Of a stretch of DNA of 38,025 bases, positions 1 through 38,025 are shown in pieces. The notes beneath the pieces are model-generated. The model made no database searches. It had not been told where the DNA came from and saw nothing but the letters and a program-made list of their open reading frames with translations. Source of the DNA: Armatimonadota bacterium (GTDB taxonomy: Bacteria > Armatimonadota > JAAZEB01). Both the position numbers and the translations under genes were made by a program. The DNA lies in the NCBI GenBank assembly GCA_012512505.1, contig JAAZEB010000335.1:1-38025 (forward strand), written 5' to 3'. Numbering within the stretch: position 1 is the first letter of the stretch; every line of letters starts with the position of its first letter.

Positions 1-647
1 GCCCGGGGCACTATGACGTGAAGCTGAGTGACATCGAGCGGCTGCGCAAGGCGGCGCTGGTGGTCGGCTTCCGTGGCATGGGCGTTTTGCCGGACATGAA
101 AGGGGTGGAGTCCCGCCGGCTGCTGGTGGAGACCGGCGGGCGCAACTGGATGGTTCCCGGCGCTTTCGTGGCCGGCACGGAGCAGGTGGCCAGGGAGCTC
201 TCGCGGCGGCTGCCGGCCCACCGCGGCGCGATCGCGGCCCGGCAGCGGTCTCTGACGGCGCGGGTGAAGGCGGCGGAGGCGCGGTTGGCGCGCCAACTAC
301 AGGCGGGAGGAGCGCGCGGTGCCGTGGTGATCGCCTCCAGCCTGCAGCAGCCGACGCTGGAGTGGATGGGCCTGCGCGTGGTGGGCAGCTACGGCCGGCC
401 CGAGACGCTTTCTACCCAGGAGGTGGTGCGCCTGATCGGGCTGGGCAAGCGTCACCGCGCGGTGCTGGTGGTCGATAACCTGCAGTCGGGGCCGGATGCC
501 GGCAAGGGGATTGCCGAGGCGTTGGGGGTGCCGCGGGTGGTGCTGACCAACTTCCCCGACGAGCGCGGTTACCTGCCTACCCTGGAGACGAACGTGCGGC
601 GGGTGATCGCGGCGCTGCGCGGGGGGCCGCGTGAACCACGCCGTTGA
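1..647 (+). CDS. Metal ABC transporter substrate-binding protein, TroA/ZnuA-like (5' truncated)
   Basis: The reading frame is open from the window edge, so the true start and signal peptide lie upstream; a GTG at 18 is internal, since the codons before it (Pro-Gly-His-Tyr-Asp) belong to the protein. The visible part fits the TroA/ZnuA family: a His-Tyr-Asp turn followed by 'LSDIERLRKAALVV', a helical stretch with Arg/Ala-rich coiled-coil character, then the C-terminal lobe with 'LSTQEVVRLI' and 'NVRRVIAAL'. Members capture Zn, Mn or Ni outside the membrane and hand them to the permease. Odd point: where ZnuA/TroA proteins usually carry a His ligand before the 'GL+VVG' strand, this protein reads 'SSLQQPTLEWMGLRVVG', without His, so metal choice cannot be inferred. 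The end overlaps the ATPase gene by 17 bases, which supports co-transcription. Confidence 0.75.
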   Translation, partial: PGHYDVKLSDIERLRKAALVVGFRGMGVLPDMKGVESRRLLVETGGRNWMVPGAFVAGTEQVARELSRRLPAHRGAIAARQRSLTARVKAAEARLARQLQAGGARGAVVIASSLQQPTLEWMGLRVVGSYGRPETLSTQEVVRLIGLGKRHRAVLVVDNLQSGPDAGKGIAEALGVPRVVLTNFPDERGYLPTLETNVRRVIAALRGGPREPRR

Positions 648-1404
648 GCTGCGCGACGTGTCGGTGCGGAAGCGGGGCGTGCCGCTGCTGCAAGGCATCA
701 GCTTCACCGTGGGGCGCGGCGAGTTCCTTGGCGTGTTGGGGCCGAACGGCGCTGGCAAGAGCACGCTGCTGCGGGTGCTGGTCGGCTTTGAGCGCTGCCA
801 GGGCGAGGTGAGCCTTTTCGGCATCCGCCAGGCGGGGCGCCGGCCGCGCGCGTTGCGGCTGCGAATCGGCTACATCCCGCAGACGCTGGAGATCGATCCC
901 GCCTTCCCGATTCGCGCCCTCGAGGCAGTGATGACCGGGTGCTATGGTCGGGTGGGTGCTTTTCGCCGGCCCGGTGGCGAAGAGCGCCGCCGGGCTTTGC
1001 GGCTGATGGAACTGGTGCGCGTCGCCCACCTGGCCGACCGGCCGGTTGGCCAGCTCTCCGGGGGCGAGCGGCAGAAGGTCTCCCTGGCCCGCGTCTTGAT
1101 GCAGCAGCCGGAACTGCTGCTGCTGGACGAGCCGACCGCCAGCCTCGACGTGGCCGTCCAGAAGGAAGTGCTCGATCTGATCGCCGCCATCCACCGCGAG
1201 TTGGGCCTGGCCGTGGTCTTGGTGACGCACGACCTTGGCCTGCTGCCGCGCGCGATGGAGCGCATCCTGCTGCTCAAGGATGGGCGCCTGGTCTACGACG
1301 GCCCGACGGCCGGCGCCGTCACCGGCGAGCGGCTGAGTGGGCTCTACGACTACGCGATCGAGACTTTCGAGCAGAACGGGCGGCGGTACATCTCCTATGG
1401 TTGA
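631..1404 (+). CDS. Metal ABC transporter ATP-binding protein (ZnuC/TroB-like)
   Basis: A 257-residue ABC ATPase that powers metal import with the flanking binding protein and permease. Walker A is GPNGAGKST (residues 37-45), the signature is LSGGE (142-146), Walker B is LLLLDEP (162-168) and the switch His is in VLVTHD (His200). The Q-loop is 'GYIPQ' near residue 84. Length and order fit the ZnuC/MntB class of the family. The GTG start at 631 lies inside the upstream gene; the stop overlaps the permease start by 8 bases (1397-1404), a typical translational-coupling arrangement. The imported metal (Zn, Mn or Ni) cannot be read from the ATPase; the nearby hypAB makes Ni a reasonable guess only. 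Confidence 0.93.
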   Translation: MNHAVELRDVSVRKRGVPLLQGISFTVGRGEFLGVLGPNGAGKSTLLRVLVGFERCQGEVSLFGIRQAGRRPRALRLRIGYIPQTLEIDPAFPIRALEAVMTGCYGRVGAFRRPGGEERRRALRLMELVRVAHLADRPVGQLSGGERQKVSLARVLMQQPELLLLDEPTASLDVAVQKEVLDLIAAIHRELGLAVVLVTHDLGLLPRAMERILLLKDGRLVYDGPTAGAVTGERLSGLYDYAIETFEQNGRRYISYG

Positions 1405-2290
1405 GCGTTTGGTGGAGGCGTTGAGCTATCCACCCATCCAGCGGGCCGTGGTGGCCTCGTGCCTGTGCGGAGTGAGCTGCTCGCTGCTCTCCGTCTTCGT
1501 GGTGCTGCTGCGGCTGCCGCTGATCGGCGTGGCGATGTCGCACGCGGCCCTCGCCGGCGCCGTGCTCGGGATGCTGCTGGGCCTGGACCCGTTTGCCTGC
1601 GGCTTCGCCCTCTGCCTGCTGACCGCCGCCAGCATCGGCCCGCTGGCCGACCGGGCCGACCTGGCGCCCGAGAACACCCTGGGCATTCTCTTCTCCTTCT
1701 TGATCGGCATCGCGTTCCTGGGGATGGGCGTGCTGGCCCGCAGCAAGGCGGAAGCCCTCAACTTGATCTGGGGCAGCATCCTCACCGTCTCGCGCGCCGA
1801 GCTCCTCATCCTGGCGGTGGTCACCGCGGCCCTGCTCCTCTTCGTGCTGCTGCTGTTCAAGGAGATTCAGGCGGTGCTGTTCAACCGTCGCCTGGCGGCG
1901 GCCTCAGGCGTGCCGGAGCGTGCCGTCTACTACCTGCTGCTGATCCTCACCGGCGCCGTGGTCTCCGCCAATCTCGCCACCGTCGGGGGGTTGCTCATCT
2001 TCGCTCTCATCGTGCAGCCCGGGGCGACCGCTTATCAGTTGACCTATGACCTCCGGCGCTTCTTCGTGGTTGCCGCCGCCAGCGGCACTGGCGCCTGCCT
2101 GCTGGGCCTGCTTGTCTCTTACGTGCTCGACTGGCCCTCGGGCGCCTCGATTGTGCTGGTAGCGACCACAATCTTCACGGCGGCGTTCATTCTGTCGCCG
2201 AAACGCCTGGCCCGAGGAAAGCGTGCCGGGGGGCGGGCGGGTTCCGGGAAGGTAGAGGGGGGAACGGCGAATGGCAGCCGAATTGCCTGA
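1397..2290 (+). CDS. Metal ABC transporter permease, ABC-3 family (ZnuB/TroC-like)
   Basis: A 297-residue polytopic membrane protein with seven to nine hydrophobic segments. It carries the family's 'GVAMSHAALAGAVLG' loop after the second helix (the ATPase-contact region) and 'NLATVGGLLIFALIVQPGATA' in the distal half, both hallmarks of ABC-3 metal permeases. I start it at the ATG at 1397, which overlaps the ATPase stop, rather than at an in-frame start 60 bases upstream inside the ATPase gene. The C-terminus is a basic Gly/Arg/Lys-rich tail after the last helix. The stop overlaps the methyltransferase gene by 20 bases. Confidence 0.92.
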   Translation: MVERLVEALSYPPIQRAVVASCLCGVSCSLLSVFVVLLRLPLIGVAMSHAALAGAVLGMLLGLDPFACGFALCLLTAASIGPLADRADLAPENTLGILFSFLIGIAFLGMGVLARSKAEALNLIWGSILTVSRAELLILAVVTAALLLFVLLLFKEIQAVLFNRRLAAASGVPERAVYYLLLILTGAVVSANLATVGGLLIFALIVQPGATAYQLTYDLRRFFVVAAASGTGACLLGLLVSYVLDWPSGASIVLVATTIFTAAFILSPKRLARGKRAGGRAGSGKVEGGTANGSRIA

Positions 2291-2921
2291 ACAGTACGAG
2301 GCGCGCCGGCGCTTCTTCAATGAGCACGCGGAGCATTGGCTGGAGATGTGGTATCCTGACGGGGACACCGGCGGCACCGCGCGCTTCGCGGCGCAGTTCG
2401 ACCGGCTCTGCGAGGCCGTGCCGCTGCGCCCTGGAGACCACGTGCTGGACGTGGGCTGTGGCACGGGCGTGCTGGTGCCGCACCTCCTGGCGCGCATCGG
2501 TGAGGAAGGGGTGCTCTACGAGCTGGACTACGCCGAGCGGATGATCGCGGTGAACCGGCGGATGCACGACCGGCCCAACATCCGCTTCCTGGTGGCCGAC
2601 GTGCTGGAGGCCCCGGTGCCCGCGGCAAGCTGCAGCGCGGTCTTCTGCTTCTCCTGCTTCCCGCACCTGGCCGACAAGGCCGCGGCCCTGGCCGCCATGA
2701 GCGCGGCGCTGAAGCCGGAAGGCTACCTGGCGATCGCGCACTTTGCCTCGTCCGAGGAGCTGGCGCGGCACCATCAGGGTTCTAGCCCGGTGAGCCACGA
2801 CTGCCTCCCGGAGGAGGCGACGATGCGCGCCCTGATCGCCGGTGCCGGGCTGGAGTGGCTGCAGTTTGTGGACGAGCCCGGGTTCTACCTGGTGCTGGCG
2901 CGCAAGCCGGGCGCGGCGTAG
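2271..2921 (+). CDS. Class I SAM-dependent methyltransferase
   Basis: A 216-residue cytoplasmic protein with the Rossmann-type SAM site VLDVGCGTG (residues 58-66), an acidic residue after strand 2 ('YELDYAE'), motif 'FLVADVLEAP' and the post-motif 'LKPEGYLAIAHF'. The substrate is not identifiable. The N-terminal 'ARRRFFNEHAEHW' segment resembles small-molecule methyltransferases of the UbiE/Methyltransf_11 type. A purine-rich Shine-Dalgarno region (2254-2264) sits before the ATG, inside the end of the permease gene. Its place between a metal transporter and hypA suggests a co-regulated role, for example on a metal chelator or metalloid, but that is inference. Confidence 0.85.
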   Translation: MAAELPEQYEARRRFFNEHAEHWLEMWYPDGDTGGTARFAAQFDRLCEAVPLRPGDHVLDVGCGTGVLVPHLLARIGEEGVLYELDYAERMIAVNRRMHDRPNIRFLVADVLEAPVPAASCSAVFCFSCFPHLADKAAALAAMSAALKPEGYLAIAHFASSEELARHHQGSSPVSHDCLPEEATMRALIAGAGLEWLQFVDEPGFYLVLARKPGAA

Positions 2922-2939
2922 CAGCGCCGGAGATAGATC

Positions 2940-3311
2940 ATGCACGAGCTGGGGATCGCCACCGAGATCGTCAACGCCACGGTGAAGGCGGCCGCGGCGC
3001 ACGGCGCCGAACGGGTGAGTGCCGTGGCCGTGGAGGTGGGGGCGCTGCAGTTGGTAGACGTGGAGGCGTTGTGCGCCGCCTTTGCCGCCGCCGCCGCGGG
3101 CACCCTGGCGGCTGGCGCGCGCCTGGACGTGCGCGAGGTGCCATTGCAGGCGGTCTGCCGCGTGTGCGGCACTACCTACGCGCCGGCGATTGACGACTAC
3201 CAGTGCCCCCGGTGTCATGCCGCCGACCCGGAGTTCGTCGCCGGCAACGATATCATGTTGATGAGCATTGACCTGGAAACAGCAGAGGAGCAGCAAGGTG
3301 AGCCGCATTGA
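2940..3311 (+). CDS. hypA: Hydrogenase/urease nickel incorporation protein HypA
   Basis: A 123-residue HypA. The N-terminus Met-His-Glu (MHELGIA) is the Ni-binding site of the family, and the zinc domain has two CxxC pairs: Cys73/Cys76 and Cys89/Cys92. Length matches the family (113-120 residues). HypA docks with HypB and passes Ni to [NiFe]-hydrogenase or urease precursors in the cytoplasm. It lies 18 bases after the methyltransferase and overlaps hypB by 14 bases. No hydrogenase, urease or hypCDEF gene is visible here, so the client enzyme must be encoded elsewhere, possibly just upstream of the window. Confidence 0.96.
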   Translation: MHELGIATEIVNATVKAAAAHGAERVSAVAVEVGALQLVDVEALCAAFAAAAAGTLAAGARLDVREVPLQAVCRVCGTTYAPAIDDYQCPRCHAADPEFVAGNDIMLMSIDLETAEEQQGEPH

Positions 3312-3945
3312 AGTTGTAAGCAGCGTGTTGGCCGCCAACGAGGCGAAGGCGGAACAGAACAAGGCGCGACTGCATGCCGCTGGCGCGGTGGCCGTGAACG
3401 TCTTGAGCGCCCCTGGCAGTGGCAAGACGACGCTGTTGCAGCACACCCTGACGGCGCTGACGGACCTCCCCGCCGCGGTGCTGGTGGGAGACCTGCAGAC
3501 CAGCCGCGATGCCGAGCGCCTGGCCGCGACCGGCGCGCCGGTGGTGCAGATCAATACCGGCCAGGGCTGCCACCTCACTCCCGACCAGGTAGCCGAGGGG
3601 CTGGATCGCCTCGACCTGGAGCAGATCAAGCTGGTGTTCATCGAGAACATCGGCAACATGGTCTGTCCGGCCGGCGTTGACCTGGGCGAGGACTACCGCG
3701 TGGCGCTCCTCAGCGTGCCTGAAGGTGACGACAAGATCGCCAAGTACCCCACTCTCTTCCAGGCGGCCGACCTCATCCTGCTCTCCAAGGTGGACCTGCT
3801 CCCGGTGCTGCCGTTCAACGTCGCCCAGGTGGAAGCCGACCTGGCGCTGGTGAACACGCGGGCGCCGCTGCTGCGGCGCTCCACCCTCACCGGCGAGGGG
3901 ATGCCCGAGTGGCTTGCCTGGCTGCGCTCGCGGCGCCGCTCCTGA
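3298..3945 (+). CDS. hypB: Hydrogenase nickel incorporation GTPase HypB
   Basis: A 215-residue SIMIBI-class GTPase that drives Ni transfer with HypA. Seen: P-loop SAPGSGKT (residues 37-44), 'GDLQTSRDAERL', the INTGQGCHL segment with Cys91-His92, ENIGN (116-120) followed by Cys123, and the guanine-specificity motif SKVD (163-166). Cys91, His92 and Cys123 form the metal site in the G-domain of the family. The N-terminal His-rich or CxxCGC high-affinity Ni site of enterobacterial HypB is absent, as in many archaeal and thermophile forms. I choose the GTG at 3298 (SD 'GAGGAGCAAG' just upstream) over an in-frame ATG at 3268 because it gives the conserved N-terminus. Last gene of the run. Confidence 0.95.
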   Translation: MSRIEVVSSVLAANEAKAEQNKARLHAAGAVAVNVLSAPGSGKTTLLQHTLTALTDLPAAVLVGDLQTSRDAERLAATGAPVVQINTGQGCHLTPDQVAEGLDRLDLEQIKLVFIENIGNMVCPAGVDLGEDYRVALLSVPEGDDKIAKYPTLFQAADLILLSKVDLLPVLPFNVAQVEADLALVNTRAPLLRRSTLTGEGMPEWLAWLRSRRRS

Positions 3946-3981
3946 CCCCGGGTTCGCGCCCCCCACGCGCTGTGTCTCCCC

Positions 3982-4140
3982 CGTAGGAGGCGTCTTCCGA
4001 CGCCAATGGCCGAATCGCCGGCGTCCCGCCGGCCCCCGCCTGAGGGACGAGGGTCACCGAGGGGTTGGGGGTATCGGGGTCGGAGCGCCCTCCTACGCCG
4101 TATCCTCCTCGCCGTAGGAGGCATCCCCGACGCCGATAGA
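3982..4140 (+). repeat. Modular palindromic intergenic repeat, locus I
   Basis: Several palindromic modules follow one another: GTAGGAGGCGTCTTCCGACG (arms GGCGTC/GACGCC), a CGCCGGCG-core module near 4013-4035, and a third near 4073-4110 in which 'GGGGTCGGAGCGCCCTCCTA' mirrors the modules at other loci. A second copy of the first module occurs at 4112-4135. The same modules recur near 8640, 22840, 24200 and 32130. Nothing here looks coding. Confidence 0.8.
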
Positions 4141-4159
4141 TGCCCGGCCCGCTGTAACC

Positions 4160-4352
4160 TCGGGTGCCAAACACTCGGAACTTGGCCGCCCCCTCGGGTG
4201 TTACTCTAACCAAGCTGAATGACTGCTGCCCTACGGAGAGCGTGGGTGGGTGGCGTATCCTGCCACACAGGGCCTTCGCCCTGGCGAGGGCCTGCCCGGG
4301 TAGCGCCACCGGCAGGGGGTGGCACCCTTCCCGCGCGATGGAGGGATCAGGC
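4160..4352 (+). other. Possible structured 5' leader of the Cys-repeat protein gene
   Basis: This gene-free stretch contains several short hairpins: CAGGGC/GCCCTG around 4266-4283 and GCCACC/GGTGGC around 4302-4323. They lie between a weak promoter-like 'TTGGCC...TACTCT' pair (about 4182-4207) and the Shine-Dalgarno GGAGGG at 4340. I could not match it to a riboswitch class; cobalamin boxes are absent. In a GC-rich genome such hairpins also arise by chance. Confidence 0.25.
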
Positions 4353-5018
4353 ATGGGGTCGGAAGCGAACGGTGAGGGTCGCTCTCGCGCGCTTAGGCGC
4401 TGGGGTTACATCATTGGGTTGACGGTGCTGGCGACATCGGCCGGCACCTACGTGATGAGTGACGTGCTGTCGCGGCCGCAGCCGGCGAAGGCGGCGGGCA
4501 GCGTGTGTGGGGTATCCGCGGGTGGGTGCGCCGTAGGAGGCCATGCGGCGGCCGCTGACGCCGGCAAGGCCATCAAGGCGAAAGCGGCCGGCGGCGTAGT
4601 GAAGGCGGCAGCGCACCAAAGCGGTTGCGCGGTGGCGCCGGCGGGTGACGCCAAGGCAGCGGCAGCCGGCATCCGCGCCGTGAAGGCCGAGGCCGGCCAC
4701 GCGGGCTGCCCCGTTGGGGCGGCGCTGTCTGCTAAAGCGGGATCGCCAGCCGGTGGCGCTTGCCCGGTCGGCCCGGCAGAGCTGTCTGCCAAGGCGGGGT
4801 CACCGGCGGGTGGCGCTTGTCCGGTCGGCGCGGCGGCGACGGCCGACAAGCCGGCCTCGGCCTGTGGCAGTGGGGCTCCGGCGGCGCTGAAGACGGCGGA
4901 CGCGCCGGCCACGAAGGTGGCCCCCGCGAAAGCGAAGGCGAAGGCCGCGCTGAAGGCAAAGCCGGCGGCACCGAAGGTTCGGCCGGCGGCGAGCAAAGTG
5001 GCTCAGCGGACCCACTGA
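4353..5018 (+). CDS. Membrane-anchored Ala/Lys-rich protein with Cys-(Pro/Ala)-Val repeats, unknown function
   Basis: A 221-residue protein I do not recognise. A basic N-terminus (RSRALRRW) precedes one hydrophobic helix (about residues 17-37), so it is probably an N-in membrane anchor or uncleaved signal. The remainder is low-complexity Ala, Lys, Gly and Pro with seven Cys (52, 59, 92, 119, 137, 156, 171), most in the pattern G/A-C-(A/P)-V-(G/A). Residues 126-140 and 145-159 are a 19-residue-period tandem repeat ending in GGACPVG; its DNA copies differ at synonymous sites, which suggests that the protein repeat is maintained. The Lys/Ala/Pro tail is histone H1-like in composition. Start: ATG at 4353 with GGAGGG seven bases upstream; the in-frame ATG at 4338 lacks this. 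Spaced Cys plus the neighbouring hypAB could indicate metal or redox binding, but this is a guess. Confidence 0.7.
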   Translation: MGSEANGEGRSRALRRWGYIIGLTVLATSAGTYVMSDVLSRPQPAKAAGSVCGVSAGGCAVGGHAAAADAGKAIKAKAAGGVVKAAAHQSGCAVAPAGDAKAAAAGIRAVKAEAGHAGCPVGAALSAKAGSPAGGACPVGPAELSAKAGSPAGGACPVGAAATADKPASACGSGAPAALKTADAPATKVAPAKAKAKAALKAKPAAPKVRPAASKVAQRTH

Positions 5019-5108
5019 CACGGTCAGCGTTGCTACCTGGATCTGCTGATCCGTGGCCGCCAGGATCGCCGGCTCAGCGGACCCACTGACACGGTCAGCG
5101 TCGCTACC
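5000..5108 (+). repeat. Direct repeat pair (38 bases, period 71) overlapping a gene end
   Basis: The 38-base unit beginning GGCTCAGCGGACCCACTGAC occurs at 5000-5037 and 5071-5108 with one difference (T/C near the end). The first copy encodes the last residues (Ala-Gln-Arg-Thr-His) and stop codon of the Cys-repeat protein; the second is non-coding. Each unit includes the small palindrome CTGAC-ACG-GTCAG, and the spacer holds GGATC-TGCT-GATCC. Confidence 0.9.
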
Positions 5109-5145
5109 GGCGCTGGTGGACAAGAGCGGGGTCTCCCCGCAAACA

Positions 5146-5182
5146 GCGAAGGGCCGCGGTGCACCGCACCGCGGCCCTTCGC
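5146..5182. terminator. Bidirectional hairpin between convergent genes
   Basis: A perfect 17-base inverted repeat, GCGAAGGGCCGCGGTGC against its complement, with a 3-base loop (5163-5165). It lies between the end of the Cys-repeat gene (+) and the end of the Gfo/Idh gene (-, stop at 5196). On the - strand it is followed by a short T-containing run (TGTTTGC), so it may act mainly for the oxidoreductase transcript. Confidence 0.8.
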
Positions 5183-5195
5183 GAGTCCAGACCGG

Positions 5196-6269
5196 CTACG
5201 CCGGGTACTCCTTGCGGTTGGCTTCCATGGAGAGGAGCACCGGTTTCTCGGGCAGCACCCGGGCCAGTTCGTCCAACTCGGCGGGGCCATCGCTGAGCGG
5301 CAGCGCCACCTGGCCGCCCTCCACGACGGAGCGGGTGATCCCCAGCATGATCTCCAGGCCCTTGTAGGCCTCTTCGCCGTTGCAGGGGTGGACGGCCGAG
5401 TCGTCGTCCAGCCAGCGCGCCATATCGGCGATGTAGGGCGGCATGTCGAGGTCGTAGTTCATGCAGCCATCGCCGCTCAACACGCCGTTCTTGGTCACCG
5501 CGCGCCAGCCGCCGCCGGTGAGCACCTCGGCGAAGCCCTCGGTGCCCTGGGCGCCGATGCGGCACTTGCGCCACCAGTAGTCCACTTCCGGCACGTCTGG
5601 GGCGCCAGCGCCCGTCTCCACGTAGCCGCGCACGCCGTTCTTGAACTGGATGATGCCGGCGATGTAGTCCGGCGAGGCGTGGATGTCGGTCAGCTTGCCC
5701 CGGCCGCTGGCCTGGCCCATCACCCACTCGGCGTCGGCGTAGTCGTTGTACCAGCGCATGTACTCGATCAGGTGGGTCATCATGTGACCCATCCAGCCGG
5801 TGGCGTGGCCGTAGACGGTATGCACGCGCCCGATGGCACCGCTGGCGATGACCTCCTTGACGGCCTGGTAATGCTTGCCGTAGCGGTGCTGGTGGCTGAC
5901 GACCGTTTTCACGCCGGCCTGGCGCACCAGGTCCATGATCTTGCGTGCCTCGGCGGTCGTCAGGGCGATCGGCTTTTCGTAGGCGATCAGTTTCGCGCCG
6001 GCTTCCACGCCGATCTTCACCATCTCCGAGCGGATGTTCGGCAGCGTGCAGAAGCAGAAGACATCCGGCTTCACTTCCGCCGCCAGCGCCGCCGCGTCGG
6101 TGCTCATCTTCGGGTTGCCCAGATCCGCCGCTGCCTGCTCCATCCGGGCCGGATCGATGTCGCAGATGCCCGCCACCGTGAAGCGCGGGTTGGCGTGGAA
6201 GGCCGCGGCGTGGTGTTTGCCCCGCTTGCCCATGCCGACCACGACCACCTTGTAGACCTTATCGCTCAT
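5196..6269 (-). CDS. Gfo/Idh/MocA family oxidoreductase (cytoplasmic)
   Basis: A 357-residue NAD(P)-dependent sugar oxidoreductase. The N-terminal Rossmann domain has GMGKRG (residues 12-17) and the family's EKP motif (98-100); the C-terminal alpha/beta domain has 'HMMTHLIEYMRWY', matching the substrate-side His region of the family. There is no signal peptide. The substrate is unknown; members act on inositol, glucose, UDP-sugars and 1,5-anhydro sugars. It lies 77 bases downstream of the DegT aminotransferase, a common partner in amino-sugar synthesis (3-keto formation then amination), but a terminator hairpin separates the two, so it may be expressed less or from its own promoter. Start ATG at 6269 has AAGGGA upstream. 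Confidence 0.92.
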   Translation of the reverse strand: MSDKVYKVVVVGMGKRGKHHAAAFHANPRFTVAGICDIDPARMEQAAADLGNPKMSTDAAALAAEVKPDVFCFCTLPNIRSEMVKIGVEAGAKLIAYEKPIALTTAEARKIMDLVRQAGVKTVVSHQHRYGKHYQAVKEVIASGAIGRVHTVYGHATGWMGHMMTHLIEYMRWYNDYADAEWVMGQASGRGKLTDIHASPDYIAGIIQFKNGVRGYVETGAGAPDVPEVDYWWRKCRIGAQGTEGFAEVLTGGGWRAVTKNGVLSGDGCMNYDLDMPPYIADMARWLDDDSAVHPCNGEEAYKGLEIMLGITRSVVEGGQVALPLSDGPAELDELARVLPEKPVLLSMEANRKEYPA

Positions 6270-6299
6270 CTTGATCCCTTCGACTGGGAGGGGCGAAAA

Positions 6300-6330
6300 G
6301 ACGTAATGGGCGCCAAGCGCCCATTACGTC
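6300..6330 (-). terminator. Rho-independent terminator after the aminotransferase gene
   Basis: A perfect 14-base stem, GACGTAATGGGCGC and its complement, with a 3-base loop (6314-6316). On the - strand it is followed directly by TTTT (6296-6299). It sits 17 bases past the DegT-family stop and before the Gfo/Idh start. Confidence 0.88.
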
Positions 6331-6346
6331 CGGTCGCGGGCAATCC

Positions 6347-7465
6347 CTACGCGTTAGCCTTGCACCACTCCAGCGTCTTCTCGATCGTGTAGTCGATCTC
6401 GTCCTGGGTGAGCTCGGGGTACATCGGCAGGGAGATGCAGTTGGCCGCGTTCCACTCGCTGTTCGGCACGCCGCCGACGATGCGCGCTTCCTTGCCCCAG
6501 GGGTAGCCCTCCTGCTGGTGGATCGCGATCGGGTAGTGGCACTTCGCGTCGATGCCGTTCTTGTTCAGGTACGCCAGCAACTCGTCGCGCTTGCCGTTCA
6601 TCGTCTCGACGACGTAGAGGTGGTAGGCGTGGCGGTAGCCGGGCATCTCGTAGGGCAGCTTCAGGCCGCTGTCGGCCAGGGCGGCGTCGTACATCCGGGC
6701 GATCTCGCGGCGGCGGTCGGTCCAGGCGGTGATGCACTTCAGCTTGACGCTGAGGATGCCGGCGTGCAGGTCATCCATGCGGCTGTTGAAGCCCATCGAG
6801 TGCTTGGAGCGGGCGGGCGAGCCGTGGTTGCGGAGCTGCCGGATCCGCTCGGCGACGTCGTCGCGGTTGGTCATGGTGGCGCCGCTGTCGCCGAAGGTGC
6901 CCAGGTTCTTCTGAATGATGAAGCTGGTGCCGACGGCGTCGGAGAGCTCGCCGACCCGGAAGGTGTCGCCGTGGGCATCAATCGCCTGGGCGCAGTCCTC
7001 GATCACGAGCAGGTTGTGCTTGCGGGCGATCTCGGCGATCTTGTCCATCTGGGCGCACTGGCCGTAGAGGTGTACCGGCACAATCGCCTTCGTCTTCGGG
7101 GTGATCGCCTCTTCGATCTTGGTGACGTCGATGTTGTTGGTCTTCGGCTCGCTGTCGACGAAGACAGCGGTGGCGCCGGTGAACCAGATTGCCTCGGCGG
7201 TGGCGAAGAAGGTGTTGGTGGTGGTGATGCACTCATCGCCGGGGCCAATGCCCAGCGCCAGCATCGGCAGCCACAAGGCATCGGTGCCCGAGTTGAGGCC
7301 GACGGCGTGCTTGGTGCCGAAATACTGAGCCAGCTCCCCCTCGAAGCGCTTCAGCGTCGGGCCGAGGACGTAGTTGCTGCTCTCAAGGACATCCACTATC
7401 GCCCGGTCAATCTCCTCCTTCAAGTTGTGATACTGACGCACGTGGCCGTAAAAACTGACTTCCAT
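6347..7465 (-). CDS. DegT/DnrJ/EryC1/StrS family PLP-dependent aminotransferase
   Basis: A 372-residue fold-type I aminotransferase that transfers an amino group to a nucleotide-linked keto-sugar. Seen: 'GLNSGTDALWL' (phosphate-binding region, residues 56-66), 'VHLYGQ' (131-136), 'IEDCAQAIDA' with the PLP-ring Asp157, and 'QKNLGTFGDSG' with Lys186 as the expected Schiff-base lysine. Here the usual 'FFPGKNLG' reads 'FIIQKNLG', a small deviation. I start at the ATG at 7465 (SD AGGAGAGG 10 bases upstream), giving the standard N-terminus, instead of an in-frame start 108 bases further up. The downstream partner is a Gfo/Idh oxidoreductase. Likely role: an amino-sugar for surface polysaccharide. 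Confidence 0.93.
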   Translation of the reverse strand: MEVSFYGHVRQYHNLKEEIDRAIVDVLESSNYVLGPTLKRFEGELAQYFGTKHAVGLNSGTDALWLPMLALGIGPGDECITTTNTFFATAEAIWFTGATAVFVDSEPKTNNIDVTKIEEAITPKTKAIVPVHLYGQCAQMDKIAEIARKHNLLVIEDCAQAIDAHGDTFRVGELSDAVGTSFIIQKNLGTFGDSGATMTNRDDVAERIRQLRNHGSPARSKHSMGFNSRMDDLHAGILSVKLKCITAWTDRRREIARMYDAALADSGLKLPYEMPGYRHAYHLYVVETMNGKRDELLAYLNKNGIDAKCHYPIAIHQQEGYPWGKEARIVGGVPNSEWNAANCISLPMYPELTQDEIDYTIEKTLEWCKANA

Positions 7466-7797
7466 GAAACGACGATCCTCTCCTGGGTCATCGGCTCGCC
7501 AGGCGTTGCTCTGACAGCCACCGGTTTGTAAAACCTGCGCCGGGTATGGCCCGTCAAACGGACGATCCACCACACTGCCGGAACACGCACAGCACGCGCG
7601 CGTGCTTAACCTTTCTTCTTCGGGGGCGCCTTTTCGACTCCTGCCGCCGCGAAGCCACGGAGCTCCGTTTTTTTTTCGCGGCGGACTGCCGGGCGGTCGG
7701 TGGCCGGGCAGGAAGCGCCCGCGAATCCATGGAACAGACTGGCGGGCGGCTGGCGCCGCGCCGCGCGGAGTGCCCGTCTGTCTACTGAAGAGTCTTG
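7466..7797. other. Divergent intergenic region between aminotransferase and UBL-TIR genes
   Basis: This 332-base gap separates two diverging genes, so promoters for both should lie here, but I see no clear -35/-10 pair. Its notable element is the nested hairpin with a T tract at 7644-7684, listed separately. Short open frames in it lack ribosome-binding sites and conserved features, and I do not call them. Confidence 0.5.
7644..7684 (+). terminator. Nested hairpin with nine-T tract upstream of the UBL-TIR gene
   Basis: Outer arms CCGCCGCGAA (7644-7653) and TTCGCGGCGG (7675-7684) enclose an inner palindrome ACGGAGCTCCGT (7657-7668) that runs straight into nine T (7668-7676). If the inner hairpin forms, it plus the T tract resembles an intrinsic terminator; if the outer one forms, the T tract is enclosed. 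The two are sterically exclusive in part, so an attenuator for the gene starting at 7798 is possible. The inner stem is short, so this is tentative. Confidence 0.4.
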
Positions 7798-8613
7798 ATG
7801 CCGAGGGGGTTACTGCCTTTGTCGAAGCTGACGGTGACGGTGATGCTGCCGGATGGCCTGCGTCAGGAGACCACCCAGGTTGCCAGTAACGAGCCGTCCG
7901 GTGAGGTGGCGCGAATGCTGGCCCAGACGCTGAAGCTCCGCGAGGCCCAGGATGCCACCCTCGCCTGGCACTTCGTCAACTCGCTCAGCGGCCGGCCGAT
8001 CCCCCCCGACGTGCCGCTGGCACGCACTGGCCTGCGGCCCGGCGGTGCCTTGCGACTGGTGCCCGGACCGGCGCCCACCACCGCCCGACCGTCGGTCCTG
8101 GCGCCGCCGCGCGCGCACCCCGCTGCCGCGAACCCACCCTCCACGCCCCCGGACGTGGTCCTCTGCAGCGCGGCTACACACAAGCCGCTCGCCGAGGCGG
8201 TGGGCCGCTGGCTGGAGCAGCAAGGGCTTGCCTGCTGGGTCGCGACGCGAGACGGCCGGCCCGGGGCGCCGTTCCCCACGCTGGCCGCGGCCCTCCGACA
8301 GTGCCACCTGGCGGTCGCGGTGCTGGACGCCGACAAAGGACCGGCCACCGACCTTCTCACGCAGGTGATCCGGGCGCTCACCCTCGGCGCCACGGTGGTG
8401 CCGGTGCGCGTGAGTGACGCCGGTCTCCCCCTGGAAGGCGAAGCCCGCCTCGCCGCGATCCGCCGGGCCGTGCGCCTGGAGGGGGAGACGCCCCCGCCCG
8501 CCACGGACGACCCGCCAGAGGGGGACGACGGCGACCTGGACGAGCGCCTTGCTCGCCTCAAGGCGGTCGCCGAAGCCCTGGAAGAGTGGCCCACCGAGGG
8601 CGGGGAGCCGTAG
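7798..8613 (+). CDS. Fusion of YukD/ubiquitin-like domain and TIR-like domain
   Basis: A 271-residue cytoplasmic protein. Residues 9-90 look like a YukD/EsaB-type ubiquitin fold: 'LTVTVMLPDG' (strand 1), a helix 'SGEVARMLAQTLKL', 'WHFVNSLSGRPI', and 'LARTGLRPGGALRLVPG' (final turn and strand). Residues 91-118 are a Pro/Ala linker. Residues 119-228 match a bacterial TIR domain: strand A 'DVVLCSA', 'LAEAVGRWLEQQGLACWV', a BB-loop-like 'RDGRPGAPFPTLAAAL', strand D 'LAVAVLDADKG', then 'VVPVRVSDAGLP'. The residue aligned with the conserved helix Glu of TIR NADases ('REVERA') appears to be Gln189 ('TQVIRA'), so NADase activity is doubtful. The tail (229-271) is acidic and helical. ATG at 7798 follows GAAGAG; a TTG directly before it is an alternative. 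No other defence gene is adjacent. Confidence 0.65.
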   Translation: MPRGLLPLSKLTVTVMLPDGLRQETTQVASNEPSGEVARMLAQTLKLREAQDATLAWHFVNSLSGRPIPPDVPLARTGLRPGGALRLVPGPAPTTARPSVLAPPRAHPAAANPPSTPPDVVLCSAATHKPLAEAVGRWLEQQGLACWVATRDGRPGAPFPTLAAALRQCHLAVAVLDADKGPATDLLTQVIRALTLGATVVPVRVSDAGLPLEGEARLAAIRRAVRLEGETPPPATDDPPEGDDGDLDERLARLKAVAEALEEWPTEGGEP

Positions 8614-8638
8614 GTATCGCCGGTCGCCCCTTGGCCTG

Positions 8639-8906
8639 GCGTAGGAGGGGGCTCCGACCCCAATACCAACGCCCCTTGGCATCGGAGACGCCTACCCTGG
8701 AAACAGCCTCTTGCGGCCGGCGGCGGTTTGGAGAGCCGCGAACCGTACGCGAATCGTAGGGGCGAAGCATTGGTGGGTCAAGCGTACTGTACCGCACTCG
8801 GTCCGGCCCGCCAATGCTTCGCCCCCTACCACTGCCCAGAGACCCGCGAACCCCCGGCGTCGGATGCCTCCTACGGTGGCCGGCGAGACGCCGGCGATCC
8901 GACCGC
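8639..8906. repeat. Modular palindromic intergenic repeat, locus II, with an inserted hairpin element
   Basis: The 317-base gap 8614-8930 holds no gene. At 8639-8696 is a module starting GTAGGAGGGGGCTCCGACCC and ending in the mirror 'CATCGGAGACGCCTACC'; at 8857-8906 is the module with 'GATGCCTCCTACGG' and the CGCCGGCG core. Both match modules at loci I, III, IV and V. Between them lies a different hairpin element (8756-8829). Confidence 0.8.
8756..8829. repeat. Hairpin element, GTAGGGGCGAAGCATTGG type
   Basis: Arms GTAGGGGCGAAGCATTGG (8756-8773) and its near-complement CCAATGCTTCGCCCCCTAC (8811-8829) pair with one bulged base around a 37-base interior. The arm sequence closely resembles interspersed hairpin repeats that I recall as abundant in cyanobacterial and Chloroflexi intergenic DNA. 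It encodes nothing. Confidence 0.75.
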
Positions 8907-8930
8907 GGTGGGGGTGCCTGGCCCAGGCGG

Positions 8931-11276
8931 CTAGGAATAGGTAAGCAGGCAGGTGGCGGTACAGGCGACACTGGCGCGAACGCGCAGCCAGTGGGCGTTG
9001 TAGCCGTTCGGGAAGCGGTGGCGCACGCTGCCGCCGGCGGGCACCGTGAAGCGCCGGTAGACGCTCCATTCACCCGTGGCCAGGAAGTCGACCTCCACCG
9101 TGAACTCCACCGGCTGCCCGGCATCGTGGGAGAGCTCCAGGAGCTTGTGGTCGAAGCCGGTCATCAGGTAGGGATCGGAGGGGTCGTCGGCGCGCACCGG
9201 GGTTTGGTACCAGGGACCTCCCTGGCCGCGCGGCTTGCCCAGGCGCCACAGGTCGTCCACGGTGCCAAACCACAGCGCGGCCTCTCCATCCACCGCGCGG
9301 AAGTGGTGGGCGTCGGCGGGAGCCTCGGTGCGCGTGCCGGCCAGGACGAGCAGCCCCCGCCAGGAGCAGAAGTCGGTGATGCGCCGACGATGGGTGCAGA
9401 CGGGGCGCATCGCGGCCAGGCCGCCTGAAGAGAGGCGCGGCACCTCGTAGAACGTGCCCTGGCAGTTGAGGAGGGCGCGCTCGGTGACCACCTCGCGCAG
9501 GCCGCGCGGCCAGCCGGTGGGCCAGGGTTGCGCGTAGGCCGGATCCCCCTTCGGGAGCCGGTAGCGCCGCCCCTCCGCGTCGGTCAGCAGCACCGACGCC
9601 GCGTCGATCACGAAGTCCGGCTCGGTCACGGCCGCGTGCTGCCGCAGCCAGGCGCTGGCGTTGGCGTCTTCCACCTGGCGCAGGCGCAGGTCTCCGTCGA
9701 TCTCATAGTAGCGCGGCTCGCCGGCGTGTTCTCCCTGCACCCGCTGGGCAAGGAACTGGAGACTGGTGCGGTCGCCTCCCATGGGGCGCACCAGGCCGCC
9801 CACCCAGGGCGCGTCGCTGTCCACTTCGGCGAGCGCCTCGAAGCCGGCCGGCCGCCGCTTCGCCCCCGGCGAGGCGTAGTGACAGTAGGCCGTGGCCTCG
9901 CACTCGCGGTTGGCCCGCACGCGCAGCCACTCGGCGCTGGTGCCGCGCGGAAAGACATGGAACGCGTAGCCACAGCCGGGCACTGAGATGGAGCGGTAGG
10001 GCTGCCAGGTGCCGTTGCCGCTGCTATCCAGCTCCAGGGTGAAGGTGACCGGCTCGTCGCTTTCGTGGCGCAGGTGCAGCACCCGCTTGCCAAAGCCGGC
10101 CAGCAGGTACGGGTCAGACGCCTCCCCGGCGGCGACGTGGGTGTGGACCCACGGCCCGCCGAAGCCGGACGGCCGGCCCAGCCGGGTCAGCTCCGTCATC
10201 GGGCAGAACCAGAGGTTCGATTGCGGCCGGCCGGCCAACGGGTTGTCGAAGAGCGACGTATCGTTGCAGGCCAGCACCAGCCGCCCCTGCCAGGCGCAGA
10301 AGTCGACCACCATCTTCAGGTAGGTGCTCAGTGGCCGGAGGCCGCCGGTGCTGCCGCGCCGGAAGCCGGCCGGGAAGCGGTAGAACATGCCGTGCATCGT
10401 CATCAAGACGCGCCCCGGGACGACTTCTCGAATGCGCGGCCACTCGGTGTGCCAGCCGTGCCCGCCGTCGTAGGTATAGCTGGCTTTCGGCAGGCGGAAA
10501 GTGTGCCACTCACCTTGATCCAGCAGCTTCAGCAGCACCGAACGCTCGTCCCAGCCGGTAGCCCAGATCGGGGCGTCGTCGGCCGCCGCTCCCTGCACGT
10601 CGCCCGGGCCGGTCACCTCGCAGAACTGCTTGCGCTCGATCAGGCGCCAGCGCGTGCCGTCCCACTCGACCAGTGCCCCGGTTTCGCCCCGGTAGCGGTG
10701 GTCGCGCTGCCAGCGGTCGTACCAGCCCCACTCGCCGTTGTTCGCCACCACGATGCGGCCCTGGCTAGTCCATCCCCCCTTGGCGTGCGAGCCGGGAACG
10801 GTGTGCGCCTCCCAGAGGCGCTCCACGGCCAGGGTGTGCACGTCCACCTCGTACAGCTCGCCCTCCATGCCCAGGAAGTAGACCTTGTTCGCGGGGTCCG
10901 TGAGGTGGCGCAGCGTGGCGGTGTGCCGGCCCGGCATGTGGTTGTAACCCACGGCGCGCACGTGGCCGGCCGCGCTGATGAAGTAGGGGCCGAGGATGAG
11001 CTGGTTGGACTCGCGGTGGATCAGGCGGTTGGCCGGCGTGCCGCCGATGCTCTCGGGATGCACGACGGGGGTCAGCGTCTCATCCAGCGAGACCAGGCGG
11101 TCGTTGCTCCCTTGCGGTTGGTGCGAGCTGTAGGTGACCAGCCAAAGGCGGCCCGCCCAGGGCACCACCGCTCCGATTCCGGTCTCGTCTACGCTGCCAA
11201 AGAGCGCCAGGTGGGGGTAGATGCCGCTGATGCTGACCGGCGCCGCCGACCTGTCCACGTCTGCGGGGATAGGCAT
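8931..11276 (-). CDS. Internally duplicated 781-residue protein of unknown function
   Basis: No signal peptide or membrane segment is visible, so it is probably cytoplasmic. The N-terminal part (1-280) has beta-propeller-like strands ('GRLWLVTYS', 'GRIVVANNGEWGWYDRW'). Residues about 279-468 and 590-781 are homologous halves: DFCAWQGRLVLA/DFCSWRGLLVLA, LTRLGRP/LWRLGKP, SDPYLLAGFGKRVLHL/SDPYLMTGFDHKLLEL, EWLRVRA/HWLRVRA. Each half joins propeller-like strands ('ALWFGTVDDL') to a small beta-sandwich-like end ('EFTVEVDFLATGEWSVYRRFTVP'). I know no function; conserved proteins of this type in polysaccharide-degrading bacteria are annotated hypothetical. The start ATG has GAGGAG 7 bases upstream. 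It lies 205 bases downstream of the dioxygenase gene on the same strand. Confidence 0.8.
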   Translation of the reverse strand: MPIPADVDRSAAPVSISGIYPHLALFGSVDETGIGAVVPWAGRLWLVTYSSHQPQGSNDRLVSLDETLTPVVHPESIGGTPANRLIHRESNQLILGPYFISAAGHVRAVGYNHMPGRHTATLRHLTDPANKVYFLGMEGELYEVDVHTLAVERLWEAHTVPGSHAKGGWTSQGRIVVANNGEWGWYDRWQRDHRYRGETGALVEWDGTRWRLIERKQFCEVTGPGDVQGAAADDAPIWATGWDERSVLLKLLDQGEWHTFRLPKASYTYDGGHGWHTEWPRIREVVPGRVLMTMHGMFYRFPAGFRRGSTGGLRPLSTYLKMVVDFCAWQGRLVLACNDTSLFDNPLAGRPQSNLWFCPMTELTRLGRPSGFGGPWVHTHVAAGEASDPYLLAGFGKRVLHLRHESDEPVTFTLELDSSGNGTWQPYRSISVPGCGYAFHVFPRGTSAEWLRVRANRECEATAYCHYASPGAKRRPAGFEALAEVDSDAPWVGGLVRPMGGDRTSLQFLAQRVQGEHAGEPRYYEIDGDLRLRQVEDANASAWLRQHAAVTEPDFVIDAASVLLTDAEGRRYRLPKGDPAYAQPWPTGWPRGLREVVTERALLNCQGTFYEVPRLSSGGLAAMRPVCTHRRRITDFCSWRGLLVLAGTRTEAPADAHHFRAVDGEAALWFGTVDDLWRLGKPRGQGGPWYQTPVRADDPSDPYLMTGFDHKLLELSHDAGQPVEFTVEVDFLATGEWSVYRRFTVPAGGSVRHRFPNGYNAHWLRVRASVACTATCLLTYS

Positions 11277-11481
11277 CTGATTCTCCTCAGAGGGTCTGCT
11301 GGCGCCCCATGGCCGGCCGGGGCACCTGCCTGCCCCCGATCACGGTGGGGGCGGCTCCCGACCTGGCGCCCAGGCGCCCACTGGGGAGGGAGTTCGGCAT
11401 CGGGATGGCGGGGGCCTGCCTGCCCTCGAAAGCAGCGGGCGGACGTTACGGCGGGCCCGCGCCAAGGCAACGTCCTGGCTC

Positions 11482-12375
11482 TCAGCCGTTCCCGGTCTGG
11501 CGCTCCGCGGCTGTGACGGGCGACAGCGTCTGCCGGGGTACCACGGTCAGCGGCTGACGGCGCCAGTAGTATTGCAGCTCGGTGTGCCGCCAATCCTGGT
11601 AGATGGCATCCCAGGTGAGCCGGCCGTAGTGAGGCAGCAGCGAGTCCTCGACGATCGGCTGTGAGAAGCCCTGATAGCGGAAGTCCACCGAGATGCGCAG
11701 GCGGTCCTCACTCACGTTGGGGAGGGCGCGGTGGATCGTGTGACTATGGAAGAAGAGGCAGTCTCCCGGGGCCATATCCTGGGCCAGCCAGGGGAGCCCC
11801 AGGCCATCGGTGTTGACCCCGACGCCGCCGGGACCAGAGGCCGGGTGGACCGGCAGGAGCCCCACTCGATGCGAGCCGGCAAGGATCGCCAATCCGCCCA
11901 CCGGCACCGGGCAGTCGCACAGGGGGATCCAGGCGGTGTAGGTCTCCCGGGTTCCCTGGATGTGGACGAAGTCCTGGTGCGGTGGGGTGGTGAAGTGGTC
12001 GGCGCCCGGGAAGGTGATGCGCGCGATGTTGCGCGGGTGGACCAGCACCGGCTCCTGAAGTACGGTCTCGGCCAGGGCCAGCAGCGCCGGGTGGTGGGCC
12101 AGGGTGTGGAAGCTCTCCAGACGCTGGAGCGGGTCGTAGACATCGAACCACTCGGGCGAGCCTTCCAGCCGCGGTGACCCCAGCGGGCGCGCTTGCCTGT
12201 CGGCCCATCCCTGGGCCTGGCAGATCGCCAGGATCTCCTGGTAAGTCTGGCGAACGGCGTCACCGGCGACCAGCCCGGACAGGAAGAGGTAGCCCTCCTC
12301 ATGCAGGCGGGCGCGCAACCGTTCGGGCTCGCTCAACAGGTTGCGCGAGTCCGTAAATGCCGCGTAGGTCTCCAT
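11482..12375 (-). CDS. Phytanoyl-CoA dioxygenase (PhyH) family protein, copy 1
   Basis: A 297-residue Fe(II)/2-oxoglutarate-dependent oxygenase of the PhyH fold. The iron triad is His133-x-Asp135 ('PPHQDF') and His215 ('HTIHRALPN'); Arg227 ('RLRISVDFR') is the expected 2-oxoglutarate contact. The N-terminal 'LHEEGYLFLSGLV' is typical. The substrate is unknown: bacterial PhyH proteins hydroxylate or epimerise diverse small molecules, not only phytanoyl-CoA. Start ATG at 12375 has GGGAGAGG upstream. The gene diverges from the MDR dehydrogenase across 220 bases and may share its promoter region; the 781-residue protein gene follows it. Confidence 0.9.
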   Translation of the reverse strand: METYAAFTDSRNLLSEPERLRARLHEEGYLFLSGLVAGDAVRQTYQEILAICQAQGWADRQARPLGSPRLEGSPEWFDVYDPLQRLESFHTLAHHPALLALAETVLQEPVLVHPRNIARITFPGADHFTTPPHQDFVHIQGTRETYTAWIPLCDCPVPVGGLAILAGSHRVGLLPVHPASGPGGVGVNTDGLGLPWLAQDMAPGDCLFFHSHTIHRALPNVSEDRLRISVDFRYQGFSQPIVEDSLLPHYGRLTWDAIYQDWRHTELQYYWRRQPLTVVPRQTLSPVTAAERQTGNG

Positions 12376-12595
12376 GCCTGTTGCCTCTCCCGGGAGCGCC
12401 CGGCCACTCGTTGCTCATCGTGGGGCCAGAGAGATAGCCGGGCGGATCCACTCACCTTGATGCCAGTGTTCCCTTCCCAGCCGCGGGCCAAACGCGCTCG
12501 GCCTGATCCCCCGATAGGGGAAGCCCGGCGGGCGGCGAATGAGGGGAGGAGCCGCGGGTGGCCGTGGCCGCGAAGGGATCGGGAGGAGGTGCGCC

Positions 12596-13651
12596 GTGGC
12601 ACTGGAGTTGGTTGCAGTGGCGCCGGGACAGCCGGAGTTGCGGGAGTATTCGGAACGCGAGCCGGGGCCGGGCGAGGTGCTGGTCCGCAGCAGGCTCGCC
12701 ACCGAAAAGCATGGCACGATGCTGTTGTTCTACCACGGCATCTCCGCGATGCACGCGCGGGCGTGGGATGGCGAGCACGGCCTCTTCCAGCCGCTCGACC
12801 CGCCGCCGACCGGTCGGGTTGGCTTCCCCTGTTCCCTTGGCAACATGGCGGTCGGCACCGTGGCCGCGGTGGGCCCGGGGGTGGAACACCTGCACGTGGG
12901 GGATCGCGTGTTCGGGCACCTGCCGATCCGTGAGAGCCACACCGTGCCGGCATCGCGGGTGCAGCTTGCCCCCGAGGGCATTGCCGACGAGGCGTTGGTC
13001 TGCATCGACCCGGGCCTGGTGGCCCTCCTGGGCATCCGGGAGGGTCAGGTGCGTTTGGGCGATACGGTCGCCATCTTCGGGCTGGGCGCCATTGGCCTGA
13101 TGGCGGTGCAGATGGCGCGGCTGGCCGGGGCACTCACCGTGGTGGGGATAGAGCCGATCCCTTTGCGTGCGGAGCTGGCCCGGCGTTACGGGGCCGACCT
13201 GGTCATCAATCCCCGGGAGGACACGGATCCCGGGCTGCGCGTCCGCCAGGCGACCGGCATGAAGGGCGTGGATGTCTCCCTGGAGACGAGCGGCTCGCAC
13301 GCGGCGCTGCACCATGCCGTTCGCGGCACGTGCTACGGCGGCACGATCGTGCCGGTAGCCTGGTACCATGGCGGTGCCGCCGAACTGCGCCTGGGAGAGG
13401 AGTGGCACTTCAACCGCCAGACGATCGTCTCCGGTGCCCGCCTGGAGAGCGTGCCCTACCGGGACCATCCCCGCTGGGATCCGGAGCGGGTAGAGCAGAC
13501 GGTGCTGCGGTTGCTGCAGAACGGCCAGCTCCAGGTCGATGGCCTGCTGCAGCCGCGGGTGTCAATCGCGCGGGCCGCCGAGGCCTACCGCCACATGGCC
13601 GAGCACCCCGAGGAGACGGTGAAGCTCACCGTCGACTTCACGCAGCCGTAA
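12596..13651 (+). CDS. MDR-family (alcohol/sorbitol dehydrogenase-like) oxidoreductase without structural-zinc loop
   Basis: A 351-residue medium-chain dehydrogenase/reductase. The GroES-like N-terminal part contains 'EVLVRSRLATEKHGTML' and 'GTVAAVGPGVEHLHVGDRVFG'; the Rossmann part has GLGAIG (162-167) and an acidic residue after the second strand ('GIEPIP'). The four-Cys structural zinc loop of classical ADHs is absent and no clear catalytic Cys-Zn ligand is seen, so it is probably zinc-independent or atypical. NAD(P) specificity and substrate are unknown. I start at the GTG at 12596 because a strong SD, GGAGGAGG, ends six bases upstream; in-frame starts further up lack this. It diverges from PhyH copy 1, and the two may act on the same metabolite. 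Confidence 0.87.
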   Translation: MALELVAVAPGQPELREYSEREPGPGEVLVRSRLATEKHGTMLLFYHGISAMHARAWDGEHGLFQPLDPPPTGRVGFPCSLGNMAVGTVAAVGPGVEHLHVGDRVFGHLPIRESHTVPASRVQLAPEGIADEALVCIDPGLVALLGIREGQVRLGDTVAIFGLGAIGLMAVQMARLAGALTVVGIEPIPLRAELARRYGADLVINPREDTDPGLRVRQATGMKGVDVSLETSGSHAALHHAVRGTCYGGTIVPVAWYHGGAAELRLGEEWHFNRQTIVSGARLESVPYRDHPRWDPERVEQTVLRLLQNGQLQVDGLLQPRVSIARAAEAYRHMAEHPEETVKLTVDFTQP

Positions 13652-13666
13652 GCGGATTGGGAGGCG

Positions 13667-13960
13667 CCCCCCCGGCCCCCCAATTCTGGGGGGAGCGCTG
13701 TTCCTTGGCCCCCCCGGCCCCCTAATTCTGGGGGGAGCGCTGTTCCTTGGCCCCCCCGGCCCCCCAACCTTGGGGGGAGCGCTGTTCCTTGGCCCCCCCG
13801 GCCCCCTAATCCTGGGGGGAGACTACGCCCGTTCTCCCCGGTTTCGGGGAGCCAGTGGGGCCAATCTCCTCGCCAGGGCACTGGTTCCCCCCGATCTCGG
13901 GAGGGCAGGGGGGCCTCCTCCAGCTTCCCCCCGGTTTCGGGGGGTCAGGGGGGCCAAGCC
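13667..13960. repeat. GC-rich tandem repeat, 42-base unit, between convergent genes
   Basis: Three full units start at 13667, 13709 and 13751, with a partial fourth at 13793. Each has a C7-GG-C6 run, the hairpin core CCCCCCAATTCTGGGGGG, then AGCGCTGTTCCTTGG. From about 13823 the array decays into related C/G palindromes (CCCCGGTTTCGGGG at 13837-13850 and again near 13930). The whole gap 13652-13966 is filled by it. The same unit recurs in reverse orientation near 27972-28053. Confidence 0.9.
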
Positions 13961-13966
13961 CTGCGC

Positions 13967-16684
13967 TTACCGGCGGCGCACGGTGAGGGTCACCGTGGTG
14001 CCGGGCGAGATGGCGTTGGGGTTGCCTTGGCCCTTGGTGGGCATCGGGAAGCGCACCGAGGGGTCGTCGGTGATCCCCGCGAGGGGGATGCTCACGCGCG
14101 CGCCGGGCTTCAGCGCGCTGACCACTCGGAAGTGCAGCAGGTTGCCGTCCACCTGCACGTCTCCTAGCTTGCGGCCGGCCGGCAGGGGGTGCCCCTCCAG
14201 GAAGGCGCAGCTTCGCGGGTTGAGGCGCTGGTCGAAGACCAGGGTGGCGCGGCCATCGGGATCGAGGCGAGACGCTTTCACCACCGGCGGCTCGAAGTAG
14301 ACCTCCCAGCGCAAGCAAAACTCGTAGTAGGTGGTGGTGCGCAGGCCCAGGCGGTGAGAGGTCGCCTCCATCGCCCGCATCCAGGCGGGGTCGCGGCGGT
14401 AGTCGCAGGTGGAGCAAACATCGGCCTGCACGCCCATCGGCAGGCCGGGCGCGGCGTCTTGCACGGCCTGGGCGTAAGGCGCGTAGCCCTCCACGTAGGT
14501 GGGCGGCTGGTCGTGGCGGTACCAGTCGGGGGCATGGCTCTGCAGGAAGTGCGCGTCCGGGCGCAGTTCCACCACCAGGCGGGCGGGGTCTTGCGACTCG
14601 TTCTCGCGCATCGCCGCCGGCCCCTCCGGGTGCGCCAGGGCGATCGTCCAAGTGGCGAACGGCACGTGGGGGAATTGACGGCGGAAGCCACCCTCACCAT
14701 CCAGCACCTCGCGCTGGAAGTCGATGATCGACTGAATGCGGAACTCGACGAAATCCTCGTAGAGGCGGCGGTCCCGCTCGTAGTAGTGGGGGTCCTCCGG
14801 GTTGGTGAAGTTGGGGAAGGCGGCGTGCCCGGTCGCCTGTTGGAAGGCGCGCACGAAGCCCGGGCTGACGTCGCTGAAGCAGGGCTTGCCGCTGAAGAGC
14901 GTTGGCCCGTTCATCGTTGGGTAGTGGACCTCATAGAAGAGCATCCCGTCGAAGGGGTACTTCCGGAACAGGCGCGCCAGGTGCTGTTTCCACCACTGTT
15001 GGTAGCCGCGGTGGATGTAGGAGAAGAAGCGGTAGCCGTCGTACTGTGGCCCCGAGAGCTGCAGGCGCCACTCCTCGTGCTCGGGAGGGAAGAGGCGGTC
15101 GGGCATGTAGACGCCGGTGGGGAAGAAGGTGCCCCACACCTCGATTCCCTGCCGCCTGGCCTCCTCCACCAATCCGGGAACGGCCACCTCGTCCGACAGG
15201 CAGATCAGGTGCAGGCAGTCGAAGCCGTTCGCCTTCAGCTCCGCGACGATGCTGGCGGCGCTGCGCCCTTGATAGTAAGCGAAGCCGGGATCGACCTGCA
15301 CCGCCCGGCGCGGCTTCACCCGCGGCGAGTGGAACGCCAGCGGCGGCCGTTCACTCTCGCGGAGCGCCTGCTCGCACTCCAGGAGGGCGCGCACCACGTG
15401 GTGCCCTGCCTTCCAGCCAGCGCCGCCCCGCGGCGAGCGCTCGCCCGTCTTCAGGTTGACGCCACCCAGCCAGGCGCCGGAGTGGTCGACCACCAGATGA
15501 CGGAACGTGTAGCGGCAGACGCGCGCGAACGCTTCCCAGTAGCGCTCTTCCCGGGTTGCCGCGTAGAGGCGCGCGCAGAGCAGCATCCCCTCGGCCTGCG
15601 TCCACCAACTGGGGCCGTCCGGGTCGTTCGGCCGGCCGCGGATCGGCCCCCAGACGCGAACGCACCCCTCCGGCGTCAGGCCCAGTTTCAGGAAGGCGTC
15701 GCCGGCGCGCCGGAGCCAGGGCAGGAAGCTGCGCGGATCCTTGCCCAGCACCCGCGCTACATCCTGGAGGTACCAGGCCAGCTCGGCGTTGTGCCCGAAC
15801 AGCGTCTGCTGCTGCGGATCTCCTGCCGGTGGTCCCGGCTGCCAGTCGCGCCGGACGGTCACATAGGCGTTGCGGGAGACGCGGTGGATAGCCTGACGGG
15901 TGAGCCGGGCGTACAGCTCCTCGAGGCGCTCGCGGAGCAGCTTCGTGGGCGCCACCTGGAAGAGGCGGGCCAGCGCGAGGGCGGCGTGCAGGTTGGTGCC
16001 GATCGCCTTGGTGGCGTTCTCCGGGGCGTCTGGCGCCCGGTCGCACCGCTCCAGGTAGCCGCCGTGCGTCGCGTCGTGCCCGTGGGCATCCAGCCAGGCG
16101 AACGTCTCCAGCGCCAGGCGCCGCGCCCGGCTGTCGCTCAGCAGCCGGTAGCAGTCGGACAGCACGTAGACGACGTACACCTGCCCGAGCGTTTGCCGCG
16201 AGGCATCCTGCACCGTGCCATCGCGCTGGACCTCGGTATACCAGCCGCCTTCGGGATGGCGGAAGTGCCGCTCCAGGAAGTCGAGGCCCTGCTCGTACTG
16301 GCGCCGGAGGCGCTGCCGGGTCGCGTCGTCGGAGGCGCGCCGGATGGCGACGGCATGCACGAAGAGGAGGCGCAGGTGGGTGATCAGAGCCTTGGGGGCG
16401 TCTGGCTGGGTGGGCCGTCCGTCGGCATCGAACCAGACCAGATAGCCCCCATGCTCCGGATCGACGATCCCCGGTGCCGTCCAGAAGGGAAGGACCTCCT
16501 GCTCCAAGTGCCGGGCCAGGGCATTGGCCACCGGCCCCGGCTGGAGTTCCGCCGGCAGGTGCGCCGAGGCGTGCGGCTCGGCAGCGACCGCGTGTGACAT
16601 GGGCACTGCCCCGACGAGAGTGACAATGAGCAGGGCCAGCGCGAGCAGCAGAGCTACCTGGCTTGGGTGGAGGTTGGCGTGCAT
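13967..16684 (-). CDS. Secreted fusion: AGE/cellobiose 2-epimerase-like domain plus GH10-like glycosidase domain
   Basis: A 905-residue protein with an N-terminal signal peptide (hydrophobic residues about 10-27, cleavage likely near 'AVAAEP'). Residues about 50-445 match the N-acylglucosamine/cellobiose 2-epimerase (alpha/alpha)6 barrel: 'HGGYLVWFDADGRP', 'NLHAALALARLF', 'FGHNAELAWYLQDVA', 'WWTQAEGMLL', 'GWKAGHHVVRALLE', the last three carrying the family's catalytic-region His and Trp positions. Residues about 460-800 look like a TIM-barrel glycosidase of the GH10-like type ('GFDCLHLICLSDE', 'YPFDGMLFYEVHYP'). A beta-sandwich-like end follows ('GDVQVDGNLLHFRVVSALK'). It could release and isomerise or bind sugars outside the cytoplasm. 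The start overlaps the end of thi4 by 31 bases, so it is likely on the riboswitch-controlled transcript. Fusion of these two folds is unusual to me. Confidence 0.78.
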   Translation of the reverse strand: MHANLHPSQVALLLALALLIVTLVGAVPMSHAVAAEPHASAHLPAELQPGPVANALARHLEQEVLPFWTAPGIVDPEHGGYLVWFDADGRPTQPDAPKALITHLRLLFVHAVAIRRASDDATRQRLRRQYEQGLDFLERHFRHPEGGWYTEVQRDGTVQDASRQTLGQVYVVYVLSDCYRLLSDSRARRLALETFAWLDAHGHDATHGGYLERCDRAPDAPENATKAIGTNLHAALALARLFQVAPTKLLRERLEELYARLTRQAIHRVSRNAYVTVRRDWQPGPPAGDPQQQTLFGHNAELAWYLQDVARVLGKDPRSFLPWLRRAGDAFLKLGLTPEGCVRVWGPIRGRPNDPDGPSWWTQAEGMLLCARLYAATREERYWEAFARVCRYTFRHLVVDHSGAWLGGVNLKTGERSPRGGAGWKAGHHVVRALLECEQALRESERPPLAFHSPRVKPRRAVQVDPGFAYYQGRSAASIVAELKANGFDCLHLICLSDEVAVPGLVEEARRQGIEVWGTFFPTGVYMPDRLFPPEHEEWRLQLSGPQYDGYRFFSYIHRGYQQWWKQHLARLFRKYPFDGMLFYEVHYPTMNGPTLFSGKPCFSDVSPGFVRAFQQATGHAAFPNFTNPEDPHYYERDRRLYEDFVEFRIQSIIDFQREVLDGEGGFRRQFPHVPFATWTIALAHPEGPAAMRENESQDPARLVVELRPDAHFLQSHAPDWYRHDQPPTYVEGYAPYAQAVQDAAPGLPMGVQADVCSTCDYRRDPAWMRAMEATSHRLGLRTTTYYEFCLRWEVYFEPPVVKASRLDPDGRATLVFDQRLNPRSCAFLEGHPLPAGRKLGDVQVDGNLLHFRVVSALKPGARVSIPLAGITDDPSVRFPMPTKGQGNPNAISPGTTVTLTVRRR

Positions 16685-17445
16685 GGGGAGAGCTTCTCCG
16701 TCGCCAGCCGGGCTCCTTTCTTGCCGGACAGAAGCATTCCGCCGAAAATGGGCCCCATCCTGGGGGTGCCATGAAACTGGGCGCAGGCCATGCCGGTGAT
16801 GATCAAGCCGGGGTACACCTCCCGGGTGCCATCTACCACCCCCTGCTCGCCAAGCTGCGCGTTCATCGTGTCCTCGCCCTTCAGCGCGATGATCCCCCGC
16901 CGTGCCAGGCAGTTGAGCACCACGGCCTCGTGTCCGGTGCTGTCTATCACCAGCTTGCTGCGGAAGGTGAGCGGGTCGACGTGCAGCCCGGTCTGCTTGT
17001 AGGCGCTGTCGTTCACGACCACGCCGCCCACCGCACGCTTTTCATCGAAGTAGACATCCTCCAGGGCGAAGAGGTTGAGCAGGATGACGCCGCTGTCCAC
17101 GGCCTTCTTGATGAGTGACGCGGCGAACCCAACGGACGAGACGACGAGGTAGCCATCGGCCTCCGCGTACTGGCACCCGATCTCCGCCAGGATCTCGGCG
17201 GTGTTTCGCTCCAACACCACCCGGTTGAAGCCCTTGCCGCCACCCCAGATGCCGCCTCCGGGCGTCATCCGCTTCTCCATGACGACCACCTTGCGGCCTT
17301 GTTCGGCCAGGGTGTAGGCGGCCACCAGCCCACTGGGCCCCCCGCCCACGACGATCACCTCTGATTCGAGCGCTTGCTCCAGCGTGGCGAAGTAGTCGCG
17401 GACGATCAGCCGCGAAACGTCGAGGTCCGAGAACGATCCGATCAT
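16654..17445 (-). CDS. thi4: Thiamine thiazole synthase Thi4, His-type (non-suicide)
   Basis: A 263-residue FAD/NAD-type fold enzyme that makes the thiazole half of thiamine from NAD and glycine. Seen: GGGPSG (34-39), GGGIWGGG (63-70), the STGHEA segment (169-174) and the hallmark GPIFGGMLLSG (231-241). In plant and yeast Thi4 a Cys in '(T)QSCMDPN' donates its sulfur and kills the enzyme; here the aligned segment is 'QTGLHVDP' with His155, as in archaeal catalytic forms that use sulfide. I start at the ATG at 17445, which has a G-rich ribosome site, over an in-frame start 36 bases upstream. A TPP riboswitch precedes it. No other thi gene is present. The last 31 bases overlap the next gene. 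Confidence 0.93.
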   Translation of the reverse strand: MIGSFSDLDVSRLIVRDYFATLEQALESEVIVVGGGPSGLVAAYTLAEQGRKVVVMEKRMTPGGGIWGGGKGFNRVVLERNTAEILAEIGCQYAEADGYLVVSSVGFAASLIKKAVDSGVILLNLFALEDVYFDEKRAVGGVVVNDSAYKQTGLHVDPLTFRSKLVIDSTGHEAVVLNCLARRGIIALKGEDTMNAQLGEQGVVDGTREVYPGLIITGMACAQFHGTPRMGPIFGGMLLSGKKGARLATEKLSPCTPTSTQAR

Positions 17446-17581
17446 TACAACTGCCCCCAATCCATGGCATCCACCCGGCATCGGCAGTGGCGGGTGGAAT
17501 GGAGTAGTCGTGGGGGAGCGTGAGGTGAGCTGGCGCGGGTGACGCCTGCCGCGCCAACGTCCGCGCTACACGAAGAGGCTT

Positions 17582-17678
17582 CCGCATTCCCTACGCCGGT
17601 ATTACCCGGGTCAGGTTCCAAGGGATGAGGCGGTGAATCCCGCCTCTCTCAGCCTGGCTCAACCAGCACCCCCAGCGG
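17582..17678 (-). promoter_or_regulatory. TPP riboswitch (THI element) for thi4
   Basis: Reading the - strand: P1/P2 start GGGGGTGC (17666-17673), the thi box GGCTGAGAGAGG (about 17643-17654), CCCTTGGAACCTGA (about 17610-17623), GGGTAATACCGGCGTAGGG (17588-17608) and closing GAATGCGG. All conserved bases of the THI element are in order, and P1 can close with CCGC/GCGG. The 136 bases between it and thi4 include the hairpin CCACCCG/CGGGTGG (17471-17497) near the ribosome site, which might be part of the expression platform. TPP binding is expected to lower thi4 expression. Confidence 0.97.
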
Positions 17679-17688
17679 TTCTGGCCTT

Positions 17689-17717
17689 ATGTTACCACAG
17701 AAGCCCTCCTTCCGCAA
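17689..17717 (-). promoter_or_regulatory. Likely sigma-70-type promoter of the thi4 transcript
   Basis: On the - strand TTGCGG (17712-17717) and TAACAT (17689-17694) are separated by 17 bases, and transcription would begin just before the riboswitch. The position is right although the match to consensus is moderate. Confidence 0.55.
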
Positions 17718-17829
17718 GCCTGGCAGCAGGAGCCCAACGGGGTACCGCCGAACCCCGGGGGAGACAATGGCCGCCCCGCGGGCAACGCCTGGCCGCCGCT
17801 GGGCAATCCGCAGTTCCGAGGAGGTTCCC

Positions 17830-19224
17830 ATGGTGCCGATGACCCGTCGCCGGTTTCTGAAGAGCTCCGCGATGGCCGCCGGGGTAACGATCCTTCCCTC
17901 TGGCCTCCTCCACGGCCAGAGCGCGAACGAGAAGCTGAACATCGCCTGCATCGGGGTAGGGGGGCGCGGGGCCGCCCACGTGATCGCCTCGCTGAGCCAG
18001 AACCTGGTGGCCCTGTGCGACATCGATGACAACCACCTGAACGGGGCACTCACGGCGATCAACGCGGAGTGCGAGAAGCGGGGCATTCCCGCCCCGACGC
18101 CGCGCAAATTCGCCGACTACCGCGAGATGTTCGACCAGATGGGCCGGGAGATCGACGCCGTGGTCGTCTCCACGCCGGACCATCACCACGCGCCGGCGGC
18201 GATGCGGGCGATTAAGCTCGGCAAGCACGTCTACTGCGAGAAGCCGCTGACGCATAACATCCGCGAGGCCCGGCTGCTGGCCCAGGCGGCGAAGGAGGCC
18301 GGCGTCGCCACCCAGATGGGCAACCAGGGCCGGGCCGACGAGGGATGGCGCCGGCTGTGCGAGTGGATCTGGGCCGGGGCGATTGGCCAGGTGCAGGAAG
18401 TCCATGTTTGGACCGACCGGCCGGGGATCCCGGCGCGCTTCTGGTGGCCGCAGGGCGGAGGGCGGCCCGAGGGCACCGACCCGATTCCCGCGCACTTGCA
18501 CTGGGATCTCTTCCTTGGCCCGGCGCCGGAGCGTCCCTACTGCGCCGTCTACAAGGAAGGCAAGTTCCAGGGCCAGAACGTCTACCACCCGTTCGTGTGG
18601 CGTGGCTGGTGGGACTTCGGTACCGGCGCCCTGGGCGACATCGGCTGCCACGCCATGAGTGGCATGTTCACCGCCCTGAAGATCGAGCACGCCAGCGCCG
18701 TTGAACTGGTGAAAGACTCTGGCGATGGCACCGACGAGATGTTCCCTCGCTCTGCCGTCATCCGCTGGGATATCCCCGCGCGGGGCGACCTGGCGCCGCT
18801 CAAGATCTTCTGGTACGACGGCGCGGCCTACCCGCCGCGCGAGATTGGCGAGCTTCCCGAGGGCCGGAACTACCCCGACGGCGGCATGATCCTGGTCGGC
18901 GACCGGGGGAAGCTTTGGGATGGCCCCTCCTGGATCTCGGGCGAGCGGATGAAGGATTGGCAAGAGCCGGAGAAGACGCTCCCGCGCTGCGAAAGCGATC
19001 ACTTCAGCGAGTGGATCGCCGCCTGTAAGGGGGGCCGCCCTGCCTTCTCCAACTTCGTGGACCACGCCGGCCCCCTCACCGAGTTGGTGCTGCTAGGCAA
19101 CCTGGCGCTGAAAGCCGGCATCGGTAACCGCGTGGAGTGGGATGGACCGAACCTGCGCGTCACCAACCGGCCAGAGCTGAACCAATGGGTTGGCCGCCGC
19201 TACCGCGCCGGCTGGTCGGTCTAG
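17830..19224 (+). CDS. Tat-exported Gfo/Idh/MocA family oxidoreductase
   Basis: A 464-residue protein with a twin-arginine signal: TRRRFLKSS (residues 5-13) then a hydrophobic stretch to about residue 28. The Rossmann site is GVGGRG (42-47); the family's EKP is at 137-139 ('VYCEKPLTHN'); 'FGTGALGDIGCHAMSG' holds the conserved Asp-x-Gly-x-His region. Proteins of this class, common in Planctomycetota and Armatimonadota, fold with their dinucleotide in the cytoplasm before export; several act as glycosidases or oxidoreductases on extracellular sugars. I start at the ATG at 17830 (GAGGAGG six bases upstream); an ATG at 17839 would also keep the Tat motif. It diverges from the riboswitch-thi4 unit. 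Confidence 0.93.
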   Translation: MVPMTRRRFLKSSAMAAGVTILPSGLLHGQSANEKLNIACIGVGGRGAAHVIASLSQNLVALCDIDDNHLNGALTAINAECEKRGIPAPTPRKFADYREMFDQMGREIDAVVVSTPDHHHAPAAMRAIKLGKHVYCEKPLTHNIREARLLAQAAKEAGVATQMGNQGRADEGWRRLCEWIWAGAIGQVQEVHVWTDRPGIPARFWWPQGGGRPEGTDPIPAHLHWDLFLGPAPERPYCAVYKEGKFQGQNVYHPFVWRGWWDFGTGALGDIGCHAMSGMFTALKIEHASAVELVKDSGDGTDEMFPRSAVIRWDIPARGDLAPLKIFWYDGAAYPPREIGELPEGRNYPDGGMILVGDRGKLWDGPSWISGERMKDWQEPEKTLPRCESDHFSEWIAACKGGRPAFSNFVDHAGPLTELVLLGNLALKAGIGNRVEWDGPNLRVTNRPELNQWVGRRYRAGWSV

Positions 19225-19335
19225 AGACGCGCTCTTTCCGGCCGGCGCTCCGGGCCGCTCTCAGGTTTGTGGGCCACCGTGCCGAATGCAGGAGTACACA
19301 CCGCGTAGCTGCGAGGGATCAATGGGAGCGGCCGG

Positions 19336-19812
19336 ATGTACCGCATCGAGCTGACAACGTACGGTTACAAGGTGACGCTGGCGGGTTCAGTATCGGCCCG
19401 CGCGTTGACGGCCTGGGTGCAGGAATCCGAGTCGCTCCTTGCCGGCCAGACCGGCGAGTTCGGCGTGCTGTTCGATGTGCGGCAGCTCAAGGCGATCGGC
19501 TTTGAGGAGCGCGAGGTGCTGCGCAAGGCGCGCCTGCTTTACCGCGAAAAGGGGATGCGCCGCTCGGTGGTGGTGGGCGAGGGCGCCGCGCTGCTCCAGC
19601 AGTTGCGGCAGGTGGCGGTCGACTCACGGTCGGCGGCCCTGGAGCGTTACCTGGACGCCCTGCAGGTGCACGACTGGGGCCGGCACGCCCTCGGCTGGCT
19701 CCAGAACGGGATCGAGCCGGGCAGCCGGGCGTTGCTGCCGCCGGTCAGCCGGCCGGCGCCCCGGCGAGGCGGGATCTGGTCGGTGTGGCGCGCGCTCATC
19801 GGGAGCTGGTAG
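19336..19812 (+). CDS. STAS/SpoIIAA-like domain protein
   Basis: A 158-residue soluble protein. The N-terminal beta strands ('MYRIELTTYGYKVTLAGSVSA'), helix and 'FGVLFDVRQLKAIG' resemble the SpoIIAA/STAS-like fold, where the central strand ends in Asp. The later 'ERYLDALQVHDWGRHALGWLQNGIEP' matches a segment seen near the C-terminus of SpoIIAA-like proteins of unknown function. A basic Pro/Arg-rich tail ends it. No kinase or anti-sigma partner is adjacent, so a regulatory role is only suggested. GGGAG seven bases before the ATG supports the start. It lies 111 bases after the Tat-exported oxidoreductase. Confidence 0.65.
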   Translation: MYRIELTTYGYKVTLAGSVSARALTAWVQESESLLAGQTGEFGVLFDVRQLKAIGFEEREVLRKARLLYREKGMRRSVVVGEGAALLQQLRQVAVDSRSAALERYLDALQVHDWGRHALGWLQNGIEPGSRALLPPVSRPAPRRGGIWSVWRALIGSW

Positions 19813-19845
19813 CGGCGAGCGCCGGCTTGTGCCTTTGGGGGCCGC

Positions 19846-22086
19846 TTACCGTCGGCGCACGGCGGCCGTCGTGGCGGCAGCGGTCAGTAGAGAGAGCGTG
19901 GCCAGCGTCAGGTAGAGCCCCAGCCGGAAGCTGGCCGGACGATAGGTAAACTCGACGACGTGCCGGCCGGCCGGCACCGCCACCGCCCGCAGGATGTAGT
20001 TCGCGGCCTGCACCGGCACCTCCCGGCCATCCACCGTGGCACGCCACCCGGGGAAATACTGATCTGCCAGGATCAGCAGCGCGTTGGCCGAAGCCTCCAC
20101 CGCCACCCGCACCCGGCCGTTGCGCGCCTCGGTGATGCGGACGCTTTCCGGACCGGCCGCCGGCGCCAGTGGCAGAGCCGGGGGCGCCTCCAGCACGGCC
20201 ACCTGATCCATAGCAAACCGCTCCGCGGCGAGGGTTTCCAGCACGCGCGCGGTCGGCTCGACGCGGGCGCGGTGAACCAGGAAGGCGCGCGGCCGTGCCG
20301 CCCGGTTGCGGTAGACGTGCAGGTCGGGGCTGGCGACTAGTTCCAGCTTGGGGCTGGTGAGCGGCGTGGCGCTCAGGACGTAGGCGGCGTTGAGGAAGTC
20401 CACGCCGGGGGTATCCACGCTGCTGAAGACAAGGGCATTCCCGAGCTTCACCGGCTTCCCCTGCTGCCGCGACTCGACGAACTCCGCGAACTGGCGGTAG
20501 CGGCGGGGATACATCGCGTCGCCCCCTTGCACCTCGGCCAGGCCCACGGGCAGGTTGCAGTTGGGGATCATCGCGTTCAGGAAGTTGCTGCCCTCGGCGC
20601 GGAGGGCCAGCACGCGCTCCTGACCGGCCTGGGCGCGCAGCAGGCGCAGCGACTCCGTCTCGAAGTAGAGCATGCCCGGATCTTGGGCCGGGTTGAAGCG
20701 CATCCCAAACAGGAACAGATCGACCGCGGCAATCGCCGGCAGGGCCCAGAGCGCCCGGGGGCGAGCCGCGCCGCCGACAATCGCCCCGGCGGCCACCAGC
20801 GCGGTGACCAGGAAGAGGCCCACCGCCCCGGCGACGTAGCTGCCCAGACGCAGACCCAGGATCGTCTCCATCTGCCGGGTGTAGGTGAGGCTGACGGCGG
20901 CGCTGGCGGCGATCAGGAGGCCGGCCAGGACCAGGGCCAGCGTTCGCCGCCGCTCGCGTGGCAGATCGGCCACGGCCTCGGCCCCCAGGGCGCCGAGGCA
21001 GGCGACGGCCAGGGAGAAGACCCCCAGGATGCGCGCTGGGTTGGCGAGCTGGGTGAAGCCGGGCACCCCGTAGTAGAAGAGGGCGTAGAGGGGAGTGCCC
21101 AGGGCCATCAGCAGCGCCACCACGGCCAGGGCGAAGAAGAAGCGGGTGTGTCCATCGCGCCGCAGCCACAGCGCCGGCGCGACCAGCAGCAGCGGCAGGA
21201 TCCCCAGGTAGCCGCAGTACTCCACGTACTCCAGTCCCTTAGGGATGTTGCCCCAGTAGTTGTAATCCACCGGGTGGCCGAAGAAGCCTGGCACCAGGAA
21301 GGAGACCAGGTGCCGCAGCGGGAGGGCGCTGGCAAGCACTCCGGCGAGCGGGTTGCCGCCGGCGCGCTGGTTGTAGCGGCCTAGCTCCAGCGTCGGCAGC
21401 AGTTGGTGGGCGGCGAGGGCGATCCCGAAGGCTACCACCGCGGCGGCTACGGCCCAGCGTGTCGGGCGGAGCCCACTGCGCCAGGCGGCGTAGGCGGCGA
21501 ACGCCATCAGCACGTAGATCGAGTACTGAACGTGCCCGCCCAACAGCGAGAGCCCCAGTGGCGCGGCGGCGTAGAGGGCGAAGCGGACGCCGTGCCCGCG
21601 CGCGTGCCGTTCCCAGAAGTAGAGCGCCAGCGGCAGCCAGATCGTGGCGGCCACCGGCGTCTGATACTCCGCCCAGACGGTGAGGAAGCCGCAGAACATG
21701 AAGGTGATGCCGCCCAGCAGCGCCGCCGCCGGCCGTGGCCCGAGCAAGCGCAGCAACAGGTAAGTGAACGCGCCCGCCAGGAAGACGTGCAGCGCCGCCA
21801 CGTAGCCGTAGGCTTTTGCCGGGTCCACCAGGTAGTGGAGCGCGTTCAGCGGGTAGAGGACTGCCGACGAGTTGTTGGCCAGGAACGGCTGCCCGCAAAA
21901 AGAGTCCGGGTTCCAGAGCGGGATCTCGCCGGCGCGGATCGACCGGGCGGCGAAGAGGCGCCAGGGAAAGAAGAGGAGAATGGCGTCTAGCAGCGGGTTG
22001 TAGGCCTGGCGGAAGTCGGGAAACAGCGCGCGCGAGTAGCTGCGCCATGGCTGCAGCAGCAGGCACAGGTCGGCCGGGAGCAGCAC
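19846..22086 (-). CDS. YfhO-family large membrane protein (GT-C-like); N-terminus uncertain
   Basis: A polytopic protein with about a dozen membrane segments followed by a soluble C-terminal domain and a last helix ('LGLYLTLATLSLLTAAATTAA'). The family pattern is clear: 'GEIPLWNPDSFCGQPFLAN' in the first loop, 'LLGGHVQYSIYV', 'FTQLANPARILGVFSLA' and the C-terminal 'YFPGWRATVDGREVPVQAAN', all typical of YfhO, thought to be a lipid-sugar-dependent glycosyltransferase of the GT-C type. The first canonical start is the GTG at 22086, but the frame stays open to 22326 and encodes a hydrophobic helix just upstream (residues read 'LLALGALAGLTAGFFW') that fits the family's first membrane segment. No ATG, GTG or TTG lies in that extension; a CTG near 22167 is one candidate. 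It follows gtrA-like closely and both probably serve cell-envelope glycosylation. Confidence 0.85.
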   Translation of the reverse strand: MLLPADLCLLLQPWRSYSRALFPDFRQAYNPLLDAILLFFPWRLFAARSIRAGEIPLWNPDSFCGQPFLANNSSAVLYPLNALHYLVDPAKAYGYVAALHVFLAGAFTYLLLRLLGPRPAAALLGGITFMFCGFLTVWAEYQTPVAATIWLPLALYFWERHARGHGVRFALYAAAPLGLSLLGGHVQYSIYVLMAFAAYAAWRSGLRPTRWAVAAAVVAFGIALAAHQLLPTLELGRYNQRAGGNPLAGVLASALPLRHLVSFLVPGFFGHPVDYNYWGNIPKGLEYVEYCGYLGILPLLLVAPALWLRRDGHTRFFFALAVVALLMALGTPLYALFYYGVPGFTQLANPARILGVFSLAVACLGALGAEAVADLPRERRRTLALVLAGLLIAASAAVSLTYTRQMETILGLRLGSYVAGAVGLFLVTALVAAGAIVGGAARPRALWALPAIAAVDLFLFGMRFNPAQDPGMLYFETESLRLLRAQAGQERVLALRAEGSNFLNAMIPNCNLPVGLAEVQGGDAMYPRRYRQFAEFVESRQQGKPVKLGNALVFSSVDTPGVDFLNAAYVLSATPLTSPKLELVASPDLHVYRNRAARPRAFLVHRARVEPTARVLETLAAERFAMDQVAVLEAPPALPLAPAAGPESVRITEARNGRVRVAVEASANALLILADQYFPGWRATVDGREVPVQAANYILRAVAVPAGRHVVEFTYRPASFRLGLYLTLATLSLLTAAATTAAVRRR

Positions 22087-22261
22087 GGCACGGGTGAAGA
22101 GACAGCGCCAGAAGAAGCCGGCGGTGAGGCCTGCCAGTGCGCCCAGCGCGAGGAGGTCCGGGAGCAGCGCTCGCCCGCGTTTGCTGGCGGGGGCACTCTC
22201 CTGCTCGCGGGTGGTCGGGGGCGTATGGGAACGATGGCGGGCGGGGCGAGACGTGGCTGGT

Positions 22262-22825
22262 CTAACCTTTCCTGAACGTCCACAGCTTGTTGGCGCCGAA
22301 GTTCCAGAACCACACGATGCCGGTGGCTACCAGTTTGGCGAAGAGGTCGGCGCGCGACCCAAAGGTGACCTGCGTCAACCCGTGCTGGGAGACGGCGTGC
22401 AGGATTGAGGAGTTCAGTGCCAGGCCCACGACGCTGACGCTGACGAACACCGCGAACTGAAAGCTCAACCGGCGGAGTGGTGCGGGGGAGGCCAGGGCCA
22501 GCGGCGGGGTGGCGTCGGGGGCCAGGCTCTTGGCGGCGGCCGCCTGGTCGCGGAACGTCCACCGCTTGTGCCAGATAAAGTTGTTGACGACGGCGGCGGA
22601 GAACGAGAGCACGTTCGCCGCCAGGTAGTACAGCCCCAGCCCACGGGTCAGCAGCCCATAGAGGCCGAAATCCACTACGAACCCGCTGAGGCCAACCACG
22701 CTGTAGCGGCTGAACTGACGTGCCGTTGGTGATTGTGTCAGTGTGGACAGAACCCCCTCCTCACGGCCGACCGGGTGCTGCGCGCTCAGGCCTGCCACCT
22801 TACTGCCCGGCAAGAGGAATGCCAC
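22262..22825 (-). CDS. GtrA-family small membrane protein
   Basis: Four membrane helices in the GtrA order: 'SVVGLSGFVVDFGLYGLL', 'YYLAANVLSFSAAVVNNFIWHKRWTF', 'FQFAVFVSVSVVGLALNSSIL' and 'LFAKLVATGIVWFWNFGANKLWTFR'. The two NF/W-K-WTF motifs are diagnostic. GtrA proteins take part in moving or using polyprenyl-linked glucose or other sugars in envelope polymers. A 25-residue-long insertion (Ala/Pro-rich) separates helices 2 and 3. The ATG at 22825 has no SD and lies at the edge of a repeat; in contrast a CTG at 22748-22750 has AGGAGG six bases upstream and would leave 12 residues before the first conserved segment, the usual family layout. I give the ATG coordinates but suspect the CTG. Confidence 0.88.
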   Translation of the reverse strand: MAFLLPGSKVAGLSAQHPVGREEGVLSTLTQSPTARQFSRYSVVGLSGFVVDFGLYGLLTRGLGLYYLAANVLSFSAAVVNNFIWHKRWTFRDQAAAAKSLAPDATPPLALASPAPLRRLSFQFAVFVSVSVVGLALNSSILHAVSQHGLTQVTFGSRADLFAKLVATGIVWFWNFGANKLWTFRKG

Positions 22826-22834
22826 TCAGGACCG

Positions 22835-23005
22835 ATCGGCGTCGGGAGACGCCTCCCTACGGGGAGGCCGGCGGGATGGCCGACAAGCCGACCGCGTACC
22901 CGATGGTGGAGGGATCTCCAACCCCGATACCCGCACCTATCGGGTAATCCGCGTCAGGAGACGCCCCCTACGGGGTAGCCGGCGGGACGCCGGCGATCCG
23001 ACCGG
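22835..23005. repeat. Modular palindromic intergenic repeat, locus III
   Basis: It contains GGCGTCGGGAGACGCCTCCC at 22838-22857, a GAGGGATCTCC-CCCCGATACC module near 22910-22930, 'CCCGCACCTATCGGG' just after it, and a final CAGGAGACGCC / CGCCGGCG-core module up to 23005. Order and sequence parallel locus V. It fills the gap between the GtrA and TPR genes, and I see no gene in it. Confidence 0.8.
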
Positions 23006-23051
23006 ACTCCTGTTCCTGAGCTTCCCCTGAGCCCCGCGCCCCCGGCCGGCG

Positions 23052-23417
23052 TCAGAAGTAGATGATGTTCTTCTTCGCTACCTCGTTATCGGGGTCACGG
23101 GAGAGGACGAACTCGAACTCGGCCTTGGCCTCGTCGTTCATGCCGAGCATGGCGTAGGTGAGGCCCAGGTTGTTGCGCGCCTGGAGAAACTCGGGGTCCA
23201 GCTCGCGAACGTGCTCTAACTCCTGGATCGACTCGTCGAACAGGCCGCTGTAGCACAGCGCCAGCGCCCGTTCGTGCCGGGCCTCGATATGTCCGGCATC
23301 GATTTCCAGGACTGCGCTCAGTTCCTGGATAGCCTCCTCGTACTGACCGTTGATCCGGAGCTCGACCCCGCGGGCGTAACGGGTCTGTATCTCATCTGAT
23401 GCGGGTTGCGCTCCCAT
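23052..23417 (-). CDS. Small tetratricopeptide-repeat protein
   Basis: A 121-residue soluble protein made of about three TPR units: 'RYARGVELRINGQYEEAIQELSAVLEID', 'ARHERALALCYSGLFDESIQELEHVRELDP' and 'ARNNLGLTYAMLGMNDEAKAEFEFVLSRDP', each showing the W/L-G-Y-A-F-A-P spacing. No catalytic residues. It probably scaffolds a protein complex. The ATG is reached through AAGGGGTTAGGAG. It has a near-consensus promoter about 155 bases upstream, so its mRNA would carry a long leader. Confidence 0.88.
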   Translation of the reverse strand: MGAQPASDEIQTRYARGVELRINGQYEEAIQELSAVLEIDAGHIEARHERALALCYSGLFDESIQELEHVRELDPEFLQARNNLGLTYAMLGMNDEAKAEFEFVLSRDPDNEVAKKNIIYF

Positions 23418-23573
23418 CTCCTAACCCCTTCGGTGCGCCTGCTCTCACCGAGAGAGGCGGAGGCACACGGCAGCACACGAGCAGTCCGGATAGCACGTCG
23501 CGCGGGTAGACGGGATACCGAGGCGAGGGGGTACACGGCCGGGTATGCCGGCCCCCATGCCGCATGTCAACGC

Positions 23574-23603
23574 AGTATAGCACGCGCCGACAGCCATTGT
23601 CAA
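23574..23603 (-). promoter_or_regulatory. Near-consensus sigma-70-type promoter for the TPR gene
   Basis: On the - strand TTGACA (23598-23603) is followed after 18 bases by TATACT (23574-23579). In such GC-rich DNA this is a striking match. The rest of the 432-base gap between the TPR start and the HMA gene shows no gene, only short hairpins such as CCGGGTATGCCGG near 23539-23551; the + strand promoter for the HMA gene is not obvious. Confidence 0.8.
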
Positions 23604-23849
23604 GCTGTTGGCAGACGAACAAGTGGCCGGGGACACTGCCGGCCCACCTTTCGGTTGTCTGCCGTTCGGCGCCTTGCTACCCGGCGACCGCTAGTTGCCG
23701 ATAGCGTTCGGTGTCTCCCCGGCGAACTCCTCCTCGCGGCGCGCCGTTCTGATCGAGAGGGGCAGGGGCCGGCGGGCGCGAAGCCAGTGGAGACGGGGCG
23801 CCCGGGACCACCAGGGTGGCGGCGGCGCCTGGCCGTGAAGGGAGAGGGG

Positions 23850-24059
23850 ATGCAGAACCTGGAGTTGACGGTGGAGGGGATGACCTGTGAGGGCTGCGCC
23901 AACGCCATTCGCCGGGCAGTGGGGCAGCTTGAGGGGGTGCAGTCGGTGGCAGTGGATGTGGCCGGCAAGCGGGTGGCGGTCAGCTACGATGAGGGGCGCA
24001 CCAGCCCGGCGGCCATCCGCGAGCGGATTGAGGCGGCGGGCTACGACGTGGTGCCGTAG
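23850..24059 (+). CDS. Heavy-metal-associated (HMA) metallochaperone, CopZ-like
   Basis: A 69-residue protein that is a single HMA domain of beta-alpha-beta-beta-alpha-beta form. The metal loop GMTCEGCA has Cys13 and Cys16 (CxxC), preceded by 'LELTVE' and followed by 'AIRRAVGQLEGVQSVAVDV'. Such proteins carry Cu(I) or another soft metal in the cytoplasm to ATPases or regulators. No copper ATPase or CueR/CsoR gene is adjacent. Start ATG has GGGAGAGG immediately upstream. It could equally be a mercury-type HMA; the residue before the loop does not settle it. Confidence 0.93.
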   Translation: MQNLELTVEGMTCEGCANAIRRAVGQLEGVQSVAVDVAGKRVAVSYDEGRTSPAAIRERIEAAGYDVVP

Positions 24060-24201
24060 CGCCAGGGCGCCCGGTGTCCTGCGCACAACAGGTGAGGGCG
24101 CGGGGGCAGGCGTTGAAGCCTGGCGGACTACCGGCTGGCGCGGGCGGAAGGGCGCCCAGCCCTATTCTGCTGGGTGGCCGCCCGCCAGACCGGCCCCCGG
24201 T

Positions 24202-24312
24202 GTAGGAGGCGTCTCCGACGCCAAGGGGCCGGATCGCCGGCGTCGCCGGCCAGAGGCCGGCGCTCCGACCGCAGTCTTACCCCGCCCCGTAGGAGGCGTC
24301 TCCGCCGCCGAG
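24202..24312. repeat. Modular palindromic intergenic repeat, locus IV
   Basis: Two copies of GTAGGAGGCGTCTCCGACGC-type modules (24202-24222 and 24289-24310, the second reading CCGCCGCC at its end) flank a module with the CGCCGGCG core and 'GCCGGCGCTCCGACCG'. The surrounding gap 24060-24469 holds no gene; it also contains the 39-base direct repeat described separately. Confidence 0.8.
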
Positions 24313-24338
24313 GGGGTGTGACTCCTCCCGGAGATGGC

Positions 24339-24458
24339 CGGAGTGCCCGAGCCATCGGGCTTCAGCGGTCTGGGAAGCCGCATTGCTGCGGCGCTCCGTC
24401 GCTCTCCCTCGGGGATCATCGGAGTGCCCGAGCCATCGGACTTCGGCGGTCTGGGAAG
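24339..24458. repeat. Direct repeat pair, 39 bases, period 81
   Basis: The unit beginning CGGAGTGCCCGAGCCATCGG occurs at 24339-24377 and 24420-24458, with two differences (G/A and A/G). Each copy ends in GCGGTCTGGGAAG. The sequence between is unrelated. It is non-coding and lies downstream of two convergent genes. Confidence 0.85.
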
Positions 24459-24469
24459 ATCCGGGGCTA

Positions 24470-25057
24470 TCAGGGCGTCGTGGCGGGGGGCAGCATTTCG
24501 GCGATCACCGCCTCCTTGCGGGCGGCAAAGGGCGCGCTCTGTTCCTGTAGCTGCCGGCTAGCTTGCTCCAGGGCGGCCTCCAGTTGCTCCACCTGCGCCT
24601 GACAGGCGGCGAATGCCGCCTGGTCGGTGCGCCGCGCCTCGCGGATGGCCGTGAAGACCTCCAGCCCCTCCTGCAGTTGGAGGATGACGGCAGGAGGAAG
24701 GATGCCCTCCAGGCAGTGGTAGAGGTAGTCGCAGGTGTAGGCGTGGCAGGCGTCTGGGCGCCCCAGAGGAAGCCGGCACCCATCGGGGCCGAGGGCGGCG
24801 CACCCGGGGCTGTGGAGCGGACGCGCCAGCGGCAGCAGGCTGTGACCCAGACTCTCTTCCGCCAGCCCGCCGAGGAGGGGATCGGTGAGGATCTCCGGCA
24901 CGAAGTTGGTGCGCCGGCAGCAGCAGAAGGCGGGGTCGTGCCGTGCTTCGGAGGCCTCGTAGCAGCGCGCGCACACGACACCCAGGTGCTCGCCGAAGAA
25001 GCGGCTCGCCGCGCGCTCCGCGCGGGCGTACAGGCCCTGCCAGCGGCGCAGGTCCAT
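24470..25057 (-). CDS. Cys-rich protein resembling YkgJ-type zinc/iron-chelating proteins
   Basis: A 195-residue cytoplasmic protein with ten Cys: CxxC at 29/32, CCC at 45-47, then 86, 94, 104, 109 and 115. The segment 'GCAALGPDGCRLPLGRPDACHAYTC' has the spacing of UPF0153/YkgJ proteins ('C-L....GC.....RP..C..Y.C'), whose members are suspected to bind Fe-S or Zn. The C-terminal third (about 130-185) is a predicted coiled coil rich in Gln, Glu and Ala. It starts 5 bases after the stop of the 61-residue gene, so it belongs to the GxGYxYP operon. The function is not established, and the match is by Cys spacing only. Confidence 0.6.
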   Translation of the reverse strand: MDLRRWQGLYARAERAASRFFGEHLGVVCARCYEASEARHDPAFCCCRRTNFVPEILTDPLLGGLAEESLGHSLLPLARPLHSPGCAALGPDGCRLPLGRPDACHAYTCDYLYHCLEGILPPAVILQLQEGLEVFTAIREARRTDQAAFAACQAQVEQLEAALEQASRQLQEQSAPFAARKEAVIAEMLPPATTP

Positions 25058-25062
25058 CGCGG

Positions 25063-25248
25063 TCAGATTCCCTCCACCTCGGCCTGGATGGCATCGAGTG
25101 CTTCGCGCGTTGCCACCTGCTCGATGCGTCCCTGCAGGATCAGATACTCATACTCGGCGATGGCGCCCGCCTCGAAGCGGGTGCGCAGCAGGCGCGCCAC
25201 CAGTGCCTTCCGGGCTGCCAGGCTCAGATCCTCGTTGCGCAGCTTCAT
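25063..25248 (-). CDS. 61-residue helical protein of unknown function
   Basis: The protein is charged and mostly helical: 'LSLAARKALVARLLRTRFEAGAIAEYEYLILQGRIEQVATREALDAIQAEVEGI' has no Cys and no membrane segment. It is supported by position: 8 bases after the GxGYxYP gene and 5 before the Cys-rich protein gene, with GAGGAG upstream of the ATG at 25248. An in-frame start further upstream would run into the GxGYxYP gene. It may be an adaptor of the Cys-rich protein; I do not recognise it. Confidence 0.7.
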   Translation of the reverse strand: MKLRNEDLSLAARKALVARLLRTRFEAGAIAEYEYLILQGRIEQVATREALDAIQAEVEGI

Positions 25249-25256
25249 TTGGCTCC

Positions 25257-27803
25257 TCAGCGTCGCTTCTTGGTCGTCCGCAGGAAGATGATGTCGCCGT
25301 CGATCAGCTCGTCCTTCTCGTTGTAGACCTCCACGGCGATCTCGTGGGTGTTGGGCGCGTAGTTGAGCGGATCCCACACGTAGCGGAACGGCTCCTCGGT
25401 GAGTTTCGCTACCTCATGGCCGTTGATGAGGAACCGCGCCCACGCCACTTTGCCGGAGACCGTGGCCTCGATGGCGGTGCGGGCGGTGACGATGGGCGGG
25501 CGTTCCGGGTCGGCCACGGTGGGCTTGGTGATGCGCACGCCCGCGGTCACCGGGAGTTGCAGCGTCTCCTCGCTCGTCTTCCCATCCTTGTTCCGGGCGG
25601 TGAGGGTGAGCGTCAGTTCCTGGCCGGCGATGAGGGTCGGCAGCGGGTAGCGATACACCTGCGACTGCCCCACCTCCTTCATGGCGCCGCCGCCCAGGTC
25701 GCGCCCGGCGGCAGTCACCTTCACGGAGACGCTCTCGACGCCGGCCGGGTCGAAGACGAGTGCCTGCACGGCCATCGGCTTGCCGGCGGCCGGTGGGGTG
25801 CGCGGCGTGGTGGCGATGGCGGCGATCATCGGCCCCACCAGCCCCTCCGGGCGCGTGAGGGGCGCCAGCGGCGCGGGGTCGTTGGCATCATTCAGGCCGT
25901 CGCCGTCGCTGTCGGCGCGTTTTGGGTCCAGGCCCCAGATCCGCTCTTGAACGTCACTGAGCGTGTCGTCGTCGGTGTCCGCCGCTTTGATGGTGAGGAC
26001 GCAGGCGTCCGAGTGCTGGGTGCGCGGCACCAGCATCAGGTCGGCCAGGCGCACGCGAAACTTCAGGCTGCCGCCGCGCAGCAGGGGAGGGATAGTGGCG
26101 CGGTACTCGCCCCCTTCCAGGAGCATCGGTTCGGTGAACTCGGGGGAGCCGTTGATCGAATAGACCACGCGCAGGTCCAGCGGCGTGTCGGTCACCTTCG
26201 CCTTGACGACGATCGGATCCTCGGGGCCCGGCTTGGCCGGGGAGTAGGTGACGCCGGTGAGCTTCGCCGTTGCCAGGCGCGGCTCGGTGTTCTCCAGCAC
26301 CAGGTGCTCGGCGAGGAGGTCCATGAACAGGTGCGGCGGCGCGATCAGGTAGTCGCGGCCGAGGCGGGTGGCCACTTCCGCCACCTGCGTCGGTGTCATC
26401 CGGGCGGCATCGACGACGGCCAGGATGAACTTCTGGCGGGCCGCCGCCTCAGTGATGGCCTGGACCGCCTTCTCCACGTCGGCCACGCGCACCGTCTCGC
26501 CGATCAGCGGGCGCCCGGCGGCGCGCGCGGGAGGGGCCGCCGCGCCCAGTGCCAGCAGACCGCTGGGCACCGGCGACTGCAGGAGGGCCGCCCAGTGCTT
26601 CGCGGCATCCGGGGCCTCGGGGGCCACGGCGGAGAGGAGGGTCAGGTCGGCCGCCCGGGCGGCCTTGGCAGTTTCGGCGGCGAACGTGGAGAGCGCCTTC
26701 GGGTCGGTGGGAGGAAGGTAGCCGGCGCCGGTGGGGGCCTGCACGAACTGGTCGGCGCCGGCCCACCAGGCATCGGCGTAGTAAGCGGAGAGAATGGCGG
26801 GCGCCAGCTCGGAGAGCGCGGGGTGAAGCTCCCAGCCCAGCGGCAAGTGGCCGCGGGCGTCGTCGTCCCACAGCGCGCGCATGCGGCCGAAGGCGAAGTC
26901 GAGGTTGCCATCCCCGGAGAAGAGGAAGGTGACGTACTTCACCGGGTTGTGCTGGGCCAGGCGCTTGAGCTGCCGCAGCGGCATGTAGGCAGGCACCCGC
27001 GCGTGAAAGGAGAGGTTGCCAACGTTGGCCCCGGGGATGAGGCGCACGTTCTCGGCGCGCGACAGCGCCGGCACCGAGCGGCCGTTCGGGTCGGCCAGGA
27101 GCTTCCGCGTTTCGGCGGGTGGGCCTACGCGCTCGCCCCAGAAGAGCTGGACGCCGGCGGGGCAGCCGCGGAACAGCTCCGGCAGCCGCTCCGCCTCGGC
27201 GGGCACCTCCGGGTCGAGGCCCACCACCAGCAGCTTCTCGGCCACCATGTAGTCGCGCAGGGCCATCTGCGTGTCGGCTAGGAGCGCCACCTTTTCGCGG
27301 CTGCAGCGGGGCAGCAGCTTCTCCATCGCCCAGCGAAACGCTTCGGTGTGGCTCTTGAACTTGCCGCGCAGGTCTTCGAGGGTGCGTCGGGCCTCGTCGT
27401 GGGTGGTGCTGGGGAGCGCGTCCTCCAGCCCGGCGAGGGTGGTCGCCAGGTTGATGCTTCCCGGCTGCGCCGGGTCGTAGAGGATCTCGCCTTTCACCCG
27501 GTCGGCAAAGCGAGCCAGCGCCGCCGCCGGCGTCTGCTCCTCTGCCACAAAGCCGCGCCCGGCGTAGACTCGGCGAAACCACGCGCGGTCCTCAGGCGTG
27601 TGAACGCAGTAGAGCTCCGGCGACTTCGCGCCCCGGTTGACGATTCCCTGGAGGCAGACCAGGGCCAGGCGCGTCGCCGCGTCGGCGTCGATCAGGTCCA
27701 CCACCACGACGGGCTTCGCTGGCGCGTCCTCCGCGGCCTCCGCGGCGGCGGCCGCCGGCCGCACGGATCCCAGGAGCAGCAGGAGCAGGACGATCTTCTT
27801 CAT
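25257..27803 (-). CDS. Secreted GxGYxYP-type putative glycosidase with calcium-binding repeat
   Basis: An 848-residue protein with a signal peptide (KKIVLLLLLLGS, cleavage near residue 20). The N-terminal region ('VVVVDLIDADAATRLALVCLQGIVNRGAKSPELYCVHTPEDRAW') matches the GxGYxYP N-terminal domain, and the name-giving motif appears as GAGYLPP (359-365) within 'APTGAGYLPPTD'; the Tyr-x-Tyr-Pro part is altered. Residues 609-645 form a thrombospondin-3/dockerin-like Ca-binding segment (DTDDDTLSDVQERIWGLDP, DSDGDGLNDANDP). Two Ig-like beta domains follow to the C-terminus. GxGYxYP proteins are putative polysaccharide-active enzymes with unproven substrate. I start at the ATG at 27803, which yields a signal peptide; the frame extends 219 bases upstream into a repeat and over a strong promoter, so the longer form is unlikely. 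Confidence 0.88.
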   Translation of the reverse strand: MKKIVLLLLLLGSVRPAAAAAEAAEDAPAKPVVVVDLIDADAATRLALVCLQGIVNRGAKSPELYCVHTPEDRAWFRRVYAGRGFVAEEQTPAAALARFADRVKGEILYDPAQPGSINLATTLAGLEDALPSTTHDEARRTLEDLRGKFKSHTEAFRWAMEKLLPRCSREKVALLADTQMALRDYMVAEKLLVVGLDPEVPAEAERLPELFRGCPAGVQLFWGERVGPPAETRKLLADPNGRSVPALSRAENVRLIPGANVGNLSFHARVPAYMPLRQLKRLAQHNPVKYVTFLFSGDGNLDFAFGRMRALWDDDARGHLPLGWELHPALSELAPAILSAYYADAWWAGADQFVQAPTGAGYLPPTDPKALSTFAAETAKAARAADLTLLSAVAPEAPDAAKHWAALLQSPVPSGLLALGAAAPPARAAGRPLIGETVRVADVEKAVQAITEAAARQKFILAVVDAARMTPTQVAEVATRLGRDYLIAPPHLFMDLLAEHLVLENTEPRLATAKLTGVTYSPAKPGPEDPIVVKAKVTDTPLDLRVVYSINGSPEFTEPMLLEGGEYRATIPPLLRGGSLKFRVRLADLMLVPRTQHSDACVLTIKAADTDDDTLSDVQERIWGLDPKRADSDGDGLNDANDPAPLAPLTRPEGLVGPMIAAIATTPRTPPAAGKPMAVQALVFDPAGVESVSVKVTAAGRDLGGGAMKEVGQSQVYRYPLPTLIAGQELTLTLTARNKDGKTSEETLQLPVTAGVRITKPTVADPERPPIVTARTAIEATVSGKVAWARFLINGHEVAKLTEEPFRYVWDPLNYAPNTHEIAVEVYNEKDELIDGDIIFLRTTKKRR

Positions 27804-27854
27804 GGGCAGGCACCTAACGGAACCAGGTCCGGGCGGGAGTTCAGGACTGGTTCC

Positions 27855-27883
27855 ATTATACCCACGCGGTCGTTCGGGGTCAA
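27855..27883 (-). promoter_or_regulatory. Near-consensus sigma-70-type promoter of the GxGYxYP operon
   Basis: On the - strand TTGACC (27878-27883), a 17-base spacer and TATAAT (27855-27860). A start site near 27848 would give a leader of about 45 bases before the ATG at 27803. It also shows that the operon is transcribed separately from the upstream glycosidase gene. Confidence 0.85.
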
Positions 27884-27904
27884 GGCGCGCGGCCGGCCGC
27901 GGAT

Positions 27905-28061
27905 GGCCCCCCCCGAGGTCGGGGGGGCTTTGACGGCTGCTGGGTGTGGCCCCCCCAACCCCCCCGAAGTCGGGGGGCCATGGAACACCACTCACCCCAG
28001 CATTGGGGGGCTGGGGGGCCATGGAACACCACTCCCCCCAGTATTGGGGGGCCGGGAGGGC
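27905..28061. repeat. GC-rich repeat with 41-base tandem unit (reverse orientation)
   Basis: Two units start at 27972 and 28013: GGGGGGCCATGGAACACCAC, then TC(A/C)CCCCAG(C/T)ATTGGGGGG. Read on the other strand, they match the 42-base unit at 13667 (CCCCCCAAT..TGGGGGGAG-G-TGTTCC-TGG). Preceding palindromes such as CCCCCCGAGGTCGGGGGG (27910-27927) belong to the same group. It fills the gap after the 1,327-residue gene and up to the promoter of the next operon. Confidence 0.88.
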
Positions 28062-31000
28062 CTACCCCGGGCTGACGGCTTCGAGGTGCACGTCGTCATA
28101 CCAGGCGGTGGCCTCGCTGTGAACGTTGTAGAGGTAGAGCGCCACCAACCGGGCGTTCTCGGGGGCGGTGAAGCGGGCCTGGTAGTCACGCCACTCCTCC
28201 GGGGGTCCGGCGGAGGTTGGCTCCAGGTAGACGTAACGCTCCTCGCCGGTGTTCAAGAAGAAGACGATGGCCGGGCGGATGCGGGCGCCAGGGCCGCCGG
28301 TGTGCCGCAGCTTGCAGCGCGCCACGTAGGTGCCCCCCGGCTCCAGAGTCAGCGCCTGATGCGCCTCCACGAAGCGGCTCGGCTCGCCCGAGAGCTTTAG
28401 GCAGCGCTCGCCCTCAGCGGCGCCGTTGGTATCGGTGGTGATCAGTTCCGCGTTCTGGTAGTCCCACCGGGCCGGCCGGCCGTCGGCGGCCAACTGCTCG
28501 AAGCCGGCATTGGCGACGAGGGGCGCCAACCAGAGGCTCTGCCGGTCGCTTTGCGACCCGGCGCGGATCGTGGCCGCTACCTCCATCGTGTCGGTGAGCG
28601 CCGCCCCTGCCGGCAGCGGCAGGGTGACGCGCGCCGTGCCGCCGGCCGCCAGCGTAAACGGCGCGCGGGCGGGTTGCGCCCACGGCCCGCCGCTTACGGT
28701 GATCTCCCCCTGGTGTGCTGCCTGCGAGCGATTGGCCAGCGTCAGCACGACGCTTTGCCCCCGCAGTGCCGCCGAGAGCTGGAATGGGCTTTGGATCAGT
28801 AGCTCCAGCGGCCGCGTCACGGTGAAGCCGGCGCCGGCGAAGCGGACCCGCCCGTGGGCGCAGCCGCGCGCCGCCTCCGAGGGGATCGCCAGCGGCAGCG
28901 ACACCGTGGTGGAGGATTGTGGTGGCAGCATGACCTCCTTTGCCGCTGGCGCGCGGACCGGCAGCCCACCCAGAAGCGCGAGCCGCCCGCGCAGGGGGCG
29001 CTGGCCCGGGTTGGTCAGCACCACCGTCAACGCGCCCCGGTCTCCGGCGGCGATCTCTTGCACCGGCACCCGCACCAGCGGCTCGCAGCGCGTGGAAAGC
29101 AGCACGGTGGAGGCCTGGCCAGTCGGGGCGATGAACGAGGCCTCGCCGGCGCGATACTCCACCGCCAGCGGGCCTTCGTTCCCCGCCAGGTCGAAGTAGT
29201 AGCCGGAAAGGGGCGCGCGGCTGCCCGGCCAGGAGCAGCGAACACGCACGTCACGTTTCTCCTGGGGGTTGGCGAGGTTGAGGATCCGGACCCGGTTCTG
29301 GGCGTCCTCCAGGACGTTCACCTTGGCCTGCACGGCGGGGTCGCTGGTGGTGACGCCGACGTTGTCGCGGAAGGTGGCCCGGTAAAGGAGCTGCTTGGTG
29401 CGCTGGCGCAGCGCCACATAGCGCGCGGCGGGCTGGACCGAGAAGCTATCGTAGCGGTTGCCGTGCAGGTGAACGTTCAGGAAGGTGTCTTCCAGGGAGA
29501 TGCCGCCGTAGACGCCGTTGGCCACGCCGTCGTAGAGGATGTGGTGCGGGAAGGTGTAGTGGTACACCTCCGGAGCGAAGCGCCGGTTGGCGCCCCAGAG
29601 GCCCTGCGGGCGCGCTGAGGCGGGCGAGATGAGGCCGATGTCGGCAAACTGGCCCACGGCGTCGCCACAACCCTCCATGGCGAAGCTCCAGTTCGGGTCG
29701 CGTCGGCGGCCATCCTCGACCATGCGGCGCATGATGCGGGCCAGCGAGGCGCCCCAGACGCCGTGGTGGGCGTGCCCGTGGTTGGGCGCGAAGCAGTAGC
29801 GCTCCGGCACGGCGGAGGTCTCATCCAGGTAGATGCCGTTGGCGCCGTAGTCGGCGCCGTACTGGGAGACACACCAGTAGTGCAGGTAGTCGTTCGCCCA
29901 GGCCGGGGTGGCCGGGCAGAGGATGGTGCGCCGCCAGGGGGTGCCATAGCGCGCGGCCTCCTCGGGGGGCAGGGGACTGTCGCCGTAGGTGCTGCCGTCG
30001 TAGGCGCGGGCGGCCCACTGCCGGTAGCTGGTCCAATCTGGCGTGGGGCAGGTGGGGGGCAGCAGCGAGCGCGGCGTGCTGCCGAGCATTGGGGCATCGC
30101 CATAATCCACCCGCCAGAACTGGCTGGAGACGTAGAAGGTGATGTGCCCACCCCAGCGCCGGACCTCGCGCACCGCGGCGCGGAACTCGTCGAGGCTGCC
30201 GAGCACCGGGTTGGGGTAGGGAAGGGCGTCGCAGTTCACGCCGCCGGTCATCTGCCCCCAAACCTGGATGTAGTGGGTGCCCAACTCCCGCATCGCCCGG
30301 AGGTACTCAGGGATGCGTCGGAAGAGGATGCGGTTGCTGTCGGCACTGGTGACCAGCCCGTACCAGCCATCCGCTTCGCGCACCCACTCCGGCGGCCGCG
30401 GGCGCTTCATCCACCGCTGCACCCGCGCCCGGTAGGCATCCGCCGCCGCGTGCCAGTCGCCACGATGCGCCTCCAGGATCGCCGTGGGCGTGCGCCAGCG
30501 CGTGCCGGGTCGAACGCGGGCGTAACGGGTGATGCTGAAGGTGAGGGTGCCGCTCTCCTGCTGGGCGGTGGCGTTGAGCCGCGAGCCGATCAGGGAAGGA
30601 TCGTCGCTAGCGAGCGCCAGGCCGTGCGCCGGTTCGCGCTCGTAGAGATCCAGCCAGGCCATCGCGCCGCCGGTGGGGTAGGGAACGCTGCCGCCGCCGG
30701 AGCGGGCCGGGTCGGCCGTCTCCACGCCCCCCTGCCAGTTCGGCGTGATCAGGAAGTCGTCCTCGCCGCGGGCGCCGAGGCGCACCCCAGGCACCCGCGG
30801 GCACTCCACCTCCACCACGTCGCGCGGGGAGCGGTTCTCCAGGTCGAGGTGCCAGCGCAGCTCCGGCCCGCGCAGGACGACCGACAGCACCGCCTGGATT
30901 CCGTCACCTGTCCGGTAGGTGGTGGTCAGGCTGGTGGCGGTCGTCTTCAGGCGGACCAATCGCATCTCCGCCGGGGGCACCGGCTGCGGCGCCTTTTCCC

Positions 31001-32045
31001 CGGGCGAGAGGTGGTGCAGCGCGAAGGGGGGCTCGCCATCCGCGCTGGCGAGGCACTCGACGCCGGCGCTCCGGTTGCGCAGGCCGATCAGCGCCCCGCT
31101 CTGCCGCAGGAAGGTGGCGCGCACCTGCTCGTTCTGGAGCACCACGAACGCCTTGGGGTCCACCTGGTAGGTGACGGTGGGGGCGCCGACGGCGGGGCTT
31201 TTGCCGCCCGGGCCGGCTGCCAGCGCGGCGCGAAGTTGCAGCGCGGGCATCGCGGTGCCGGTGGGCGCGGCTGCCTGGGCCACGGGATTGAAGGTAGTGC
31301 CACCATCCAGGGAGAGGGAGAGGGCAACGCGCCCGCTGCCCGCCTCGGCCGGCCACGCCACCTGTGGGGTGCCGGCCAGGCCGGGGGTTGTCAGTGCTGG
31401 CGTCAGCACCCAGCCGGCCCGCGCTGGCGAGCGGCGCTGCGCCTCCGGACCGAGCCCCTCCGGTGGCGCGGCACCCTCAGGGAGCAGCAGCACCTTGTCG
31501 AGGCGGGCGCCGCCGTGCCAGTTGTGAATCCAGAGGAGGTGTACTCCCTCGCTGAGGGCGTAGGTGGGGCCCTTCACCCACACCCAGCGCCCGGCGGTGC
31601 TGCCGTCGCAGTCCTCGAACCACTGCTGCGGGCCGAAATCCAGCGACTCGGCGTGGATCCAACCGCCGCCCTGGGGGAAGAAGCCCCGGCACCAGCGCTG
31701 GTAGCGCCCGGCCCGGGTGATGCGGATGGGGAACAGGGCGCGGTCCACCCTCACCACGCAGCGCCCGCCGGAGCACCCGGCCTCGGCGATGCCGTCGGCG
31801 GGGTCGGCCAGCAAGCCGATGGCCTCCTCCGCCTCCAGGGAGACGGCCGCCGCCTCGCCCTGGTCAAACCACTCGCCGAGGACCACCTGCCCCTCGCGCA
31901 CCTGGCATGCTGCCAGGCGGAGGGATTCGACCGGGAAGGTGTGGGTCTCGCCACGGGCCGCACCGGCTGCTGCCAGGAGCAGGCCAAGCGTGGCGGCCAG
32001 ACCCAGGATGCTCGGGACAGGGATGCCGCGCATGAGTGCATTCAT
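28062..32045 (-). CDS. Large secreted glycosidase-like protein (DUF6259-type) with C-terminal carbohydrate-binding module
   Basis: A 1,327-residue protein with a signal peptide (hydrophobic 12-30, cleavage near 'ARGETH'). The N-terminal region (35-210) is a jelly-roll-like domain; residues about 290-540 form the beta-sandwich 'FVVLQNEQVRATFLRQSGALIGLRNRS' typical of glycosidase N-domains. The region 540-920 looks like a TIM barrel: 'ADGWYGLVTSADSN', 'THYIQVWGQMTGGVNCDALPYP', 'GGHITFYVSSQFW', 'YGANGIYLDETSAV' (Asp-Glu as candidate catalytic or binding acids), 'WSFAMEGCGDAVGQFADIG'. The layout fits DUF6259-type proteins. Two beta domains follow, and the C-terminal 150 residues (VANAGFEQLAADGRPARW ... 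WYDDVHLEAV) are a CBM4/9-like module. Catalytic residues cannot be assigned with confidence. An in-frame ATG four codons further in is a possible start. Confidence 0.75.
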   Translation of the reverse strand: MNALMRGIPVPSILGLAATLGLLLAAAGAARGETHTFPVESLRLAACQVREGQVVLGEWFDQGEAAAVSLEAEEAIGLLADPADGIAEAGCSGGRCVVRVDRALFPIRITRAGRYQRWCRGFFPQGGGWIHAESLDFGPQQWFEDCDGSTAGRWVWVKGPTYALSEGVHLLWIHNWHGGARLDKVLLLPEGAAPPEGLGPEAQRRSPARAGWVLTPALTTPGLAGTPQVAWPAEAGSGRVALSLSLDGGTTFNPVAQAAAPTGTAMPALQLRAALAAGPGGKSPAVGAPTVTYQVDPKAFVVLQNEQVRATFLRQSGALIGLRNRSAGVECLASADGEPPFALHHLSPGEKAPQPVPPAEMRLVRLKTTATSLTTTYRTGDGIQAVLSVVLRGPELRWHLDLENRSPRDVVEVECPRVPGVRLGARGEDDFLITPNWQGGVETADPARSGGGSVPYPTGGAMAWLDLYEREPAHGLALASDDPSLIGSRLNATAQQESGTLTFSITRYARVRPGTRWRTPTAILEAHRGDWHAAADAYRARVQRWMKRPRPPEWVREADGWYGLVTSADSNRILFRRIPEYLRAMRELGTHYIQVWGQMTGGVNCDALPYPNPVLGSLDEFRAAVREVRRWGGHITFYVSSQFWRVDYGDAPMLGSTPRSLLPPTCPTPDWTSYRQWAARAYDGSTYGDSPLPPEEAARYGTPWRRTILCPATPAWANDYLHYWCVSQYGADYGANGIYLDETSAVPERYCFAPNHGHAHHGVWGASLARIMRRMVEDGRRRDPNWSFAMEGCGDAVGQFADIGLISPASARPQGLWGANRRFAPEVYHYTFPHHILYDGVANGVYGGISLEDTFLNVHLHGNRYDSFSVQPAARYVALRQRTKQLLYRATFRDNVGVTTSDPAVQAKVNVLEDAQNRVRILNLANPQEKRDVRVRCSWPGSRAPLSGYYFDLAGNEGPLAVEYRAGEASFIAPTGQASTVLLSTRCEPLVRVPVQEIAAGDRGALTVVLTNPGQRPLRGRLALLGGLPVRAPAAKEVMLPPQSSTTVSLPLAIPSEAARGCAHGRVRFAGAGFTVTRPLELLIQSPFQLSAALRGQSVVLTLANRSQAAHQGEITVSGGPWAQPARAPFTLAAGGTARVTLPLPAGAALTDTMEVAATIRAGSQSDRQSLWLAPLVANAGFEQLAADGRPARWDYQNAELITTDTNGAAEGERCLKLSGEPSRFVEAHQALTLEPGGTYVARCKLRHTGGPGARIRPAIVFFLNTGEERYVYLEPTSAGPPEEWRDYQARFTAPENARLVALYLYNVHSEATAWYDDVHLEAVSPG

Positions 32046-32129
32046 CCAGAGGAAGCGGTGTTAGCCCCTGCCGGTGGGCTGGTCCCCCCGCGGCTGAGGG
32101 GTACGGCCGCCCCTCGGCGCCCAAATCGG

Positions 32130-32340
32130 GCCTCCTACGGGAGCCGGCGGAACGCCGGCGATCCGGCCGCGTACCTGGCGTAGGAGGGGTCTCCGCCCAC
32201 GATACCCTCGCCTATCGGCGGCCCTCGTACCCCAGGCGGGAGCCGGCGGGACGCCGGCGATCCGGCCGCGTACCTGGCATAGGAGGGGGTCTCCGCCCCC
32301 GATACCCGCACCTATTGGCGTCTCCGACGCCGAGGGACGA
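32130..32340. repeat. Modular palindromic intergenic repeat, locus V
   Basis: Two copies of a unit with 'GAGCCGGCGG-ACGCCGGCGATCCGG' (about 32141-32165 and 32240-32265) are each followed by TAGGAGGGG(G)TCTCCGCCC and GATACCC; the last ends in ATTGGCGTCTCCGACGCCGA (32313-32332). The rest of the gene-free 32046-32472 stretch shows no other feature; small open frames there are shadows of the repeats. Confidence 0.85.
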
Positions 32341-32472
32341 CCGACCCAGGTTAGCGCCACGCGCCCGGCGGACCCACCGGGTGCGTGTGCCGCGGCGGCA
32401 GGGCTTGCTGAGTGACTCTTGGCGGCCGGCGGGGGCGAGTCCTGCGGGCCGGTGCGGGGTCAGGGCGAGGCG

Positions 32473-33363
32473 CTACACCCCCCAGCGCAGGCGGGCCTCC
32501 GCCATCGAGATGAGGTCGGCCGGGTTGCGCTCGGTGTGGCCCTTCGGGTTCTCGCCCACCCAGCGGTCGTCGAGCAGCTCGTCGGCGCGTTGGTAGCGGG
32601 TGTCGCAGCTAAGGCGGAAGCGCCCGGTGCTGTTGTTCAGCGACCCGTGCATCAGGTACATGCCGAAGATCATCGCGTCGCCCATCGCGAACTCCGCCGA
32701 GAGCCAGCGGCCGCCATAGCGCTCCACCAGCTCCACCGGGTCGTTGGAGAACCACCCCTGTGCCACCTCGTCGCGGTCGACATCCAGGCGCCCGTAGGTC
32801 TCCTTCACCCGCCGCAGGCGGTGCGAGCCGGCGAAGACCGCCAGGGGGCCCATCTCGTAGGAGATATCGCCCAGCGGCGTCCAGACGGTGTAGAGCCGGT
32901 CGGTGCCGCGGCCCATGTAGACGATGTCGAGGTGGGCGCCCGTGTTCTGCCCCTGACCGACGGCGCGCAGCCATTTGTGGCTGAAGGTGGTCACCGGGCC
33001 GCCAAGGAGGCGCTCGAAGAAGCCGAACAGCTCCGGCGACTCGACCAGCCCCTGGAACTCCGGGGTGCGGGTGACGGCGCGCGACCCGCCAAGGAACAGG
33101 CCGCGGCCCCCGGGAGCAATCACCGCCTCATCCAGCGGCCGAGACTTGTCGATCTGCCCGTTGGCGGCCAGGTTCTCGACCACCACCCGGCGGGCTTCGC
33201 GCACCCGGGCCGGGTCGTGGAACCCGCGGATCAGGAGGTAACCTTCCTCCTCCAACCGGGCATGCAGGGCCTCCACGTCGTGGCGCAGGTCGGTGGCGTC
33301 GCGCAGGGTGCCCAGGTAGCGCCCGCCAAGCTCCAGTTCGCGCTCTCCCATCATCACCTTCAT
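32473..33363 (-). CDS. Phytanoyl-CoA dioxygenase (PhyH) family protein, copy 2
   Basis: A 296-residue Fe(II)/2-oxoglutarate oxygenase. Iron ligands: His144-x-Asp146 ('GAHLDIV') and His239 ('YLMHGSLNN'); Arg250 ('GRFRLSCDTRYQ') is the likely 2-oxoglutarate anchor. N-terminal 'LEEEGYLLIRGFHDPARV' is a family hallmark. It follows PhyH copy 3 after 27 bases with GAGGAG before the ATG, so the two are co-transcribed. The longer insertion 'SRAVTRTPEFQGLVESPELFGFFERLLGG' is typical of a subfamily found in Armatimonadota-like genomes. Substrate unknown. Confidence 0.9.
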   Translation of the reverse strand: MKVMMGERELELGGRYLGTLRDATDLRHDVEALHARLEEEGYLLIRGFHDPARVREARRVVVENLAANGQIDKSRPLDEAVIAPGGRGLFLGGSRAVTRTPEFQGLVESPELFGFFERLLGGPVTTFSHKWLRAVGQGQNTGAHLDIVYMGRGTDRLYTVWTPLGDISYEMGPLAVFAGSHRLRRVKETYGRLDVDRDEVAQGWFSNDPVELVERYGGRWLSAEFAMGDAMIFGMYLMHGSLNNSTGRFRLSCDTRYQRADELLDDRWVGENPKGHTERNPADLISMAEARLRWGV

Positions 33364-33390
33364 TGCGTGCTCCTCATCCCCAGGGTAGGG

Positions 33391-34413
33391 TCACTGCCGG
33401 TCGCCGGCCATGCCCCAATGGCCAGCCGGGTCCCAGGCCGAGGCGGCTGCGCTGCCGGCGTTGCCCGCCATCGCGGGGGACGGTGCCGGGGCGGCAGCGG
33501 GGTGTTCCAGGGCGGCGCAGGGTGTGCCGAAGGCCGGTTGGGCGAAGGGGAGGTGGGTGGCGCCGCGCGCCAGGATGTGCTGGGCGTTGGCGCAGTCGCC
33601 CGCGTAGGGCACGCCGTGGTTCCACGGCACCCAGGCGCGGGCGTTGCAGTAGTGGCTCACGAACGCCCGCCGCCAGCGGTTGGCGGAAGCGTTGGGATGG
33701 GATCGGTGGAGCAGGTGGCCGTGGAAGAAGACGGTGTCGCCGGCCTCCAGCCGCACCGGCACGCGGCGCGGGTACTTCGCCACCACGCGCGACAGCGTGT
33801 TGAGGGCATCGTCGAGGTGGCTGGCGTTCTCAATCGGCTCCAGGTCGCGGAAGGCACCGGCGGCGTGCATCAGGCTGCCGCGCTCCCGGTCGGGGTAGAT
33901 CGGCTCGGCGTGCGAGCCGGGAACCACCCACAGGCAGCCGTTCTCCTCGTCGGCCGGCTCCAGCGCCACCCAGGCGCCGATGAGCGTGTCGGGATAGGTG
34001 GTGATGTAGTAGGCGTCCTGGTGCCAGCCCTGGCCGCCCTTGCCGGGCGGGTTGAAGAAGAGCATCGTCTGCAGGGCGAGCACGTCCGGGCCGATGAGGG
34101 CCTCCAGAACGTCTAGCACTCGTGGGTGCAGCAGCAGGCGCTCGCTCAGGGCATCGACCCGGTGCAGCATGTGAACGCGAGTGAAGCGCTGGAGCAGCTC
34201 TGCCGGCGAGGCTCCCGGCGGTGGGGGCGGCACGCCGGGCACCGTGACGCGCCCCTCCAGGATCGCCATCGCGTGCTCCCTGGCAGCGACTACCTCCGGC
34301 TCTGTCACCAGCCCTCGTACTACCAGAAACCCCTGTGAGTGGTACTGAGTGTACTCCTCCACCGCGACCACGTAGCGGTCGTCGCGGGCAACAGCCACCG
34401 GCGTGTAGGACAT
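33391..34413 (-). CDS. Phytanoyl-CoA dioxygenase (PhyH) family protein, copy 3
   Basis: A 340-residue Fe(II)/2-oxoglutarate oxygenase. Iron ligands: His131-x-Asp133 ('GWHQDAYY') and His236 ('LLHRSHPN'); Arg248 or Arg249 ('RWRRAFVSHY') contacts 2-oxoglutarate. 'GAWVALEPADEENGCLWVVPGSH' is the typical strand pair before the second His. The C-terminal 50 residues are an Ala/Pro/Gly-rich extension without family match. The ATG at 34413 has a purine-rich GAGAGGGGAAG upstream. First gene of a two-gene unit with copy 2. Sequence similarity to copies 1 and 2 is low outside the motifs, so they likely act on different substrates. Confidence 0.92.
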   Translation of the reverse strand: MSYTPVAVARDDRYVVAVEEYTQYHSQGFLVVRGLVTEPEVVAAREHAMAILEGRVTVPGVPPPPPGASPAELLQRFTRVHMLHRVDALSERLLLHPRVLDVLEALIGPDVLALQTMLFFNPPGKGGQGWHQDAYYITTYPDTLIGAWVALEPADEENGCLWVVPGSHAEPIYPDRERGSLMHAAGAFRDLEPIENASHLDDALNTLSRVVAKYPRRVPVRLEAGDTVFFHGHLLHRSHPNASANRWRRAFVSHYCNARAWVPWNHGVPYAGDCANAQHILARGATHLPFAQPAFGTPCAALEHPAAAPAPSPAMAGNAGSAAASAWDPAGHWGMAGDRQ

Positions 34414-34674
34414 TCCCCGCTTCCCCTCTCACCCGTAGGCGTGCTGATGCGGGGTTTCTTTCTATCATTGCCCAAGGCGTCGGGCGCCGTCTAGCGCCGG
34501 TACGTTCCACGCGGCCCCGGGCAGACGCCGGAGGTGGCAGGCTTCTTGCGTTGAGCGTGCGGTCGCATTCTCGCGATGCGGGGGAGGCCGGCGGGGGCGC
34601 GGCCCGCCCGCCTGGGGTGGCCCCGGGCGGCAAGCAGGCGTGGGGTGGCAGGCAGCGCGGGAGGGGAAGCAGAC

Positions 34675-35283
34675 GTGCGGGGAGCAGGAGTGGTTGCCGT
34701 CCGGCGGTTGCGGGAGACCGGTTGGCTGCTGCTGGCGGTGGCGATCACCGCGGGCGCGGTTGGGGGGTGTGGCTCAGGCGGGGCGGCCCCACCTCGACAG
34801 GCGGTGGTCTCGCCCTCGGTTGGGGAAGAGCGCCAGCAGATCATGGCGGGGGTGTTCGACCTGCTGGAGACGGTGGGGATGACCTACTGGGCGGACTACG
34901 GGCGCCAGTTCCTCCACACGGGGCGCATCCTGCCGGCCGATTTCAGCACCAAAACGGCCAACCGGTTCGGACTGAGCGGCTACGATGCCATCGCCCACCT
35001 CCCCGAGGGCAGGATCTACGTGGACGTGACGACCTGGACCGGCATGCCGCCTCGGATGCTGGCGACGGTGATGCTCGATGAGCTGTGCCACTTCTATTTC
35101 AACACCAGCAACCACGAGGACTACTACCGGCTGGATCGGGAGCTGCGACGGGCCTGGAGTGCGCGCTACGGCCGGCCGTTCAGCGAGATCGGCCCTGGGG
35201 ACGAGGTCTACCTGGAGTGGTGGCGGCGGTTCGCTCCCAAAGCCTACCACCGCTGGCAAAAGCAGCAAACGCCCGAACCGTGA
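34675..35283 (+). CDS. Lipoprotein of unknown function
   Basis: About 202 residues. N-terminus 'RRLRETGWLLLAVAITAGAVGGCGSGG' is a lipoprotein signal with lipobox V-G-G-Cys32, so the mature protein is expected to be lipid-anchored outside the cytoplasm. The mature part is a compact alpha/beta domain: 'AGVFDLLETVGMTYWADYGRQFLHTGRI', 'RIYVDVTTWTGMPPRMLATVMLDELCHFYFNT', 'EDYYRLDRELRRAWSARYGRPF'. The 'LDELCHF' and 'SNHEDYY' segments contain His and acidic residues but do not fit a known metallopeptidase motif. Start: GTG at 34675 with GAGGGG eight bases upstream; GTG at 34690 is an alternative. The gene converges on the dehydratase gene with 32 bases between the stop codons. Confidence 0.65.
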   Translation: MRGAGVVAVRRLRETGWLLLAVAITAGAVGGCGSGGAAPPRQAVVSPSVGEERQQIMAGVFDLLETVGMTYWADYGRQFLHTGRILPADFSTKTANRFGLSGYDAIAHLPEGRIYVDVTTWTGMPPRMLATVMLDELCHFYFNTSNHEDYYRLDRELRRAWSARYGRPFSEIGPGDEVYLEWWRRFAPKAYHRWQKQQTPEP

Positions 35284-35318
35284 GCGGCGCGGCCCGAGCC
35301 GGCCGGCGGCGCCGCTCA
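35281..35318. terminator. Bidirectional hairpin spanning both convergent stop codons
   Basis: TGAGCGGCGC (35281-35290) pairs perfectly with GCGCCGCTCA (35309-35318), and the 18-base interior can pair further (GGCC/GGCC). The outer TGA is the lipoprotein stop codon and the opposite TCA is the stop codon of the dehydratase on the other strand, so the two stop codons pair with each other. There is no T tract on either side. Confidence 0.7.
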
Positions 35319-37271
35319 AGACCGGGTGGCGGTAGCGGGCTCGTCGGCCGGACGAGTGGGCGCGGTAGCGGCCGCCGGAGTGGGGGCGGGTGGCTGGAAC
35401 TCCGGCACCAGCACGGTGAGCAGGCGGCGGATCTCGTCGGCACGCAGGTGGCGGGCGGCCTCCGCCATCTGAGTGATGCCCTGCTGCAGTTGCTCGGGCG
35501 CGCCATGGGGGAGGGCGCCGTTGCGCAAAACGAAGATCCGGTCGTGGGGGGTGGTATCGTAGTGCTCGGTATCGAGGCACAGCTCCTCGTAGAGCTTCTC
35601 GCCCGGGCGGATGCCGGTGAACTCGACTTCGATGTCAACGCCGGGCCTCAGGCCGGAGAGCTCGATCAGGTCATGCACCAAGTCGACGATTCGGACCGGT
35701 TCGCCCATATCGAGCATGAAGATCTCACCGCCGCGGCCGAGGACGGCCGCCTGGAGCACCAACTGCACCGCCTCGGGGATCGTCATGAAGTAGCGGCGCA
35801 TGTCGGGGTGGGTGACGGTGACCGGGCCGCCAGCGGCGATCTGCTCGCGGAAGATTGGCACGGCGCTGCCGCGGCTGCCTAGCACGTTGCCAAAGCGGAC
35901 GGCGACGTAGCGCCGGCCGGTACGCGCGGCGAACTGCTGCACCAGCATCTCTGCCACCCGCTTGGTGGCGCCCATCACGCTGGTGGGGTTGACCGCCTTG
36001 TCGGTGGAGATGAGGACGAAGCGCTCGACATCGTGTTCCTCGGCGGCGCGCAGCACGTTGCGGGTGCCGAGGATGTTGTTGGTGACAGCGTCCTCGACGT
36101 TCCATTCCATCAGGGGCACGTGCTTGTGGGCCGCGGCATGGTAGATCGTGCGCGGCCGGTGCTGGCCTACCACCCCCATCACGCGGTCCAGGTCACGCAC
36201 GTCGGCGATCACCGGCTTCAGAGGCACCTGGGGGAAACGCTGGCGCAGTTCGCGCTCGATGGTAAAGATGCTGTACTCGCCGCGCCCGAGTAGCACCAGC
36301 AGGGAGGGGCCCTGAGCGGCCACCTGCCGGCACAGCTCGCTGCCGATGGAGCCGCCGGCACCGGTCACCAGCACGCAGGTGCCGGTGATCGAGGCCTTCA
36401 CCTCGGCCTGGTCGGTTTGGACGGGGTCGCGGCGCAGCAGGTCCTCGATGCGCAGTTCGCGCAGTTGGCGTACGGCGGGCATTCCGTCCAGCACTTCGTG
36501 GATGCTGGGCAAGGTGCGGAACGGCAGCTTGGCCTCGATGCAGAGGTGGCGCAGCTCCCGGAGCGTGGTGCCCGATGCCGAGGGCATGGCGATCAGCACC
36601 TCGTCAATCTGGTAGTTCCTGGCGATCTCCGGGATCTGCGCTCGTTCGCCAAGCACCGGCACGCCATGGATCCGCTTGCCAAACTTGCTCCCATCATCAT
36701 CCACGAGGCCGATGGGCACCATGCCGCAGTCACGGTTCTGTTGCATCTCGCGCACGGCGCGGGCCCCGGCATCGCCGGCGCCGACCACCAGCATTCGTCG
36801 AACTGCTGGCCGGGCGACGAACATCGGCGCCACGCGGCGGCTGCGGTTGGAGAGGCGTTCCTGCAGCAGGCGCAGGGCCAGCCGGCTGGCGGCGAGCAGA
36901 CCGAGATTGAGCAGCCCATCCAGGAGGACGACGGAGCGCGATACCGTGTGCGCAATCCCGAGGAGGGGAAGAACGGCGAAGTTGAGCAGGAAAATGGCGG
37001 CCGTGCTGGCGGCGCTGACGCCCAGGATGCTGCGCAGTTCGCGGGTGCTGGCATAGCGCCAGAGGTGATGATAGAGGCCGAAGACGGAGTAGAGCGGCAG
37101 GCGCACTGCCAGCGAGAGGAACAGCAGGTTGCGGTTGCCCTCCAAGAAGGGCCACAGGCCGCTGTCTGGCTCGAAGCGGATGGCCAAGCTAACGCCGTAA
37201 GCCAGCAGGATGCACAGGACATCGACGGCGACGGCGTAGCGAATCCGGAGCGTGAGAAAAGGTAAAGACAT
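35316..37271 (-). CDS. Membrane-bound nucleoside-diphosphate sugar 4,6-dehydratase, FlaA1/CapD/PglF family
   Basis: A 651-residue protein. Four membrane helices (about residues 10-130) are followed by a Rossmann-like region (LVVGAGDAGARAVREM, 161-176) and the SDR catalytic domain: TGAGGSIGSE (303-312), 'YHAAAHKHVPLME' (377-389), 'ISTDKAVNP' (421-429, Thr-Asp-Lys catalytic trio) and 'VMGATKRVAE' (432-441), where Met replaces the usual Tyr of YxxxK as in this class. It likely converts UDP-GlcNAc (or a related sugar) to the 4-keto-6-deoxy form for surface glycans. The sugar transferase upstream on the same strand, 178 bases away, is a usual partner. A C-terminal tail rich in Pro/Ala/Thr is atypical. 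The start has no clear SD. Confidence 0.95.
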   Translation of the reverse strand: MSLPFLTLRIRYAVAVDVLCILLAYGVSLAIRFEPDSGLWPFLEGNRNLLFLSLAVRLPLYSVFGLYHHLWRYASTRELRSILGVSAASTAAIFLLNFAVLPLLGIAHTVSRSVVLLDGLLNLGLLAASRLALRLLQERLSNRSRRVAPMFVARPAVRRMLVVGAGDAGARAVREMQQNRDCGMVPIGLVDDDGSKFGKRIHGVPVLGERAQIPEIARNYQIDEVLIAMPSASGTTLRELRHLCIEAKLPFRTLPSIHEVLDGMPAVRQLRELRIEDLLRRDPVQTDQAEVKASITGTCVLVTGAGGSIGSELCRQVAAQGPSLLVLLGRGEYSIFTIERELRQRFPQVPLKPVIADVRDLDRVMGVVGQHRPRTIYHAAAHKHVPLMEWNVEDAVTNNILGTRNVLRAAEEHDVERFVLISTDKAVNPTSVMGATKRVAEMLVQQFAARTGRRYVAVRFGNVLGSRGSAVPIFREQIAAGGPVTVTHPDMRRYFMTIPEAVQLVLQAAVLGRGGEIFMLDMGEPVRIVDLVHDLIELSGLRPGVDIEVEFTGIRPGEKLYEELCLDTEHYDTTPHDRIFVLRNGALPHGAPEQLQQGITQMAEAARHLRADEIRRLLTVLVPEFQPPAPTPAAATAPTRPADEPATATRS

Positions 37272-37449
37272 TGTCGTACTGCTATGATCTTCGACGCCCG
37301 AAAGGCGGACGCCTTCTTCGTTGGCGGCACTCTATCGGGCGGCAGTGGCCCTGGAGGGGCACCGGGTTTGCCGCGCCCCGGGGACGCCCGCCGGCTCGCG
37401 CCCGGCTCCCGAAAGGTGCCGGGTAGATGTCGCGCTCATCGCGGGGGGA

Positions 37450-38025
37450 TCAGCGCGCGTGCTTGCCGGACATTCGTTTGCCGAAGACAGCCCACACCGT
37501 CAGCGCCAGGATCCTCAGGTCGGTCCAGAGGCTCATCTGGTCGAGGTAGGCCAGGTCGATCTCTAGCTTGGCTGGCATCACCACCTGGGTGTAGATTTGA
37601 TCGAGGTCGCCGCCGGCGAGAAGGGCCTCCTCGTCGCGGTAAGCGACCGAGGCCAGGCTCGTGATGCCGGGGCGCACGGAAAGGATGCGCCGTTGGGCGG
37701 GTGTGTAGCGCGCCACGTAGCGCGGGTCTTCCGGTCGTGGCCCCACCAGGCTCATCTCGCCGCGGAGGACGTTCACCAACTGCGGCAGCTCATCCAGTTT
37801 CGTCTTCCGCAGGAAGCGTCCGGAACGGGTGACGCGGGGATCGCCGCTGGCGGTGATCCCGGGGCCAGCGGCGGCGGCATTCACCACCATGCTGCGAAAC
37901 TTCAGGATCTGAAAGGGGCGGCCGTTCTTTCCCACGCGCGTTCCCCGGTGGAAGACCGGCCCGGGGGAATCACGCTTAATCCAGAGCGCCAGCAGTGCGA
38001 AGAGCGGGCTGAGCAGGAGCAGCCC
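37450..38025 (-). CDS. Undecaprenyl-phosphate sugar phosphotransferase (bacterial sugar transferase), 5' truncated
   Basis: The C-terminal catalytic domain of a WcaJ/PssY/PglC-type polyisoprenyl-phosphate sugar-1-phosphate transferase. The frame is open to the window edge; the GTG at 37935 is internal because conserved residues precede it: a hydrophobic '[16 protein letters not shown]' helix then '[18 protein letters not shown]'. Motifs: 'FQILKFRSM', '[31 protein letters not shown]' (hallmark; Asp-Glu pair catalytic in the family) and '[10 protein letters not shown]'. It starts lipid-linked assembly of an exopolysaccharide or O-antigen repeat unit. Gene order with the FlaA1/CapD dehydratase supports a surface-polysaccharide locus that continues beyond the window. 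The 178-base gap to the dehydratase contains only hairpins. Confidence 0.96.

What the first reader, a model, noticed from the sequence alone, without database searches (positions are those of the whole stretch)
7798..8613. Ubiquitin-like (YukD) and TIR-like domains fused in one protein
Seen: strand/turn patterns of a YukD-type beta-grasp domain at 9-90 and of a TIR domain at 119-228, joined by a Pro/Ala linker, with an acidic helical tail. Known: TIR domains serve as NADases or signalling scaffolds in bacterial immunity; ubiquitin-like domains occur in conjugation-like and type VII-associated systems. Inference: a UBL moiety presented to a TIR, possibly as a scaffold, would be a new architecture. 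The helix Glu of NADase TIRs appears replaced by Gln189, pointing away from catalysis.
Basis: partly seen in the sequence, partly recalled or inferred. Interest (0 to 1): 0.72.

Follow-up and report, generated by a model that had tools for sequence, protein, structure and literature searches.

The report
Ubiquitin-like domain fused to degenerate TIR
One uncultured bacterium carries an unusual small protein that joins a ubiquitin-like domain to an immune-type TIR domain which has lost its key catalytic residue, so it is probably a connector protein rather than an enzyme; no second copy was found anywhere searched.

Summary
The 271-aa ORF at 7798-8613 (+) contains an N-terminal ubiquitin-like (UBL) beta-grasp domain (residues ~10-90), a Pro/Ala linker, and a TIR domain (~119-233). 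Both were tested by profile with shuffle controls, by structure prediction, and by fold search against the PDB. The UBL's detected relatives are not type-VII-secretion YukD proteins. They are highly conserved stand-alone UBLs ending in ...PEITAG, encoded in operons with E1, JAB, E2 and RING genes. These occur in other families of the same phylum, in Phycisphaeraceae and in a Solirubrobacteraceae genome. The window's copy keeps the fold positions but none of 9 conserved polar positions, and it lacks the terminal Ala-Gly. Its own genome shows no other UBL of this family and only MoeB-type E1s. The TIR has Gln189 (CAG) where all 11 aligned relatives have Glu; the same Glu-to-Gln change was used as the catalytic mutant of ThsB. 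It also lacks other conserved TIR residues. Most likely it is a non-conjugated, non-enzymatic adaptor. No second UBL-TIR protein appeared among about 1,080 genomes of three phyla searched with the UBL profile, nor in phage, plasmid or viral collections. Neighbours are metabolic. It is a new domain combination of known parts; as a singleton its function is unproven.

The parts
7798..8613 (+). ORF of 271 aa, UBL-linker-TIR-acidic tail (alternative TTG start at 7795)
7825..8067 (+). UBL beta-grasp domain, residues 10-90
   Evidence: profile without own copies E 3e-6; AF2 pLDDT 80.8; Foldseek ubiquitin/ISG15/TmoB/EccD5
8068..8151 (+). Pro/Ala-rich linker, residues 91-118; no terminal Ala-Gly after the UBL
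   Evidence: 17 of 28 residues Pro/Ala; relatives end ..TAG/..VAG
8152..8496 (+). Degenerate TIR domain, residues 119-233
   Evidence: Pfam TIR_2 E 6.5e-7; alignment A3; AF2 and Foldseek
8362..8364 (+). Codon 189, CAG (Gln), at the position of the catalytic Glu of TIR NADases
   Evidence: PMC10022894
8482..8610 (+). Acidic tail, residues 229-271, with a predicted helix
   Evidence: 14 D/E, 3 K/R; helix in low-confidence part of model

Best explanation
It is a soluble, non-enzymatic adaptor. The UBL descends from the modifier of a bacterial ubiquitin-like pathway but is now locked at the N-terminus of a fusion. It serves as a non-covalent docking domain, because its C-terminus runs into a linker and the Ala-Gly end is gone. 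The TIR is a pseudo-enzyme that would act by binding or assembling with a partner, as scaffold TIRs do. Shown by sequence and structure prediction: the two domains, loss of the catalytic Glu, loss of the UBL's terminal Ala-Gly, absence of another such UBL in the genome, and detected E1-like genes of MoeB type only. Inferred: that the protein is expressed, that it lacks NADase activity, and that it works by binding. The partner is unknown.
For: Gln189 replaces Glu found in 11/11 aligned TIRs, and other conserved sites are changed too (Ser177 to Asp, Ser183 to Ala, Trp226 to Arg; 20 of 45 conserved columns kept). Mutating the Glu abolishes NADase in SARM1 (PMC8635717), and E85Q was used as the catalytic mutant of ThsB (PMC10022894). 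The UBL keeps 5/8 hydrophobic and 4/9 Gly/Pro conserved positions but 0/9 polar ones, and lacks the terminal Ala-Gly. Two domains of intact predicted fold are joined by a flexible linker, with no transmembrane segment. Scaffold TIR assemblies are an established class. Ubls and effectors tied together by adaptor domains are described in bacterial conflict systems (PMC7159879).
Against: It is a singleton, so conservation and selection cannot be tested. No partner lies beside it; the neighbours are sugar and metabolic genes, and PADLOC shows nothing convincing. No second TIR_2 protein above cut-off is in the genome, so a TIR-TIR partner would have to be of another TIR family or the protein itself.
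Confidence: 0.45

Rival explanations
1. A decaying, non-functional fusion: a TIR gene captured a UBL and is drifting, with no current role.
For: No orthologue in the two other genomes of its class and none beside the 56%-identical P0002 orthologue in G001; degenerate at conserved sites of both domains; no partner.
Against: The frame is open over 271 codons with coding-like GC by position, and both folds are still recognisable well above shuffles.
Confidence: 0.25
2. An active enzyme that uses another acidic residue (such as Asp185, one helical turn before Gln189) to cleave NAD+ or another nucleotide.
For: Asp185 lies four residues before Gln189 in or beside the predicted helix; the conserved Cys-Trp and Arg-Asp..Pro-Gly motifs are kept.
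Against: All 11 relatives use Glu at 189; the Ser177, Ser183 and Trp226 positions are changed too; an E-to-Q change was the catalytic mutant of ThsB.
Confidence: 0.12
3. An immune effector regulated by a ubiquitin-like pathway: E1/E2 or JAB enzymes recognise or cut the UBL to release the TIR.
For: The UBL's relatives sit in E1/JAB/E2/RING operons; EAD-Ubl and effector links are described (PMC7159879).
Against: Only MoeB-type E1s were found in its genome, with one partial Prok-JAB match at a contig end; the conserved polar positions and the Ala-Gly end are lost.
Confidence: 0.08

Closest known systems
Stand-alone YukD-fold UBLs of bacterial E1/JAB/E2/RING operons (Prok-RING_1, UQ_con, ThiF)
   Same: Homologous beta-grasp domain, 12-28% identity in the alignment (25-29%)
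   Different: Those are single-domain proteins ending in ITAG/VAG inside an operon; this one is fused, lacks the end and has no operon
Bacterial TIR_2 proteins (relatives of the same phylum; NADase TIRs such as ThsB, AbTir)
   Same: TIR fold, Cys-Trp and Arg-Asp..Pro-Gly motifs; 24-32% identity to the phylum's TIRs
   Different: Catalytic Glu replaced by Gln and other conserved residues lost; N-terminal UBL
Scaffold TIR adaptors (MyD88, MAL)
   Same: Proposed mode: TIR without catalysis, fused to another interaction domain
   Different: They pair with death or membrane-binding domains and TIR receptors; no partner known here
EAD-Ubl plus EAD-effector conflict systems (Kaur et al. 2020, PMC7159879; and PMC8195603)
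   Same: Links between ubiquitin-like domains and immune-type effectors in bacteria
   Different: There the link is an EAD domain and a conjugation system in one locus; here a direct UBL-TIR fusion without a system
UBL-JAB-TM-LysM fusions in family f35 of the same phylum
   Same: N-terminal UBL of the same family used as part of a larger protein
   Different: The partner part is a JAB peptidase plus membrane anchor, not a TIR

Membership tests
TIR domain (Pfam TIR_2) | Sequence match above curated cut-off | tested here: met
   30.3 bits, cut-off 28
TIR domain (Pfam TIR_2) | TIR flavodoxin-like fold | tested here: met
   AF2 core pLDDT about 81-90; nearly all top PDB hits are TIRs, global TM only 0.4-0.5 with the tail included
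TIR NADase | Catalytic Glu in the helix after the S-rich loop | tested here: not met
   Gln189 against Glu in 11/11
TIR NADase | NAD+ cleavage | not testable with these tools
   needs an assay
Ubiquitin-like beta-grasp (YukD/UBL) | Profile match | tested here: met
   E 3e-6 with a profile free of own copies; Pfam PF08817 itself does not report it
Ubiquitin-like beta-grasp (YukD/UBL) | Beta-grasp fold | tested here: met
Bacterial UBL modifier of an E1/E2 pathway | Free C-terminal Gly (..TAG/..VAG) | tested here: not met
   window runs on into the linker
Bacterial UBL modifier of an E1/E2 pathway | Dedicated E1 beside it or in the genome | tested here: not met
   only MoeB-type E1s found; genome 97% complete
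YukD of type VII secretion | Neighbouring ESAT-6/FtsK-type genes | tested here: not met
   no such gene among the window genes scanned; rest of the genome not searched for them
Thoeris or other known TIR defence system | Partner gene (ThsA etc.) adjacent or PADLOC match | tested here: not met
   only PycTIR at E 0.034; neighbours metabolic

The most novel reading that the evidence does not exclude
A direct ubiquitin-like/TIR fusion in which a former modifier became the fixed recognition arm of a pseudo-enzyme TIR: a bacterial adaptor linking ubiquitin-like and TIR signalling in one protein.
Probability: 0.3. Interest if true: 0.65.

Novelty: new variant of a known kind. Interest (0 to 1): 0.45.

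Why it matters
Ubiquitin-like systems and TIR domains are both central to immunity in eukaryotes and both have bacterial roots, but in the bacterial literature found here they meet only in multi-gene loci. A direct fusion with a dead TIR would suggest that bacteria also build MyD88-like connector proteins, using a ubiquitin-like domain. The weight is limited because only one copy is known and nothing shows that it is used.

Tried and rejected
Relatives of the whole protein: none in genome contigs, viral contigs, plasmids or phages; the plasmid and phage tblastn searches found not even TIR domains, so they are insensitive. Type VII secretion reading rejected: relatives sit with E1/JAB, and the actinobacterial hits of the UBL profile other than the Solirubrobacteraceae one are weak and mostly 390-560 aa frames, as expected of EccD proteins (not inspected one by one). 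Possible UBL-TIR look-alikes with open frames of about 260 aa (G046, G213) turned out to be stand-alone UBLs in a long open frame. Long frames in planctomycete hits (L125, L134, L147) look like upstream non-coding extensions of stand-alone UBLs. My first UBL profile test (61.9 bits, E 8.6e-19, and its UBL shuffle control) and the conservation count were contaminated by a copy of the window protein in locus L153; discarded and replaced. The TIR part is unaffected. Antisense ORFs at 7810-8682 and 7863-8669 (-) are mirror frames of high GC; the homology evidence is all on the + strand.

Full report
What is there. The ORF at 7798-8613 (+) encodes 271 residues with coding-like base composition by codon position. 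Pfam finds TIR_2 at residues 120-211 (E 6.5e-7, above cut-off) and nothing significant in the N-terminal half. A search of 291 genomes of the same phylum showed that the N-terminal half matches small 90-120-residue proteins in several genomes and the C-terminal half matches TIR proteins.

N-terminal half. The small relatives are YukD-type UBLs (PF08817, E 1.9e-16 on one of them). A profile made from 61 such domains, with all copies of the window protein removed, finds only the window ORF among 368 ORFs (E 3e-6) and scores 24.2 bits against 6.9 for the best of 2000 shuffles. An earlier version of this test was contaminated by the protein's own copy and is discarded. AF2 gives pLDDT 80.8 with strand-strand-helix-strand-strand order, and Foldseek against the PDB returns ISG15, SUMO, ubiquitin, TmoB and the UBL of EccD5. 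The alignment given to AF2 held 12 homologues, so the model is not independent of the homology claim.

Where its relatives live. In families f40-f45 of the phylum the stand-alone UBL is typically followed by a ThiF-type E1, with JAB peptidases, a UQ_con E2, a Prok-RING_1 protein and a trypsin-like protease nearby. The same UBL-E1-JAB order is found in two Phycisphaerales genomes and one Solirubrobacteraceae genome. Nearly all of these UBLs end in TAG or VAG, some with a short extension. Such bacterial pathways, and YukD, were described by Iyer et al. 2006 (PMC1779556); that paper does not mention TIR domains. The window's UBL keeps fold positions (5/8 hydrophobic, 4/9 Gly/Pro) and none of 9 conserved polar positions, has no Ala-Gly end and runs into a Pro/Ala linker. 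Its genome shows no other UBL of this family, only MoeB-type E1s and one partial Prok-JAB match at a contig end. On present evidence it is unlikely to act as a classical modifier.

C-terminal half. Against 11 TIRs of the phylum it keeps the Cys-Trp and Arg-Asp..Pro-Gly motifs but has Gln189 in place of a Glu present in all 11, and Asp177, Ala183 and Arg226 in place of invariant Ser, Ser and Trp; 20 of 45 conserved columns are kept. A profile of these TIRs scores it at 54.1 bits against 7.2 for the best shuffle. The AF2 model is good in the core and poor in the tail; nearly all top PDB hits are TIRs. Mutation of the Glu abolishes NADase in SARM1 (PMC8635717), and a Glu-to-Gln mutant served as the catalytic mutant of ThsB (PMC10022894). 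Catalysis is therefore unlikely, though not tested.

How rare it is. No UBL-TIR protein turned up in 291 genomes of the own phylum, in 392 genomes of the planctomycete phylum, or by the UBL profile in 397 genomes of the Solirubrobacteraceae phylum (there the one strong hit is the stand-alone UBL that brought the genome in). With many genomes only the best 13-18 candidates per genome were scored, so a very divergent case could be missed. The other two genomes of its class have no match. In G001 the gene next to it (8931-11276) has a 56% identical orthologue, but a different gene, apparently a NUDIX-type one, stands where the UBL-TIR would be. The conserved neighbour argues that the contig belongs to this organism. 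The phylum is probably Armatimonadota, judged from a prepilin typical of it (L166) and from memory only.

Neighbourhood. Divergent DegT aminotransferase, Gfo/Idh oxidoreductases, PhyH oxygenases, nucleotide-sugar enzymes and sugar transferases; no recognised defence gene, no type VII secretion gene among those scanned.

Mechanism. Most likely a non-enzymatic adaptor with a locked UBL (0.45). Rivals: decaying fusion (0.25), enzyme with another acid (0.12), effector controlled by a ubiquitin-like pathway (0.08). The closest concept in the literature is the EAD-linked Ubl and effector systems of Kaur et al. 2020 (PMC7159879) and a 2021 paper (PMC8195603). Literature searches found no report of a direct UBL-TIR fusion, but the library lacks most subscription journals, including a key 2011 RING paper.

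Noticed in passing
L034, L035, L038, L042-L046 (genomes G250-G290): Ubiquitin-like operons (UBL, E1, JABs, and in some E2, Prok-RING_1 and a trypsin-like protease) with UBLs of near-ubiquitin conservation within the group, ending in PEITAG.
   Followed up: partly
L090-L095, L099 (family f35): UBL-JAB fusion proteins of about 400-430 aa with a transmembrane segment and LysM-like C-terminus.
   Followed up: no
L143:8695-9642: 315-aa planctomycete protein with N-terminal UBL, helical region and transmembrane segment.
   Followed up: no
L004/L053:9418-10212: TIR protein with a C-terminal phosphopantetheine carrier domain (PF00550), next to a second gene with TIR and TPR-like repeats.
   Followed up: no
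L051:9681-11876: TIR apparently fused to an FtsK-like ATPase (by eye, no family search).
   Followed up: no
window 8931-11276 (-): 781-aa protein with no Pfam or NCBIfam match, two similar halves by eye, 56% identical orthologue in G001.
   Followed up: partly
window 35316-37271 (-): PseB-like nucleotide-sugar dehydratase with an extra N-terminal region, in a sugar-polymer gene group.
   Followed up: no
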